DNA of 64,000 nt from Leucobacter sp. G161. GTDB lineage: Bacteria; Actinomycetota; Actinomycetes; Actinomycetales; Microbacteriaceae. Location of the stretch: the NCBI RefSeq assembly GCF_001482305.1, contig NZ_LOHP01000060.1, forward strand, positions 62,001 through 126,000. Reading direction: 5' to 3'. The notes under the pieces were generated by a model. That model saw only the letters and a list, made by a program, of their open reading frames with translations, was not told the DNA's origin and searched no databases. Below, piece by piece: positions 1 through 64,000 of this stretch (position 1 is its first letter; the number at the start of each line of letters is the position of its first letter). Made by a program: the position numbers and the translations under genes.

Positions 1-18
1 GTCTTGAAGACCTAGGAA

Positions 19-974
19 TTACTGCTTGTCGTGCTCTCCCGATGGCTCGCCAGCCGTCCTTCCAGAGCGCCAATACCACACGGACACCGCGCCTACACCT
101 GCTGCGAGCACCACGATCCACCAAGGAAAGCCTGGCACTAGCGGCCGGGACCCAGCGGCGTCCAGATCAGCCGAGGGGTCGGGGTCATGCGCTCTCCGGT
201 CACCAGAATCCGGTGGGTGTTCAGGCCGAGTGGCGTACATGTCACAAGCGTCATGAGGTCTTTGCCCACGACGGGTCGAATCTCCTCAGTCTTGTCGGGA
301 TCGACGACTTGCACCTGAGTCACCCGGTACGTGAAGACCGTCCCTAGCACTTCGACGTTGAAGGTGTCACCCTCATTGACTTCGTCAAGGCGTGTGAACA
401 TTTCTGCGTTAGCAAGCCCCCGATGGCCGGTCAGCACTGATCGAGTACCCTCGCCACCAACAGGCAGGGACGTTCCTTGCAGATGCCCAATTCCTTTTAA
501 CAGCGTCGCGTCGCTTGTGCCATGGTAGACCGGCAAGTCAAGATCGATGACTGGTATGCGCAGCCTAGCCATCGTCCCAGTGGGAGAAGCACTCAACGTG
601 GTCCAGTAATCATGTAGTCCGCCCGGTACCCCTGTCCCCTCGGCAACATTTTGGCCGCCCTCGAACAACGCGCCTGACTGGAGGAGGTCGTTGTACTCTG
701 CAGCATCACTGAGCATTTGTTCGAGCTCTCCGGCAGCGCGTTGCGAATTCGCCAGCGCCTGATCAAACACGATATTGGATTGGTTAAATTGTGAGATCCA
801 CGCTGCTCCGTGCGGGTAGCCAAGGAGCCCAAGCCCGAGCAGTAACGAAAGCGCGATCATCAGGTTCAGACCGCCAAAACGCCAGTGTTTTTCTGGGGCA
901 GCATGGGCCCCAGACTGAGTCGTCCGGTGATTGTCGACGAGCGACGTAATCCCGTCGTTACGTGTTGGCTCCAT
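19..974 (-). pseudogene. Class C (pilus-assembly) sortase, apparently frameshifted near the C-terminus
   Basis: Membrane transpeptidase that polymerises the pilins encoded just upstream. From the ATG at 974 (GAGAGG lies 11 bases before it) the frame runs 278 residues to a stop at 138-140. It has an N-terminal membrane segment (about 36-52), catalytic His in LTGHRG (184), Cys in TLVTC (246) and Arg in NTHRIL (255), so the catalytic core is complete. The C-terminal helix typical of class C sortases is missing in this frame but is encoded in the next one (VPGFPWWIVVLAAG onward, stop at 19-21). One extra C in either C4 tract (175-178 or 181-184 on the plus strand) would join the two as GERMTPDPSADLDAAG. 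Either a real inactivating or phase-variable frameshift or a sequencing error. The protein is still likely to be made as a form lacking the tail. Confidence 0.85.
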
Positions 975-1060
975 TGTGGAGTGCGCCTCTCGGTGAAGAT
1001 GGTTCTGAAACCTGGCGGTTCTGCTGAGCAGACGCACGCCAGGTGCTCGGGTGTGCAATA

Positions 1061-1101
1061 CCCCGGTGTGCTGCCGCTCATTGAGCAGCAGCACACCGGG
1101 G
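1061..1101 (-). terminator. Large hairpin between pilin and sortase genes
   Basis: A 14-bp perfect stem (1061-1074 with 1088-1101) is extended by an inner 5-bp stem (1076-1080 with 1082-1086). It sits in the 180-bp gap between the backbone pilin stop and the sortase start. No T run follows on the minus strand, so it may be a partial terminator or mRNA-stabilising element that keeps sortase expression below pilin expression rather than a full stop. That role is inferred. Confidence 0.6.
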
Positions 1102-1158
1102 CGACAGATCCCTCGCGGGATGGAGCACACGTGTGCCTACGTGTGCATCCGTGTCACA

Positions 1159-2643
1159 CTATGCAGAGATCTTTCCCTTACGCGCACGCACGATCACAAG
1201 GGTCGCACCGAGCACGAGCAGGGCAGCTCCACCTGCGAACATCAACACGCTGCCAGCGGCACCGGTGAGAGGCAGGTTCGGGAGATCCCCCTCGTCTGCA
1301 CCAATCTGAGTGTTGAGCACGACGAGCTCAGCATCAGCACCGCTCACCTTAAATGCCATGCCGCCTTCGAGGCCCTTGTAGCCAGCAGGTACCTTTGTCT
1401 CGTAGACGCAGTAGTCTCCCTCTGCGAGCACCATGTTCGGGGTGGTGCCATCTGCACGCGAGGTCTGGCCAGCAAACACGACGTTCTCTGCCGGGTCCTG
1501 AACAGTCGGGCAAGTTGTGGTGCCAGCGGGCGCAGTCAGAATAGAGAACTCTGCACCTGCAAGCGCGACCTCAGCTGCAGCACCCTTGTTGCGTGCTTGC
1601 TTCAAAAGGTGTGCACCTGCCCAGAACTTTTCGGGATCGATAACTTCGGGGCCCTTGCCGGTCTTACCGTTCACGGTTACGTCGACCGAGTTCGAGGTGT
1701 CGCCAGAGGCAATCGCATCGGCCTGAACGTTCAGCAGCAGCTTGCCACCAATGTTGCTGTCGAGCTTTGCTAGGCCAGCGGCCTGAAAGCTCAGGACTAC
1801 CGTATTGCCACCGGTCGCGGGTGACTGCGGAGAGGTCAGCGTGTAGTCGGTGCCAGCTACGAGCGACACCTCAGCGTTCGTCTTCGAGAACAACTGGACC
1901 GTGCCGCCAGTGTAGGCAAGCCCGGAGCTCAGCGCGTCGGTGAGGGTATATTCGCTATACGTCTCGCCCGGTGCAAGCGCCTTGATGGGCATCGTGATGT
2001 CGAAGCTCACCTTATCGCCGACGATCTCGCCGTCCTTCGTGGCGCCAGAGCCAAGCAGCGTGTTCTTCGGGTAGATGTGCGGCTCGTAGTTCCAGTCCGC
2101 GCTTCCTGCGGCCCCGTTACCCGGGAACGGCACAGTGACGATTGTCGGTTGCGCGGGTGCGAGGGCGTTTTCCGCCAGCGTACTTTCCCACACGACATAG
2201 GCCCGATCCGCATCAAGAGCGAAGGTCGTGCCGCCAGTTGACGCGTCAGTCATCTGTTCGCCGGCACAGGTGCCGAGCGTGAGCGCTGAGCCGTTCTCGG
2301 TGACCTCTGGTGTATCAGTGGGATCAGTTGCCAGTGTTACGCTGAGGTCCTTGAGGCGCAGCCAGTTCGCTGAATCAGCAAGGTCAAATCCGGAGATCTC
2401 GCAAACGTTGAATCCCGCGACGAGGGGAAGTGCGCCGTGACCCGTGATAGGTGAACCGTCGTTCGGGCCAATATTGCCGTCTGGCTGCTCAAGCTTGTAC
2501 ACGCTGAGGGACCCCGAAGTCATCGCAGGATCTCCCGGAGCTGCAAGCGCGGGGCTTGCCATCAAGCCCATGCTTCCAAGTATCAGGGCGGCGCCGCCAA
2601 TGAGGGCGACGCCACGAGGGCGACGTGTTGTCTGAATAGTCAA
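1159..2643 (-). CDS. SpaA-type major (backbone) pilin with LPLTG sorting signal
   Basis: Covalently polymerised pilus shaft subunit of 494 residues. The start is a TTG at 2643 with AAAGGAA six bases upstream; the longer frame before it has no signal-peptide character. Visible in order: Sec signal peptide ending near ALA-APGD (34/35), pilin motif YPKN with its lysine (191-194) used for the inter-subunit bond, Cna-B/SpaA-like beta domains, E-box YETKVPAGY (Glu about 415) that normally supports an intramolecular isopeptide bond, then LPLTG (457-461), a hydrophobic helix and a basic tail (RARKGK). It lies between a larger LPLTG protein and the sortase, the usual tip-backbone-sortase order. The base composition looks less G+C-rich than the housekeeping genes (by eye). 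Confidence 0.93.
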   Translation of the reverse strand: MTIQTTRRPRGVALIGGAALILGSMGLMASPALAAPGDPAMTSGSLSVYKLEQPDGNIGPNDGSPITGHGALPLVAGFNVCEISGFDLADSANWLRLKDLSVTLATDPTDTPEVTENGSALTLGTCAGEQMTDASTGGTTFALDADRAYVVWESTLAENALAPAQPTIVTVPFPGNGAAGSADWNYEPHIYPKNTLLGSGATKDGEIVGDKVSFDITMPIKALAPGETYSEYTLTDALSSGLAYTGGTVQLFSKTNAEVSLVAGTDYTLTSPQSPATGGNTVVLSFQAAGLAKLDSNIGGKLLLNVQADAIASGDTSNSVDVTVNGKTGKGPEVIDPEKFWAGAHLLKQARNKGAAAEVALAGAEFSILTAPAGTTTCPTVQDPAENVVFAGQTSRADGTTPNMVLAEGDYCVYETKVPAGYKGLEGGMAFKVSGADAELVVLNTQIGADEGDLPNLPLTGAAGSVLMFAGGAALLVLGATLVIVRARKGKISA

Positions 2644-2732
2644 TGTGTTTCCTTTCGGCCATTCATGTGTTGGGTGTAGGTCCAGGGTTACCTTTTGGTC
2701 CCTGAAGTTGGGCGGAACGTGCGGGCGAGTGC

Positions 2733-5651
2733 TCAGGCTGTGGCGGTGCGGCGACGTGCGTTCATCAGGTGTCGACGACGCCACTGACCGAGCGCAGCCA
2801 GCGCGAGGGCGATGCCACCTGCGCCAAGGAACTGCCAGCTACCAAGCCCGCCAGTCAGTGGCAGCGTCGGCATATCAACAGGAGCACCGGCTACCAGGCG
2901 AAACACCTCATGAGTGCCTTGCGCTACCAAGGTGCCCGATGGCTCAGTCTCGATCCAGCAGCTTTGTGGTGCCGACAGTGGGGAGACAGCATGAGGCGCG
3001 CAACCGGCAGATGCGAGGTCCAGCTTTTGGATGCCCACAAGTGCCAGACCCGTTGGCAATGCTGCGCTCAGCTCAAACGATGCAGGCTTCGCGACGACGC
3101 TCTGTTCCTCCGGAAGCAACGAGAACGAGTCGCCTTCTGTGGAGGTCCCCGAAAGCTTCCACCCGGCCGGGGCAACTGCAGTCTGACCACCGAGCCGCTG
3201 CGTTACATAGGAGACCTGGCTGGCCTGGTTCGTCAGGCTGCACGTGATCGGCGCGGTAACGTCAGCGGTCGCCGAGACGGTGAGCTGGGACGTCGTCGGG
3301 TTGAACATGCCCACCGGCAGATTGACACCATTTCCGTCAAGGCACTCAGGTTTTCCCTGCAGCGTGTAGGCGTCGGCCGATGGCTCGGGCATTGCCCGCA
3401 GACGCTCACCGATCACATAGGTCTTGTCTCGGTCGAGCTCGATTGGCTGTGACGGGTCGCTGATGACCTCGGTGGTCGTTCCCTCAGTAGCGGTGATCTC
3501 CCAGTTCTCCGCCCCAACTGGAGCAAGCTCCGGCGCGGGGTACCTCACGTCTTGCACGACCTTCTCGCCGAGCGTGGGGACCGACGTAGAGACCTGAACT
3601 TCGCACTTGGGGCTCGAAGCAGGGGAAGTGTTGCCCGCAGAATCTTGCTGCGTGGCCCAGAACTGGTACTTGCCGTTCGGCAGTTCCGCATCGGGGGTGT
3701 ACTCCCAGATCGGCCCGCTCACGCTGGCAGTGTGGCTGGTGTCCGTCGGCGGCTCCGTCGAGAGATTACGCTGGTGTACGGTGACAACAGCACCAGGCTC
3801 GACCCCGCTGCCACGCAACGTCGGCTGTGTGTCCTGTGTGGGCGACACCGGACAGGTCAACACTGGAGCATTCGGTACAACGGTGTCCACAGTGAATGAC
3901 ACACCCCAAGCGGTCGGCTGCGCCGCATTGTTCGGGTTCGACGGGTCACTTGTCAGGTTGAACCGCGAATCTTGCTCTGTCTGCAATGCGACCACCGTGT
4001 AGCGCCCGTCTGCTAGCGGTGTGCGCGGCTTGTAGGTGTAGCTCCATTTGCCGCTGCTGTCTACGACAACCTCGCACCCTCCGCTCGCCACACAGTTGCG
4101 GTCACCATCCACGATGGTGAGCAGCGCAGGGTCACTCGTGTTGGTGATCTTGTCGCCCTGGCGGAACTTCAAGGAGATGGAACGGCCGGGCTCGCCGGTT
4201 CCACTAATCACAACCTCATTGTTCACGGTGGTGTAAGACCCGTCTGCGGGCAACTCGATCAACGGGGCGGTCGGACGGTCGATGGTGTATTTGTAATATG
4301 CGGAGCCTGCGGTCCACTTCTGGTCCTCAGCGAGCGCAGTCATGCGTCCCGCGCCGTCAAACAGGTCACCCGCCGCAAATACTCGTTCTTTACCCGCGGC
4401 TGCAGTCGTCACAGAGGTCGGGTTACTCGTCTCGGGCCATGCCAGCAGCCGGTAATAGCCCGTGCCTCGATCCTGCAATCCTCGGAAATCGATTTCGCCG
4501 GACCGTGATACCCTCCCGCCGTTCAGGCCCTGCGCGCCGGCATCATCGGTATAGGCGAGCGTAGGCCGGCTTCCGCCGGTGTCCTCGTTCTTGGCCATGC
4601 GGGCTCCGGTCGATCCTGCGGGCCAGACGTTGCTGTTCGGCGTCATGCCATCGACCCGGATCGGGCCAGTATTGATTTCTTTGACTAACCGGCCGTCCTC
4701 GTGCACCCAGGCGTACCAGAAGCTCTTCGTAACAGAGTTCGCCGGGCCTCTTGCGGCTGTGTTGAACGCCGGGTTGACGAGGTGCACGCCTACCGAGTTT
4801 GCGGGCACCACGCCCTCTGGGACGCTTCCCGGCCTGTTGATTCCAGCAGAGTTTCCGAGTGCCAAATCGTAGTCCAACACCATCGCCCAGTTCGCCTGGC
4901 CGCGTGACCACAAGCTGTACTGGTTGTCCCAGAGCACCTGCACGATGGGGCCGGAGACTGCGCCGGAACGCGCGCTATAGATGTTGTACTCCACGTTGTA
5001 GGTGGTCAGGGGCGCACCGCGCATCCAGGCCGCACCACTCCCGGGCGCACCCCGTTCAAAGCTAAAGAACACGGGCCCCGTGGTCCTGCGTCCATCCACA
5101 ACGTTGTTGACGGTGAGATTATCTCGGAAGTTCATGTCGCCCTCAATTGACATCACGAGGAAGTCGTTGTCACCGGCGGGGATCACTTTGTGAATGGTGA
5201 AGTACTGATCCACATTCTTCGCCCAGCTCAGCGCCCCGGCTGCACCTGAAGTATTGATGTACCGGTTGTCGAGGTACCCGAGAGTTCCGCTGGATTCGCC
5301 ACCGTAATGGTCGTATCCGACACGGAGGTACTTACCGTCAACGGGTTTCAGCTCGAGGGTCTGCTCGTCAACGTATCCGCGGGGTACTTTCAGAACGAGC
5401 GAAAGTCGAAGCTCATCGATGAGATCGTCAATCTTCGCGTTGTATCCGTGAAAAAAGGTCACCTCAGGCGCCGCTACCGGCGCCGCTTGGGCCGGGGTCT
5501 CAAGCGCATTGGGGGCCGGCGCGATAAGGGCAGCAACAGCGATAGCTGCGGCTACGGTCATTCCGAGCCACCTGGGCAACGCGCGCCCGATGCCTGACTT
5601 CTTTGCGCCCATCGGCTGCACCGCATGAGTTGGCGTCAATTTCCGCACCAC
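2733..5651 (-). CDS. Large LPLTG-anchored surface adhesin, probable pilus tip protein
   Basis: Cell-wall or pilus-tip protein of about 972 residues. I chose the GTG at 5651, preceded by GGCGGAG five bases away; GTG codons at 5657 and 5648 and an ATG at 5717 are alternatives. A twin-lysine/arginine N-region and a hydrophobic stretch (WLGMTVAAAIAVAALIA) form a signal peptide ending near AQA-APVAAP. The first half is a large unassigned extracellular module. The middle shows at least two Ig-like repeats (one beginning near APLIELPADGSYT, the next near PNAPVLTCPVSPT). LPLTG is at about 930-934, followed by a hydrophobic helix and a basic tail. It is the first gene of the pilus operon, 89 bp before the backbone pilin. 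The ligand is unknown. Confidence 0.85.
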   Translation of the reverse strand: MVRKLTPTHAVQPMGAKKSGIGRALPRWLGMTVAAAIAVAALIAPAPNALETPAQAAPVAAPEVTFFHGYNAKIDDLIDELRLSLVLKVPRGYVDEQTLELKPVDGKYLRVGYDHYGGESSGTLGYLDNRYINTSGAAGALSWAKNVDQYFTIHKVIPAGDNDFLVMSIEGDMNFRDNLTVNNVVDGRRTTGPVFFSFERGAPGSGAAWMRGAPLTTYNVEYNIYSARSGAVSGPIVQVLWDNQYSLWSRGQANWAMVLDYDLALGNSAGINRPGSVPEGVVPANSVGVHLVNPAFNTAARGPANSVTKSFWYAWVHEDGRLVKEINTGPIRVDGMTPNSNVWPAGSTGARMAKNEDTGGSRPTLAYTDDAGAQGLNGGRVSRSGEIDFRGLQDRGTGYYRLLAWPETSNPTSVTTAAAGKERVFAAGDLFDGAGRMTALAEDQKWTAGSAYYKYTIDRPTAPLIELPADGSYTTVNNEVVISGTGEPGRSISLKFRQGDKITNTSDPALLTIVDGDRNCVASGGCEVVVDSSGKWSYTYKPRTPLADGRYTVVALQTEQDSRFNLTSDPSNPNNAAQPTAWGVSFTVDTVVPNAPVLTCPVSPTQDTQPTLRGSGVEPGAVVTVHQRNLSTEPPTDTSHTASVSGPIWEYTPDAELPNGKYQFWATQQDSAGNTSPASSPKCEVQVSTSVPTLGEKVVQDVRYPAPELAPVGAENWEITATEGTTTEVISDPSQPIELDRDKTYVIGERLRAMPEPSADAYTLQGKPECLDGNGVNLPVGMFNPTTSQLTVSATADVTAPITCSLTNQASQVSYVTQRLGGQTAVAPAGWKLSGTSTEGDSFSLLPEEQSVVAKPASFELSAALPTGLALVGIQKLDLASAGCAPHAVSPLSAPQSCWIETEPSGTLVAQGTHEVFRLVAGAPVDMPTLPLTGGLGSWQFLGAGGIALALAALGQWRRRHLMNARRRTATA

Positions 5652-5835
5652 AATCACTCCGCCTTCCCCGGTACGAGCGCCGCTGTGCTTTGAACACAGC
5701 TGCAAGAGCGCTCTCATCAGGGTTAAGCCAAGCTGATGATGTGCCGGAAAATTGCTAGAAGCAACATCCTTCGACCGTTTTTCAACCGTTCGGCGTAAAT
5801 ATCGCCTCGTTGGCGACGCTATGTCTCGCACAGTC

Positions 5836-5887
5836 GAAAAATAAAATGGCGGGAAGGCCGGCGTCAGTCGACGCTTACCTTCCCGCC
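5836..5887 (-). terminator. Rho-independent terminator of the mscR-MBL operon
   Basis: A perfect 10-bp inverted repeat (5848-5857 with 5878-5887) encloses an inner GCGTC/GACGC stem. On the minus strand the stem is followed by ATTTTATTTTT, an intrinsic-terminator signature. It separates the MBL hydrolase transcript from the pilus operon. Confidence 0.8.
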
Positions 5888-5938
5888 TGCATCAATCGGG
5901 TCCGTTTTGGGGATGGGGGCGGAACCGTTGAAGCTAGC

Positions 5939-5973
5939 GCGCGGCACGATTCTTGGGGGATGCCGTGCCGCGC
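5939..5973. other. Second intergenic hairpin upstream of the pilus operon
   Basis: GCGCGGCACG (5939-5948) and its exact reverse complement (5964-5973) are separated by 15 bases. There is no T run on either side. The rest of the gap from 5888 to 6087 shows no gene or other recognisable element. Confidence 0.5.
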
Positions 5974-6087
5974 ACTCCGCTGAGACTATGTTGCCTTCGC
6001 GAGTGAGCGGCCTACGCCTGCTCCATTTCAACCACTTTTAGTCCACTGTGTCGATCCAATGACGAGACTTGCCAGTGACAGCGTCAC

Positions 6088-6714
6088 TCAGTGTCCGCGT
6101 GCAATCCAGTCAGCGAGGTGGGGCGCCTCTGCTCCGATGGTTGTTGCTCCCCCGTGCCCGGTGTACACCACCGTGTCACTTGGCAGCGTCAGCAGCGACG
6201 CGCGAATCGACTCAATAATCGTCTCGAAGCTGCTGAAGGAGCGTCCTGTCGCACCCGGGCCGCCTTGAAACAGGGTATCTCCCGAAAACACCGCACCAAG
6301 CGCAGGCGCGACAAAGCAGCTGGATCCCGGCGAGTGCCCCGGAGTGTGCTTCGCGGTGAGATCGACACCAGCAACGGTGAACACATCGCCGTCAGCGATG
6401 TCAGCGTCGGGGGCCTCCGAGTACACCGTGTCCCAGAGCATCCGGTCTGCGGGGTGCAGATGGATCGGTGCGCCCAATAGTTCCGCGGTCTCCACGGCAG
6501 CGCGAATGTGGTCGTCGTGGCCGTGCGTGAGCAGCACCGCGAGGGTCTTGCGATCCCCCACCGCCGCCTTGATCGCCTCGGGATCGTGCGCGGGATCGAT
6601 CACGATCACCTCGGAGTCGTCCCCGACGATCCACACGTTATTGTCGACATCCCAGGTTCCGCCGTCGAGCGAGAATGTGCCGCTCGTCACCAGGTTCTCA
6701 ACGCGCGCGTTCAC
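6088..6714 (-). CDS. MBL-fold metallo-hydrolase linked to mycothiol dehydrogenase
   Basis: Metallo-beta-lactamase-fold hydrolase of 208 residues. The metal-binding motif THGHDDH (His64, His66, Asp68, His69) is intact, and later ligands are visible in [16 protein letters not shown] and the C-terminal GHGGATT. The start ATG overlaps the stop of the upstream dehydrogenase by four bases, so the two are translationally coupled. In other actinobacteria an MBL protein next to mscR is thought to hydrolyse S-formyl-mycothiol, the product of that enzyme, in the way S-formylglutathione hydrolase follows FrmA. That activity is inferred from the linkage; the fold also suits glyoxalase II-like thioesterases. 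A paralogue lies at 21059-21712. Confidence 0.88.
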
Positions 6715-7796
6715 AACACCACCACCGATCTCAGTACGTTGCCCGTCGCCATCTTGGCGAAGGCTGCTTCAACTTCGTCGAGCTTGATGCGCTCGGTCAC
6801 AAATCCTTCGAGATCGAGTCGTCCGAGCTTCGCCTGATCGATGAGCATCTGGAAGTCGCGGCTCGGCAGGCAGTCGCCGTACCACGACGACTTCAGCGAT
6901 CCACCGCGGCCAAACACGTCGAGCAACGGCAACTCGAGCATCATCTCGGGTGTCGGCACGCCGACGAGCACCACGCGGCCAGCGAGATCGCGCGCGTAGA
7001 ACGCCTGCGTGTAGGTCTCGGGCCGACCGACAGCGTCAACGACAACGTCCGCACCGAACCCGCCGGTGAGGGCCTGGATCGCTTCGACCGCGTCGGTGTG
7101 CTTCGAGTTCACCGTGTGCGTCGCGCCGAAGTGCTTCGCCTGCTCGAGCTTTGCGTCGTCGATGTCGACGGCGATGATCGTCGTCGCTCCCGCGAGCTGT
7201 GCGCCAGCGATCGCCGCGGTGCCGACACCGCCGCAGCCGATGACCGCGACGGACTCGCCGCGCTGCACGTCACCCGTGTTGATAGACGCGCCGATCCCTG
7301 CCATGATGCCGCATCCGAGGAGGCCGACTGCCGCCGCGTCCGACTCCTCATCGATCTTCGTGCACTGGCCTGCGGCGACGAGGGTCTTCTCAGCGAACGA
7401 TCCGATGCCGAGCGCAGCCGAGAGCTCCGTGCCGTCTTCGAGGGTCATCTTCTGGGTAGCGTTGTGCGTCGCGAAACAGTACTGCGCCTGCCCCTTCGCG
7501 CACGCGCGACACTCGCCGCACACGGCTCGCCAGTTGAGGATCACCCGGTCACCAACAGCGACCTCGGTGACGCCCTCGCCGACAACTGCCACGCGAGCGG
7601 TCGACTCGTGACCGAGGAGGAACGGGAAGTCGTCGTTTATTCCGCCCTGTTGGTAGTGATAGTCGGTATGGCACACGCCACAGGTGAGCACGTCGACGAC
7701 GACCTCACCGGGCCCGGGTTCGGGAACAATAATCGTTTCTACGGTCGCGGGTGCGTGCTTTTCGCGCACAACCACTCCCTGCACTCGATACGCCAC
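6711..7796 (-). CDS. mscR: S-(hydroxymethyl)mycothiol dehydrogenase
   Basis: Zinc-dependent medium-chain dehydrogenase of 361 residues that oxidises the formaldehyde-mycothiol adduct (and may reduce S-nitrosomycothiol), part of cytosolic formaldehyde detoxification. Visible: catalytic zinc motif [13 protein letters not shown], structural zinc cluster [15 protein letters not shown] and the NAD-binding GCGGVG turn. Length and motifs match the actinobacterial mycothiol-dependent enzyme rather than glutathione FrmA. It is coupled to the downstream MBL hydrolase. Its presence implies a mycothiol-producing actinobacterium. Confidence 0.9.
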
Positions 7797-7910
7797 GAGT
7801 CCACCTTTCTGCTGGAGACACCGAGGGCGGATCGCACCGCCATCGGCCTGTGGCCAGGCTATCGGGTTTACGCAGCGCGAGCCGTGAGCATTCGGCCTGG
7901 CGCGGCGTCT

Positions 7911-7988
7911 CTAGGAGTCGATGTCGTCTTCGAATTCGAGATCCTCGCCAGCGAAGATCGATTCAAGCATCGTTGCGAGATAGTTCAT
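7911..7988 (-). CDS. Possible 25-residue acidic peptide
   Basis: A short frame encodes an acidic peptide beginning MNYLATMLES and ending EDDIDS. It lies in the 277-bp gap between glnE and mscR. There is no clear Shine-Dalgarno sequence; the frame stays open upstream to a TTG near 8036. No family is recognised. It could be chance, or a leader peptide for mscR. Confidence 0.25.
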   Translation of the reverse strand: MNYLATMLESIFAGEDLEFEDDIDS

Positions 7989-8073
7989 GCTGTCAGGGTA
8001 CGCCGAGCGCCCGGCGCTGGCTAGAGCAGGCTCCAAATGGACGACAGCCGTTCAGCTGGCGGTCACCTCTCCC

Positions 8074-11000
8074 CTAGGCTTGCACCTCTGGGAAGTGTTC
8101 GTCTTCGCGATACCCAAAGAACTCTCGTTCAAAGACAACCCTGGCCCGGCGGCTGACTGTGTGCCAGCGCTCGACAAGCTCAGTGGTGCGCCCCCGCGGG
8201 TGCCCGAGCACGCCGGCAATCCCGGCGAGGTCCCGCCAGTCCCGCGGAAGCGTGTCAGACACTCGCCCGTTCCAGAGCCGCATCGCTGACCGCAGTGTGC
8301 TCGCGAGGCGCCAGGCTTCCTCCAAGACGTCGGCATCCTCGGAAGAGATCAAGCCAATTCGTGCGGCCGCACCGAGGGCGTCGAGCGTCGACACTGTCTG
8401 CAGCTCCGGATGTCTCGCTCCGTGTGCGAGTTGCAGGAGCTGCACGAGCCACTCAACATCAGTGATGCCCCCAGGGCCAAGCTTCAGGTGCATCGCGGGG
8501 TCCTGCCCCTGCGGCAGACGTTCCCCCTCGACACGCGCCTTGATGCGACGTACTTCTCGGAGCTGATCCTCACCAAACACCGCCGGGTACCTGATCGGGT
8601 CGGCCATGGCAAAGAACTCGTCACTCAGGCTGACGTCACCCGCCGCGTGTCGTGCACGCAGCAACGCCTGCGCCTCCCAGGTCACCGACCAACGTTCGTA
8701 ATAGCTCCGGTAGGATTCGATGCTCCGCACCAGCGGGCCATTTTTCCCCTCGGGCCGCAGGTCAAAGTCGAGGTCGACGGGGAATCGAGGATCAGAGACG
8801 AGCGACCGCAGCGCCGTAATCATCCTCCCGGCTGGAGAGACAGGCCCAATACCGGTCGCCCCGCCGCGCGCGACCGCAACAAGGTCGATATCTGAGGCAA
8901 AGCCGAGCTCTCCGCCGCCAAACCGTCCCATGCCGATGAGAGCGATCTCCGGCGGTTCGACATCGCCGCCATAGTGCGCACGAATCGCCAACAACAATGC
9001 GTCCAGAAGCGCCGTGTGTGCGGTGTTCAGCCCACGAGCAACGTCTTCCTCGTCGAGCACTCCGACGACGCGCCCCATCGCGAGCCGTAAGATTTCGCGA
9101 CGATGCACCCCACGGAGGCGTTCTGCGGCAGCGCTCAGGGAAGATCTCCGCGAGCCGAGTGACCGCATTTCGCTGAGCAGGGCCTCGGGCGCGGGCGGCT
9201 CCAGCAGGGAGTCGCGTTCGAGCCAGGCAACGCCCTCCGGGTGGCTCTCGAGCAGCGACGCGGCAAACTTGGAATTGGCGAGCAGCGTCGTGAGGCGCTC
9301 AGCAGCAAGCGAACCGTCGCGCAGCAGGCGCAGATACCACGAGGAGTTCCGGTTTGCTTCGCTGACTTTCCGGAACGCAAGCAACCCAAAGTCAGGGTCG
9401 GTGCCCTCGGCGAGCCATTGCAGCAGCACGGGCGTGAGATTGCGAAGGATCTTCGCGCTCCGTGAGGGGCCGCTGGTGAGCGCGGCGAGGTGGCGTGACG
9501 CCCCATCCGGATCCATAAAGCCAATGCTTGATAGTCGCGCTCGAGCCTGGGCAGTGCCGAGCACGAACTCCTCGTCGGGAAGCGCAGCGACAGCGCTGAG
9601 CAGCGGAGCGTAGAAGATCTTCAGGTGCAGCTCTCGCACCTCCCTGCGAACCCGATCCCAGAGAGCGCGCAGTTCTGCAGCGTTTCGCGCAAGTCCCGAT
9701 GCCCGAGCAAGCACCCGCAAACTCTCATCATCACGCGGCAAGAGTGCCGTTCGCCTGAGCTCACGCAGCTGCAGGCGATGCTCGAGCACCCTGAGCGTCC
9801 GGTAATGCTCGCTGAGACGCTCCCCGTCTTTCCGGGCGACGTAGCCATCTTCGACAAGTGCGCGAAGGGCCGGGAGCGTGCCCCGCAGCTGCAGGTGCTC
9901 ATCATGTTGACCATGGACGAGCTGCAGCAGCTGCACGCTGAACTCGATGTCGCGCAACCCTCCGGGCCCGAGCTTGATCTGGTAAGGAAGCTCATCGGGA
10001 GAGATGTGCTCGGTGACGCGCTCACGCATGCGTTGTACTGAGCCGACAAAGTCCTCGCGGTTGGAGGACGCCCACACGAGCGGACGAGTCAGCGCCACGA
10101 ATTCCTCGCCGAGCTCCAGGTCGCCGGCACACGCGCGTGCCTTAATCAGTGCCTGGAACTCCCATGCCTTCGCCCAGCGTTCGTAGTAGTTCATCATTGA
10201 CCCAAGCGTGCGAACGAGCGGTCCCTGCCGCCCTTCGGGCCGGAGATTAGCATCAACTTGCCACAGCGGCAGTTCGAGCGAGGGATCATGTATGGCGCGC
10301 ATCACCTCGCGCGCGAGCGCGGAAGCCGCCCGCTCATCACCCTCCGCGATGAACATCACGTCGACATCGGACACCACATTGAGTTCTTCCGCACCGCACT
10401 TGCCCATTGCAATGATTGAGAAACGCAGCTCCTGGCGCGTCGCCGCATCGATCTGCGGTGTCGAACTCGGCTCCTGGAGGGTCGCTCGGCCCACCGCGAT
10501 AGCAGTCTCGAGTGCCGCATCGGCGATGCAGGAGAGCGCGGCCGCGACGGCTTCGAACGCTGGCCGCGCGTCGGGCACATCCTCGTGCGAGCCAGGGCTG
10601 AGCAGGTCATAGAGCATGATGCCGGTGAGCAGCTCGCGGTATTTCACGCGCAGAGCATTCCAGCCCGTTTCGCCAACGAGCGTGATCCCCTGCCGCGTGA
10701 CGGCAGCGAGCATCTCCTCACGTGCTTCTTCACCGCTCGGAAGCCGGCCGTCCCGACCGGTGAGCCCGGCGATGAGTTCCGGGTGACGCAGCAGGAAATT
10801 GCCGAGGGCTGGCGAGGCTCCGACAACGAGGCACAGGCGCCGCCAAGCGAACGCGTCCAACCGGACCAAGCGATCAGCGCCGGTTTCAGCGAGCCGGATG
10901 AGGAGCGCCAACGTCGCATCCGGGTCTGCAGCGGACGCGAGGCCTTCAAGAAGCGCCCCGCTGTCCGTGTCCTCGAGCAACGCGGACAGCTCCGAGATGC

Positions 11001-11094
11001 CGTCGCGCGCGTCGGCTAACCCTTGAAATCCGGCGCGAGCGTACGCACCGAGTTCTCCTCGCCGTCCGCCTGGAGGCGTTGCCGTTGCCGCCAT
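8074..11094 (-). CDS. glnE: Bifunctional glutamine synthetase adenylyltransferase/deadenylylase
   Basis: 1006-residue nitrogen-control enzyme that adenylylates and deadenylylates glutamine synthetase. Two nucleotidyltransferase modules are visible, each with the G-rich turn followed by DxD: about 229-249 (AMGKCGAEELNVVSDVDV) and about 721-741 (GMGRFGGGELGFASDIDL), each followed by its helical GlnE domain. By analogy the N-terminal copy removes AMP and the C-terminal copy adds it. It starts eight bases after the glnA stop, an operon arrangement also found in mycobacteria. The neighbouring GlnA lacks the target tyrosine, so the real substrate is probably a GlnA1 encoded elsewhere. Confidence 0.95.
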   Translation of the reverse strand: MAATATPPGGRRGELGAYARAGFQGLADARDGISELSALLEDTDSGALLEGLASAADPDATLALLIRLAETGADRLVRLDAFAWRRLCLVVGASPALGNFLLRHPELIAGLTGRDGRLPSGEEAREEMLAAVTRQGITLVGETGWNALRVKYRELLTGIMLYDLLSPGSHEDVPDARPAFEAVAAALSCIADAALETAIAVGRATLQEPSSTPQIDAATRQELRFSIIAMGKCGAEELNVVSDVDVMFIAEGDERAASALAREVMRAIHDPSLELPLWQVDANLRPEGRQGPLVRTLGSMMNYYERWAKAWEFQALIKARACAGDLELGEEFVALTRPLVWASSNREDFVGSVQRMRERVTEHISPDELPYQIKLGPGGLRDIEFSVQLLQLVHGQHDEHLQLRGTLPALRALVEDGYVARKDGERLSEHYRTLRVLEHRLQLRELRRTALLPRDDESLRVLARASGLARNAAELRALWDRVRREVRELHLKIFYAPLLSAVAALPDEEFVLGTAQARARLSSIGFMDPDGASRHLAALTSGPSRSAKILRNLTPVLLQWLAEGTDPDFGLLAFRKVSEANRNSSWYLRLLRDGSLAAERLTTLLANSKFAASLLESHPEGVAWLERDSLLEPPAPEALLSEMRSLGSRRSSLSAAAERLRGVHRREILRLAMGRVVGVLDEEDVARGLNTAHTALLDALLLAIRAHYGGDVEPPEIALIGMGRFGGGELGFASDIDLVAVARGGATGIGPVSPAGRMITALRSLVSDPRFPVDLDFDLRPEGKNGPLVRSIESYRSYYERWSVTWEAQALLRARHAAGDVSLSDEFFAMADPIRYPAVFGEDQLREVRRIKARVEGERLPQGQDPAMHLKLGPGGITDVEWLVQLLQLAHGARHPELQTVSTLDALGAAARIGLISSEDADVLEEAWRLASTLRSAMRLWNGRVSDTLPRDWRDLAGIAGVLGHPRGRTTELVERWHTVSRRARVVFEREFFGYREDEHFPEVQA

Positions 11095-11102
11095 CTTCGC
11101 TG

Positions 11103-12440
11103 TTAGATCGTGTCCAGCATCGAGTTGAGTTCGAACGGTGTCACTTGGCTCCGATACTCGTCTACCTCGCGTCGGCTGTCACGAATGAGATAGGCGAAGA
11201 CCTGCTCGCCGAGCGTCTCGGCGACAAGCTCGGAACGCTCCATCACCGCGAGGGCGTGCTCGAGGCTCTGTGGGAGTGGGTCAAACCCCATCGCTCGGCG
11301 CTCACCGTCGCTCAGCGCCCACACGTTGTTCTCGGCCTCCGGAGGGAGCTCGTACTCTTCTTGGATGCCCTTCAGGCCCGCCGCGAGGAGCACGGAGAAC
11401 CCGAGGTACGGGTTGACCGCGCTATCCATGCCGCGGTACTCGATACGGGCCGCCCCGCCCTTGCCTGGCTTGTACATCGGCACACGCACGAGCGCCGATC
11501 GGTTGTTGTGACCCCAGCTCACAAACGAGGGCGCCTCGTCGCCGCCCCACAGGCGCTTGTAGGAGTTCACGTACTGGTTGGTGACAGCGGTGAGCTCCGG
11601 CGCATGCCGAAGCACGCCGGCGACAAAACGTCGCGCGGTCACCGACATCTGGTACTTCGCGCTCGGGTCGTAGAAGGCGTTCTCCTCGCCCTCGAACAGC
11701 GAGACATGCGTGTGCATGCCTGAGCCCGGGTGGCCAGCCAGCGGCTTAGGCATAAAGGTCGCATGCACGCCCTGCGCGATGGCCACCTCTTTCACGACCG
11801 AACGGAACGTCATGATGTTGTCAGCCGTCGCGAGCGCGTCTGCGTATCGCAGATCGATTTCGTTCTGTCCCGGCCCTGCCTCGTGGTGGCTAAACTCAAC
11901 CGAGATGCCGAGGTCCTCGAGCATGTTCACGCTCTCCCGACGGAAGTCGTGCGCGGTTCCGCCCGGGACGTTGTCAAAGTAACCAGCGCGATCCACCGGG
12001 ATCGGGCCCTCCGGGCCCAGATCCTTCGATTTCAGCAAGTAGAACTCGATTTCGGGGTGCGTGTAGAACGAGAACCCCATGTCAGCGGCCTGAGCGAGCG
12101 TGCGCTTAAGTACGTTCCGCGGGTCAGAGACGGCAGGCTCACCGTTCGGGGTGCGAATGTCGCAAAACATCCGCCCCGTCGGCTCGGTTTCGCCGCGCCA
12201 AGGCAGAATCTGGAACGTGGACGGGTCGGGCACAGCAAGCAAGTCTGACTCGTAAGCTCGGGTCAACCCTTCAATGGCCGAGCCATCGAATCCGATGCCT
12301 TCGCTGAACGCGCCTTCGACCTCGGCCGGCGCGAGCGCCACCGATTTCAGGGCGCCAGCAACGTCGGTAAACCACAGGCGCACGAATTTTACTCCGCGCT
12401 CCTCGATCGTACGAAGCACGAAATCTCTCTGCTTGCTCAC
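11103..12440 (-). CDS. glnA2: Type I glutamine synthetase, GlnA2 class
   Basis: 445-residue GSI-family enzyme (glutamate + NH3 + ATP to glutamine). The start is GTG at 12440 with GAGGAG seven bases upstream. The GS beta-grasp (from DFVLRTIEERGVKFVRLWF) and catalytic domain (FYTHPEIEFYLL, NEIDLRY, MPKPLAGHPGSGMHTH) are intact. It is about 30 residues shorter than GlnA1. At the site where adenylylated enzymes have NLYDLPPEE, this one reads NVWALSDGE, with Trp374 in place of the modified Tyr, as in actinobacterial GlnA2. It could instead be a specialised gamma-glutamyl ligase, since several GlnA paralogues use polyamines. Confidence 0.9.
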   Translation of the reverse strand: MSKQRDFVLRTIEERGVKFVRLWFTDVAGALKSVALAPAEVEGAFSEGIGFDGSAIEGLTRAYESDLLAVPDPSTFQILPWRGETEPTGRMFCDIRTPNGEPAVSDPRNVLKRTLAQAADMGFSFYTHPEIEFYLLKSKDLGPEGPIPVDRAGYFDNVPGGTAHDFRRESVNMLEDLGISVEFSHHEAGPGQNEIDLRYADALATADNIMTFRSVVKEVAIAQGVHATFMPKPLAGHPGSGMHTHVSLFEGEENAFYDPSAKYQMSVTARRFVAGVLRHAPELTAVTNQYVNSYKRLWGGDEAPSFVSWGHNNRSALVRVPMYKPGKGGAARIEYRGMDSAVNPYLGFSVLLAAGLKGIQEEYELPPEAENNVWALSDGERRAMGFDPLPQSLEHALAVMERSELVAETLGEQVFAYLIRDSRREVDEYRSQVTPFELNSMLDTI

Positions 12441-12529
12441 GCGGCAACTCCTCTCGGGGCGCGGATATGCGCCGGGACCGGCACGACTTTCAGCCTACCG
12501 CCCGGAAGCGGGACGTAGGGGGTGACCCG

Positions 12530-12733
12530 CTAGTCGTCCTCTTCGTCTTCTTCGTTCCATTCGCGCGCGCGGTCGGCAAGGATCTGCGGCGCGCGGGCTG
12601 CCTCTTCGCGAGTCTTGAATGGGCCCACTCGATACACAGCGAGCGACTGCGGCCCCTCTTCGACCTCACCAGTCTTCGAGTTGAACCAGTAGGTTTCTTC
12701 GGGATCGTTGATCCCCCAGTCTTGCTTGCTCAT
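12530..12733 (-). CDS. SPOR-like small acidic protein
   Basis: 67-residue protein with GAAGGGAAG ahead of the ATG. The stretch YWFNSKTGEVEEGPQSLAVY followed by RVGPFKTREEAARAP has the pattern of a SPOR-type fold (aromatic, GPF, EEAxR), and the tail is strongly acidic. Similar tiny proteins sit beside map in related actinobacteria. There is no signal peptide, so a peptidoglycan-binding role is doubtful; function unknown. Confidence 0.7.
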   Translation of the reverse strand: MSKQDWGINDPEETYWFNSKTGEVEEGPQSLAVYRVGPFKTREEAARAPQILADRAREWNEEDEEDD

Positions 12734-12758
12734 GAGCTTCCCTTCGTTGCGTTACTCC

Positions 12759-12764
12759 TAGACT
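12759..12764 (+). promoter_or_regulatory. -10 element TAGACT for leaderless map transcript
   Basis: TAGACT ends six bases before the map ATG, which has no separate Shine-Dalgarno sequence. The geometry predicts transcription starting at or next to the ATG. Confidence 0.55.
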
Positions 12765-12770
12765 AGAGGT

Positions 12771-13640
12771 ATGCCTTTTGATGATCACGGCAATCTTGTC
12801 CCCGGCGTCCTGCCCGCCACCCGCTCCGTTCCGCACGCCATCACCCGGCCGCCATACGTCGGCCTCCAGGAGCCGCCGCCCTACGTCGGTGATAACACAT
12901 ACACCGAGGACGAGATTGCGAAGATCCGCGCAGCCGGCCGCATCGCGTCCCGTGCGCTCGACGCCGTCGGAGCAGCGGTCGTGCCTGGCGTCACCACGGC
13001 AGAGCTCGACAGGATCGGCCACGACGCGGTCGTGTCCGCAGGCGCATACCCGTCGACGCTGGGGTATCGCGGTTACCCGGCTTCCTCGTGCACCTCGGTG
13101 AACGAAGTGATCTGCCACGGGATCCCCGACGACACTGTGCTCCGCGAGGGCGACATCGTCAACGTCGACATCACCGCATACCTTGACGGGTTCCACGGCG
13201 ACACGAACCGCACGTTCCGGGTCGGCGCCGTGTCCGAGGAAGTCGACCTGCTCATCGAGCGCACCCATGAAGCGATGATGCGCGGTATCAAGGCTGCGAA
13301 GCCTGGCCGAGAGGTCAACGTCATTGGCCGAGTCATCGAGACCTACGCGAAGCGCTTCGGATACGGCGTGGTGCGTGACTTCACCGGGCACGGCGTCGGA
13401 TCCTCGTTCCACACCGGCCTGATTGTGCCGCACTACGACTCGGCACCGCGATTCAACGACGTCATCGTGCCCGGCATGGTGTTCACCGTCGAGCCGATGC
13501 TCACACTGGGCACCCACGAGTGGGACATGTGGGCCGACGACTGGACAGTCACGACGCGCGACAAGTCGATCACCGCGCAGTTCGAACACACGATCGTGGT
13601 GCGCGAGAACGGTTTCGAACTGCTGACGCTGTCAGAGTAG
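12771..13640 (+). CDS. map: Methionine aminopeptidase, type I
   Basis: 289-residue cytosolic metalloprotease that removes initiator Met from nascent proteins. The dinuclear metal site is visible: Asp residues in VDITAYLDGFHGDTNRTF, His in TGHGVGSSFH, Glu in TVEPML and Glu in AQFEHT. A proline-rich N-terminal extension (RSVPHAITRPPY, EPPPYVG) of the actinobacterial MetAP1c type precedes the catalytic fold. Probably leaderless. It is divergent from the SPOR-like gene with a 37-bp gap. Confidence 0.95.
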   Translation: MPFDDHGNLVPGVLPATRSVPHAITRPPYVGLQEPPPYVGDNTYTEDEIAKIRAAGRIASRALDAVGAAVVPGVTTAELDRIGHDAVVSAGAYPSTLGYRGYPASSCTSVNEVICHGIPDDTVLREGDIVNVDITAYLDGFHGDTNRTFRVGAVSEEVDLLIERTHEAMMRGIKAAKPGREVNVIGRVIETYAKRFGYGVVRDFTGHGVGSSFHTGLIVPHYDSAPRFNDVIVPGMVFTVEPMLTLGTHEWDMWADDWTVTTRDKSITAQFEHTIVVRENGFELLTLSE

Positions 13641-13694
13641 CCTCGCCCTCTTCCGGAGGGTCTGCCGCTGCTCCGAAACGAGCACGCGGTCCCC

Positions 13695-13730
13695 GCGCTC
13701 AGGGCTGGTGCGTGCGCGAGCCCTGAGCGC
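13695..13730. terminator. Hairpin between convergent map and rnpB
   Basis: A 12-bp perfect inverted repeat (13695-13706 with 13719-13730) lies between the 3' ends of map and RNase P RNA. Its position suits a bidirectional terminator, though no T run is present. Confidence 0.5.
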
Positions 13731-13741
13731 CGCTCAGAGAT

Positions 13742-14122
13742 GGAATGGGCCAGCTGTACGCCGGGTTCTGTCCCGCTGGCCGAAACCAGCTTGGACGGTT
13801 ATCTCTCTCGGGGCACTGTTGCCAGTACCCTCTAGCAGCCCACCCGCAGACTCGGCGGGGCGCGTCATCGTCTGCTGTCTGGCCTTGCTCCGAACGAGGT
13901 TTACCTGGCCGCCCGTGTTACCACGGGCGCCGGTGGGCTCTTACCCCACCCTTTCAGCCTTACCTGCCGTGGCGAACCACAACTGGCGGTCTACTCTCTG
14001 TTGCACTTTCTCGCGGGTTACCCCGGGTGGGTGTTACCCACCGTTCTCCCCTGCGGAGCCCAGACGTTCCTCGGCACGACGTCGCAAGCGACGCGTGACG
14101 CAACCGTCCACCGGCCCATTCC
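13742..14122 (-). ncRNA. rnpB: RNase P RNA, bacterial class A
   Basis: Catalytic RNA that removes 5' leaders from pre-tRNA. On the minus strand it begins GGAATGGGCCGGTGGACGG and ends with CAGCTGGCCCATTCC; these ends pair as helix P1. The conserved core read on the plus strand as cgccgggttctgt, and the actinobacterial P-loop segments in between, are present. Length of about 380 nt is normal. No protein-coding gene lies here. Confidence 0.93.
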
Positions 14123-14167
14123 GTGCACCAGTCTACCGCGCATTCGGGCGACGGTGCTCGCGGCGCT

Positions 14168-14902
14168 CTAGGAGGCGTCTTCGATAACGCGCACGAGGAT
14201 CGCGCCCGTCTCAGGGCAGAACACGATCTCGTCGTGTGCGGTATTGGTGATGGTGCTCAGGTCGGCGGGGCTCAGCGCCATGCCACTGGCCTCAGACACG
14301 TTCCCCCGGAGCTTCGCGGCTCCAATGCCGACCTGCGCACGTGTCTTTTCGTACAGGTCGAGCAGGTCACCCTGCACCTCGGCCGACAGTCCAGCACGCT
14401 CAGTCTCGGCAGCTTCGCGTTCCCGCGCCGTCGCTGATTCAGCGGCCTCGATGCGCGCGTTGATGTCAGCCCGACGCTCTTCGACGCCGGCGAGCACCCG
14501 CTCGGCCTCCGAGAACACCGCTTCTGAGGCCTCAGCAACCTCCATCGCTTCGAGCTGTCGTTCTTCAAGCTCGTCCTTGCGACGTCCGAGTGTCTCCAGT
14601 TCGGTCTGCAGCGCGACTGCTTCCTTGCTGGATGTGCTCACCGCGAGCATGTCGTGGTCGCGCTTCTCACGCTGCTCGACGACATCGACATCGGCTTCGA
14701 TACGGGAGAGCTCGAGGCGGCGAGCGTCGAGCTCGCGCTGCGCTTCCATGTATCGATTGCGTACTTCCTCGCGTTCGCCTTCCAACGCCGTGAGCTCTGC
14801 ACGTTCGGGGAGCTGCTCGTTGCGCTTGCGCAGACGTGCGAGCGAGTGGTCAAGCTGCTGGAGGTCGAGCAGCAGGAGCTGCTGACGAGGAGTTGCCTTC
14901 AT
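14168..14902 (-). CDS. Coiled-coil zinc-ribbon-family protein (CdsZ-like) with degenerate ribbon
   Basis: 244-residue protein, mostly a long heptad-type coiled coil (about 5-175, rich in Glu, Arg, Leu), followed by the C-terminal segment of the CdsZ/zf-RING_7 family. Family members usually carry CxxC...CxxC; here the first pair is replaced (LRGNVSEAS) and the second keeps one Cys (FCPETGAILVR), so zinc binding is probably lost while the fold signature stays. It is nine bases downstream of nif3, the usual actinobacterial pairing. Role uncertain; related proteins influence ribosomes and divergent cell processes. Confidence 0.8.
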   Translation of the reverse strand: MKATPRQQLLLLDLQQLDHSLARLRKRNEQLPERAELTALEGEREEVRNRYMEAQRELDARRLELSRIEADVDVVEQREKRDHDMLAVSTSSKEAVALQTELETLGRRKDELEERQLEAMEVAEASEAVFSEAERVLAGVEERRADINARIEAAESATAREREAAETERAGLSAEVQGDLLDLYEKTRAQVGIGAAKLRGNVSEASGMALSPADLSTITNTAHDEIVFCPETGAILVRVIEDAS

Positions 14903-14911
14903 GGTTCCAGC

Positions 14912-15763
14912 TTACTCTGCGCTGCGAGCGGTGCCCGGGCGCGCCCCGACTGAAAAGTCCCAGGGATCGGTTCGGATCTGGCTGACGCGGAATTCGACAC
15001 CTGGCAGTCGCAGCGCAAGCTGCTCGGCTGCACCGTCAAGCCAGAGCGATTCACTGGCCCAGTGGGCGACGTCGACAAGCGCTGGCCCACCGCTCACCGC
15101 AGAGAGCTCAAGCGCTTCCTGGGCAGGGTGGTGACGCAGATCAGAGGTGAGGTAGACGTCTGCAGCTCGCACGAGCGGATGGTCAAGCAAACTATCTCCG
15201 GCCCCACCGAGCAGGGCAACAGTTTCGATGACTCGGTCGGGGTCGCCAGCAACGCGCACGCCGCTCGCGGTTTCCGGCAGGAGCCCGGCGACGAGCTCGG
15301 CGAACCCGCGCAGGCTGTGTGGCGTTGTCAGCGTGCCGACACGGCCGCTCCCGATGCTCGGGTCTTGCGCGAGTGGCGAGATCGGCACGGCTCCGTCGAG
15401 GCCGATCCGCTTCGCAATAACATCCGAGACTCCCCCTACAGGCTGGTCGGCGTTCGTGTGTGCGGCGATGAGGGCGCACTCGGCACGGATGAGGGTGGTG
15501 AGCAGAGAGCCCTTCCCCGTGTCCTCGGCAAGCGTATGGATCCCGCGCAGGAGCAGCGGATGGTGGGTGATAAGCGCGTCAGCGCCCCACTGCACGGCTT
15601 CGTCCACCGTCGACGCAACGGCGTCCACGGCGAGCAGTACGCGCCGCAGCGGTGCATCATTCCGCCCAGTGACGAGGCCAACTCGATCCCAGGATTCAGC
15701 GGTCTCCGCGGGCCACATGGCCTCTGTGGCGCGGCGAGGGTCTGCGAGCGTCAACGTAGTCAT
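14912..15763 (-). CDS. Nif3-like dinuclear metal-centre protein
   Basis: 283-residue NIF3/DUF34-family protein. Visible features are the metal ligands in DALITHHPLLLRG and AAHTNAD, the N-terminal RATEAMWPAETAESWDRVGL segment, and the C-terminal DVYLTSDLRHH and LVDVAHWASE. The family forms toroidal hexamers; its biochemical role is unsettled (metal chaperone and GTP cyclohydrolase I-like proposals). TAGCCT sits six bases before the ATG, so the transcript may be leaderless. It is first in an operon with the CdsZ-like gene. Confidence 0.88.
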   Translation of the reverse strand: MTTLTLADPRRATEAMWPAETAESWDRVGLVTGRNDAPLRRVLLAVDAVASTVDEAVQWGADALITHHPLLLRGIHTLAEDTGKGSLLTTLIRAECALIAAHTNADQPVGGVSDVIAKRIGLDGAVPISPLAQDPSIGSGRVGTLTTPHSLRGFAELVAGLLPETASGVRVAGDPDRVIETVALLGGAGDSLLDHPLVRAADVYLTSDLRHHPAQEALELSAVSGGPALVDVAHWASESLWLDGAAEQLALRLPGVEFRVSQIRTDPWDFSVGARPGTARSAE

Positions 15764-15837
15764 ACTTCGAGGCTATCGCGAGCTGCACGGGAACTGCCGG
15801 GCCGTTGATTGCCAGGCGCCTCCCGTACCCATCCGAA

Positions 15838-16497
15838 TTAGCGCCTGAGGAGCCTTCTGGCGAGCGTGTTGCCGAACAGTTGCACGAGTTGCACGATCAC
15901 CACGATGATGAGCACCGCCGACCAGGTCACCCACGGGTTGAATTGTCGCCAGCCGTACTGCAGTGCGAAGTTGCCCAGCCCACCGGCACCGATCACGCCG
16001 GCCATGGCAGACATATCCACGACTGCGATGAAGGCAAACGTGTAGCCGAGCACGAGTGGCCCAAGGCCCTCAGGAATCAGGACGGTACCAATGATCCGCA
16101 TCGGGCTCGCGCCCATCGCTCGCGCCGCTTCAATCTGCCCGGGAGGCACGGTGAGGAGGTTTTGTTCGACGAGTCTGGCGATCCCGAAGGACGCGGCAAA
16201 CACGAGTGTGAAGATGATCGCTGGCGCACCGACTCCCTTGCCGGTCACGAGTCTGGCGAGCGGCTGGAGTGCCCCGATGAGGATCACGAAGGGGATCGGC
16301 CGGAAGAAGTTCACGATGAGGTTGAGCACCCAGTAGGTGGGCCGGTTTTCCAGGAGCCCGCCCTGCCTCGTCGTCGTGAGGAGCACCCCGACGACCAGGC
16401 CGATGATGCCGCCGATAACCATAGCGATGGTGACATACAACAGGGTCTCGAAGACCGCGTCGGCAAGCTTCGGAAGGAGTTCAATCAGTCGATTCAT
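15838..16497 (-). CDS. metI: D-methionine ABC transporter permease MetI
   Basis: 219-residue inner-membrane permease with five predicted helices and the cytoplasmic coupling loop (EAARAMGASPMRIIGTVLIPEG) that contacts MetN. It belongs to the metQ-metN-metI importer for methionine. Its ATG shares one base with the metN stop (TAATG), so the two are translationally coupled. It is the last gene of the unit; nif3 follows 74 bases downstream in the same direction. Confidence 0.93.
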   Translation of the reverse strand: MNRLIELLPKLADAVFETLLYVTIAMVIGGIIGLVVGVLLTTTRQGGLLENRPTYWVLNLIVNFFRPIPFVILIGALQPLARLVTGKGVGAPAIIFTLVFAASFGIARLVEQNLLTVPPGQIEAARAMGASPMRIIGTVLIPEGLGPLVLGYTFAFIAVVDMSAMAGVIGAGGLGNFALQYGWRQFNPWVTWSAVLIIVVIVQLVQLFGNTLARRLLRR

Positions 16498-17525
16498 TAT
16501 GCGAGCACCTCCAGCTCGGTCTGCTGGCCGAGAGCCGCGATCGCGTGCTCAACCTGTAGCTCGTCGCCGATGAGTTCAAGGGTGAGCTTGCCAAAGGTGC
16601 GTCCACCGACGTCAGAGATCCCGCCGTACACGATGTTGACGCCGACGCCGCGATCAGCGAGCGTCTGGAACACGATGGGTTGATCGACACTGCCATCGCG
16701 GAAGGTCAATGACACCAGCTTGCCGCGGTGTTTCTCGCGGAGGGCACGCAGGTGCTCTGGATTCGGCTTCGACGGCAGCGCACTCGAAACGAAGCTCTGC
16801 GTGGTTGGTGCCTGCGGGTTTGAGAACACCTCGAACACGTCGCCCTGCTCGACAGAGCGGCCACCGTCCATCACGGTGACGCGGTGTGCGATCTCACGAA
16901 CCACGTCCATTTCGTGAGTGATGAGGAGGATGGTGATTCCGAGTTCTCGGTTGACGCGGCTCAAGAGTTCGAGCACTTCGCGTGAGGTGTCAGGATCGAG
17001 CGCACTTGTCGCTTCGTCCGCGAGGAGCAGACCGGGATTCGTCGCGAGCGCCCGCGCGATGCCAACCCGCTGCTTCTGTCCGCCAGAGAGCTGTTCGATA
17101 TGGAAGTTTGTGTGGTCGGCGAGCCCGACGAAGTTGAGGAGTTCGTGCACTCGCGCTTCGCGCTCAGAGCGTGGAATACCCGCGACAATGAGCGGGTATT
17201 CCACGTTCCTTGCGACCGTCTTCGAATGGAAGAGGTTGAACTGCTGAAAAATCATGCCGATGCGAGACCGCACGGCGCGAAGCTGGGACTCGGAATAGGC
17301 GGTGATGTCTTCACCGTCGATGAGCACGCGCCCGCTCGTTGCGCGCTCGAGTCCGTTGACGAGCCTGAGCAGTGTGCTCTTGCCTGCCCCGGAGAAGCCA
17401 ATGACGGCGTGGATTTCTCCTGGGGCGACCTCAAGTGTCACATCGTCTACGGCGATAGCTTCGGTGCCGGTCCGACCACGCGCTGGGTAGCGCTTGCCGA
17501 CCGACTGCAGTTCAACGCGGGTCAT
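16497..17525 (-). CDS. metN: D-methionine ABC transporter ATPase MetN
   Basis: 342-residue ABC ATPase energising methionine uptake. Walker A GFSGAGKST, signature LSGGQKQRVGIARAL and Walker B LLLADEATSALD are intact. The C-terminal about 80 residues form the NIL domain, which in homologues binds cytoplasmic methionine and shuts off transport (trans-inhibition). It sits 43 bases after metQ and overlaps metI. Confidence 0.95.
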   Translation of the reverse strand: MTRVELQSVGKRYPARGRTGTEAIAVDDVTLEVAPGEIHAVIGFSGAGKSTLLRLVNGLERATSGRVLIDGEDITAYSESQLRAVRSRIGMIFQQFNLFHSKTVARNVEYPLIVAGIPRSEREARVHELLNFVGLADHTNFHIEQLSGGQKQRVGIARALATNPGLLLADEATSALDPDTSREVLELLSRVNRELGITILLITHEMDVVREIAHRVTVMDGGRSVEQGDVFEVFSNPQAPTTQSFVSSALPSKPNPEHLRALREKHRGKLVSLTFRDGSVDQPIVFQTLADRGVGVNIVYGGISDVGGRTFGKLTLELIGDELQVEHAIAALGQQTELEVLA

Positions 17526-17568
17526 GAGTTACGAGCTTACTTGGTGCGGGTGGCCTGTGGTGGCAGCC

Positions 17569-18477
17569 CTACTTGCTTGCGGCGTAGTCGGTCTCAGCCT
17601 GCTTGAGGATGTCAGCGAGCTCCGGCTGGGTCAGCTTGACGTGCACCGCGCCTTCGCCGACGTAGTCGTCGAGAGCGGCAATGAAGGTTTCGTTGGTCTG
17701 GTAAATCTCGACGAGCTTGAGGTAGGTCTCGTTGTCCTTGTCCTCAGCACGTGCGGCAAAGATGTTCGTGTAGGGCTCGACCGCCGGGTCGTCGGCCTTG
17801 TCTGAGCCGAGCGAATCGGCGAACTCGAGGCCAGCAGGCTCGACATAATCGTTGTTCACGACACCCGCATCGACGTCGGGCAGCGAAGCGGGGATGATGT
17901 CTGCTGCAAGTTCAGTGACCTTCACGCGCGACTTGTCCGCGATGATGTCCTCGAGGCCGGAAGTTGAGCTTCCCCCGTCCTTGAGCTCAATGAGACCAAG
18001 CGACTGCAGCACGAGCAGCGCGCGTGCCCGGTTCGACTCGTCGTTCGGCACCGCTACAGTGCCACCCTCGGGGATGTCCTTGATGTCGTCGTACTTCGCC
18101 GAGAAGACGTTGAGGGGGTACACCACAGTCGAGCCAAGCGCGACGAGATCGTCCTGCGCGTCGACGTTGTGGTTTGCCAGGTACACGATGTGCTGGAACT
18201 GGTTGAGGTCGAGGTCGCCCTCGCTGAGTGCAGGGTTGGGTACGGGGTACTCTGCGAAGTCGACGATCTCAACTTCGATGCCCTCCTTGGCTGCCTCATC
18301 GACGAAGACCTCCCAGTAGGGCTGGCCGCCCGGCACGACGCCGATACGCACGGGGCCTTCGGACGTTCCTTCGTCACCCGCGGGTGCTGACTCAGGGGCG
18401 CAACCCACGAGTGCGGTAGCGGTGATCGCGAGTGCCGCGATGGAAGCGGCAAGGGCGCCGCGCTTCTTGAGAGACAT
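17569..18477 (-). CDS. metQ: Methionine-binding lipoprotein MetQ
   Basis: 302-residue NlpA/MetQ-family substrate-binding lipoprotein. A short basic N-region, a hydrophobic core and the lipobox LVGC (Cys26) direct lipid anchoring outside the membrane. The mature part has the family fold (RIGVVPGGQPYWEVF, DLNQFQH, AVPNDESNRARAL). First gene of metQNI; GGAAC precedes the ATG. I saw no SAM riboswitch in the 238-bp region upstream. Confidence 0.93.
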   Translation of the reverse strand: MSLKKRGALAASIAALAITATALVGCAPESAPAGDEGTSEGPVRIGVVPGGQPYWEVFVDEAAKEGIEVEIVDFAEYPVPNPALSEGDLDLNQFQHIVYLANHNVDAQDDLVALGSTVVYPLNVFSAKYDDIKDIPEGGTVAVPNDESNRARALLVLQSLGLIELKDGGSSTSGLEDIIADKSRVKVTELAADIIPASLPDVDAGVVNNDYVEPAGLEFADSLGSDKADDPAVEPYTNIFAARAEDKDNETYLKLVEIYQTNETFIAALDDYVGEGAVHVKLTQPELADILKQAETDYAASK

Positions 18478-18715
18478 GATGTTCCTTTTCGGTCTTCGAG
18501 CGAGATCTATTCGGAGGCGTGGCAGGAATCTTGCGCAGTGGCCAGAATCACTATGTGCCGCCCGTTACTAGACAATCCTGCGCCCAACCGGCCGAATCCC
18601 CCAATCCGGGCGTCACATTGCGTCATGCGCATGGGATACTGAAAGCGAATCATTTAGCGAGTCGGGGGCGGAAAACATCGGCGCCCGATGAAGTCGGAAG
18701 GAACCGTCGGTTCAC

Positions 18716-20155
18716 ATGAATCAGCCCACCACTGACCACCTTGAGGCCTGGAACACAAAGCAGGCGCTGGCGGAGCGAATGATTCCGCTCATCGGTCAGC
18801 TGTACCGCGACCACGACATTGTGATGTCGGTCCACGGCCGCAGCCTCATCGGACGCTCGGCAATCGACATCATTCGCGCACACGGGTATGCGCGCAAGAT
18901 CGATGACGCTGAGCTTTCAATCGCTGAGACCTCCGCAATCGTTGAAGCCCTCACTGCGATCCAGCCTGGCCCGGTCTCGCTCGACCTCGCACTGCTCGCG
19001 AACGGTTTCCGTGACTCGGGCGCCAGCGACCTCGAAGCATACCTGCGGGACGAGCTCGCACCCGCGCTCAACGCGAAGCCCGCCTCGGGTCGCGATGTCG
19101 TGCTCTACGGCTTCGGCCGCATCGGTCGTCTGCTCGCGCGCATCATGATCGAGCACGCTGGCAGCCACAACGGCCTGAACCTCCGCGCGATCGTCGTCCG
19201 TAAGAACGGCGAGCACGACCTTGTGAAGCGCGCAAACCTCCTGCGTCGCGATTCGGTGCACGGCCCCTTCAACGGCACGATCAAGGTCCTTGAGGACGAG
19301 AACGTGATCCTCGCTAACGGCGTGCGCATCCAGGTGATCTACCCGAGCGACCCCGCGGATGTCGACTACCAGGCATACGGCATCGAGGACGCGATCCTCG
19401 TCGACAATACGGGGCGCTGGCGCGACGCTGAGGGCCTCGGCAAGCACCTCGAGAACAGCGGAATTTCGCGCGTCGTGCTCACTGCCCCCGGCAAGGGCGA
19501 CCTGCTCAACGTCGTCTACGGCGTGAACAACGACAAGATCAGCGACGCTGACACGATCCTGTCGGCCGCCTCGTGCACGACGAACGCGATCACCCCCGTA
19601 CTCAAAGTCATGAACGACACCTTCGGGGTGAAGCAGGGCCACGTCGAGACGGTGCACTCGTACACGAACGACCAGAACCTCATCGATAACTTCCACTCGG
19701 GCGACCGTCGCGGCCGCTCGGCTGCGCTGAACATGGTGCTCACCGAGACTGGCGCCGCGAAGGCCGTCGCGAAGGCACTCCCCGAGTTCGAGGGCAAGCT
19801 CACGGGCAACGCGATCCGCGTTCCCACGCCGAACGTGTCGATGGCAGTGCTGAACCTCCAGCTCGAGCGCGAGACCTCGGCCGAGGAGATCAACGAGCTC
19901 CTCGAGCAGGTGTCACTCACCGGCCACCTGCGCACGCAGATCGATTTCGTGCAGTCCCCCGAGATCGTGTCGACCGACTTCGTCGGTTCGAACCGTGCGG
20001 GCATCGTAGACGGCCTCGCAACGATCGTCACGGGCTCCAGCGCAGTGCTGTACGTCTGGTACGACAACGAGTACGGTTACAGCTGCCAGGTGGTTCGCAT
20101 CATCGAGCAGCTCGCAGGCGGCCACCCGCTGCAGCTTCCGGCGCTTTCCAAGTAG
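18716..20155 (+). CDS. Long-form glyceraldehyde-3-phosphate dehydrogenase (GapX/GapB-like)
   Basis: 479-residue GAPDH. The catalytic fold starts only at about residue 127 (NAD(P)-binding YGFGRIGR, 131-138), with catalytic Cys287 in SAASCTTNA and His314 in VETVHSYTND. About 125 residues of helical N-terminal extension precede it, as in the long actinobacterial class (C. glutamicum GapX is about this size), which is thought to run in the gluconeogenic, NADP-using direction. That direction is inference. The start ATG has GGAAGGAAC upstream at a rather long spacing. It is divergent from metQ. Confidence 0.88.
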   Translation: MNQPTTDHLEAWNTKQALAERMIPLIGQLYRDHDIVMSVHGRSLIGRSAIDIIRAHGYARKIDDAELSIAETSAIVEALTAIQPGPVSLDLALLANGFRDSGASDLEAYLRDELAPALNAKPASGRDVVLYGFGRIGRLLARIMIEHAGSHNGLNLRAIVVRKNGEHDLVKRANLLRRDSVHGPFNGTIKVLEDENVILANGVRIQVIYPSDPADVDYQAYGIEDAILVDNTGRWRDAEGLGKHLENSGISRVVLTAPGKGDLLNVVYGVNNDKISDADTILSAASCTTNAITPVLKVMNDTFGVKQGHVETVHSYTNDQNLIDNFHSGDRRGRSAALNMVLTETGAAKAVAKALPEFEGKLTGNAIRVPTPNVSMAVLNLQLERETSAEEINELLEQVSLTGHLRTQIDFVQSPEIVSTDFVGSNRAGIVDGLATIVTGSSAVLYVWYDNEYGYSCQVVRIIEQLAGGHPLQLPALSK

Positions 20156-20197
20156 CGACCGGCAGAATGAACACACCCGAACAGGAAGGAACTCGCT

Positions 20198-21049
20198 ATG
20201 TCCGAGAAGTACCTCATCGGAGTTGACGGATCCGATCACAGTCGCGCAGCACTGAAGTGGGGCCTGGCCCGCGCTGCGGACCGTGGAGCCACCGTCGAAC
20301 TCATTCACGTCGCAGACGATTCCTTCCTGTCCGAGAGTGTGGCTTTCCTCTCCGAGGCACAGGCCGCTTCGGAGCAAATGCTCGCCCACGAGATCGAGCG
20401 CTCGCGCACCGAGCTCGGCTTCACCGGTGAGATCACCGGCACCGCCGTTGTCGGCCACCCGATTGCTGAGGTCGAGGCCGCATCTAAGCATGCGGACCTC
20501 CTCGTGCTCGGCGCACACTCCGGCGGCAAGTTCACCGGCTCAGTGTTCGGGACGCGCGCGGTGAAGGTTGCCGCGGTCGCGCACTGCCCGGTCGCCGTAA
20601 TTCCCGCGGAGCAGGATGAGAGCGGTTCGGGCGTTGTTGTCGGCGTCGACGGCTCAGAAGCGTCGAAGCGCGCTATTGCGTTTGCCGCAGAGGAGGCGTC
20701 ATTCCGCGGCGTGCCGCTTGTCGCGGTCTACGCGTGGATGCCACCGCTTACGCCCGGCCTCGAGTACCTCTGGAGCGAGGAGCTTGTGACCTCACAGCAG
20801 GCAGCTGCCGAAGAGTCAATCGCGATCGGCACCGCCGGTCTGGCCGAGCGCTACCCCGATCTCGAGGTTCGCCGGGAGATCGTGCAGGCTCCCCCCGTCA
20901 CCGCCCTCCTGCAGGTAGCGGAGAGCGCCGAGATGGTTGTCGTTGGCAGCCGCGGTCGCGGTGGCATCTCGCGTCTGCTGCTCGGCTCGGTCAGCCACGG
21001 TGTGCTCAATTCGCTGCCGTGCACGACCGTGGTCACCCGCGCAGAATAG
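20198..21049 (+). CDS. Universal stress protein, tandem UspA domains
   Basis: 283-residue cytosolic protein with two UspA folds (about 1-140 and 148-283). Each begins with the characteristic GVDGS turn. The second ends with the ATP-binding pattern GSRGRGGISRLLLGSVSH; in the first the matching segment is LGAHSGGKFTGSVFGTRAVK. An ideal GGAAGGAACTCGCT-ATG start follows the GAPDH gene by 42 bases, so co-expression is likely. Specific stress role unknown. Confidence 0.9.
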   Translation: MSEKYLIGVDGSDHSRAALKWGLARAADRGATVELIHVADDSFLSESVAFLSEAQAASEQMLAHEIERSRTELGFTGEITGTAVVGHPIAEVEAASKHADLLVLGAHSGGKFTGSVFGTRAVKVAAVAHCPVAVIPAEQDESGSGVVVGVDGSEASKRAIAFAAEEASFRGVPLVAVYAWMPPLTPGLEYLWSEELVTSQQAAAEESIAIGTAGLAERYPDLEVRREIVQAPPVTALLQVAESAEMVVVGSRGRGGISRLLLGSVSHGVLNSLPCTTVVTRAE

Positions 21050-21058
21050 GTACGTCTC

Positions 21059-21712
21059 GTGAGTGACGATTTCCGCGTCCACCGCGTGGTGACCTCCGGG
21101 GTACTCGGGGCCGGGCGCCCCGGGTACCCGCCAGGGGGCATCCCGTTGGAAAACAACGTCTTCGTCGTCGGTGACGAGAAGACTGCCCTGATTATCGACG
21201 CTGCACACGATGCCGACGCTGTCGCCGACGCTGTTGGCGAGCGCGACCCGCTCGGGATCCTGCTCACGCACGGTCACGAGGATCACGTGAATGCCGCGAT
21301 CGCACTGGCCGACAAGCTCGACACACACCTGTACCTCCACCCAGCGGACCTGTTTCTGTGGGAGGAGACGCACGGTGTCGAGCGGCTACCCGATTTCGAG
21401 CTTGTCGACGGCGCCGCGTTCTCGGTTGCCGGCGTTGAGCTCGTAACGATCCACACTCCGGGGCACACCCCGGGATCGGTGTCGTTCTTTGCGGGGTCGA
21501 TCGGAACGCTCTTCTCCGGGGACACGCTCTTCGAAGGGGGTCCTGGCGCGACACGTTGGGAGTACTCGGATTTCACCCAAATCATCGAGTCGATCAACTC
21601 CCGGCTGCTGACGCTGCCTGCAGTTACGACGGTGCTCCCTGGCCACGGTTCAGCAACGACGATTGGCGCCGAGGCGCCGCAGTACAAGGCCTGGATCGAG
21701 CGCGGCTGGTAG
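21059..21712 (+). CDS. MBL-fold hydrolase, paralogue of the mscR-linked enzyme
   Basis: 217-residue MBL-fold protein starting at GTG 21059, nine bases after the usp stop. The metal motif THGHEDH, HTPGHTPGS, FSGDTLFEGGPGAT and C-terminal [13 protein letters not shown] match the protein at 6088-6714 almost motif for motif, so the two are paralogues. Likely a glyoxalase II-like or mycothiol-thioester hydrolase. No dehydrogenase is adjacent here, so its substrate may differ. Confidence 0.85.
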   Translation: MSDDFRVHRVVTSGVLGAGRPGYPPGGIPLENNVFVVGDEKTALIIDAAHDADAVADAVGERDPLGILLTHGHEDHVNAAIALADKLDTHLYLHPADLFLWEETHGVERLPDFELVDGAAFSVAGVELVTIHTPGHTPGSVSFFAGSIGTLFSGDTLFEGGPGATRWEYSDFTQIIESINSRLLTLPAVTTVLPGHGSATTIGAEAPQYKAWIERGW

Positions 21713-21728
21713 CTCGCAACTCGCCAAT

Positions 21729-21769
21729 GAGGGAGAGGCCCCGCTGCGGTGCAGCGGGGCCTCTCCCTC
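21729..21769. terminator. Strong bidirectional terminator
   Basis: A perfect 19-bp stem (21729-21747 with 21751-21769) with a GGT loop lies between convergent genes. ATTCT follows on the plus strand and ATTGG on the minus strand. Confidence 0.85.
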
Positions 21770-21797
21770 ATTCTGCCGGCGCTCCGGCACCGTGTGA

Positions 21798-22301
21798 CTA
21801 GATCGTGTCGCCGAGCTGCCTAAACGTGCGGTCAATGTAGCTCATAGGGTCGGCCACGTCACCGAAGTGTGCGTCGAGCACGCCCGCGACCACGATCACC
21901 GACGAGCCGACCTCAAGCTGATGGAGTGAGCGGCAGCGCAGCGCGACCCGGACGCCTCGCAGCAACGGCTCCCCCGTCGGGAGCATCTCCCACCCCTGAT
22001 CCTGGGTGAAACGTTCGGTCCCCGACACAGCGAAGGTCTGCGCGATCTCAGCATGGCGTGCATCGAGCAGGTGGACGATAAACGAGTCTGCGTGGAGTAC
22101 CCCGCCGGCGCTCCCAGTCGCACGCGTCACTGAGAACGAGAGCGCTGGTGGATCCACGGCGACCGAGGCAACGCTCGAGACTGTCAGCCCAACCGGCCCC
22201 TCAGGGGTCTGCGCCGTGATGAGACCGACACCCGCCGGGTGATCACGAAACGCCCGCTTCAGCGCATCGCCTGCTTCAAACTCGTTCATCGAGGACTCCA
22301 T
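21798..22301 (-). CDS. Flavin reductase-like protein
   Basis: 167-residue flavin reductase-like (HpaC/DIM6-NTAB split-barrel) protein that would bind FMN or FAD and supply reduced flavin to a partner oxygenase. The core HPAGVGLITAQTPEGPVGLT, SSVASVAVDPPALSFSV and VHLLDARHAEIAQTFA is typical. The start at 22301 is preferred to the ATG at 22325 because GGAGAG lies four bases before it. No oxygenase partner is nearby. Confidence 0.85.
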   Translation of the reverse strand: MESSMNEFEAGDALKRAFRDHPAGVGLITAQTPEGPVGLTVSSVASVAVDPPALSFSVTRATGSAGGVLHADSFIVHLLDARHAEIAQTFAVSGTERFTQDQGWEMLPTGEPLLRGVRVALRCRSLHQLEVGSSVIVVAGVLDAHFGDVADPMSYIDRTFRQLGDTI

Positions 22302-22350
22302 GCTTCTCTCCAGCACCGCCGGCATCGCGGCGGCGCGACAGTCGTGCCAC

Positions 22351-23580
22351 CTACCCCAACCGGGGCGTGCGCTCGGCTATTCCCGGAGCGGCGTACGCGC
22401 CCATGGTGCGCACGAACACCATGAGCCAGGCGAACAGCAAGCTCGCCGCCATGAACTCCGTGCCGGTGAGGTTGTAGTAGCCAAAGGGAATCCAGAGCAG
22501 CACAGCAACGACGATACCGACCACCACAATGAGCGAGAACACGGCGAGGTCTCGCGGCACACCAACGATGCGTCGGAGCGCCATGAACACGAAGACCCCG
22601 AAGAGCACGAGCATGCCTGATGCGGACCCAACGTGCACAGCAATGTTCTCAGCGTCGGGCACGAACCCGGCGATCGCCATGCAGATTCCGATGCCGGCGA
22701 AGAGCCAGCTCAGGGTACGGACGAGGGCGGGATCTGCTGCGCCTCGTGCCCGAAGGCCGCTCTCGATGTCGCGTCCAATGTAGTTGGCAAGCACCGTCAG
22801 CACGAAGCCTGTGAGAATGAGCGACACGTTAAAGCGGTAGCCCGCCGCACCGCCCTCGTTGCCGAGCTGCGAGAAGTGGAGTTGCCACCACGACGTATCG
22901 GGTGAGGTCACCATGCTGGCCATGGTGCCAATAAAGAGCTGCATCGTCGCGAGTAGAGCGACCGATTCGGAGCGAACACGCGAACCGGCGAGGGCGCCAG
23001 CATAGGTCATTGCCGCTGCCGCAGCCCCAGCGAGCACCCCACCACCCAAGGGATCGACGGTCAGGCCCTGGAACCCCAGACCGAACAGGCTCGCGATCGC
23101 CATGATCGCGAGATAGGACAGCATGCTTGCCCCGAGCGTGAGCGCAAGGACATCGAACACTCGCTTTGCTCTCGGCAGCTCGCGTCGCCAGCTATCGCGC
23201 CCCCTGCGGGATTCCAGCAGAAACGCTGCCGCAAAGGCGAGCCCAGCCCCGCCGCCCGCGCACCACGCGCCGATGTTGCCCAGCGAACCGCTGCCGGCAA
23301 GCGGGAGTCTCGTGCCCGTCATGAGGATCGCTGTCAGCGCGGCCGCAATGAAGAACGCGGCGATGGCCCACTGCGTTGCTCGGGCCTCAATCGCCGAAGG
23401 CCTACTCCCCCGAGCCACGCCCGGGGTACCGCCATCGCAAGAGTCGGGCAGCGGGCGTGTTGGCTGGGCCGAGGTAGTCACAGAATCCGCGTGCGGGTCA
23501 ACTTCCCCTTGAAATGACAGGCGTGTCGGATCTTCTGGCGCTGACGCAGGCACGGACTCTCCATTCGTTTCGAGCAACAC
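22351..23580 (-). CDS. Multi-pass membrane protein, DUF998-like
   Basis: 409-residue protein with a disordered N-terminus (about 1-65) and roughly nine to ten transmembrane helices from about residue 70. The second half (MVTSPDTSWWQLHFSQLGN, then repeated helices) resembles DUF998 membrane proteins. The frame opens with GTG at 23580 without a clear ribosome-binding site, so the start is uncertain. Function unknown. Confidence 0.75.
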   Translation of the reverse strand: MLLETNGESVPASAPEDPTRLSFQGEVDPHADSVTTSAQPTRPLPDSCDGGTPGVARGSRPSAIEARATQWAIAAFFIAAALTAILMTGTRLPLAGSGSLGNIGAWCAGGGAGLAFAAAFLLESRRGRDSWRRELPRAKRVFDVLALTLGASMLSYLAIMAIASLFGLGFQGLTVDPLGGGVLAGAAAAAMTYAGALAGSRVRSESVALLATMQLFIGTMASMVTSPDTSWWQLHFSQLGNEGGAAGYRFNVSLILTGFVLTVLANYIGRDIESGLRARGAADPALVRTLSWLFAGIGICMAIAGFVPDAENIAVHVGSASGMLVLFGVFVFMALRRIVGVPRDLAVFSLIVVVGIVVAVLLWIPFGYYNLTGTEFMAASLLFAWLMVFVRTMGAYAAPGIAERTPRLG

Positions 23581-23648
23581 GCGCCCAGCAGGATTCGTGT
23601 GCGACGCAATTCCACACTAGACTGATCGAGTTCGCTTTCGCGAGCGGA

Positions 23649-23724
23649 GGGCCTGTAGCTCAGCTGGTAGAGCGCCACGTTTACACCGTGGATGTCGTCG
23701 GTTCGATCCCGGCCGGGCCCACCA
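23649..23724 (+). tRNA. tRNA-Val (anticodon UAC)
   Basis: 76-nt cloverleaf: acceptor GGGCCTG pairs with CGGGCCC, D-arm GCTCAGCTGGTAGAGC, anticodon stem CCACG/CGTGG with loop TTTACAC (anticodon TAC, reads GUA), T-arm GTCGG-TTCGATC-CCGGC, and an encoded CCA end. Confidence 0.95.
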
Positions 23725-23732
23725 TTTCCTAC

Positions 23733-23770
23733 ACAACGGGAGCCTCGGATAATTCCGAGGCTCCCGTTGT
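23733..23770 (+). terminator. Terminator after tRNA-Val
   Basis: A 17-bp perfect stem (23733-23749 with 23754-23770) and TAAT loop begin nine bases after the tRNA CCA. TCGTT follows. Confidence 0.8.
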
Positions 23771-24063
23771 TCGTTGCACCAGCGAGCTCTCCGGGGAAGA
23801 GATGCCCGCGGAGAGATACCCGCGGGCTGCCCCGCCCAGGCCCGTTCTTCCCCACCGAGGCCCCGTTCTTCCCCAAAGATATTGGATCGCCTCAAGATAT
23901 CCTCGCCCGGCCGTTTCCGGGCCTACGTTCGCACAATCACAGATCTTCGGGCCTTCCATTCATTCGAGGTGTGCTCGTAGACTCAGAGAACGTCTCGGCG
24001 TAGGCTGCAGGGCACACTGATCGCTGCGGCTGCTTCGACACCGAGGGGGATGGAGCACACATC
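23771..24063. other. Non-coding gap with a short direct repeat
   Basis: No gene recognised. CCCGTTCTTCCCCA occurs twice (23841-23854 and 23862-23875). The remainder is probably the promoter and leader of the small membrane protein that follows. Confidence 0.4.
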
Positions 24064-24303
24064 ATGACTGATCCGAACCGTGTGATCGGCGGGCGCGAGC
24101 GCGGACCGGCGATGGGCACCGTGATCTTCTCAGCACTCATGGTTGCGTGCGGACTCGTGCTCCTCATCACCCGCGTTGTCATGTCCGACATCAGCGTGCT
24201 GGGCCTCTCCCAAGGCGCGCTCTTCGTGATTGTCGGGTGCATGATGGGCTGGCCCGCCGTGCAGCGTGTCCGCCGCAACAAGCGTCGCGAAGCGGAAAGT
24301 TAG
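24064..24303 (+). CDS. Small two-helix membrane protein
   Basis: 79-residue protein with two hydrophobic segments (about 17-38 and 47-63) and a basic C-terminus (RVRRNKRRE). GGAG lies eight bases before the ATG. No family recognised. It stands alone before the BCCT gene in the same direction. Confidence 0.65.
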   Translation: MTDPNRVIGGRERGPAMGTVIFSALMVACGLVLLITRVVMSDISVLGLSQGALFVIVGCMMGWPAVQRVRRNKRREAES

Positions 24304-24483
24304 CCCCGGCCAGGGGGCATGGCGTTCACCCGCGCAGGCCGGCTCGCCTAGCGTCAACAGCATCGCTGTGCAAAGATAGTCCCTTGCATCGCTCAACCGA
24401 GCGGCTTGGACTCTCATATCAGTTGCACAGCATGGGAGAAGCTCCCTTGCGACGCGACGCGACACCCCGACGGAGATGATCTC

Positions 24484-26400
24484 GTGAGCTCACCCGAGCA
24501 CACCACCCCCGATTCCGAAGGCGTCAGTCACGCCAGCGAACCCGAGGCCGCACTCTCTGCCGAGCCCATGCCTGACACGGGCGCGCTACTGCTCGAACCC
24601 GGGGACCAGGATCTTCCCGACACGGTTCACCTCCACGAGGCCGTGCAGATCTCGGATGACGACAGTGACGAGCGGATTACCGCAAAGCTGCGCACACACG
24701 GCGTGCGCATCGGCCGAGGCATGATCTCGCCTCGCGTGTTCTGGCCTGCCCTGATCATCATCCTCGCGCTCGTCGGGTACGCGGTCGCGCTGCCAGACGC
24801 CGCAGAACAGACCTTCAGCAGCGTGCAGGGCTGGATTGTGGAGCACCTCGGCTGGTACTACATGCTCGTCGTCGCAGTCTTCATCGCCGTGGCTGCGTTC
24901 ATCGGGTTCTCCCGACTTGGACGTATCCGGCTTGGGCAAGACGACGACACCCCTGAGTTCGGGCTCATGTCGTGGTTCTCGATGCTCTTCGCTGCCGGCA
25001 TGGGCATTGGCCTCGTGTTCTACGGTGTCGGAGAGCCTCTCACCTACGCCACGGTCGACCCGAAGCCGGGTTGGGAGGGCGGCCAGAGCGAAATTGCGGG
25101 CCTCGCCCTGGCACAGACCTTTGTACACTGGGGCATTCACCCCTGGGCTATCTACGCGATTATCGGGCTGGCGATCGCATACGCGATCCACCGGCGCGGC
25201 CGACCGGTCTCGATCCGCTGGGCGCTCGAGCCACTGTTCGGCGAGCGCGTCAAGGGCTGGACGGGTGACCTCATCGACGTGCTCGCGATCCTCGGCACCG
25301 TTTTTGGCGTTGCGACCTCGCTCGGCCTCGGGGTCCAGCAGATCTCGGCTGGCATGGTCGAGATCGGCATCGTCGACCGCGCGGACAACACGCTGCTCGT
25401 CATCCTCATCATCGCTGTCACCCTCATCGCCATGCTCTCAGTCGTTAGCGGCATCGGCGCTGGCATGAAGTGGCTCTCGAACATCAACTTGAGCCTTGCC
25501 GGCGCGCTGCTCATCAGCATGCTGCTACTCGGACCGACGCTCTTCCTCTTGCAGAACCTCACTGAGTCCTTCGGCTTCTACCTCGCCAACTTCATGCAGA
25601 TGACGTTCGACGTCGGCGCGTTCCAGCGCGGCGAGGCGAACAGCTGGTTCGCGAACTGGACGATTTTCTACTGGGGCTGGTGGATCTCGTGGTCGCCGTT
25701 CGTCGGAATCTTCATTGCACGTATTTCGCGCGGCCGCACGATCCGTGAGTTCATTGCCGGCGTCATGCTCGTGCCGACCCTGGTCGGCATCATCTGGTTC
25801 TCGGTGCTCGGCGGCAGCGGGCTATTCAGGCAACTCTTCGGCGCGGGTGACCTCGTCGAAGACGGCACCGTGAACATCGACAGCGTGCTCTTCAAGATCC
25901 TTGGCGATCTCCCGTTCGGCACCATCTTCTCGATCGTCGGCATCATCCTCGTCGCGATCTTCTTCATCACGTCTTCCGACTCCGGATCGCTCGTGGTCGA
26001 CATGCTCGCTTCGGGTGGCCACCCGAACCCGCCCGCCTGGTCGCGCATCCTATGGGCCGTCATCGAGGGACTCGTCGCCATCGCGCTGCTGCTCGCCGGC
26101 GGGCTGAAATCCCTGCAGGCGGCTGCACTGGCGACAGCCCTTCCGTTCAGCGTCATTCTGTTGCTGATGGCCTTCGCGACGCTCAAGGCGCTGCGGATCG
26201 ACGACAAGGTACTCGAGCGTGCAGAACGGACCCAACGGCTCGAGCGCCTCACGGAGCACATGACGAGCCAGTGGGCAGGCTCGCTCGCCGACAATGCGGA
26301 GATGGAAAGCTATGTGAACGACCGCATCGACTACCGAATCTCGCGCACCCGCGGCGTCTTCCCGGTGCGGCCAACCAGTCGCCCACAGCACAAGAAGTAG
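24484..26400 (+). CDS. BCCT-family betaine/choline/carnitine transporter
   Basis: 638-residue osmolyte transporter. Start GTG 24484 with GGAG eight bases upstream; the longer frame back to 24406 has no site. An acidic cytoplasmic N-terminus (about 1-75) precedes 12 helices. Family hallmarks: the glycine-rich segment MLFAAGMGIGLVFYGVGEP in TM3, the GWWISWSPFVGIFIARISRG segment in TM8, and the Trp/Tyr substrate box. A charged C-terminal tail, which acts as an osmosensor in BetP, ends in basic residues. Exact substrate unknown; glycine betaine is the default guess. Confidence 0.92.
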   Translation: MSSPEHTTPDSEGVSHASEPEAALSAEPMPDTGALLLEPGDQDLPDTVHLHEAVQISDDDSDERITAKLRTHGVRIGRGMISPRVFWPALIIILALVGYAVALPDAAEQTFSSVQGWIVEHLGWYYMLVVAVFIAVAAFIGFSRLGRIRLGQDDDTPEFGLMSWFSMLFAAGMGIGLVFYGVGEPLTYATVDPKPGWEGGQSEIAGLALAQTFVHWGIHPWAIYAIIGLAIAYAIHRRGRPVSIRWALEPLFGERVKGWTGDLIDVLAILGTVFGVATSLGLGVQQISAGMVEIGIVDRADNTLLVILIIAVTLIAMLSVVSGIGAGMKWLSNINLSLAGALLISMLLLGPTLFLLQNLTESFGFYLANFMQMTFDVGAFQRGEANSWFANWTIFYWGWWISWSPFVGIFIARISRGRTIREFIAGVMLVPTLVGIIWFSVLGGSGLFRQLFGAGDLVEDGTVNIDSVLFKILGDLPFGTIFSIVGIILVAIFFITSSDSGSLVVDMLASGGHPNPPAWSRILWAVIEGLVAIALLLAGGLKSLQAAALATALPFSVILLLMAFATLKALRIDDKVLERAERTQRLERLTEHMTSQWAGSLADNAEMESYVNDRIDYRISRTRGVFPVRPTSRPQHKK

Positions 26401-26418
26401 CCTGACCCGCAGACACAA

Positions 26419-26459
26419 CCGCGGCCCGGCCAGAGCGTGAAGCTCTGGCCGGGCCGCGG
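26419..26459. terminator. Bidirectional terminator between BCCT gene and peroxiredoxin
   Basis: An 18-bp G+C-rich stem (26419-26436 with 26442-26459) with a five-base loop lies between convergent genes. Confidence 0.8.
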
Positions 26460-26475
26460 TTCGTCCGAGGGACCC

Positions 26476-26937
26476 TTAGCCGATCGCAGCAATCGCGTCG
26501 CGGTACGCGCCAAAGTCGCGAGCCTGGCCCGGGGCGGTCTCGAACGAGGCGAGCACCTTGCGGCCCTCCCCGATGACGAGCGTTGCGCGGGTGGCGATGC
26601 CAGCTTCTTCGACGAAGACGCCGTAGTCCTTCGCGACTGCGCCGTGCGGCCAGAAGTCGGAGAGGATCGAAAACTCGTAGCCTTCGGTCTCGGCCCAGGC
26701 CTTGAGCGCCCACACCGAGTCCACAGAGATCCCGAGCAGGCGCACTTTGCTGTCTTCGAAGATCTGCAGGTTGTCGCGCAGCTCGCACAGCTCACCCGTG
26801 CAGATGCCCGAGAACGCGAGCGGGAAGAACACGAGTGCCACGGGGCCCTCTGCGACGAGTTCGCTCAGCGTGAGCTCCTCGCCGTGCTGATCGGAAAGCG
26901 TGAAATCTGGCGCGACTGCGCCCACCTCTAGAACCAT
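26476..26937 (-). CDS. AhpE-type one-cysteine peroxiredoxin
   Basis: 153-residue cytosolic thiol peroxidase. Start 26937 is preferred over 26943 and 26985 because AAAGG then sits eight bases upstream and the length equals mycobacterial AhpE. The peroxidatic site PLAFSGIC (Pro39, Ser43, Cys46) fits PxxxS/TxxC; a second Cys follows at 51. Thioredoxin fold with FWPHGAVAKDYGV and the conserved catalytic Arg in GIATRATLVI. Probably reduced through mycothiol/mycoredoxin. Divergent from aceE. Confidence 0.9.
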   Translation of the reverse strand: MVLEVGAVAPDFTLSDQHGEELTLSELVAEGPVALVFFPLAFSGICTGELCELRDNLQIFEDSKVRLLGISVDSVWALKAWAETEGYEFSILSDFWPHGAVAKDYGVFVEEAGIATRATLVIGEGRKVLASFETAPGQARDFGAYRDAIAAIG

Positions 26938-27075
26938 GTTCATCAACCTTTCGGGCGTTTTCAACGCCGCTGTGCGAATTCCCAACTTCCCCAGACTAGC
27001 CGCGAAAGGGCCTGAAGATTGTTTGGGAATGACACAGACACCCCTCTGATTCCCCGTTCGGTGGTGGATGTTCGC

Positions 27076-27114
27076 TAGTCTGGGAGATGCCCGCTAACCT
27101 GCGGGGCGTTTTTT
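27076..27114 (+). promoter_or_regulatory. Candidate promoter and attenuator-like hairpin in the aceE leader
   Basis: TAGTCT (27076-27081) could be a -10 element. Directly after it a 5-bp CCCGC/GCGGG hairpin (27090-27105) is followed within three bases by GTTTTTT. That is intrinsic-terminator layout 72 bases upstream of the aceE start, with no plus-strand gene before it to terminate. Function inferred. Confidence 0.45.
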
Positions 27115-27186
27115 GAGTTGCGTGCTCAACGGGGCTGAACCCACATGCCCATGGTTTTGCGCGTGGTGGCGAATGGAGCATTTTCC

Positions 27187-29913
27187 GTGGCTGTGAACAC
27201 ACAAGATCCTTACTCCCAGGATCACGAAGACATGGATCCCGCTGAGACCGCCGAATGGCGCGAGTCCCTCGATGGCGTCGTCGACACGCATGGCCCAGGC
27301 CGCGGTCGCGAGATCATGACAAGCCTGCTCGAGCGTTCGCGCGAGCTGCACCTGAGCGTGCCGATGGTCCCGACCACCGACTACGTGAACACGATCGCGT
27401 CTGAGAACGAGCCAGATTTCCCGGGCGACCACGATACTGAGCGCCAGTACCGGTCGTGGATCCGCTGGAACGCGGCCATGACCGTGCACCGCGCGCAGCG
27501 GCCCGGCATTGGTGTCGGCGGCCACATCTCAACGTATGGTTCAGCGGCGTCGCTCTACGAGGTCGGCTTCAACCACTTCTTCCGCGGCCAGGATCACCCG
27601 GGCGGCGGAGACCAGATCTTCGTGCAGGGGCACGCCTCCCCCGGCATGTACTCGCGCGCATTCCTCGAGGGCCGGCTGTCGGCCGACCAGCTTGACGGCT
27701 TCCGCCAGGAGAAGTCGCACGCCCCGAACTCGCTGCCAAGCTACCCGCACCCGCGCCTCGCTCCCGAGTTCTGGCAGTTCCCGACCGTGTCGATGGGTCT
27801 CGGCCCGATCAACGCAATTTACCAGGCGCAGGTGAACAAGTACCTCACCAACCGCGGCATCAAAGACGCGAGCGACCAGCACGTCTGGGCGTTCCTCGGT
27901 GACGGCGAGATGGACGAGGTCGAGAGCCGCGGCCAGCTCCAGGTCGCCGCGAACGAGGGCCTCGACAACCTCACGTTCGTCGTCAACTGCAATCTGCAGC
28001 GTCTTGACGGTCCCGTACGCGGCAACGGCAAGATCATCCAGGAGCTCGAGAGCTACTTCCGCGGTGCCGGCTGGAACGTCATCAAGGTCATCTGGGGCCG
28101 AGAGTGGGACGACCTGCTTGCCCGCGACCAGAGCGGCGCGCTGCTGAACATCATGAACACCACGCCCGACGGCGACTACCAGACGTACAAGGCCGAGAGC
28201 GGCCTGTTCGTGCGCAACCACTTCTTCGGCAAGGACGAGCGCGCGCTCGAACTCGTGAAGGATTACTCGGACGACGAGATCTGGGGCCTGCGCCGGGGTG
28301 GCCACGACTACCGCAAGGTCTACGCCGCGTACAAGGCCGCGACCGAGCACAAGGGCCGCCCGACCGTCATCCTCGCGAAGACCATTAAGGGCTACGGCCT
28401 TGGTCCGCACTTCGAGGGCCGCAACGCGACCCACCAGATGAAGAAGATGACGCTTGACGACCTCAAGCTGTTCCGCGACACCATGCACATCCCGATCACC
28501 GATGCGCAGCTCGAGGAAAACCCGGCACTGCCCCCGTACTACCACCCGGGTGAGAACGATCCGACCATCCAGTACATGCACGAGCGTCGTCGCGAGCTCG
28601 GCGGGTACCCGCCCGAGCGTCGCGCAACGCACATCCCGCTGACGCTGCCCGAGCCGAAGAGCTACGCGGTCGCCGCGAAGGGCAGCGGCACGCAGGAGGC
28701 CGCGACCACGATGGTCTTCGTGCGCCTGCTCCGCGACCTCATGCGCGACAAGGGAATGGGCGCGCGTTTCGTGCCGATCATTCCCGATGAGGCGCGCACC
28801 TTCGGCATGGACTCGTACTTCCCGACGTCGAAGATCTACAACCCGCACGGCCAGAACTACACCTCGGTCGACCGTGAGCTGCTGCTCGCGTACAAGGAGA
28901 GCCCGCAGGGTGTCATCCTCCACGTTGGCATCAACGAGGCGGGCGCGGCAGCCGCGTTCACGAACGTCGGCACCTCATACGCGACGCACGGTGAGCCGCT
29001 CATCCCGATCTACATCTTCTACTCGATGTTCGGGTTCCAGCGCACGGGCGACGCAATCTGGGCCGCAGGCGACCAGATGGCGCGTGGCTTCATGATTGGC
29101 GCGACCGCCGGCCGCACCACCCTCACGGGTGAGGGCCTGCAGCACGCAGACGGTCACTCGCTGCTGCTTGCGTCGACGAACCCCGCTGTCGTCTCCTACG
29201 ACCCGGCGTACGGCTATGAGATCGGGCACATCATGCGCTCGGGCATCGAGCGGATGTACGGTGGCGAGCACGAGGACCCGAACGTCATGTACTACCTCAC
29301 GGTGTACAACGAGCCGATGATCCACCCGGCCGAGCCCGAGGGCGTTGACGTCGACGGCATCGTCCGTGGTCTGCACCGCGTGAGCGAGGCCAAGGGCGGC
29401 ACCCACCGAGCACAGATCCTCGCCTCCGGCGTGGCCGTGCCGTGGGCGATCGAGGCGCAGGAGATCCTCGCAAACGACTGGGGCGTTGCCGCAGACGTCT
29501 GGAGCGTCACGAGCTGGTCTGAGTTGCAGCGCGACGGCCTCGCCGCCGAGCAGCACAACTTCAACAACTTCGGTGGCGAGCAGCGCACCGCGTACCTCAC
29601 CGAGAAGCTCGCAGGAGCCGAGGGCCCGAAGGTCGCAGTAAGCGACTGGACCCCCGAGGTACCCGAGCAGATTCGCCCGTACGTTCCGGGAGACTTCTCG
29701 GTACTCGGCGCGAACGGCTTCGGTTTCTCCGACACCCGCGCGGCCGCACGACGCTTCTTCAAGATCGATCGCGAGTCGCTCGTCGTGAAGGTGCTCCAGC
29801 GCCTCGCTGTCGAGGGCAAGATCGACGCGAGCGTCGCCGTCGAGGCAGCAGCGCGGTACCGCCTGGACGACGTCAACGCCGGAACGACCGGCGGCGCGGG
29901 CGGGGACGCCTAA
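27187..29913 (+). CDS. aceE: Pyruvate dehydrogenase E1 component, homodimeric
   Basis: 908-residue thiamine-diphosphate enzyme that decarboxylates pyruvate and passes acetyl groups to E2. Start GTG 27187 with GGAG eight bases upstream; the longer frame from 27145 has none. The ThDP motif [15 protein letters not shown] through VVNCNLQ is intact, as are the AceE landmarks [20 protein letters not shown] and [17 protein letters not shown]. Length is normal for actinobacterial AceE, which works with E2 and E3 encoded elsewhere. fasR starts 11 bases after its stop, so acetyl-CoA supply and fatty-acid control may be co-transcribed. Confidence 0.96.
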
Positions 29914-29924
29914 CGAGCCGTCGT

Positions 29925-31133
29925 ATGACTACTAATAGAGCGCAGGAACTGGCCTGGCTTCGCACCATTTCGGGCGAGCTGGCAACGCTGACCGTGACGC
30001 GGCTCGAGGACACGCTCCCCTGGTACGGGAACATGCCCCCGAGCCGCCGCTCGGCGGTTGGACTGGTCGCGCAGACCGGGATCAGCTCGTTCATCCAGTG
30101 GTACGAGGATCCCGGGGCGACTCCCTGGATCGCCTCCGACGTCTTCAGCTCCGCACCGCGCGAGTTGCTCCGTTCGATCAGCCTGCAGGAAACCCTGCAG
30201 CTCATCCGCGTCGTAGTCACCGTGGTTGAGGAGCGCGTCGCCCCGCGGAGCCACTCGCTCCGCGAGGCGATCCTCCACTACTCGCGCGATGTGGCGTTTG
30301 CCGCCGCCGATGTGTATGCGCGGCAGGCTGAGGCCCGAGGGCTCTGGGATGCCAGGCTCGAAGCGCTGGTGGTCGATTCGATCCTCACGGGCGAGTCTGA
30401 TGACGAACTGCCGAGCCGGATCGCGGCCCTCGGGTGGCACGGCGACGGCGAGGCTGCGGTGCTGGTGGGGAGCGCGGAACGCTCGGTAGACGTGGATCAG
30501 TTGCGCCGCACCGCCCGTCACGCGGGCGCGGATGTGCTGATTGGTCTCCAGGGGACCCGCCTCGTGCTCGTCCTCGGCCGGATGGCACCGCCAGCAGTCG
30601 ATGGCGCGCCGGCGCCGACCGCCGAGGAGCCGCCTCGGACGTTCCTCGAGATTGCGGGGCGGCTCTCCGATGGCTTCGCTGACGGTCCACTCGTGCTCGG
30701 GCCGACCGTTGACAATCTCATCGAGGCGTCTAAGAGCGCGCGCGCCGCGCTCGCGGGTGTCGCGGTAGCCCGCGCCTGGCGCCACGCTCCCAGGCCGGTA
30801 CTTGCGGATGATTTGTTGCCGGAGCGCGCGCTCGCTGGCGATGGCCTCGCTCGGCGGACCCTCATCGAGCAGATCTATGAGCCGCTGCTCACGCACTCCG
30901 CGGAACTCATGGAGACGCTCTGGTGCTATCTCGACAATGGTCGCTCGCTCGAGGCGACGGCACGGGAGCTCTTCGTGCACCCGAACACGGTGCGCTATCG
31001 CCTGAAGAAGGTGTCCGAGGTCATCGGTTGGAATGCAACCGGTGCCCGGGAATCGCTCATCCTGCAGTCCGCGCTCATCGCCGGTTCTATCGCTCAGCAG
31101 GGCGGCCGACGCCCTCCCAAACGGGCCTCCTAG
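29925..31133 (+). CDS. fasR: FasR-like activator of fatty-acid synthesis (PucR/CdaR fold)
   Basis: 402-residue transcription factor. The N-terminal half is an unassigned sensory region; the C-terminus holds the PucR-type helix-turn-helix (about 345-385: LDNGRSLEATARELFVHPNT, VRYRLKKVSEVIG). In Streptomyces a protein of this architecture directly upstream of fabD-fabH-acpP-fabF is FasR, which activates that operon; the same gene order here supports the call. It follows aceE by 11 bases. The separate start signal before fabD is the likely target. Confidence 0.88.
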   Translation: MTTNRAQELAWLRTISGELATLTVTRLEDTLPWYGNMPPSRRSAVGLVAQTGISSFIQWYEDPGATPWIASDVFSSAPRELLRSISLQETLQLIRVVVTVVEERVAPRSHSLREAILHYSRDVAFAAADVYARQAEARGLWDARLEALVVDSILTGESDDELPSRIAALGWHGDGEAAVLVGSAERSVDVDQLRRTARHAGADVLIGLQGTRLVLVLGRMAPPAVDGAPAPTAEEPPRTFLEIAGRLSDGFADGPLVLGPTVDNLIEASKSARAALAGVAVARAWRHAPRPVLADDLLPERALAGDGLARRTLIEQIYEPLLTHSAELMETLWCYLDNGRSLEATARELFVHPNTVRYRLKKVSEVIGWNATGARESLILQSALIAGSIAQQGGRRPPKRAS

Positions 31134-31160
31134 AAGGTTCCTACAATGATTCTTCGCATT

Positions 31161-31166
31161 TATCGT
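31161..31166 (+). promoter_or_regulatory. -10 element TATCGT before fabD
   Basis: TATCGT ends seven bases before the fabD ATG at 31174, which lacks a Shine-Dalgarno sequence. This suggests a leaderless fab-operon promoter inside the fasR-fabD gap, a plausible FasR target. Confidence 0.45.
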
Positions 31167-31173
31167 CGACTAT

Positions 31174-32130
31174 ATGCAGACAGATGCCCCGTCATCTGAG
31201 AAACTAAATGACGTGATTGTTATCGCTTGCCCGGGTCAGGGCTCCCAAACCCCCGGTTTCCTCTCCGAGTGGATCGAAGATGCGGCCTCCCGCACCTTCC
31301 TCGAGGCTGCGTCCGATGCCTCCGGCGTCGACCTGCTCCGTCACGGAACGGAGAGTGACGCCGACACGATCCGTGCCACGGAGATCGCGCAGCCGCTCAT
31401 TGTTGCTGCCTCGCTGCTGTCCTGGCGCGCGCTTGCTGCGCGGGTCGACCTCAGCACGGTTGGCGTTGCCGGGCACTCGGTTGGCGAGTTCGCCGCGGCA
31501 GCAGCCGCTGGCGTGCTGAGCGAGACCGATGCGATGCGCCTCGTTGGTGTCCGTGGCCGCGCGATGGCGGAAGCCGCAGCGGCTGAGCAGACCGGCATGT
31601 CCGCGGTCGTCGGTGGCGTCGAGTCCGACGTGCTTGCGGCAATTGAGGCCGCAGGCCTCACTGCCGCGAACCGGAACGGTGGCGGGCAGATCGTCGCCGC
31701 GGGTTCCCTCGCAGGCCTCGCCGCCCTCGCGGAGAGCGCGCCTCGCGGTGCCCGGGTCATCCAACTGCAGGTCGCCGGCGCGTTCCACACCAGCTACATG
31801 GGCTCCGCAGTCCCCGTTCTCGCCGAGGCAGCCGCTGCGACCGAGGTGAACGACCCGACGCGCCAGCTCTGGAGCAACGCCGACGGTGGTCTCGTGACCT
31901 CCGGCGCGGGCTTCCGCGACTCGCTCGTGTCACAGATCGCGAGCCCGGTTCGCTGGGACGCGTGCATGGAGTCGTTTACCGGCGCCGGCATCACAGGGCT
32001 CATCGAGCTCACCCCCGCCGGCGCGCTCACGGGGATCGCCAAGCGCGGCCTCAAGGGCGTTCCTGCTGTTGCTGTTAAGACCCCGGCTGATCTTGAGGCT
32101 GCAGTGCAGCTTCTCGCCGATGCAGCCTGA
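31174..32130 (+). CDS. fabD: Malonyl-CoA:ACP transacylase
   Basis: 318-residue enzyme moving malonyl from CoA to the acyl carrier protein of the type II fatty-acid synthase. Nucleophile Ser in GHSVGEF, N-terminal CPGQGSQTPGF and catalytic His in GAFHTSYM are present. The ATG at 31174 fits a leaderless transcript; GTG 31213 (giving the more usual VIVIACPGQG start) is an alternative. First gene of the fab cluster. Confidence 0.94.
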   Translation: MQTDAPSSEKLNDVIVIACPGQGSQTPGFLSEWIEDAASRTFLEAASDASGVDLLRHGTESDADTIRATEIAQPLIVAASLLSWRALAARVDLSTVGVAGHSVGEFAAAAAAGVLSETDAMRLVGVRGRAMAEAAAAEQTGMSAVVGGVESDVLAAIEAAGLTAANRNGGGQIVAAGSLAGLAALAESAPRGARVIQLQVAGAFHTSYMGSAVPVLAEAAAATEVNDPTRQLWSNADGGLVTSGAGFRDSLVSQIASPVRWDACMESFTGAGITGLIELTPAGALTGIAKRGLKGVPAVAVKTPADLEAAVQLLADAA

Positions 32131-32146
32131 TCGAAAGGATCGAATC

Positions 32147-33151
32147 GTGGCAACCCTCGTACAACCCACAGGACCAGCGCACACGCGCGTGCTCGCAGTT
32201 GGGGCCGCTCGCGGCGATCTGAACGTGCCGAACGACGATCTCGTCGGGCCGATCGACTCGTCTGACGAGTGGATCCGCCAGCGCACCGGCATTGTCCAGC
32301 GCCGTCGCTCCAGCAAGCACATCGGCGCGGTTGATCTCGCCGTAGAGGCGGGCGAAGAGGCGATCGCGAAGTCAGGCCTTGATCGTGCTGACATTGACGG
32401 CGTCATCATCTCGACCGTCTCAAACGTGGCGGTCACGCCTTCGATGGCCGCACTCGCCGCGCACCGCCTGGGGCTCACCCCTGCCGCTGCGTTCGACATT
32501 TCGGCCGCCTGCGCCGGGTACGTGTACGGCGTCGGCCAGGCCGATGCGCTCGTACGCTCAGGCGTCTGCAAGAACGTGCTCGTCATCGGCGCGGAGAAGC
32601 TCTCCGATGTCGTCGATCCGACGGATCGCTCGATCTCGTTCCTACTCGGCGACGGCGCAGGCGCTGTTGTTGTCGGCCCGAGCGACCACACCGGCATTGG
32701 CCCAACGGTCTGGGGTTCTGATGGCGAGAAGTGGGACACCATCAGCATGACTTCCACCTTCGAGGAGTACCGCGAGGCGCCAGGCGTCGTCGCGTGGCCG
32801 ACGCTGCGGCAGGACGGGCAGACCGTGTTCCGCTGGGCAGTGTGGGAGATGGCTAAGGTCGCTCGGAAGACGCTCGAGACCTCGGGGATCGAGCCCGGAG
32901 ACCTCGCGGCGTTTATCCCGCACCAGGCAAACATGCGGATCATCGATGAGCTCGCCAAGCAGCTCAAGCTTCCCGAAACCGTCGCCATTGCTCGCGATAT
33001 TGAGATGCAGGGCAACACCTCTGCAGCATCGATCCCGCTCGCAATGCACGCACTGCTCGCGGAGCGCCCCGAGCTCTCTGGTGGCCTCGCGCTCACCATC
33101 GGCTTTGGTGCCGGCCTCGTCTACGGCGCGCAGATCATCGAACTTCCGTAG
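32147..33151 (+). CDS. fabH: Beta-ketoacyl-ACP synthase III
   Basis: 334-residue condensing enzyme that starts chains from acyl-CoA and malonyl-ACP. Start GTG 32147 with GAAAGGA eight bases upstream. The catalytic triad is visible: Cys122 in ISAACAGYVYG, His in FIPHQANMRI and Asn in MQGNTSAASIP. Actinobacterial FabH normally prefers branched primers, giving iso/anteiso fatty acids. Sixteen bases after fabD. Confidence 0.94.
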   Translation: MATLVQPTGPAHTRVLAVGAARGDLNVPNDDLVGPIDSSDEWIRQRTGIVQRRRSSKHIGAVDLAVEAGEEAIAKSGLDRADIDGVIISTVSNVAVTPSMAALAAHRLGLTPAAAFDISAACAGYVYGVGQADALVRSGVCKNVLVIGAEKLSDVVDPTDRSISFLLGDGAGAVVVGPSDHTGIGPTVWGSDGEKWDTISMTSTFEEYREAPGVVAWPTLRQDGQTVFRWAVWEMAKVARKTLETSGIEPGDLAAFIPHQANMRIIDELAKQLKLPETVAIARDIEMQGNTSAASIPLAMHALLAERPELSGGLALTIGFGAGLVYGAQIIELP

Positions 33152-33258
33152 CTCCCGCTCTGGGCGCGCCCCGCGCGCCCTGTCGACTTCCCCGGGGAAG
33201 TTGCGAGAAACTACTGCACGAGGTTTACTACAAACCCCCATCAAATAAGGAGAATCCA

Positions 33259-33507
33259 ATGGCATTCAGCAACGAAGAGGTCCTCGCAGGCCTCGCTGAG
33301 CTCGTCAACGACGAGACCGGAATCGCGGCCGACGTCGTCGCACTCGACAAGTCGTTCACCGACGACCTCGACATCGATTCGATCTCGATGATGACCATCG
33401 TCGTCAACGCAGAAGAGAAGTTCGACGTAAAGATCCCCGACGAAGAGGTCAAGAACCTCAAGACCGTTGGCGACGCAGTCGACTTCATCGTCAAGGCTCA
33501 GGCCTAA
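33259..33507 (+). CDS. acpP: Acyl carrier protein
   Basis: 82-residue acidic four-helix carrier. The phosphopantetheine serine is Ser41 in DDLDIDSISMM, followed by the recognition helix. AAGGAGAATCC-ATG is a strong ribosome-binding site, in keeping with high expression. Lies in the fab cluster. Confidence 0.95.
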   Translation: MAFSNEEVLAGLAELVNDETGIAADVVALDKSFTDDLDIDSISMMTIVVNAEEKFDVKIPDEEVKNLKTVGDAVDFIVKAQA

Positions 33508-33641
33508 GCGAAGCTTTCGCGGCTGGGAAGGGTTGGCTCTGCTGAGGCAGCCCCCTTCCCTGCCGCCTGCTTCACCCCACAGACTTTTACGGGCTGTCTC
33601 TCACAAGGAGACTCCCGAAACCCACGCGGAGAGCCACACAC

Positions 33642-34883
33642 ATGAGCAAGAAGATTGTCGTCACTGGTATTGGCGCGAGTTCGCCACTCGGCGGGACCGC
33701 CCCGGAGAGCTGGGAAGCACTCCTTGCCGGCGAGTCAGGCGTGCGGACCATCGAGGCCGACTGGGTCGAGAAGTACGATCTCCCCGTCACCTTCGCTGGG
33801 CAAGCCCGCGTTCACCCGACCGAGGTACTCGAACGCCCAGTTGCCAAGCGCCTCGACCCGTCGAGCCAGTTTGCGCTCGTCGCTGCGAAGGAAGCATTCG
33901 CTGACGCCGGCTCCCCCGACGTGCACGCCGAGCGCTTGGGCGTTGACTGGGCCACCGGCATCGGTGGCATCTGGTCCCTGCTTGATGCGTGGGACACACT
34001 TCGGGAGAAGGGCCCGCGTCGAGTAATGCCGCTCACCGTGCCCATGCTGATGCCGAACGCCCCCGCAGCCGCGATCTCAATGCATTTCGAGGCACGCGCG
34101 TTCGCACGCACGGTGGCATCGGCCTGCGCCTCGAGCACCGAATCCATCTCGAACGCCTACGAGCACCTGCAGCTTGGCCTCGCTGACGTCATCATCGTCG
34201 GCGGGTCTGAGGCAGCGATTCACCCGATCACGCTCGCCTCGTTCTCGTCAATGCAGGCGCTGTCGCGTCGAAACGACTCCCCCGAGACGGCCTCGCGCCC
34301 CTACAACACGGACCGCGACGGCTTCGTCATGGGCGAGGGCGCAGCTGCGCTCGTGCTTGAGACCGAGGAGCACGCGCTTGATCGCGGCGCGAAGATCTAC
34401 GCCGAGATTGCGGGCGGCGGGGTCACCGCAGATTCGTACCACATCACGGCGAATGACCCCGAGGGCCACGGCGCCATCCGCGCGATGAAGCTTGCGCTGT
34501 CGCAGGCCGGCGCCCACGCCGAGGACGTCACGCACATCAACGCGCACGCAACGTCGACGCCCGTTGGTGACATCAACGAGTACACTGCGCTGCTCGGCGT
34601 ATTCGGGGATCGCGCACGCGAGATCCCCGTGTCGGCAACGAAGGCGGCCACCGGCCACTTGCTGGGCGGGACCGGCGCCCTTGAGGCACTGTTCTCCGTG
34701 CTCGCGGTGCACAACCGTGTCGCTCCCCCGACGATCAACCTCGTCGATCAGGATCCCGAGATCCCGCTGCAGGTGTCCGGCCAGGCGCAGCCGCTCGGCG
34801 ATGGCCCGCAGCTCGCGATCTCGAACTCGTTCGGCTTCGGCGGGCACAATGCCGTCGTCGCAATTCGGTCATACGACGCGTAA
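33642..34883 (+). CDS. fabF: Beta-ketoacyl-ACP synthase II
   Basis: 413-residue elongating condensing enzyme. Nucleophile Cys162 in ASACASSTES, His residues in HINAHATSTPVGD and ATKAATGHLLGGTG, and GFGGHNA near the C-terminus are present. It ends the fab cluster and is followed by a terminator. Confidence 0.94.
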   Translation: MSKKIVVTGIGASSPLGGTAPESWEALLAGESGVRTIEADWVEKYDLPVTFAGQARVHPTEVLERPVAKRLDPSSQFALVAAKEAFADAGSPDVHAERLGVDWATGIGGIWSLLDAWDTLREKGPRRVMPLTVPMLMPNAPAAAISMHFEARAFARTVASACASSTESISNAYEHLQLGLADVIIVGGSEAAIHPITLASFSSMQALSRRNDSPETASRPYNTDRDGFVMGEGAAALVLETEEHALDRGAKIYAEIAGGGVTADSYHITANDPEGHGAIRAMKLALSQAGAHAEDVTHINAHATSTPVGDINEYTALLGVFGDRAREIPVSATKAATGHLLGGTGALEALFSVLAVHNRVAPPTINLVDQDPEIPLQVSGQAQPLGDGPQLAISNSFGFGGHNAVVAIRSYDA

Positions 34884-34929
34884 CGACACCGCGACAGCAG
34901 CACCGTTGCCCGGGTGAACCGGAGCAACA

Positions 34930-34982
34930 CCGAGAGGCTCTGAGGTGACTGGCAGTGTGCCAGCACCATCAGAGCCTCTCGG
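34930..34982. terminator. Terminator between fabF and the surface-protein gene
   Basis: A perfect 14-bp outer stem (34930-34943 with 34969-34982) encloses a second GGTG/CACC and CTGGCA/TGCCAG stem, giving a long two-part hairpin between convergent genes. Confidence 0.8.
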
Positions 34983-35001
34983 CATTCGATGAGCGGTCGG
35001 G

Positions 35002-36300
35002 TCAGGCCCTGCGGGACCTACCGATAACGGTGACGATGCCCCCAAGGATAAGGAGTGAGAGCGCGCCGCCCACGAGCAGTCCGGCGTTCGATCCCGTTGC
35101 CGCGATCGCGTCAATCTGCTTCGCAGGTGCACTCGAATTCAGGCGATCCGCGCTCCCCGCGGGCTGTTGACCGTCATCGCCCGAAGCTGGGCCCTCGCCA
35201 CCGGAAGTTCCATCATCCGTGCCCTGACCACCGGCGAGCTTTGCTCCGGTGAAGCACCACTCGTGCTGCGAGCCGGTAGGGAACGCGTATCCGGCCAGGG
35301 GCGTCGCGACGACGCAGAGCGTTTCTCCAACCTGCAGGGTGTAACTGCCGGGCGCCAACGGCGCTCCAGCGCCCGTGGCGTACGTGTAGCCAGTTCCGAG
35401 AGCCGGGACAGTGACAACGTTTGCTGAGGCAGCCTTCGCTGCGGCCAGCGGGGTCACGAGCGTATGTTCTTGCGTTGGCTTCTGGAAGCGGTACGTGGTT
35501 GCGAACTCCTGCCCCCAAACTGCCTGCCCCGGTGACACATACAGGCCGTGAATGGCAATGTCGTACGTCCCGTAGTCGCCAGGCACGAATGTCTCGAAAC
35601 GCCCATCAGCGGTGACCTGCATCGGATCGGGCTGCACAGGCTCGCCGTTGATCAGCAGCCGGATTGCCCCCTCGCTCACGCCCTCAGCGAGGTAGTACGA
35701 GAAGCCAAGCTCGAACCCACCTCTGCGCTCGCTTGGGCCAATATTGATGCCATCGACCCTCACCGTTCGCGTCTCCTCGCTCGCTTCTGGGGCGGGCACG
35801 TCGACCGTGTGCGTGTCGAACTCTTTCCAAGCGCTCCCCGCCTCGGTGTTGTACCAGCCCCGAACGACGACCGTGTGCGAGCCAGTCGACAGCGGAATGA
35901 ACTCGTCGTATGAGCCCGGCCCGAAGAACTCGTTGAAGAGCTCCCCGTGGACCTCGCCGTCAACGAGGACACTGTAGTAGCCCTGCCGGAACTTTGGCGC
36001 CCGGTCGTAGTCGAAGCTCACGTGGACGCCGCCCGATACCGGGCGCGTGTCCAGGTTCGACACTTCAGCGGTCAAGAGCTGATCGAACGGGAGGGCCTCG
36101 GGGATTTCCTTCCAGAAGCCGTCTGCATCGAGGTACTCGGCGAAGTCGTCGTTCTGCGCGAGCGGCGCGGCGGCAAGCTGCTTCCCCGTCGGAGCGACCG
36201 GGCTTTCGCTGTGCGCGTCTGTCGCGTGTGCGGCGAGGGGCGTGAGCAGCAGCGCCCCCGTGACGAGGAGCGCACCGAGCGCCGAGGTCTGCAGTTTCAT
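35002..36300 (-). CDS. Secreted cell-wall protein with an LAxTG-like sorting signal
   Basis: 432-residue exported protein. Start 36300 is set by AAGGAGAACT directly before the ATG. A signal peptide (to about HATDA) leads into beta-rich repeats: about 80-165 and 175-270 look alike (YYSVLVDGEVHGELFNEF versus GAIRLLINGEPVQPDP, each followed by a G-Y turn). Then comes a Gly/Asp/Ser-rich wall-spanning linker, IAATGSN, a hydrophobic helix and basic RSRRA. IAATG resembles the LAxTG signal of class E sortases rather than the LPLTG of the pilus locus. Ligand and role unknown. Confidence 0.75.
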   Translation of the reverse strand: MKLQTSALGALLVTGALLLTPLAAHATDAHSESPVAPTGKQLAAAPLAQNDDFAEYLDADGFWKEIPEALPFDQLLTAEVSNLDTRPVSGGVHVSFDYDRAPKFRQGYYSVLVDGEVHGELFNEFFGPGSYDEFIPLSTGSHTVVVRGWYNTEAGSAWKEFDTHTVDVPAPEASEETRTVRVDGINIGPSERRGGFELGFSYYLAEGVSEGAIRLLINGEPVQPDPMQVTADGRFETFVPGDYGTYDIAIHGLYVSPGQAVWGQEFATTYRFQKPTQEHTLVTPLAAAKAASANVVTVPALGTGYTYATGAGAPLAPGSYTLQVGETLCVVATPLAGYAFPTGSQHEWCFTGAKLAGGQGTDDGTSGGEGPASGDDGQQPAGSADRLNSSAPAKQIDAIAATGSNAGLLVGGALSLLILGGIVTVIGRSRRA

Positions 36301-36482
36301 AGTTCTCCTTAGCGAGAGCAAGATAGAAGATGCGAATCTGCCCTGCGTGAGGCGGCGCGCCGCTGCTCGACACAGAACGCTCTCACTATGCCATTGCTAT
36401 GAAGATTCGTGTGGCGCTTTCGGACGGACCCGGATCTTCAGGAAAGACCGGAAATCGCGTACCCGCACAACGGGCGCCTCGG

Positions 36483-36556
36483 TAGGGCGGACGGGACTTG
36501 AACCCGTGACCGAACGATTATGAGTCGTGTGCTCTAACCAACTGAGCTACCGCCCC
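36483..36556 (-). tRNA. tRNA-Met (anticodon CAU)
   Basis: 74-nt cloverleaf on the minus strand: acceptor GGGGCGG/CCGCCCT, D-arm GCTCAGTTGGTTAGAGC, anticodon loop CTCATAA (CAU), T-arm ACGGG-TTCAAGT-CCCGT. CCA is not encoded. The paired first base and D-arm suggest the elongator type; a CAU tRNA could also be a lysidine-modified tRNA-Ile. Confidence 0.9.
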
Positions 36557-36746
36557 GAAACAACTGCACCAGCTTATCGCAGCACACAGCCCGATGAGTA
36601 ACGCAAACGCCCGAAGGCGAACGGCCGCTACCGCCACTCCTGTCGGATCACGTTCGCGTTACGTTCACGCGCGTCGGATCGGATGACGGGTATGGTCTTG
36701 GACAGGGCTGCTGACAACGGCGTCGCCAGCCCTACCATTCAGCGCG

Positions 36747-37742
36747 CTAGTCCTCCGGGTCAACCGGGGTCACGACAGGCATCTTCCCCGTGTGATCGAG
36801 CACCGATTTCCCCGACTGCGGATGGAAGCGTGAGATTCCGATGACGCCGACCATCGCGGTCGCTCCCGTGATCACGAACACGACGGAGACCCACGCGGGC
36901 GCGTGCGCAGCCTCACCGAGAATGAGGATGCCGATGAACACGGCGACCATCGGATCGATGACTGTCAGGCCAGCCACGACGAGGTCCGGCGGCCCCGAAG
37001 AGTACGCGTTCTGCACGAAGAGCATTCCGAGCAATCCGCCGGCTGCCAGCGCGGCAACACACGTCCAGGTCAGCCACTCGAAGTCGCCCTGCTGGAGCCG
37101 ACTGATCACGACCTTGGCGAAGGTCGCAACAAAGCCGTACAGCACGCCAGCGCCGACGATGTAGATGAGCGCGATCCCGCGGTGCCGGTACAGCACGAAC
37201 AGGATGCGCGCGAGAATGAGCACCACCCCAAACGTGATGAGGATCGCGAGCAGCTTTGCGTCAGTCACGACCTGGTCGCGCACGTTCGTTGCCGCAACGA
37301 AGACGAACACGGCAACGCTGCCGACCGCGAGCGCGATCGACGCCGTGACGCGTTTACCGAGTCGCACTCCCGAGATCCGGGAATTCAATACGGAGGTAAT
37401 GATGAGCCCGACAACGCCGATCGGCTGCACGATGGTGATCGGCGAGAGTGCGAGCGACCCGAGCTGAAACACGACTGCGAGACCGAGCAGCACCGTTCCG
37501 ACGACCCAAGACGGCCGCCGCAGAAGGCTCAGCATGTGCCGGAGCGACAGCCCGGCATGTGCGCTCACCCCGACAATGCGTTCGACCTTGTTCAGACCGC
37601 GTGACTGATACTGGGCGCCAAACGCGAGCAGCGCCGCACCGACGAGCGCAAGCGGGATCCCCCAATACTGGCGCGGATCGAGCGGGATGCCCTCAGGCAG
37701 CTCCAGCAAGAAGCCGCCGGCCCCGAATAATTCCATCACCAT
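36747..37742 (-). CDS. DMT-superfamily transporter (NIPA/EamA-like)
   Basis: 331-residue membrane protein with about nine to ten helices in two halves. The segment SLALSPITIVQPIGVVGLI matches the DMT/NIPA pattern of actinobacterial proteins annotated as multidrug or magnesium exporters. A hydrophilic C-terminus ends in VTPVDPED. TAGCTT lies close to the start; ATG 37742, GTG 37739 and ATG 37736 are all possible. Substrate unknown. Confidence 0.82.
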   Translation of the reverse strand: MVMELFGAGGFLLELPEGIPLDPRQYWGIPLALVGAALLAFGAQYQSRGLNKVERIVGVSAHAGLSLRHMLSLLRRPSWVVGTVLLGLAVVFQLGSLALSPITIVQPIGVVGLIITSVLNSRISGVRLGKRVTASIALAVGSVAVFVFVAATNVRDQVVTDAKLLAILITFGVVLILARILFVLYRHRGIALIYIVGAGVLYGFVATFAKVVISRLQQGDFEWLTWTCVAALAAGGLLGMLFVQNAYSSGPPDLVVAGLTVIDPMVAVFIGILILGEAAHAPAWVSVVFVITGATAMVGVIGISRFHPQSGKSVLDHTGKMPVVTPVDPED

Positions 37743-37840
37743 GCAAAGCTACCCGACTGATCGCCGCTTTGCCGTGCCGCCGCGCCTGAAAGACCACCTG
37801 CGTCGAACTGTCTCGACCCGTTCACACGCGTTCTCCAGTG

Positions 37841-38743
37841 CTAGTCGTTACCGTGCATCAAGTCGACGAGCCGATCCGCCGCGGACGCAACCTCGTCATT
37901 GACGATGATTTCGTCGAATTCATCAGCCGCGGCGAGCTCGATCTTGGCTGTCTCGAGTCTGCGCGTGCGCTCTTCCTCGTTCTCGGTACCGCGCCCCACC
38001 AGTCGGCGCACCAGCTCGTCCCAGCTCGGCGGGGCAAGGAACACAAGCCGAGCGTCTGGCATGCTCTGCCGCACCTGGCGGGCGCCCTGGAGATCAATCT
38101 CGAGCAGTACGAGTTCGCCGCGCGCGCTCGCATCAACGACGGGCCCGCGGGGCGTGCCATAGCGATGCTTGTTGTGCACCGTCGCCCACTCGAGCAGTTC
38201 GTCTGCGGCAAGCATGCGGTCAAAGTCCTCGTCCGAGACGAAGTAGTAGTGCACGCCCTCGATCTCGCCGGGCCTGGCTGCTCGGGTCGTAGCCGAGACG
38301 GAGAGCCGAACCTCAGGGTGGTGATCGCGGACATACGTTGCGACGGTGCCCTTGCCAACTGCCGTCGGACCTGCCAACACCGTCAGCGGGGGGCGCTCGC
38401 CGCGCGGGAGGGCGCCTGAGCGATCACGCACGAACACCTCGAGCCGCTCTCGCTGCAGGGTGCCGAGACCGCCGAGGCGTTTCCGCTCGGAGATCTGCAG
38501 GTCATCCCGAATCCGCTCGGCCTTCACCTGGCCGATCGACGGGAACGACAGCAGGTAGTCGGTGATCCGAAGGGTCGAGGCTGCGTGGCCAGGCACCTTC
38601 GAATACTCGAGCACCTTCAGCGGCGACATCTCGCCACCGCGCAACTTGCGCTTGAGTTCAGCGCGCGCCTGGCGCGCTGCCACCGCAGCGCGGTTGGCTG
38701 CGACCCGGTCTACCTCCGGCATTCCTGCCTGCTGCTTCGTCAT
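37841..38743 (-). CDS. gmk: mIHF-guanylate kinase fusion
   Basis: 300-residue two-domain protein. Residues about 13-105 match actinobacterial integration host factor ([19 protein letters not shown], then [14 protein letters not shown]), normally a separate DNA-binding protein encoded next to gmk. Residues about 118-300 are guanylate kinase (GMP + ATP to GDP + ADP) with P-loop GPTAVGKGT (125-133), GMP-binding [17 protein letters not shown] and the lid region. The ATG overlaps the pyrF stop (ATGA). Whether the protein is used mainly as nucleoid protein, kinase or both is open. Confidence 0.92.
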
Positions 38744-39603
38744 GATCTCCCGTAGAGCGCCTCAGTGATGAGCCTGGCCCGTTCGCGAACGCGATCGGTG
38801 AGGCCTTCGCCTCCACCTGTAAGGATACTGCGCGATTCATTGGCAAGCACTGCATGCCCGATTCCGCCGAAGATTTCAGCAGCATCCTCGATCCTCGCCC
38901 CCTGATGACCGAAGCCGGGCGCGAGCACGGGCAGCGCGGGTTCCGCGCGCACCGAGGTATCAATGCCGAAGTCTCCGAGCTCAACCGTCGCACCAAGCAC
39001 AACGCCCACGGAGCCCACGGTCTCCCCCGCGTGCTCACGCGCATTCCACGCGTTCGCGCTCGCGACCATCGACGCGGCGAGCGTCTGGCCGTCGCCGCGC
39101 ACCGCGGTCTGCACCTCGCGGGCCTCCGGGTTCGAGGTCGCGGCGAGCACGAAGAGCCCCTTGCCGTGCTCGCGCACGAACGGGAACGCCCCGGAGAGCG
39201 TCTCGAAACCCATGTAGGGCGCGACGGTCATCGCGTCGACCTCGAGCGGTGAGCCAGGCGCGAGCCACGCCTCGGCGTAGGCGGCAAACGTGGACCCGAT
39301 GTCCCCACGCTTCACGTCGCCAACAACGATGAGCCCTGCCGCACGCGCGTCCGCGAGCACCCGCTCCAGCGCCACGAAACCAGCGGATCCGAAGCGCTCG
39401 AAGAAGGAGATCTGCGGCTTGAGCGAGGCCGCGACGCCGGCGGCGGCCGCGACCACGTCGCGGCCCATCCGCTCGGCGCCCGCGGCGGAGTCCTCAAGTC
39501 CCCACTCGGCGAGGAGCCCCGCGTGCGGGTCGACGCCGACGCAGAGGTGCCGGCCCGCGGCGAACTCCGCCGCGAGCCTGGCACCAAACGATGACACGGT
39601 CAT
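38740..39603 (-). CDS. pyrF: Orotidine 5'-phosphate decarboxylase, type 2
   Basis: 287-residue enzyme converting OMP to UMP, the last step of de novo UMP synthesis. Mycobacterial-type length; substrate loop [14 protein letters not shown] and catalytic [19 protein letters not shown] are visible. GAGGAG precedes the ATG. Eight bases after carB and overlapping gmk. Confidence 0.94.
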
Positions 39604-39611
39604 ACTGCTCC

Positions 39612-42923
<3,312 letters not shown>

Positions 42924-42928
42924 TCTTC

Positions 42929-44137
42929 TTAGGCTCCCTGGGTGGTCGAGTCAGCGGCTTCTGCGCGGTTCTGCACCAGCGAGCGGAAGCGGTCAAACAG
43001 GTAGATGGTGTCGTGCGGGCCGGCTGCGGCCTCAGGGTGGAACTGCACCGAGAACGCGGGGATGTCGAGGCACTCGAGGCCCTCCACGACGTTGTCGTTC
43101 AGGCTGTAGTGACTCACCTGCACGCGGCCGAAGCCGGCGGGCGAATCGATCTCGCCCTCGATGGGCACCTCGACGGCGAAGCCGTGGTTCTGCGCGGTGA
43201 TCTCCACCCGGCCGGTGCGTTTGTCGAGCACGGGCTGGTTGATGCCGCGGTGGCCGAAGGGCAGCTTGTAGGTGTCGAAGCCGAGCGCGCGGCCGAGCAG
43301 CTGGTTGCCGAAGCAGATCCCGAAGAACGGCATGCCGTCGCGCAGCAGCGCAGCCAACATCTCGACCTGGGCGTCGGAGGCCGCCGGGTCGCCGGGGCCG
43401 TTCGAGTAGAAGAGCGAATCCGGCGCGAGGGCGCGGATCTCGTCGAGCGTGGTGCCCGCGGGCAGCACGGTCACGTCGAAGCCGTGCTCAGCCAGGTACT
43501 GCACCGTCGAGCGCTTCACGCCGAGGTCGAGTACCGCGATGGATCCGACGCGCTCGACGCCGTCAGCAACCGCGACGTCATAGCGCTCCTGGGTCGTCAC
43601 GACGGCCGAGAGGTTCTTGCCCGCCATGCTCTCCTGCTCGCGCACGATGGTGAGCTGCTCGTCGTCGGAGAGCTCAAGCTCGGCTCCCGAGAAGACGCCA
43701 CCGCGCATCGCGCCAGCGTCGCGGATGCGGCGGGTGACCGCGCGGGTGTCGATGCCGGAGATGCCGACGACGTCGTGGCTCACGAGATCCTCATCGAGCG
43801 AGCGCTCGGCGCGGAAGTTCGAGATACGGCGCGCAGGATCGCGCACGACAAAGCCGTCGACCCAGATACGGTCGGACTCCATGTCGGCGTCGTTCACGCC
43901 CGTGTTGCCGATGTGCGGCGTCGTCATGACGACGATCTGGCCGGCGTAGGAGGGGTCCGTAAGGGTCTCCTGGTAGCCGGTCATGCCCGTCGAGAAGACG
44001 AGTTCGCCGAGCGTACGCCCGGTCGCGCCGTATGCTCGGCCGACGTAGCGGGTGCCGTCTTCAAGTACGAGCACGGCGGCTCCCTCTGGGCGTGCTGATG
44101 CCGGCGGCACCGTCACTTCGTTGGTCGTCGCGGTCAC
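42929..44137 (-). CDS. carA: Carbamoyl-phosphate synthase, small (glutaminase) subunit
   Basis: 402-residue glutamine amidotransferase subunit. Start GTG 44137 with AGGAGG four bases upstream, overlapping the preceding gene (GTGA). Class I amidotransferase triad: Cys in [11 protein letters not shown], His and Glu in [13 protein letters not shown]. Passes ammonia to CarB. Confidence 0.96.
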
Positions 44138-44664
44138 GCGTCCTCCTGGCTCGAGTGGTTGGTCTGGGAAGTATTCTGGGAAATCTCGCTCACGGCCGCA
44201 GCGAATCGTCGCTGCTCGGTTGGCGAGGAAAAGCGGAAGCTGGATTCGAGCTCGCGTGCGCCCGCTGCCTGGCTCTGCCACTGCAGCAGCGAAAGGCCGT
44301 CGCGCTCGACGATCTTGCCGATGCGGCCAGCGGCTGCGTCGGTGCCACGCAGCTGCGCGCTGGCGATCTCGACGGGGCGCTCGCCCTGCACTGCGATCTC
44401 GACGCCGTCGCGGCGCACCGTGACATCCGCCCAGCCTTTGAAGGTGAGGCCGGGGATCGCAACCCGCTCAAGCGGTGCACCCTTCGGCGTCGTGGACACG
44501 TAGCTCACGTGCGCGAATTCCGCCGCGACATCGCCCGCGAGGCCAAGCTCGGGCAGGGCGAGTGCCGCGTCTCGTCGCTTGCGCCCGCGCCACGCAACCG
44601 CCATGAAGGTCAGCAGGCCTCCGGCAATAACGATCCAGATGACGAGAAACATGGTGCGAGTCAT
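44134..44664 (-). CDS. Membrane-anchored protein of the pyrimidine operon
   Basis: 176-residue protein with one N-terminal helix (about 4-24) and a cytosolic beta-rich domain (PH-like pattern: AAEFAHVSYVST, VTVRRDGVEIAV, GLSLLQWQSQ). A gene of this type lies between pyrC and carA in many actinobacteria. It overlaps both neighbours by four bases. Not an identified enzyme of the pathway; perhaps a membrane tether. Function unknown. Confidence 0.8.
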   Translation of the reverse strand: MTRTMFLVIWIVIAGGLLTFMAVAWRGRKRRDAALALPELGLAGDVAAEFAHVSYVSTTPKGAPLERVAIPGLTFKGWADVTVRRDGVEIAVQGERPVEIASAQLRGTDAAAGRIGKIVERDGLSLLQWQSQAAGARELESSFRFSSPTEQRRFAAAVSEISQNTSQTNHSSQEDA

Positions 44665-46055
44665 GCGTGTGCTCCGTTCTGGTGGGCCGCGGCGGCGACA
44701 CGCTCCGCAGCAACAAGTTCGCCGCCCTCAAGCGTAAGGTACCCGCGCCGGATCGTGTGCGTGACGCGGCCGGGCAGCTCCATGCCGAGGAACGGCGAGT
44801 TCTGGCTCTGGCCGTGCAGCCGGTCGAGGTCGAAGACGCTCGTGCCCGAAGGGTCGACGAGCACGATGTCGGCGGGCTGGCCTGCGTCGAGCGCGCTCGG
44901 ATGCTGCCCGTCGGCACCGACCGGAAGCCGGCCGATCTCGGCTGGCTTCTGCGAGAGCAGCGTCTCGAGCTCAGCCCAGCTCGCGTGACCCGGCTCGATG
45001 AGCGAGGTAAGCGCGATCGGGAAGGCCGATTCGAGGCCGACCATGCCGAACGCGGCTGAGTCCCACTCGCACTCCTTTGCCTCGACCGGGTGCGGGGCGT
45101 GGTCGGTTGCGATGATGTCGATGAGGCCATCAGCGACGGCCTGCCGAAGCGCCCGCACGTCTTCGTCGCGACGCAGCGGCGGGTTCACCTTGTAGCGGGC
45201 GTCGTAGCTGCGCGCGAGCTCCTCGGTGAGGATGAGGTGGTGCGGGGTGACCTCGGCGGTGACCTGGATACCGCGGGCCTTCGCCCAGCGGATCACCTCG
45301 ACCGAGCCGGCAGTCGACAGGTGGCAGATGTGCAGGCGCGCGCCGACGTGCTCGGCGAGCAGCACATCGCGGGCGATGATCGACTCCTCGGCGACCGCGG
45401 GCCAGCCTTTCAGGCCGAGCTCGCTCGAGAGCGCCCCCTCATTCATCTGTGAGCCCTCGGTGAGGCGGGGATCCTGCGCGTGCTGCGCGATCACGCCATC
45501 AAAGGTCTTCACGTACTCGAGCGCGCGGCGCATGAGCAGCGGGTCGTGGACGCACTTGCCGTCGTCGGAGAACACGCGCACCTCGGCGCGCGACTGCGCC
45601 ATAGCGCCGATCTCGCTGAGCCGCAGCCCCTCGAGATCCTCCGTGACCGCGCCAATCGGGCGCACGGTCGCGTACCCGGCCGCGTCTCCCAGTGCCTTGA
45701 CCTGCTCAACGACGCCCGCGGTGTCCTGCACCGGCAGCGTGTTCGCCATCGCGAACACTGTCGTGAAACCGCCTGCCGCGGCCGCGCGGGTGCCCGTGAG
45801 CACCGTCTCCGACTGTTCAAAGCCGGGCTCGCGCAGGTGCGTGTGGAGGTCGACGAAGCCGGTGAGCGCGACGAGGCCGTCGGCTTCGATCACGCGCTCC
45901 CCCGCCTGCGGTGCGAGCTCACCGGCTGCGGCGCGCTCGACGATCCGGCCGCCTGCAACGCGCAGATCCACCGGAGCTGCGGTCGCGACATCGGCCCCGC
46001 GCTCGGTGAGATCTGCGGCAAGTCGAGCACCGCGGATGAGAATACCTTCAGACAT
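44661..46055 (-). CDS. pyrC: Dihydroorotase
   Basis: 464-residue zinc amidohydrolase closing carbamoyl-aspartate to dihydroorotate. Start 46055 set by GAAGGAG five bases upstream. Metal motif DLHTHLREPG, then His residues in VIAQHAQD and LHICHLST and Asp in ATDHAPHP are all present. Ten bases after pyrB. Confidence 0.96.
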   Translation of the reverse strand: MSEGILIRGARLAADLTERGADVATAAPVDLRVAGGRIVERAAAGELAPQAGERVIEADGLVALTGFVDLHTHLREPGFEQSETVLTGTRAAAAGGFTTVFAMANTLPVQDTAGVVEQVKALGDAAGYATVRPIGAVTEDLEGLRLSEIGAMAQSRAEVRVFSDDGKCVHDPLLMRRALEYVKTFDGVIAQHAQDPRLTEGSQMNEGALSSELGLKGWPAVAEESIIARDVLLAEHVGARLHICHLSTAGSVEVIRWAKARGIQVTAEVTPHHLILTEELARSYDARYKVNPPLRRDEDVRALRQAVADGLIDIIATDHAPHPVEAKECEWDSAAFGMVGLESAFPIALTSLIEPGHASWAELETLLSQKPAEIGRLPVGADGQHPSALDAGQPADIVLVDPSGTSVFDLDRLHGQSQNSPFLGMELPGRVTHTIRRGYLTLEGGELVAAERVAAAAHQNGAHA

Positions 46056-46065
46056 GATTTCTCCT

Positions 46066-47019
46066 TCAGCCTTCAGTTCGTTCGCCAGACAGCAGCAAGT
46101 ACAGGCAGGCCATGCGCACGGACACGCCGTTCGCGACCTGCTCAAGCACGGTCGAGCGCGGCGAATCGGCGGCGCCCGATGAGATTTCGAGCCCGCGGTT
46201 CATGGGGCCCGGGTGCATCACGATCGCGCGCTCGCTCAGGGTGGCAAGCCGGCGGTCGTCAAAGCCCCAGTTGCGGGCGTACTCGCGCTCGTTCGGGAAG
46301 AACGCGGCGTGCATCCGCTCGGTCTGGATGCGCAGCATCATCACCACGTCGGGGTTCTCGGCGCGCAGGGCGTCGTCGAGCGAGTGGTAGATCGAGACCG
46401 GCCAGTCGCGCACGCCGAACGGCAGGAGCGTCTCGGGAGCGACCAGGCTCACCTTCGCACCGAGCCCGGTGAGCAGCCAGAGGTTCGAGCGGGCGACGCG
46501 CGAGTGCGCGATATCGCCGACAATGACGACCGAGACGCCGTCGAGGCCGGCCCCCCGGCTCGCGTCGCCGTGCAGCCGTCGGCGCATCGTGAACGCGTCA
46601 AGCAACGCCTGCGTCGGGTGCTCGTGCATGCCGTCGCCAGCATTGAGCACGCCGGCGTCGATCCAGCCGCTCGAGGCGAGCCGCGAGGCCGCCCCGCTCG
46701 CCGGGTGGCGGATGATCACGCCGTCTGCACCGATCGCCTGCAGTGTCTGCGCGGTGTCCTTGAGCGACTCGCCCTTCGAGACCGAGCTGCCCTTCGCGCT
46801 GAAGTTGATGACGTCGGCCGAGAGCCGTTTCGCGGCCGCCTCGAACGAGATGCGGGTGCGCGTCGAGTCCTCGAAGAAGAGGTTGACGACGGACTTGCCG
46901 CGCAGCGTCGGGAGCTTCTTCATCTCGCGCTGCTGCGTGGCCGCCATGTCCTCGGCGGTGTCGAGGATGAGGATCGCGTCGTCTCGGCTCAGCGTGCGTG
47001 TGTCGAGCAGGTGTCTCAC
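46066..47019 (-). CDS. pyrB: Aspartate carbamoyltransferase, catalytic chain
   Basis: 317-residue ATCase. Carbamoyl-phosphate motif STRTRISFE and HPTQALLD are intact. No pyrI regulatory chain is nearby, usual for actinobacteria. Its ATG overlaps the pyrR stop by four bases, so feedback on pyrR translation should spread to it. Confidence 0.96.
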
Positions 47020-47540
47020 GAGATTGTCACCGAGTCCTCCCCGTCGTGCTCCGTGAGCTTCACGGAGATGCGCTCCTCACGGGAGCTCGGGAGGTTCTTA
47101 CCGATGTAGTCGGCCCGAATCGGAAGCTCCCGGTGCCCACGGTCGATGAGCGCGGCGAGGCGCACGGCCTTCGGGCGGCCGTGATCCCCGAGCGCGTCGA
47201 GCGCGGCGCGCACGGTGCGACCGGAGTAGGGCACATCGTCGACGAGCACGACCGTCTTGCCGTCGACGCCGAAGGGCATCTCGGTCGGGTGCGGTGTGCG
47301 CGTCGGGTGCTGCGCGAGGTCGTCGCGGTACATCGTCACGTCGAGACTACCGACGGGAACCTCGACGCCCTCAATGCGGGAGATGTTCTCGGCGATGCGG
47401 CGCGCGAGCATCGAGCCGCGGGTCGGGATACCGACGAGCAGGAGATCGCGAACGCCCTTATTCGCCTCAATAATTTCATGCGAGATTCGGGTCAAGGCCC
47501 GCGAAATCTCGGCTCCGTCAAGAACCATTCGCGTGGTCAT
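47016..47540 (-). CDS. pyrR: PyrR, pyrimidine operon regulator / uracil phosphoribosyltransferase
   Basis: 174-residue PRTase-fold RNA-binding regulator. The PRPP loop is [36 protein letters not shown] and the basic face for RNA binding are present. First gene of pyrR-pyrB-pyrC-unknown-carA-carB-pyrF-gmk. GGAAGGGGGG precedes the ATG, with a PyrR-binding hairpin motif just before that, so the protein probably represses its own translation when UMP is high. Confidence 0.95.
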
Positions 47541-47556
47541 TCACCGCCCCCCTTCC

Positions 47557-47572
47557 GCGCCTCACGGGACGC
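47557..47572 (-). promoter_or_regulatory. PyrR-binding RNA hairpin upstream of pyrR
   Basis: The minus-strand leader reads GTCCCGTGAGGC (47570-47559), a full match to the PyrR-binding loop RUCCNGNGAGGY. Flanking bases form the expected shape: GCG, bulged T, CC, five-base loop CGTGA, GG, CGC. It lies immediately before the pyrR Shine-Dalgarno sequence. No attenuator terminator is seen, so translational repression, as shown for M. smegmatis PyrR, is the likely mode. Confidence 0.75.
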
Positions 47573-47619
47573 TGTTAAAGAAAAGCTGTTATGGCTAGAG
47601 TCTAGCGCACCGCCAGGCT

Positions 47620-47656
47620 CGCTCGCGCGCCCGACACGGGGTCGGCGCGCGCGAGC
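47620..47656 (-). terminator. Hairpin downstream of nusB
   Basis: A 16-bp G+C-rich stem with one bulge (47620-47635 with 47641-47656) lies between nusB and the pyr promoter region. No T run, so the terminator call is tentative. Confidence 0.45.
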
Positions 47657-47683
47657 GGCCGCAGGCTGTGCCGCGGTGGCTGC

Positions 47684-48100
47684 CTAGGCTTTCGCGTGTT
47701 CCGCGATCTTGCCGAGCACACCGTTGACGAAACGGCTCGAGTCGTCGGTCGAGTACTCCTTGGCAAGCGTGACAGCCTCGTTGATGGCCACTGGGGCCGG
47801 AACCTCCGAGTTGTGGAGCATCTCCCACGACGCGATCCGCAAGATCGCGCGATCGACGTTTGGCATGCGGTCGATCGTCCACCCCTGCGCGTAGCTCGCG
47901 ATGAGGTCGTCGATCTCCGCCTGATGGTCAGTCACTCCGTCGACAATCTCGCGGGCGTACAGCCAGGAAGCGGCGCGGTCAGGCTCGCTGAGCGCACGCT
48001 TCGCTTCACTGGCAACAACCTCCATGACCGGAACGTCGAGGACGTCGGCCTGGAAGAGCATGTCGAGGGCGCGCTTACGCGCCTTCGTCCGAGCTGACAC
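47684..48100 (-). CDS. nusB: Transcription antitermination protein NusB
   Basis: 138-residue all-helical RNA-binding factor acting with NusE on rRNA boxA. N-terminal ARKRALDMLFQADVLD and C-terminal APVAINEAVTLAKEYSTDDS, RFVNGVLGKIAEH are typical. GTG start two bases after the efp stop. Confidence 0.95.
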   Translation of the reverse strand: MSARTKARKRALDMLFQADVLDVPVMEVVASEAKRALSEPDRAASWLYAREIVDGVTDHQAEIDDLIASYAQGWTIDRMPNVDRAILRIASWEMLHNSEVPAPVAINEAVTLAKEYSTDDSSRFVNGVLGKIAEHAKA

Positions 48101-48102
48101 GC

Positions 48103-48666
48103 CTAGTCGTTTACGCGGCCGAGGTAGTCACCCGTGCGGGTGTCAACCTTCACGCGGGTGCCGGCGTCGAGGAACAGCGGCACGTGGATTTCGGCGCCGG
48201 TCTCGACGGTTGCGGGCTTGGTGCCGCCGGTCGAGCGGTCGCCCTGGAGGCCCGGCTCGGTGTAGGTGATCTCGAGAACGACCGAAGCCGGGAGCTCGAG
48301 GTAGAGCGGGTCGCCCTCGTGAAGGCCAATCTGTACCTGCTGGCTCTCGAGCATGTACTTGTATGCGTCACCGACGACCGTTGCAGACACGGTGATCTGG
48401 TCATAGTCGGTGAGGTCCATGAAGACGAAGTCTGCACCGTCCTGGTACAGGTACTGGAAGTCGCGGCGATCGACCGTTGCGGTCTCGATCTTCGTGCCAG
48501 CGTTGTAGGTCTTGTCGATGATCTTGCCCGACACGATGTTCTTCTGCTTCGTGCGGACGAACGCGCCGCCCTTACCGGGCTTCACGTGCTGGAACTCGAG
48601 GACGCTCCAGAGCTGGCCTGCCTCCTTGATGACGGTGCCATTCTTGATATCGTTCGAGGTTGCCAT
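48103..48666 (-). CDS. efp: Elongation factor P
   Basis: 187-residue three-domain factor relieving ribosome stalling at polyproline. Domain I tip loop [14 protein letters not shown] carries the conserved lysine at the end of the loop; domains II and III follow, ending [18 protein letters not shown] eight bases before the ATG. Heads the efp-nusB unit. Confidence 0.96.
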
Positions 48667-48826
48667 GCGGTGATCTCCAAAGCCTGAGTGAAAAGTTCAT
48701 GCGCCGTGCGCGCCGATCTATCCTACACCTTGCCAGTGAGGCGGCTCCGCACGAACTTCGCAGGCTCTCGCCGCGCCAGGCTTGCATCGTTCCGACAAAC
48801 ATTGCACGCCCGCTCCGCCGATCTCC

Positions 48827-48832
48827 TATGAT
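48827..48832 (+). promoter_or_regulatory. -10 element TATGAT for leaderless thioesterase transcript
   Basis: TATGAT ends seven bases before the ATG at 48840, which has no suitably placed Shine-Dalgarno sequence. Confidence 0.5.
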
Positions 48833-48839
48833 CGCAGGC

Positions 48840-49421
48840 ATGCACATGCTTCCTCGCACGCTCTGGCACCAGCTGTTCGTCGGCCCGCGCGGCCCCAAGC
48901 TCGGTTTCTCAGACGTCTCGCGCTCCACCTTTCGGGTGTGGCCAACCGACCTCGACATTCTGCGACACATGAACAACGGGAAGTACCTCTCGCTCATGGA
49001 CGTCGGCCGATACGACCTGATGCAGCGCAACGGCGTGCTCGCCCTGTTCAAGGAGCAGGGCTGGTATCCGGTCGTCGTCAACCAGACCATCTCATACCGC
49101 AAGTCCTTGAACCCGTGGATGAAGTTCACCATGGAGTCACGGATCCTCGGGATCGACGATCAAGCGGTCTACATGGAGCAGCGATTCGTGCGTCCCGCCC
49201 CCAGCTCTTCCGGGATCCCCGGCGAGCCCGAGATCTACGCCCGCGCCATCGTCCGGGCACGGATCCTCCGGCGCTCCGGCGGTGTCGTCCCGATGCACGA
49301 GATCATCGAGAAGAGCGGCGTCGACCCGGCGACACTGCACGTTCCCGAGGAGTACCTTGAGTGGGGTTCAACGACCAAGCTGCCGTCGACGCGTGCAGAC
49401 ACTCCGAGCGTCTGGGCGTAG
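48840..49421 (+). CDS. Hotdog-fold acyl-CoA thioesterase, THEM6-like
   Basis: 193-residue 4HBT-type protein. The catalytic-region segment TDLDILRHMNNGKYLSLMD and the following VVVNQTISYRKSLNPW are typical of the single-hotdog THEM6-like group. Start 48840 chosen on the -10 spacing; ATGs at 48828 and 48846 are alternatives. Acyl substrate unknown. Divergent from efp. Confidence 0.82.
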   Translation: MHMLPRTLWHQLFVGPRGPKLGFSDVSRSTFRVWPTDLDILRHMNNGKYLSLMDVGRYDLMQRNGVLALFKEQGWYPVVVNQTISYRKSLNPWMKFTMESRILGIDDQAVYMEQRFVRPAPSSSGIPGEPEIYARAIVRARILRRSGGVVPMHEIIEKSGVDPATLHVPEEYLEWGSTTKLPSTRADTPSVWA

Positions 49422-49450
49422 TCCCCAGCGAGCAGCACCGCTGACATGCC

Positions 49451-49511
49451 ATGACCTCAGCGAGGTCATGACGATTTTACTGCCGATCACTCCTGACCTC
49501 GCTGAGGTCAT
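49451..49511. repeat. Pair of palindromes, mutually inverted
   Basis: ATGACCTC-AGC-GAGGTCAT (49451-49469) is followed by its reverse complement, TGACCTC-GCT-GAGGTCATG (49493-49511). Each unit is itself a hairpin and together they can form a cruciform. Lies between convergent genes, so a bidirectional terminator is likely; the sequence also looks like a two-site operator. Confidence 0.7.
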
Positions 49512-49567
49512 GTCTTCTGAGCGCTAGTCAGGGTGAGCTTGCTTTGCACCCTGTTGCGACGAGCCGG

Positions 49568-50407
49568 TTAGCCGATCGGTGGGCGCGCGCCGAGGTACGG
49601 GCCTTGGTTGCCCACCTCACGCGTGTTGACTCTCACGCCACGGTCGGTCGCGTCGAAGAGCTCCCTGGCCGCGAACCGGCCACCACCGACGGCGCCGTGC
49701 ACCCACGTGAAGCTGCTGCTGTCGATGGGCTCCTCGCCCCCGGCGATGAGCATGAGCTGCAACATGAGCAGCTCAGACAGCGTCGCATGTGGGCCGTGCG
49801 CATGACTGAGACCGACAAGTGCAGGCTTCTGGCCAGCTGGAATGAGCCGCAGCGTCCACTCCTGTCCGCCCGAGCGCACACTCGCGACGCCGCGCGGCAC
49901 CGCGTCGAGCTGGCCGAATTCTGCGACGACCTCGGGCGCAAGCACGAGGGGTGCGGCAAGCGAGAGCGGGCTTGCCGGTTGACGGGCGACCGTGCGGAAC
50001 AGGATCGTCCACCGCGCTGCACCGAGACCGTACGGCGCAGGGACGGGAACCAGGCTGGGGTCGGCCATCAGCGCACGCGCGAGTGTCGCGTGATCGACGC
50101 CCTGTTCCCAGAACGCCTCGGGTTCTGGGACCGTGAGTCCCGCCCAGCCGGCAACCGTGCTGGCGAGCGCGAACGCCCGCTCGAGACGGTCCGCTTCCTG
50201 CCCCTCGACGCCGGCGAAGGCAGCCCGGCCGAAATCGCCCTCCCGCGCGGCTCGTGCCGCGTCCTCAAGCAGCTGCTCAGCCTGACTCGAGGGCGGAACA
50301 CCGCCCGCTGCGTGCTGCGAATCAGCGAGTGCGCCGTCGAGCTCCTCCGCCAAGTCGGCGAAGAGCAGCCGCGCGAGCTGTGGGTGTTCCCCGGGTACTG
50401 ATGCCAT
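49568..50407 (-). CDS. Unknown protein of the MoxR/VWA module
   Basis: 279-residue protein with a strong GGAGGAAC ribosome-binding site. No family recognised. The first about 90 residues are helical and rich in Ala/Glu (LARLLFADLAEELDGALADS); the rest is mixed, with AARWTILFRTVA and a Gly-rich end (WVHGAVGGGRFAARELFD). No signal peptide or membrane segment. It follows the VWA gene by 45 bases, so it is probably the third member of that module. Confidence 0.7.
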   Translation of the reverse strand: MASVPGEHPQLARLLFADLAEELDGALADSQHAAGGVPPSSQAEQLLEDAARAAREGDFGRAAFAGVEGQEADRLERAFALASTVAGWAGLTVPEPEAFWEQGVDHATLARALMADPSLVPVPAPYGLGAARWTILFRTVARQPASPLSLAAPLVLAPEVVAEFGQLDAVPRGVASVRSGGQEWTLRLIPAGQKPALVGLSHAHGPHATLSELLMLQLMLIAGGEEPIDSSSFTWVHGAVGGGRFAARELFDATDRGVRVNTREVGNQGPYLGARPPIG

Positions 50408-50452
50408 GGTGGTTCCTCCGAGACTGAGCTTAGCGGGCCGCGTCGAACGCCG

Positions 50453-52360
50453 TCACTCGGTGATGCCGGCGTTCGTCACCAACTGTTCGAGCACGCCGGG
50501 AAGCTCCGCAGCGGTATCGAGCCGCATGCCGTCAGGGGCGAAACGTTTCGCGATGTCGTCGGTCCGAATGCCGATCCCGATCACCGTCACGCCCGAGTGA
50601 CGCAGCCGCGCGAGCTCGATGGCAGCGGCGTCGGCGTCGTTCGAGCCGCCGTCGCTCACGAGAATGGCGACGCGCCGCCGCGCGATTCCGCCCGCGCCAC
50701 CCGTGCCCCCGTTAGCGAGCCCGAACTCCCGCGCAGCGGCATTGAGCGCCGCGGCATCGTTGGTCGATCCCTGCGGGGAATGGATGGCGGCGTCGAGGGT
50801 GCGCCGAGCAAGATCGTCGAGCGCTCCGGCCAGCGGCTTCACCACGAGCGGCGCGGAGTCAAACACGATCAGCGCAGTCCGCAGGCTCAACTCAAGGTCG
50901 ATGCCCAGGGCACGCTCCTCGGCGGCAATGTCTCGCTCGACGCCGGCAAGCGCTTCCAACATGATGAGCGCCGCGGTAGCCGCGGCCTCCGCTGGCGGCC
51001 CCTGCATGGACGCCGAGCGGTCAATCAGGAGGACATAGTCGGTGCTCCCCTCCCGCCGGCTCTTACGCGGCCGACGCTGCCGTGCCAGGAACGCGCGGGG
51101 GCGTTCAACCCCGGCTGCCACGTCCGCGACGACACGCACGAGCGAGTCACGGTCAAGCAGATCCCCCTCGGCCTGCGGCAGCCGCGAGAAAGCACGTTCC
51201 TCCCGGACACGCTCCGAGACGATCTGCCGCCACACCTCACGCACCTGGTCGATACTCCTTGCGTGTTCGCGAGCACGCTCCCGGTAGTTGAGCAGCGCGG
51301 TCGCTCCCGAGCCACCCGTACCAAGCGCCCCGGCCTCGCGCGGGCGATCAGCATTGTCGTCGGGCTCATCACTCGCGATCATCTCGGGAAGCTCAAGCCC
51401 TTCCGCCCAGACGCCGGCGGCAGGAAGCGGCGTGGACAGCACCGTGCCCACGAAGCCCGCCTGCTCCGCGGCGAACAGATCGGCGCCCTCAGAGCCCTCA
51501 CGCTTATCACCGGCGCGAGCCGCCTCCGTCTCACCGTCGGTGGTGGCGTCCCCGCCCTCACCCCCGTCAGCTGCATCCTCGTCCGCGCTACCTCCCGCGG
51601 AGTCAAAGCCGGCCTGCTCATCGCCCGCATCATCCTCCGGTTGGCTGCTCCCGCGCTCGCCGCCAAGATCGGCCTGCAGGCCCCGCTCGCTCGCATCGAG
51701 CGCGAACAGCCGCTCGTACGGGGGCGCAAGCAGTCCGAAGGCTCGCTCGAAACGCTGCATGGGTGACCGCCGCGGATCGGCGGACACCGCAAGCAGCAGT
51801 GCCCCGGCGGTCTCACCGGACACGCCATCAAGCGCGGCGAGCTCGGCGCGCACCTCGGGCGCGAGCGATGCAACGTGCTCGGGCACTGCGGGCACCCCAC
51901 TCGCCCAGCGCAGCGCCACGGTGTTGAGCACCGCTACAATCCACTGCAGGTGTCGCGGTAGCTCCCCGGGCGCGCTCGCCGTCTGTGCGACCACGGCACG
52001 CGCGATCGGAAGCCGCAAGCTCGGCATGACCGCAAGCAGCTCCCCCGCGGCCAGCACACGATCCACCGCGGCGAGCAGCGGCTCTAGCCGCGGAGTGTGC
52101 GCACTCAACGCGAGCCTGCGTCGGCGTCGCGCAGGCGCAACACGCACTTCGCGCACGGACTCCCACAGCAGCAGCAGCACGCGAGCGACCATCTCATCGT
52201 CAGAGAGCCGCTCGTCAGACACCACCTGCAGCCCAACGTGCGCCACACCATCGCGGACCCACCACTCGGCGCCCTCGTGCAGCTCAACGGGCACACCCAC
52301 CACAGCGGCCGCAGCCGCAATAGCCCCGCGAACCCCAGACTCGCCATGCGCGTGCACCAT
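50453..52360 (-). CDS. VWA-domain protein paired with a MoxR ATPase
   Basis: 635-residue cytosolic protein. The start at 52360 is placed by TAGTGT seven bases upstream; the longer frame overlaps the divergent neighbour. Residues 1-230 are a helical Ala/Arg/Leu-rich region with its own repeat-like pattern. About 235-305 is a strongly acidic, Gly/Asp/Glu-rich linker. The C-terminal VWA domain (about 441-635) has an intact MIDAS: DRSAS (Asp447), the Thr in GSTNDA and the SDGG aspartate. This is the usual client- or partner-binding half of a MoxR-VWA chaperone pair. Confidence 0.85.
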   Translation of the reverse strand: MVHAHGESGVRGAIAAAAAVVGVPVELHEGAEWWVRDGVAHVGLQVVSDERLSDDEMVARVLLLLWESVREVRVAPARRRRRLALSAHTPRLEPLLAAVDRVLAAGELLAVMPSLRLPIARAVVAQTASAPGELPRHLQWIVAVLNTVALRWASGVPAVPEHVASLAPEVRAELAALDGVSGETAGALLLAVSADPRRSPMQRFERAFGLLAPPYERLFALDASERGLQADLGGERGSSQPEDDAGDEQAGFDSAGGSADEDAADGGEGGDATTDGETEAARAGDKREGSEGADLFAAEQAGFVGTVLSTPLPAAGVWAEGLELPEMIASDEPDDNADRPREAGALGTGGSGATALLNYRERAREHARSIDQVREVWRQIVSERVREERAFSRLPQAEGDLLDRDSLVRVVADVAAGVERPRAFLARQRRPRKSRREGSTDYVLLIDRSASMQGPPAEAAATAALIMLEALAGVERDIAAEERALGIDLELSLRTALIVFDSAPLVVKPLAGALDDLARRTLDAAIHSPQGSTNDAAALNAAAREFGLANGGTGGAGGIARRRVAILVSDGGSNDADAAAIELARLRHSGVTVIGIGIRTDDIAKRFAPDGMRLDTAAELPGVLEQLVTNAGITE

Positions 52361-52367
52361 ACCCACC

Positions 52368-52373
52368 ACACTA
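52368..52373 (-). promoter_or_regulatory. -10 element TAGTGT, leaderless VWA gene
   Basis: TAGTGT on the minus strand ends seven bases before the VWA ATG at 52360. It is back to back with the MoxR -10 element nine bases away. Confidence 0.5.
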
Positions 52374-52381
52374 GCGAGTGA

Positions 52382-52387
52382 TAGCGT
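52382..52387 (+). promoter_or_regulatory. -10 element TAGCGT, leaderless MoxR gene
   Basis: TAGCGT ends six bases before the MoxR ATG at 52394. The whole divergent gap is only 33 bases, so the two promoters must share or compete for polymerase. Confidence 0.5.
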
Positions 52388-52393
52388 GACCGT

Positions 52394-53818
52394 ATGCTCC
52401 CGTTCGACGCACACCCGGTTCTCGCGGAGGCCGTAGAAGTACACCGGGAGCTCACGCGCACCCGCCGTGTTGCCCGTTCCTCCGACTCCCCACGCGCGGC
52501 GCTCGCCGCCGACGCCCAGCGCGCACTCGCTGCCCGACTTGCAGCGCTGCATGCTGACCCAGAGACTGGGGAGATCCTCGACCGTGCGCTCACTGAGCGC
52601 GCGGCGCTGCTCCGAGCCGCGGTCGAAGCTTGGCGGATCACGCTCGCGCAGCGTGAACTCCGTGAGCAGGCAGCCGCAGTGGCGACGGATGCGGCCCGGG
52701 AGCATCGCTCACTCATTCAGGCAGAAGAGCTCCTCATCGGTAACCTGCGAGCGCAGGCAGATCGGTTCGGTGAGCGCCGCAGCGCGCTCCTCGCCGAACG
52801 TGTCGACACCGAGGCAACCCGCGACGACCTCCTTGCGGCGCTCGGCGCGCTACGCGTCAGGGAGGCGCGCACACAGTTGCGGCGAGGGCTCCTCCTCACC
52901 GGCCAGATGCGCGACATCATCGCGGAGGCGCTGCCCGCGCTGACGCGTGGCGAGCCGCTGCTGCTGCTCGGGGAGACCGGCGGAGCGAAGACCGCGCTTG
53001 CTGAGTACCTGTCGCGGGTGATGCTCGGACGTGAGCCGGAGCTCGTCTCGGGCTACGGTGACATCACGAGCTCACAGCTCATCGGCAGTCACGAACTGCG
53101 TTCCGATCAGGGCGCCACGGTGAGCGTGTTCGTCGCTGGCCCACTGCTGCGCGCCATGACCGAGGGGCGCCCTGTCATCCTCGACGAGGTGAACGCGATG
53201 CCGGCAGAGTTCCTGAAGCGGCTGAACCGGATCCTGCAGCTGCGCCCCGGCGATCGCTTCGCGGTGCAGGAGAACAGTGGCATCGCGATCACCATCGAGC
53301 CCGGGTTCGCGATTCTGGCCACGGCGAACGAGCAAACACCCCATCGCTATCGCGGGATCGACCGCATGAGCGCGGAGCTCGTGAACCGCTTTGGCGCGAA
53401 CAGTTACCGCGTCCACTACCCCGACGCCGGCCTCTCGTACGCCGATGTGCCGCGCGAGAACGCGCTGCTCGCGGCGGCCTCGATTGCGGACGCTGCGGGC
53501 GCGGTGCCGCTCTCCACCGACGAACTTGAACGTGTCGCACGTGCGGCGTTCATCAGCCAGCAGGTGTTCGCCGGCTCGCACGGCGAGGGCTTCAATACGT
53601 TCGTCTCCACCGAGCGCGAGATCGACGGCAGGCCGGGGCTTGAGGAGTCCGTGCTCGCCCCGCGCACCCTCGTTGCGATCGTGCAGAAGGTGGCGGGCAG
53701 CGGCGGTCAGGTTTCGCTCGATCACGCCCTCCGGCGATTCGTCGACGGCGTCATGCACGCGGAGGATCGCCAGGTACTCGCGCTGATTCTACGGTCCCAG
53801 GGATTTCTCGCCGGGTAA
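52394..53818 (+). CDS. MoxR-type AAA+ ATPase with long coiled-coil N-terminus
   Basis: 474-residue ATPase. Residues about 1-165 are an Arg/Glu/Ala-rich coiled coil, unusual for MoxR proteins, which normally begin near the P-loop. Then Walker A GETGGAKT (193-200), Walker B VILDEVN (261-267), sensor 1 ILATANE and sensor-region arginines, with an AAA lid domain to the C-terminus. Read divergently from the VWA protein. MoxR-VWA pairs act as maturation or remodelling chaperones; the client is unknown here. Confidence 0.88.
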   Translation: MLPFDAHPVLAEAVEVHRELTRTRRVARSSDSPRAALAADAQRALAARLAALHADPETGEILDRALTERAALLRAAVEAWRITLAQRELREQAAAVATDAAREHRSLIQAEELLIGNLRAQADRFGERRSALLAERVDTEATRDDLLAALGALRVREARTQLRRGLLLTGQMRDIIAEALPALTRGEPLLLLGETGGAKTALAEYLSRVMLGREPELVSGYGDITSSQLIGSHELRSDQGATVSVFVAGPLLRAMTEGRPVILDEVNAMPAEFLKRLNRILQLRPGDRFAVQENSGIAITIEPGFAILATANEQTPHRYRGIDRMSAELVNRFGANSYRVHYPDAGLSYADVPRENALLAAASIADAAGAVPLSTDELERVARAAFISQQVFAGSHGEGFNTFVSTEREIDGRPGLEESVLAPRTLVAIVQKVAGSGGQVSLDHALRRFVDGVMHAEDRQVLALILRSQGFLAG

Positions 53819-53840
53819 CGCCCCACCAGAGACATGCACT

Positions 53841-53880
53841 TCGCACACTGACGCCGTGAGATAGTGCGAATCGCACACTG
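53841..53880 (+). promoter_or_regulatory. Candidate operator of the permease-HyuA-DUF917 operon
   Basis: TCGCACACTG occurs twice in direct orientation (53841-53850, 53871-53880), and the second copy overlaps a perfect palindrome GTGCGA-A-TCGCAC (53864-53876). Located 60-100 bases before the permease start. The natural candidate ligand is the PucR protein at the other end of the island. Confidence 0.55.
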
Positions 53881-53941
53881 CCGTGGCGCGCATTCGAACG
53901 TAGCCTTGCGGAGACCCACTCCTCCCAAGGCAAGGATGCTC

Positions 53942-55273
53942 ATGGCCAGCAGCACGCACGGCGACGACTTCGCCCTCACGAGAGTGCCCCAGGCCTCTCG
54001 CAAACACTGGTTCGGAATCGCAGTGCAGCGATTCGGCCAGGTCTCCGCACTCTCGCAGTTCTTGCTCGGAGCGACCCTCGGGTACGCGATGACGTTCGGG
54101 GACGCGGTGCTCGCGTTTCTGCTCGGTTCGATCATCCTCGAAGTCGTCATCGTCTTCGTCGGTCTCATCGGCCAGCGCGAAGGCCTGAACACGTCGCTCC
54201 TCGCCCGCTGGACAGGTTTCGGTGAGGTCGGGGCAGCGCTCGTTGGCCTGGCAATCGGCATTAGCCTCATCGGCTGGTTCGGAATCCAGTCCGCAATCTC
54301 CGCGCAGTCGCTCGACAGCCTCATGCCCGGCGTCTTCCCGGTGTGGGTCTGGAGTCTGCTCTTTGGGCTTGCGGTCACCGCGATCGTCGCCTTCGGGTTC
54401 AAGGGCATGCAGTTGCTCGCGAACGTCACGGTTCCGCTGTTCCTTATCCTCGTTGGCTGGTCTGTCATCAGCGAGCTCTCCAAGCACGACATCGGCGAGC
54501 TCATGACCGGCCCGCCGCCCGGTCCAACCATGAGTGTCGGGGCAGGCACGGGCATCGTCGCCGGTGGCCTCATCGTCGGCGCGATCATTTCAGCAGATAT
54601 GACGCGGTTCAACCGCAGCGGCGCCGACGTCGTCAAGCAGACCGTCGTTGGCGTGACACTCGGTGAGTTCGTCATCGGCCTCTCCGGCGTGCTGCTTGCG
54701 CACGCGACCGCGAGCGGCGACATCGTCGCCATCATCACCACCTCTGTCGGCTTCGTCGGCCTCCTCATCGTCATCACCGGCACACTGAAGATCAACGACT
54801 GGAACCTTTACTCCTCGACGCTCGGGCTCGTGAATTTCATCTCGACGGCATTCGGCAAGAACCTGAACCGGGTCACCACGACAATCGTCCTCGGCGTTGT
54901 CGGTTCGGTACTCGCTGCCGCAGGCATCCTCGGTCAGCTCACCGGCTTCCTGACCCTGCTCTCGGTCGCGTTCCCGCCCATCGCAGGCATCATGGTCGCA
55001 GAGTACTTCATCGTGAAGCGTTGGCGGCCCGAGCTCGAGTCATCGCGCGCCGAGGGTCGCCTTCCCGTCACCGCGCCACGAGTGGTCCCCGCGACGATCA
55101 TCATTTGGATCGCTTCCTCGGTCGCTGGCTACTTCATCACCTGGGGCATCCCCGCAGTGTTCTCACTGCTCATTTCCATGGTGCTCTACGTCATCGCAGG
55201 CAAGCTGGGCTGGGTACGCGCGATCGGCTCGGTCCGCACCAGGCAGCCAGAGGACGCCGGCGAGTCCGCGTAG
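53942..55273 (+). CDS. NCS1-family permease (CodB-like)
   Basis: 443-residue transporter with 12 predicted helices, of the cytosine/purine/hydantoin NCS1 family (LGATLGYAMTFGDAVLAFLL, IISADMTRFNRSG). Start 53942 with AAGG six bases upstream. It opens the catabolic island and is followed 52 bases later by the HyuA-like gene, so the imported compound is probably the substrate of those enzymes: a pyrimidine, hydantoin or related cyclic amide. Confidence 0.87.
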   Translation: MASSTHGDDFALTRVPQASRKHWFGIAVQRFGQVSALSQFLLGATLGYAMTFGDAVLAFLLGSIILEVVIVFVGLIGQREGLNTSLLARWTGFGEVGAALVGLAIGISLIGWFGIQSAISAQSLDSLMPGVFPVWVWSLLFGLAVTAIVAFGFKGMQLLANVTVPLFLILVGWSVISELSKHDIGELMTGPPPGPTMSVGAGTGIVAGGLIVGAIISADMTRFNRSGADVVKQTVVGVTLGEFVIGLSGVLLAHATASGDIVAIITTSVGFVGLLIVITGTLKINDWNLYSSTLGLVNFISTAFGKNLNRVTTTIVLGVVGSVLAAAGILGQLTGFLTLLSVAFPPIAGIMVAEYFIVKRWRPELESSRAEGRLPVTAPRVVPATIIIWIASSVAGYFITWGIPAVFSLLISMVLYVIAGKLGWVRAIGSVRTRQPEDAGESA

Positions 55274-55325
55274 CCCCCGTAGCTTCACCCACACGTTCCG
55301 CATCACCCCTCAGAAAGCACACACC

Positions 55326-56879
55326 ATGCATATTGGCATCGACGTCGGCGGCACCAACACCGACGCAGCGCTCATGGACGGCAACCGCACCCTCGTCGGC
55401 ATCAAGCACTCGACGACGCCGGACGTCACCGACGGCATCATCCAGGCCATCGCCGGGCTCCGCGCACAGCACCCATTCAACGGAGCAGACATCACCGCGG
55501 TGATGATCGGCACGGCGCACTTCATCAACGCACTCGTCCAGGCCAAGCGCCTCGCGCCTACCGCCGCGCTGCGACTGGGGCTGCCTGCCACCCAAGCCCT
55601 GCCGCCGCTCGTCGACTGGCCGGAGACGTTGAAAAGCGCGATCGAGGCGCGCAGCTATCTCGCGCACGGCGGCTATGAGTTCGACGGTCGACCGATCAGC
55701 CCGCTCGACCCGGAAGAGCTGCGGGCACACGCGGCCGACATGCAGCGGCACGGCATTCGGTCGGTCGCGATCTCATCGGTCTTCAGCCCGGTGAATCACG
55801 ACCTTGAGGTCGAGGCCGCGCGGCTCGTTGGTGAGGTGCCCGGCGACGGGGTTGCGATCTCGCTGTCCCACGAAATTGGGCGGATCGGTTTGCTCGAGCG
55901 CGAAAACGCTACCGTCATCAACGCCGCGTTGCGGGAACTCGCGTCGGAGATTGTCGACGGGCTAACGGCCGCCGTGCGCGCCGAGGGCATCGACGCGCCG
56001 ATCTTCCTGAGCCAAAACGACGGCACGCTCATGGACGAGGACTACGTGCGCCGCTACCCGGTGGCAACGTTCGCGTCTGGACCAACAAACTCGATGCGGG
56101 GCGCGGCCCTCACCAGCGGGCTCGACACCTGTGCGGTGATCGACGTTGGCGGCACGACCGCCGACGTCGGCCTGCTCATCAACGGTTTCCCCCGTGAGAC
56201 GGCGAACGAGGTGAAGGTCGCGGGCGTCCGTACGAACTTCCGCATGCCCGACGTACTGTCGCTCGGCATCGGCGGCGGCAGCATCGTGAACCTCGAGACT
56301 GCAGAGGTCGGCCCCGAGTCGGTCGGTTACAACCTCGGCACTGACGCACTTGTCTTCGGCGGCACGACGCTCACGGCGACCGACGTTGCCGTTGCAGCCG
56401 GCCGGGCAAACATCGGCGATCCCGCACGGGTTGCCCATCTCGATCCCGCATTCGTTCAGCGAGTGCTCGACCGGATCGCGGAGCGGGTAGCCGAGGCAGT
56501 GGACCGGATGCGGACCTCGCCCGACCCGATCCCCGTCGTCGCCGTCGGCGGCGGATCCGTGCTCCTCCCCGACGTACTACCGATTTTTGGTGCGGTCTCG
56601 AAGCCCGAGAACTACGCCGTCGCCAACGCCATCGGCGCTTCGATCGCGCAGGTTGGCGGAGAGATCGACAAGGTCTATTCAATTGCGCCGGGTCAGCGCG
56701 AGGAGACCCTTGCAGCGGTGCGCGGTGAGGCGATCGAGAAGGCGATCGCCGCCGGAGCGAAGCCCGATTCGGTGTCCATTATCGATTTCGATGAGGTGCC
56801 GATTCCGTACCTGCCGGGGAACGCCACACGCATTCGCGTGAAGGCTGTCGGCGACCTGAGCATGGGGGCGTCACTGTGA
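55326..56879 (+). CDS. Hydantoinase/oxoprolinase-family protein (HyuA-like)
   Basis: 517-residue ASKHA-fold ATPase-type hydrolase. N-terminal phosphate loop GIDVGGTNTDAALMDG, the middle DVGGTTADVGLLINGFP and IGGGSI, and VGGGSVLLPD near the C-terminus are typical of the HyuA half of ATP-dependent hydantoinases and oxoprolinases. There is no HyuB partner; its ATGA overlaps the first DUF917 gene instead, suggesting those proteins replace or complement HyuB. Substrate unknown. Confidence 0.85.
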   Translation: MHIGIDVGGTNTDAALMDGNRTLVGIKHSTTPDVTDGIIQAIAGLRAQHPFNGADITAVMIGTAHFINALVQAKRLAPTAALRLGLPATQALPPLVDWPETLKSAIEARSYLAHGGYEFDGRPISPLDPEELRAHAADMQRHGIRSVAISSVFSPVNHDLEVEAARLVGEVPGDGVAISLSHEIGRIGLLERENATVINAALRELASEIVDGLTAAVRAEGIDAPIFLSQNDGTLMDEDYVRRYPVATFASGPTNSMRGAALTSGLDTCAVIDVGGTTADVGLLINGFPRETANEVKVAGVRTNFRMPDVLSLGIGGGSIVNLETAEVGPESVGYNLGTDALVFGGTTLTATDVAVAAGRANIGDPARVAHLDPAFVQRVLDRIAERVAEAVDRMRTSPDPIPVVAVGGGSVLLPDVLPIFGAVSKPENYAVANAIGASIAQVGGEIDKVYSIAPGQREETLAAVRGEAIEKAIAAGAKPDSVSIIDFDEVPIPYLPGNATRIRVKAVGDLSMGASL

Positions 56880-57982
56880 GCTGGACAATTACCGTCGACG
56901 ACATTGACGACCTCGCGCGAGGCTCAGCCGTACTCGGCACGGGTGGCGGTGGTGACCCCTACATTGGTGGCCTGCTCGCCAAGGAGGCGCTCAGGCGCCA
57001 CGGTGACGTGACTGTCGTTTCACTCGACGAACTCCCCGACGACGCGGTCGTCGCGTGCGTATCGATGCTCGGCGCCCCGACCGTGATGGTCGAGAAGCTA
57101 CCGAGTCTCGACGAGGTCATGCGCCCCGTCCGCGAACTCAGCGAACACTACGGCCGGCCCATCACGCACATCATGTGCATCGAGGTGGGCGGGGTGAACT
57201 CCACCATCCCGATCGCAGCGGCCGCGGCTACCGGGCTTCCTGTGCTCGATGCTGATGGCATGGGCCGCGCGTTCCCCGAGCTACAGATGGTGCTGCCGAC
57301 GCTCTACGGCGTCACGTCCTCGCCGCTGGCGTACTCTGACGAAAAGGGCAACGTTGGGGTGCTCCGCACCATTGACAACGCATGGGGAGAGCGGATCATT
57401 CGAGTTGCCGCGGTTGAAATGGGCTGCTCAATCATGCTCTCTGGCTTCCACATGTCAGGTGCAACCGCGCGCAAGGCACTCGTCCGTGACTCGCTGTCGC
57501 TCTGCATGAACGTTGGTCGGGCAATCGTTGATGCCCGCGCAGACAAGGTCGATGCGGTTGAGCGCGCGACTGACATTCTGGGTGGCCGTGTCCTGTTCGG
57601 CGGCAAAGTGACCGATGTGGAACGCGCCACCACCGCAGGCTTTGCCCGCGGGCGTGCGACGATCGAAGAGGGCGGCAGCACCCTCGTGCTGTCGTTCCAA
57701 AACGAACACCTCATCGCCGAGCTTGACGGCCGCGTGCTTGCGACGACACCCGATCTCATCATGGTGCTCGACCACGAGAACGGGGAGCCTATCACGACCG
57801 AGGGGCTCAGGTACGGACAGCGGGTGCGGGTGATCGCGGCGCCCGCCGATGAGCGGTGGCACTCCCCCGCCGCGATCGAGATGGTCGGGCCACGGTACTT
57901 CGGCTACGACCTCGATCCGCACCGCTTCGATGGTACCGTGCGCGCGGGAGCCGCGATCGCTGACGCAGAGTCAGTATCGTGA
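56876..57982 (+). CDS. DUF917 protein, copy 1
   Basis: 368-residue DUF917 (S-methyl-thiohydantoin desulfurase-like) protein. N-terminal DLARGSAVLGTGGGGDPYIG and the central IPIAAAAATGLPVLDADGMG, RAFPEL are family hallmarks; a beta-rich C-terminal domain follows (EPITTEGLRYGQRVRV). GTG start overlaps hyuA by four bases and its own stop overlaps copy 2. Very similar to copy 2 in layout. Confidence 0.85.
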   Translation: MSWTITVDDIDDLARGSAVLGTGGGGDPYIGGLLAKEALRRHGDVTVVSLDELPDDAVVACVSMLGAPTVMVEKLPSLDEVMRPVRELSEHYGRPITHIMCIEVGGVNSTIPIAAAAATGLPVLDADGMGRAFPELQMVLPTLYGVTSSPLAYSDEKGNVGVLRTIDNAWGERIIRVAAVEMGCSIMLSGFHMSGATARKALVRDSLSLCMNVGRAIVDARADKVDAVERATDILGGRVLFGGKVTDVERATTAGFARGRATIEEGGSTLVLSFQNEHLIAELDGRVLATTPDLIMVLDHENGEPITTEGLRYGQRVRVIAAPADERWHSPAAIEMVGPRYFGYDLDPHRFDGTVRAGAAIADAESVS

Positions 57983-59094
57983 GCTGGACGCTCACCGCGG
58001 AGGATCTCCCGGATCTCGCCCGAGGCGCGACGCTCCTCGGCACGGGCGGCGGCGGCGACCCGTACATCGGTCAGATGCTCGTGCAGCAGGTGCTCGGCGA
58101 CCGCGGCATCACGATCCTCGACCCCGACGAGCTCGCTGATGACCTGTTCGTGATCCCGACCGCCCAGATGGGCGCGCCGACGGTCATGGTTGAAAAGATT
58201 CCGGCCGGCACGGAGCCGCTCGCGGCCCTCCGCACGCTCGAGGCACACCTCGGGCGGCAGGCAGATGCGACCATGCCAATCGAGTGCGGGGGCATCAACT
58301 CGATGATCCCGCTCATTGTCGCTGCGGAGTCCGGCCTCCCCGTGGTCGATGCCGACGGCATGGGGCGCGCGTTCCCCGAGCTCTCGATGGAAACGTTCGC
58401 CGTCTACGGTGTGCAGGGCTCACCGCTCGCCCTCGCTGGCGAGCGTGGCGAGCACGTCATCATCGACACCGGCTCCGACAACCGGCAGATGGAGTCGTTT
58501 GCGCGCGCGATCACGATTCGGCTGGGCGGTGTCGGCCACATCGCCGAGTACGCGATGAGCGGCGCCGATGTACGCCGCACCGCGGTGCCACGCACGCTGT
58601 CGATGGCGCTCAACCTCGGCCGGGCGATCCGCGTAGCGCGCGAGCAGCATCGCTCACCGTTCGCGGCGATCGCTGACACCCTGGCGCCGACGCTGTACTC
58701 CCACGTTCGCGAGCTCCACGTTGGCAAGGTGGTCGATGTCGAGCGGCGCACGACCGAGGGCTTCGCACGCGGCCGCGCGGTCATCGCCAGCGAGGAGGGC
58801 GAGGGCGAGCCGGTCGAGATCGCGTTTCAGAACGAAAACCTCACCGCCTATCGGGGAGCGGAACTGCTCGCAATCGTGCCAGACCTCATCTGCATCGTCG
58901 ACCATGAAACCGCCGAACCCATCACGACCGAGGGGCTCCGCTACGGTCAACGCGTGCGCGTTCTCGGTATATCGACGCCAGCGCTCATGCGCACGCCGGA
59001 GGCGCTCGACACGTTCGGCCCGAGCGCTTTCGGACTCAGCGAAGCCTTTGTCCCCGTTGAGACGCTCGGAGGGGGCGCTGTCGAGGGAGCGTGA
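57979..59094 (+). CDS. DUF917 protein, copy 2
   Basis: 371-residue paralogue of copy 1 with the same DLARGATLLGTGGGGDPYIG, LPVVDADGMGRAFPELS and EPITTEGLRYGQRVRV blocks. GTG start overlapping copy 1. The pair probably forms a hetero-oligomer or acts on successive intermediates; inference from tight coupling. Confidence 0.85.
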   Translation: MSWTLTAEDLPDLARGATLLGTGGGGDPYIGQMLVQQVLGDRGITILDPDELADDLFVIPTAQMGAPTVMVEKIPAGTEPLAALRTLEAHLGRQADATMPIECGGINSMIPLIVAAESGLPVVDADGMGRAFPELSMETFAVYGVQGSPLALAGERGEHVIIDTGSDNRQMESFARAITIRLGGVGHIAEYAMSGADVRRTAVPRTLSMALNLGRAIRVAREQHRSPFAAIADTLAPTLYSHVRELHVGKVVDVERRTTEGFARGRAVIASEEGEGEPVEIAFQNENLTAYRGAELLAIVPDLICIVDHETAEPITTEGLRYGQRVRVLGISTPALMRTPEALDTFGPSAFGLSEAFVPVETLGGGAVEGA

Positions 59095-59106
59095 CACGCT
59101 GGCGGG

Positions 59107-59298
59107 CTACACGGACTCCCCTGCGTCGCCCGCCACGGCAGCGTCGTCAGCGAGCTCGCCGTAGTACTCGCTGGCGCCGTCGAGTACTGGCCGGTCAAGC
59201 GTCGCCCCGGTCGTTGGCGGCGTCACAGTGCCCTCGCCATTGGGCGCCTCCGTGTCGGTTGCCGGGTGGGGAATGCGGTAATCGTTGCGCTGCGGCAT
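59107..59298 (-). CDS. Small hypothetical protein, antisense within the island
   Basis: 63-residue acidic, Pro/Thr-rich protein (MPQRNDYRIPHPATDTEAP onward, containing SEYYGELADDAA). GAGG lies four bases before the ATG. Lies on the opposite strand between DUF917 copies 2 and 3. No family recognised. Confidence 0.5.
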   Translation of the reverse strand: MPQRNDYRIPHPATDTEAPNGEGTVTPPTTGATLDRPVLDGASEYYGELADDAAVAGDAGESV

Positions 59299-59414
59299 GC
59301 TGCCTCGTTTCGCTCGGGCTGCTCACGCTAACCCGAAGACATGTGTGTTGACCGAATCGCACATGACTGTCAAGCAGGTGTTGGGGCCTGGCGTCTGGCG
59401 ATCGCCCGATCATC

Positions 59415-59420
59415 TACGCT
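59415..59420 (+). promoter_or_regulatory. -10 element TACGCT before DUF917 copy 3
   Basis: TACGCT ends seven bases before the ATG at 59428. It implies a separate promoter for copy 3 and the PucR gene, cut off from copies 1 and 2 by the antisense gene. Confidence 0.45.
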
Positions 59421-59427
59421 TGGAGGC

Positions 59428-60465
59428 ATGGCCCTCACCCTCACCGCGGGAGATCTTCCGCTACTCGCAGCGGGTGCGTCATTCTTCGGCTCAGGCGGCG
59501 GCGGCTCCCCGACGCTCACGGAGCTGATGGTGCGGCCGGTGTTCGCGTCGCCGGTTCAGGCTGTCCTGCCTGGAGAACTCGATCCCGACACGCCGTGCTT
59601 CGCCGCCGCGTTTGCCGGCTCAACGATGCTGCTCAACGAACGCCTCCCCGGGGCAGATGCGTTCGGTCCGCTCGTCACAGTTGCCGAGCGCTGGATGGGC
59701 CGCCGCCTCGAGGCGGTGTGCTCGCTCGAAGCCGGCGGCATGAACGCGCTCACGCCGTTTCTGTTCGCTCACGACCGCATCATCATCGACGCGGACTGTA
59801 GCGGGCGTGCCGTCCCAACGCTTGGCCGCACGAGCATCTACATCAACGAAACCCCTGGCCTCTTTGCGGTGTGCTCGACTGGTGCCGGCGGCGTCTCGCT
59901 CCTCCAGTCGCGGAGGGCCGAGGACGTCGACCAGCTGTTGCGCGCAGCGATGGTCCAGTCCGGCGGCGCAGGTGCCGTCATCTTCGCCGGCTTCACGGCT
60001 CGCGACCTCACCACCGATTCCCTGCACGGCCACCTCGCTCACTCGCTCGAGATCGGCGCAGCGCTCGCCTCGACGCGCAGCGAACCGGTCGAGCTTCTCG
60101 CCGCGAGGCTCGGAGCCCGCCTCGTCGGTCACGGACGCGTCCTCGCACTCACACAGGATTCCCGGGACCCGCACGTGCACGCAGCCGAGATTGGCGGCAT
60201 GGACGGTGCCGTGATTCGCCTGGTGTCACGATCCGAGCACCTCGCGGTACTGGTTGACGGCGAACCCATCGCAGCAGCCCCCGACTACATCGTTGCCATC
60301 GACGCGCTGTCTCGCAAACTCATCGAGGTGACCGACTTACACGTGAACAGGCATGTCGCGCTGCTCACGCTTCCCGCGGATCAGTGGTGGCGTGCGGCAC
60401 CGGGCCGCGCCGACCGCTTGTTCCCCTCCTCCTACGGCATTCACGGATTGGATCCAGCATGGTAA
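59428..60465 (+). CDS. DUF917 protein, diverged copy 3
   Basis: 345-residue DUF917 relative. The glycine motif is altered (AAGASFFGSGGGGSPTL) and DADGMGRAFPEL becomes DADCSGRAVPTL; it is about 25 residues shorter. The start ATG has TGGAGG only one base away, so a leaderless start is favoured. The PucR gene overlaps its stop by seven bases. It may have a regulatory or distinct catalytic role. Confidence 0.78.
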   Translation: MALTLTAGDLPLLAAGASFFGSGGGGSPTLTELMVRPVFASPVQAVLPGELDPDTPCFAAAFAGSTMLLNERLPGADAFGPLVTVAERWMGRRLEAVCSLEAGGMNALTPFLFAHDRIIIDADCSGRAVPTLGRTSIYINETPGLFAVCSTGAGGVSLLQSRRAEDVDQLLRAAMVQSGGAGAVIFAGFTARDLTTDSLHGHLAHSLEIGAALASTRSEPVELLAARLGARLVGHGRVLALTQDSRDPHVHAAEIGGMDGAVIRLVSRSEHLAVLVDGEPIAAAPDYIVAIDALSRKLIEVTDLHVNRHVALLTLPADQWWRAAPGRADRLFPSSYGIHGLDPAW

Positions 60466-61985
60466 CGCCGCGGCGCGCAGACAGCGTCACTCTCGACCTC
60501 GCCAGCGTCCTAGCGCACCCGGACAACGGCGAGCTCGCACATGTCGCCGGGCCGGAAGGCGGCAGCTGGCAGGAGGTGACCGTCGACGAGCACACCGCCG
60601 CTGGCAGCGGGCTACTCATCCTGTCGTCCCCGTTGCCGGCTACGACGTGGCAGCAGGACGCACTCGTGCGGCGCGTACACGATCGGGGATTTCGCGCGCT
60701 GGCGCTGCCAGGGGCGAGTGCCGCCGCGCCCGGCGCACAAAAGCTCGCCGCCCGTCTCGGTGTCTCACTGCTTGCTGTGGCGCGCCCATACGAGCTGGCG
60801 CGAGCCTGCTGGCAGCTGCAGCAGGCACGCGACGCACTAACAATTGACTATGTCCGCAAGGTGGCGCAGGCCTTCGAATACCCCGCGACGGATCTCGCTG
60901 ACCTCCTCGGCCACCTGTGCGCGGCGATCGGGCACGGCATCGCCCTCATTGACGGCAGAGGGGCCGTCCAGCAGTCGGGAGGCACGCTGAGCCAGGAGCT
61001 CCACGGCGCCATCGAGTTCTCGCCGTGGATCAGCGTTGCGCGATACGCCGACGAAGCCGCGGCGTCGGTGCGTGTGGACAGCTCGACGCGGGAGGGCCTG
61101 CGACTCGTCGTCTTCGGCACGGGGATCGGGGACGCGCAACTGCGCGCACTGTCGACGGTCGCCGAGATCATGATGCCTGCGGTCGCGGCGAGGATCCTCA
61201 TCGATGAGCTTGCGACGGTGAACGACGCTTCTGCCTCAGCTGACCTGCTGCGCGCGTTTCTCGAGCTGCGCGGCGCACGCGACGCCGATGTACAGACACG
61301 CATGTCCGAACGTGGCTGGCGGACCGCCGGCTTCCACCTGGGATTCCAGTTCAGCCCGCGGACCAGGGTCGATCCGATCGGACTCCTCCGAGCCGTGTCG
61401 CATGAGCTCGCATCGATCAGCGTGGAGAGCCGTGCTGCGCTGAGCGGGCGGAGCGTGCTCGGCTGGCTGAGCTTCTCCGAGGCACCGAGCGCGAGCCAGG
61501 TGGAGACGTACGTTGGCGCGCTGCACGCCGCCCACCAGCACCTCAGGCGCACGCGCGACCTCGCGCTGGGCATCGGCTCACTCCAGAGCGGCGAAGGCGG
61601 CCTGGCACGGAGCCTCAGCGAGGCGACAGACGCCGCGAAAATCGCCACATCTCGGTCAAGCACCGGCTATCTCGTTCGTGTCGACAGCCTCGGTCTCGAG
61701 CAGCTGCTGCTGGCGTGGACGGGCAACGATACGTTCCTGCCTGCGGCAGAATCGCTCCTCGCTCCGCTTCTCACCGAAGCACCCGAGCTGCTCGACACCC
61801 TCGCCGCGTATCTCGACCACGAGTCTGGGATCCAGGCGACCGCGGACGCGCTCGGTCTCCACAGAAACACCGTCTCGCAGCGCGTGCAGCGCGCGCAGGA
61901 GCTCGTTGGCGCGGACCTCACCTCGCCGGAGACGCGGCTTGCGCTGCATCTCGCCTGCCGCGCTGTGCTCGCGCCGGGTAGCTAA
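60459..61985 (+). CDS. PucR-family regulator of the catabolic island
   Basis: 508-residue transcription factor: N-terminal PucR-type ligand domain (about 1-130), a central CdaR/GGDEF-like region and a C-terminal helix-turn-helix (AAYLDHESGIQATADALGLH, RNTVSQRVQRAQELVG). PucR proteins usually sense purine or related catabolites and activate their operons, so this one probably responds to the imported compound or an intermediate. Start 60459 inside the copy 3 stop (ATGGTAA). Confidence 0.85.
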   Translation: MVTPRRADSVTLDLASVLAHPDNGELAHVAGPEGGSWQEVTVDEHTAAGSGLLILSSPLPATTWQQDALVRRVHDRGFRALALPGASAAAPGAQKLAARLGVSLLAVARPYELARACWQLQQARDALTIDYVRKVAQAFEYPATDLADLLGHLCAAIGHGIALIDGRGAVQQSGGTLSQELHGAIEFSPWISVARYADEAAASVRVDSSTREGLRLVVFGTGIGDAQLRALSTVAEIMMPAVAARILIDELATVNDASASADLLRAFLELRGARDADVQTRMSERGWRTAGFHLGFQFSPRTRVDPIGLLRAVSHELASISVESRAALSGRSVLGWLSFSEAPSASQVETYVGALHAAHQHLRRTRDLALGIGSLQSGEGGLARSLSEATDAAKIATSRSSTGYLVRVDSLGLEQLLLAWTGNDTFLPAAESLLAPLLTEAPELLDTLAAYLDHESGIQATADALGLHRNTVSQRVQRAQELVGADLTSPETRLALHLACRAVLAPGS

Positions 61986-62551
61986 CCCACTTCGCGGTAG
62001 AGCCGGGCGGCCGCCTCAACTACCGCGGGATGCTCCGCGCCCAACGCCTGGATACCGACGAGCTCGAGCCCGGCCGGCGGCTGGCCACCGTGCGACCAGA
62101 GCAGTGCCGAGGTTTCAGACGGCATCTGCGACGACCACCAGCTGAGCCCGCCTCGCACGTCGCCGTCAGCTTCAAAGAGGCGCCTTGCGATGCCCTGTGT
62201 CACCCCAAGGTCTTGCACGACGACCTCACTGGGCCGAACCCCGAGCCGCACGAGCGCAGCTGCGTCGTCGAGGTCGATGAGACCCGGCCCGGAATAGCGA
62301 AACTCCGCGAGCGCCCGCGGCTCACCCGCTGGCGTGAGAAACACCTCGGGAATCCACCGTCGCTTGTTGTAAAAACTCTCGGCGATCGCGCCGACGGCAG
62401 TGCGCGAAAAGTACCAGGAGTCGAAGAGATCTGAATTGTCCCACCGCCCATGAAACTGTGGCCGCGGAACGAAGGACCAGTGCCCGGGCCGCCCCGGCCG
62501 CGCGCCAGCTGTTCTGGGATAGCAGCGGTACAGCCGCAACGCCTCGGGCAT
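61982..62551 (-). CDS. RES-domain toxin (NAD+-degrading)
   Basis: 189-residue RES-fold protein. The family residues are visible: Arg9 in LYRCYP, Tyr/Arg region HGRWDNSDLFDSWYFSR, Glu58 in AIAESF and Ser residues in SALLWSHGG. RES toxins destroy NAD+ (MbcT by phosphorolysis, PDB-known homologues by hydrolysis). Start two bases after the antitoxin stop, the normal antitoxin-first order. Confidence 0.85.
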   Translation of the reverse strand: MPEALRLYRCYPRTAGARPGRPGHWSFVPRPQFHGRWDNSDLFDSWYFSRTAVGAIAESFYNKRRWIPEVFLTPAGEPRALAEFRYSGPGLIDLDDAAALVRLGVRPSEVVVQDLGVTQGIARRLFEADGDVRGGLSWWSSQMPSETSALLWSHGGQPPAGLELVGIQALGAEHPAVVEAAARLYREVG

Positions 62552-62553
62552 GG

Positions 62554-62907
62554 TTACGCGTACGCGCCCTCATCCTCGGCGTCGATCGCACCAATGACCT
62601 CAGCCACCCGTCCGAGCTTGATGCACTCGCGCGGCGTCGAGCCCCGCAGAAACTGGTTCGGCGAGTCGAGCCAGATCGGCACAACCTTCGTGTGCATCGT
62701 GGATTCGGCTCGCGCAATAATGTACGCGAAATCCATAATGGATCGCGCCGACTCGGCGGAGGGGAGCTGCGCCCCCTGCTTCCACCGGGTGACCTGCGAG
62801 GGTTTCACGCCGATGAGCTCGGCGAGGAGCGTTCCGTTCCCCGCCGCGCCAAGCAGCATGCGGAAACCGTCGGCGAAGCCGGGCTGCTGCGGGACTGAGA
62901 TGCTCAT
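62554..62907 (-). CDS. Xre/MbcA/ParS-type antitoxin
   Basis: 117-residue antitoxin. Helix-turn-helix at about 27-57 (LLAELIGVKPSQVTRWKQGA) followed by the C-terminal MbcA/ParS/Xre toxin-binding segment (WLDSPNQFLRGSTPRECI, 79-96). Start is predicted leaderless: TAGACT ends six bases before the ATG. Should neutralise the RES toxin and repress the pair. Confidence 0.85.
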   Translation of the reverse strand: MSISVPQQPGFADGFRMLLGAAGNGTLLAELIGVKPSQVTRWKQGAQLPSAESARSIMDFAYIIARAESTMHTKVVPIWLDSPNQFLRGSTPRECIKLGRVAEVIGAIDAEDEGAYA

Positions 62908-62913
62908 GCACCC

Positions 62914-62940
62914 AGTCTACGCGCAATCCTCAAATTGCGC
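62914..62940 (-). promoter_or_regulatory. Toxin-antitoxin promoter with palindromic operator
   Basis: Minus-strand -10 TAGACT (62919-62914) sits six bases before the antitoxin ATG. Directly upstream, GCGCAAT-N6-ATTGCGC (62921-62940) is a perfect 7-bp-arm palindrome covering the promoter spacer, the right place for autorepression by the Xre antitoxin. Confidence 0.65.
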
Positions 62941-62945
62941 GATGG

Positions 62946-64000
62946 TTAGCTTGCGATCTCCTGATACGCAAACTGCAGCATGGACTCGTCGACGCCCGCG
63001 AGCACGCGGGGCTTTGCCAGGTCATCGAGCACGATGAACCGCAGCATGCCAGCACGCGCCTTCTTGTCCCGCTGCATCGCAGCGAGCAGCCCCGGCCAGC
63101 GCCCCGCGGGGTATTCGAGCGGGAGCCCGAGCAGCGTCAGCACACGGCGATGCCGCGCCACGGCTTCGTCAGAGAGCGCGCCCGCCATCCGGCCGAGTTC
63201 GGCAGCGTAGACCATGCCGATGGCGATCGCGACGCCGTGGCGCCACTGGTAGCGCTCCGCGTGCTCGATCGCGTGCCCCAGCGTGTGGCCATAGTTGAGG
63301 ATCTCACGCAGGCCACCCTCCTTGAAATCCTCCGACACCACGCGAGCCTTGACCCCAATCGACAGCTCGACAACGCGCTGGAATTCTGCGGTCGTCGGGT
63401 CCGTCGCACGGTCGACATCGGCCTCGATGATGTCGAGGATCTCGGGTTCGGCAATGAAGCCGCACTTCGCAACCTCGGCGAACCCGGCGAGCACCTCGTT
63501 CTTCGGCAGGGTCTCGAGCACAGTAAGGTCGCAGATCACAGCGGCGGGTGGGTAGAAGGCGCCAACGAGGTTCTTGCCCTCCGCGGTGTTCAGGCCGGTC
63601 TTGCCGCCCACAGCCGCGTCGACCATGCCGAGCACAGTGGTCGGGATCTGCACGAGCTTCACGCCCCGCAGCCAGGTCGCAGCAACGAACCCGGCAAGGT
63701 CGGTCACTGCTCCCCCGCCGAGGCCGATGATCGCGTCGCTCCGGGTGAAATCGGCCTGACCCAGGATGCCCCAGCAGAACGCCGCAACCTCAACACGCTT
63801 CGCGGACTCGGCGTCCGGCACCTCAGCGAGCATGACCTCGCCGTAGTGTTCCTTAAGTGCGGTCCGCAGTTCGTCAGCAAGCCTCCCGACCGTCGACGTG
63901 TGCACGATGAGCACCTTCGATACGCGGGAACCCAGCGCCTCCGGAACGCGGTCGAAGAGGTCCCGGCCCACCGTAATCATATAGTTGGTTTCCCCGGTGA
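62946..64000 (-). CDS. aroB: 3-dehydroquinate synthase, 5' end cut off
   Basis: Partial sequence, about 351 residues visible, of the second shikimate-pathway enzyme (DAHP to 3-dehydroquinate). NAD-binding GLGGGAVTDLAGFVAATWLRG, IPTTVLGMVDAAVGGKTGLN and metal-site LNYGHTLGHAIEH are intact. The frame stays open past ATG 63980 to the window edge and reads TGETNYMITVGRDL, the usual AroB N-terminus, so the true start is outside the window. Confidence 0.95.
   Translation of the reverse strand, partial: TGETNYMITVGRDLFDRVPEALGSRVSKVLIVHTSTVGRLADELRTALKEHYGEVMLAEVPDAESAKRVEVAAFCWGILGQADFTRSDAIIGLGGGAVTDLAGFVAATWLRGVKLVQIPTTVLGMVDAAVGGKTGLNTAEGKNLVGAFYPPAAVICDLTVLETLPKNEVLAGFAEVAKCGFIAEPEILDIIEADVDRATDPTTAEFQRVVELSIGVKARVVSEDFKEGGLREILNYGHTLGHAIEHAERYQWRHGVAIAIGMVYAAELGRMAGALSDEAVARHRRVLTLLGLPLEYPAGRWPGLLAAMQRDKKARAGMLRFIVLDDLAKPRVLAGVDESMLQFAYQEIAS

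What the first reader, a model, noticed from the sequence alone, without database searches (positions are those of the whole stretch)
49568..53818. Divergent leaderless MoxR/VWA/unknown module
An AAA+ ATPase with a long coiled coil, a VWA protein with a strong acidic linker and an unrecognised 279-residue protein form one block. Promoters are back to back in 33 bases and both first genes appear leaderless. The set resembles ternary MoxR-VWA systems and may be an uncharacterised chaperone or conflict module.
Basis: partly seen in the sequence, partly recalled or inferred. Interest (0 to 1): 0.55.

Follow-up and report, generated by a model that had tools for sequence, protein, structure and literature searches.

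The report
Leucobacter AAA+/VWA module with orphan partner
Bacteria of the genus Leucobacter carry a molecular motor gene, its probable adaptor and a third protein of no known family side by side, which together look like a protein-remodelling chaperone whose target is still unknown.

Summary
The block is real. A 474-aa AAA_5 ATPase (52394-53818 +) diverges from a 635-aa VWA protein (50453-52360 -), followed by a 279-aa protein, TP (49568-50407 -). The window is Leucobacter. All three genes occur in 47 of 54 genus genomes and four genomes lack all three. They lie together in 31 of 34 fetched loci; the other three are cut by a contig end. Rearranged paralogues keep the trio. Leaderless starts are supported: TANNNT lies 4-10 nt before the start in 29 of 29 AAA and 24 of 29 VWA genes, against 2.3-2.6% in shuffles. 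The VWA model matches the MIDAS domains of midasin and NorD and shares NorD's layout: N-terminal domain, disordered acidic linker, VWA. TP matches no family; its C-terminal half weakly resembles the C-type-lectin/FGE fold, without sequence support. Best reading: a vertically inherited NorQD-type remodelling chaperone with TP as dedicated client or adaptor. It fails the tests for VMAP ternary conflict systems. Complex and target are inferred.

The parts
49568..50407 (-). TP: 279-aa third protein without a family match; N-terminal helices plus an alpha/beta C-terminal domain (about 112-279) ending in a conserved FTW..G....AAR...D....R...R....QGP..G.R pattern
50414..50419 (-). Shine-Dalgarno-like GGAGGA before TP (a leadered gene behind the VWA gene)
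   Evidence: Read; SD-like motif before 19 of 29 type I TP genes
50453..52360 (-). VWA protein, 635 aa: N-terminal domain about 1-228, disordered acidic linker about 229-350 with a conserved EGADLFAAEQAGF-like patch (288-306), VWA with complete MIDAS (D447, S449, S451, T533, D570)
52368..52373 (-). -10 element TAGTGT of the leaderless VWA gene, 7 nt before its ATG
52382..52387 (+). -10 element TAGCGT of the leaderless AAA gene, 6 nt before its ATG; in most loci part of a longer conserved block (TGATAGCGTG or TGGTAGCGTG)
52394..53818 (+). AAA_5 ATPase, 474 aa; N-terminal A/R/L/E-rich extension about 1-160; Walker A 193-200, Walker B 260-265, sensor 1 309-312, candidate arginine finger R332, sensor 2 422-425
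49451..49511 (.). Two inverted copies of a 19-bp palindrome between the convergent thioesterase gene and TP; the second is terminator-like. Probable edge of the module

Best explanation
An ATP-driven protein-remodelling chaperone that works like NorQD. The AAA_5 protein forms a ring (inferred). The VWA protein docks on it through its VWA domain and carries a separate N-terminal domain on an acidic flexible linker (domains modelled, docking inferred). The MIDAS metal of the VWA domain, or the N-terminal domain, grips the partner TP, with an invariant acidic residue of TP (E212, D229 or D252) as a possible sixth MIDAS ligand (inferred). ATP-driven twisting of the VWA domain then remodels TP or what TP holds (inferred). 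TP is probably co-transcribed with the VWA gene (same strand, 45 bases apart). The AAA and VWA genes are transcribed from back-to-back promoters as leaderless mRNAs, which could tie the dose of motor and adaptor together. Shown here: the genes, intact catalytic and MIDAS motifs, linkage, shared presence and absence, conserved promoter elements, predicted fold of the VWA domain. Inferred: physical complex, client or adaptor role of TP, cellular target.
For: Walker A/B, sensor 1, N331-R332 and sensor 2 are invariant in 29 rows, apart from one A/G change in Walker A and changes at 260-261; MIDAS D447, S451, T533 and D570 in 29 of 29 and S449 in 28 of 29. The VWA model's best structural matches are Rea1/MDN1 MIDAS (Z 21.6, rmsd 2.9, 216 residues) and, below these, NorD VWA (Z 17.2, rmsd 6.2, 227 residues); Foldseek ranks NorD chains first (1.9e-8). 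The strongest single-domain solved homologue of the AAA profile is NorQ (1e-8); the midasin E-value (3e-35) sums several domain matches, each under 25 bits in the entry printed. The domain layout (about 1-228, 229-350, 350-635) copies NorD (1-224, disordered, 336-638; passages of PMC9976466). TP lies with the pair in 31 of 34 loci, the rest being cut; all three genes are in 47 of 54 genomes. Distances of the three proteins stay correlated after removing neighbour-gene distances (partial r 0.53-0.64, 0 of 2000 permutations each, 22 loci). With pyrB+efp alone removed, the trio gives 0.61-0.72 and four control pairs 0.17-0.50, three of which are themselves beyond chance, so the excess is modest.
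Against: No physical interaction was tested and no complex could be modelled. Known NorQD-type pairs act on broadly conserved enzymes, whereas TP is lineage-specific, so TP may be an adaptor or regulator and not the client. TP has no invariant His or Cys, so metal insertion into TP is unlikely. Close linkage also follows from simple vertical descent. The best sequence match of the VWA profile in the PDB is a mussel byssus VWA protein (9.8e-14), with CobT next (3.5e-5), and NorD is not among the two listed; the NorD and midasin likeness is structural and confined to the VWA half, as the N-terminal domains were not shown to be related.
Confidence: 0.5

Rival explanations
1. A NorQD-type AAA+/VWA chaperone whose client is an unlinked, widely conserved Leucobacter protein; TP is only an accessory factor that tunes the pair, for example an ATPase regulator or assembly factor.
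For: The characterised pairs met here (NorQD, RavA-ViaA, CbbQO) act on other enzymes (abstract starts, passages). TP is helical plus alpha/beta with many invariant residues but no obvious catalytic set.
Against: TP evolves at the same mean rate as the VWA protein (both 5.8 times the neighbours) and its distances track VWA distances, which fits a direct binding partner; this does not exclude an accessory role.
Confidence: 0.25
2. A conflict or defence module (phage sensing or abortive infection) analogous to the MoxR-vWA ternary systems, with the possibly C-type-lectin-like TP as a sensor or effector.
For: Ternary MoxR-vWA systems exist in actinobacteria, and in cyanobacteria and others they use FGS/C-type-lectin domains (PMC7159879, passages and section 9 part 1; PMC10907252, passages). 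TP's C-terminal half weakly resembles that fold. VWA and TP evolve fast relative to housekeeping neighbours.
Against: Each gene is present in 44 of 45 better-quality genus genomes. The module sits beside nusB-efp in 25 of 34 loci; of the other nine, four are cut short, two are type II copies and three (L036, L040, L044) lack these neighbours in the stretch fetched, so the site is not absolutely fixed. dN/dS is 0.05-0.29. PADLOC gives only a generic AAA match at 0.0024. The lectin-like part is the most conserved region of TP, not a hypervariable one.
Confidence: 0.12
3. A metal-chelation or cofactor-insertion complex like CobS/CobT, with TP the third subunit.
For: The VWA profile matches CobT in the PDB (3.5e-5) and CobT_C in 7 of 29 members (best 0.0025); the acidic linker resembles that recalled for CobT and BchD.
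Against: TP is far smaller than CobN (recalled) and has no invariant His or Cys; the neighbours named by family search are pyr, nusB, efp, thioesterase, permease, hydantoinase and S-Me-THD-like genes, no tetrapyrrole gene.
Confidence: 0.06

Closest known systems
NorQ/NorD (MoxR-like AAA+ and VWA chaperone of nitric oxide reductase)
   Same: AAA+ plus VWA pair in adjacent genes; complete MIDAS; N-terminal domain, disordered linker, C-terminal VWA of nearly the same length; best single-domain solved AAA homologue
   Different: Divergent leaderless genes, an N-terminal extension on the AAA protein and a third protein TP; none of the neighbours named by family search is a nor gene
Midasin (Rea1/MDN1)
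   Same: Related AAA_5 domains and the closest VWA/MIDAS fold (Z 21.6); acidic stretch before the MIDAS domain (recalled for midasin)
   Different: Midasin is one giant eukaryotic chain with six AAA domains acting on pre-60S ribosomes (recalled); here the parts are split, and TP has no profile match to a solved protein
AAA_5 / DUF5682 / VWA_CoxE systems (YehL-YehM-YehP-like; gene names recalled)
   Same: Closest AAA relatives found in the order outside the family; AAA_5 plus VWA plus a third protein
   Different: 28-38% identity over part of the AAA protein; the third protein is DUF5682. Their VWA is CoxE type (3e-59 in L079); the window VWA matches VWA_CoxE only at 0.17, though 17 of 29 orthologues match at E up to 1, best 3e-8
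VMAP-type MoxR-vWA ternary conflict systems
   Same: Three components including a MoxR-like ATPase and a vWA protein; fast-evolving vWA and third component
   Different: No VMAP-C, other gene order, no C-terminal effectors, no N-terminal tryptophan motifs; near-universal in one genus
RavA/ViaA and CbbQ/CbbO
   Same: MoxR AAA+ plus C-terminal VWA chaperone logic (PMC9976466 passages)
   Different: Other AAA+ subfamilies and no linked partner of the TP kind (recalled, not compared here)

Membership tests
NorQD-like MoxR AAA+/VWA chaperone pairs | Catalytically intact AAA+ domain (Walker A/B, sensors, arginine finger) | tested here: met
   Invariant in 29 rows apart from one A/G change in Walker A and changes at 260-261; the role of R332 is assigned by position
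NorQD-like MoxR AAA+/VWA chaperone pairs | Adjacent VWA gene with MIDAS motif DxSxS-T-D | tested here: met
   one of 29 rows has A in place of S449
NorQD-like MoxR AAA+/VWA chaperone pairs | VWA partner = N-terminal domain + disordered linker + C-terminal VWA | tested here: met
   Predicted model, pLDDT under 50 at 233-287 and 309-350; VWA fold
[quoted passage not shown]
   Candidate strands 387-395 and 425-431 in the model; no complex prediction available
NorQD-like MoxR AAA+/VWA chaperone pairs | ATP-dependent activation of a defined client enzyme | not testable with these tools
   Needs an experiment
Classic MoxR (Pfam AAA_3, PF07726) | Match to AAA_3 above cut-off | tested here: not met
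   The window protein matches AAA_5, not AAA_3; the AAA_3 search of the own genome finds other places only. A type II paralogue (L094) gives 22.8 bits against a cut-off of 27
VMAP ternary conflict systems | Third component with VMAP-C domain (PF20028) | tested here: not met
   Among 28 TP orthologues only three unrelated families appear at E up to 10, none of them VMAP (HMMER's filters drop most matches above 0.1). PF20028 has no match in the own genome, but its control genomes were silent too
VMAP ternary conflict systems | Gene order VMAP, MoxR, vWA | tested here: not met
   Divergent or rearranged in the loci examined; definition from PMC7159879 section 9
VMAP ternary conflict systems | vWA protein with C-terminal effector domains | tested here: not met
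   The proteins end with the VWA domain or a short tail in the alignment of 29; no effector family among those listed for the 29 members
[quoted passage not shown]
   No conserved tryptophan in the N-terminal extension of alignment A3 (read)
FGE/EgtB/C-type-lectin superfamily (for TP) | C-type-lectin fold | tested here: inconclusive
   The 12 best VIA rows, about eight distinct proteins, are to my knowledge of this superfamily (placement of InvE and CarF recalled), but Z is only 4.0-6.0, rmsd 2.6-4.4; Foldseek finds nothing under 0.001
FGE/EgtB/C-type-lectin superfamily (for TP) | Sequence-profile relationship (PF03781) | tested here: not met
   No PF03781 match among 28 members; profile comparison scores 14.4 against 60 decoys with median 12.8 and maximum 19.9
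Known defence systems (PADLOC) | Match to a system-specific model | tested here: not met
   Only a weak match at 0.0024 of the AAA protein to the AAA part of RtcR_PspF1; none for VWA or TP

The most novel reading that the evidence does not exclude
A split, bacterial midasin-like machine: the MIDAS site of the VWA protein holds a dedicated ligand protein (TP) with a heavily diverged C-type-lectin/FGE-like fold, the way midasin holds the UBL domains of ribosome-assembly factors, and pulls TP off or into a Leucobacter-specific assembly. It would be a new AAA+/VWA client class with a new ligand fold.
Probability: 0.12. Interest if true: 0.6.

Novelty: new variant of a known kind. Interest (0 to 1): 0.4.

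Why it matters
How VWA partners steer MoxR-type AAA+ motors to their targets is known for only a few pairs. Here the probable partner of the VWA protein is encoded next to it, is small, is predicted with good confidence (mean pLDDT 86.7) and comes with dozens of natural variants and a rearranged paralogue, so the rule by which a MIDAS site picks its ligand could be tested directly. The short double leaderless promoter, conserved across the genus, is also a compact case of possibly dose-coupled expression of a motor and its adaptor. Searches of the held paper library for Leucobacter with MoxR and for Microbacteriaceae with MoxR returned no paper.

Tried and rejected
VMAP/ternary conflict membership: tested and rejected. 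FGE homology of TP by sequence: no support in two attempts; the FGE set held one wrongly framed sequence (L107), removed. Viral fold library for TP: nothing under 0.001. Apparent PDB sequence matches of TP to designed armadillo repeats (2e-6 at best) vanish with the profile (0 matches at E up to 1) and are treated as chance. Metal-enzyme idea for TP (EgtB/SenA resemblance): not kept, because no His or Cys is invariant. Coiled coil of the AAA extension: crude test negative, left open. Possible TP-VWA fusions suggested by long open frames: no fusion seen in the named loci, where the TP and VWA frames are separate. Consensus sigma-70 scan: no promoter found in the region; that scan needs a -35 box.

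Full report
What is there. The coordinates in the finding are exact. Reading outward from a 33-base gap, an AAA+ gene runs right (52394-53818 +, 474 aa) and a VWA gene runs left (50453-52360 -, 635 aa), followed after 45 bases on the same strand by a 279-aa gene, here called TP (49568-50407 -). The AAA protein matches AAA_5 (8e-20), not the classic MoxR family AAA_3; the VWA protein matches VWA (2e-8); TP matches nothing at E up to 1 in Pfam, NCBIfam or PADLOC. Among 28 TP orthologues only three unrelated families appear at E up to 10, the best at 0.011 in one member.

Which organism. A scan of named genomes with the AAA protein returned 34 loci, 32 of them labelled Leucobacter and two MAGs labelled only Microbacteriaceae and Actinomycetota; the closest is L. 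komagatae at 83%. The window is therefore a Leucobacter or a very close relative.

Linkage. Of the 34 loci, 31 hold all three genes; the other three (L056, L060, L065) have the AAA gene at a contig end. Twenty-nine are divergent as in the window (type I) and two are rearranged (type II). In most type I loci the two divergent starts are 33 to 123 bases apart; L036, L045, L051 and L067 have 208-327, L044 has 2.7 kb, and L066 has split frames. The gene cluster pyrC-pyrB-pyrR-nusB-efp (names by NCBIfam) lies beside the module in 25 of 34 loci for nusB and efp and 22 of 34 for pyrB and pyrR. Of the nine loci without nusB-efp, four are cut short (L041, L056, L060, L065), two are type II copies (L063, L064) and three (L036, L040, L044) lack these neighbours in the stretch fetched. 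The right-hand neighbours in the window (permease, hydantoinase, S-Me-THD-like genes) are shared by only 2 of 34 loci, so they are not part of the module.

Genus-wide counts. Among 54 genomes of the genus, the AAA profile is found in 49, VWA in 49 and TP in 48. Comparing the lists, 47 have all three, four have none (G010, G027, G036, G815), and three are partial (G002, G007, G813), all in fragmented assemblies: in G007 and G813 the genes found start at a contig end, while for G002 a contig break is likely but not shown. Of 45 genomes at least 90% complete and at most 5% contaminated, 44 have each gene; the exception, at 94% completeness, is G036.

Beyond the genus. In 299 genomes of the family the TP profile hits 11: seven of the genus, two of one sibling genus (g123) and two marginal hits (E 0.002 and 0.004) that I treat as chance. 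The AAA profile hits nine: the same seven and two. The VWA profile in 296 genomes of the phylum hits only the window's own. These wide scans scored 4 to 8 candidates per genome, so absence is soft. In the order, seven other genomes of 198 have only an AAA-domain match (E 1e-13 to 7e-11, 28-38% identity). Two of these loci were examined by family search: L083 and L079 hold DUF5682 beside the AAA gene, and L079 also VWA_CoxE; these are YehL-YehM-YehP-like systems (gene names recalled).

A paralogue keeps the trio. In the type II copies the AAA and VWA genes are co-oriented and TP is on the opposite strand, converging on the VWA gene. All three are present in each of six copies that I count as distinct: Leucobacter G003, G015, G020, G814 and both g123 genomes, which also have type I. 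A DegT-type aminotransferase gene lies directly upstream in L063 and L064.

Leaderless starts. In the window, TAGCGT ends 6 nt before the AAA ATG and TAGTGT ends 7 nt before the VWA ATG. TANNNT lies 4-10 nt before the start in 29 of 29 type I AAA genes and 24 of 29 type I VWA genes (window plus 28 loci; L066 and the three cut loci were left out), against 3 of 29 TP genes and 2.3-2.6% of shuffled AAA and VWA upstream sequences. In three of the five VWA misses (L035, L036, L038) an ATG lies shortly after a TANNNT just upstream of the start my script chose; L043 and L067 are plain misses. SD-like motifs are present before 19 of 29 TP genes but 1 of 29 AAA and 4 of 29 VWA genes. The two type II copies tested lack the signal before AAA and VWA.

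Selection. dN/dS in seven close pairs is 0.05-0.29 for the three genes, above most neighbours but clearly purifying. VWA and TP evolve 5.8 times and AAA 3.4 times as fast as pyrB+pyrR+efp+nusB (22 loci); these are slow genes, so the ratio by itself is weak evidence of conflict. Partial distance correlations among the three are 0.53-0.64. With pyrB+efp alone removed they are 0.61-0.72, against 0.17-0.50 in four control pairs, three of which are beyond chance too. This is weak evidence of co-evolution.

Structure. TP folds confidently in prediction (mean pLDDT 86.7). Foldseek finds no relative under 0.001 in the PDB or in viral models. In the second look the twelve best rows, all for residues 111-279, are SenA, several EgtB entries, FGE, CarF, InvE and C-type-lectin domains, at Z 4.0-6.0. 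To my knowledge these are one superfamily, but the scores are under the level at which a match means much, and profile comparison with FGE sequences scores within decoys. I treat it as a lead. The VWA model (mean pLDDT 76.1, pTM 0.46) has ordered halves joined by disordered stretches; its VWA half matches Rea1/MDN1 MIDAS best by Z and NorD best by Foldseek. By sequence profile its best solved matches are a mussel byssus VWA protein (9.8e-14) and CobT (3.5e-5). The AAA profile's best single-domain solved homologue is NorQ (1e-8); the midasin score is a sum over repeats, none above 25 bits in the entry printed.

Mechanism. In NorQD, a finger of the VWA domain enters the AAA+ pore, the MIDAS is thought to bind an acidic residue of the target, and ATP-driven rotation is proposed to stretch the linker to the N-terminal domain (PMC13036017: abstract, section 7 and passages; PMC9976466: passages). 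The window pair has the same parts in the same order and nearly the same size. TP, just downstream of the VWA gene on the same strand, with acidic residues E212, D229 and D252 invariant in 28 of 28 rows, is the natural candidate for what the VWA protein holds. This is inference; no complex was modelled or measured.

Compared with known systems. It works like NorQD and shares NorD's layout; it is not classic AAA_3 MoxR and fails the tested defining features of the VMAP ternary systems as given in PMC7159879 section 9, part 1. The nearest AAA relatives examined elsewhere in the order lie beside DUF5682, not TP. I found no paper on it in the held library with the searches Leucobacter + MoxR and Microbacteriaceae + MoxR. 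Verdict: a real, conserved, lineage-restricted variant of the AAA+/VWA chaperone kind with a new third protein family.

Noticed in passing
window 49451-49469 and 49493-49511: A 19-bp palindrome ATGACCTCAGCGAGGTCAT and an inverted copy with one mismatch sit between the convergent thioesterase and TP genes; no match was seen in 100 shuffles. The second is terminator-like.
   Followed up: partly
window 53930-59094: A permease, a hydantoinase-like gene and two similar genes (the first S-Me-THD-like by Pfam) lie right of the module; only 2 of 34 related loci share them, so a variable cassette borders a conserved module.
   Followed up: partly
L044 5288-7311: In one MAG a histidine kinase gene and a LuxR-type response regulator gene lie between the AAA and VWA genes, which are 2.7 kb apart there.
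   Followed up: partly
L066 (L. coleopterorum) 6093-9418: AAA and VWA are each split over two frames in this complete genome, which the genome tool rates 89% complete; decay or sequencing error was not resolved.
   Followed up: no
L063 6646-7878, L064 6580-7806: A DegT/DnrJ/EryC1/StrS aminotransferase gene abuts the type II AAA gene, and a class V aminotransferase gene (serC-like, recalled) lies nearby in L063.
   Followed up: partly
window 50453-52360, protein residues 288-306: A short, strongly conserved, predicted helical patch (EGADLFAAEQAGF) inside the otherwise disordered acidic linker of most type I VWA proteins, changed in the two type II proteins aligned; it may be a docking motif.
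   Followed up: partly
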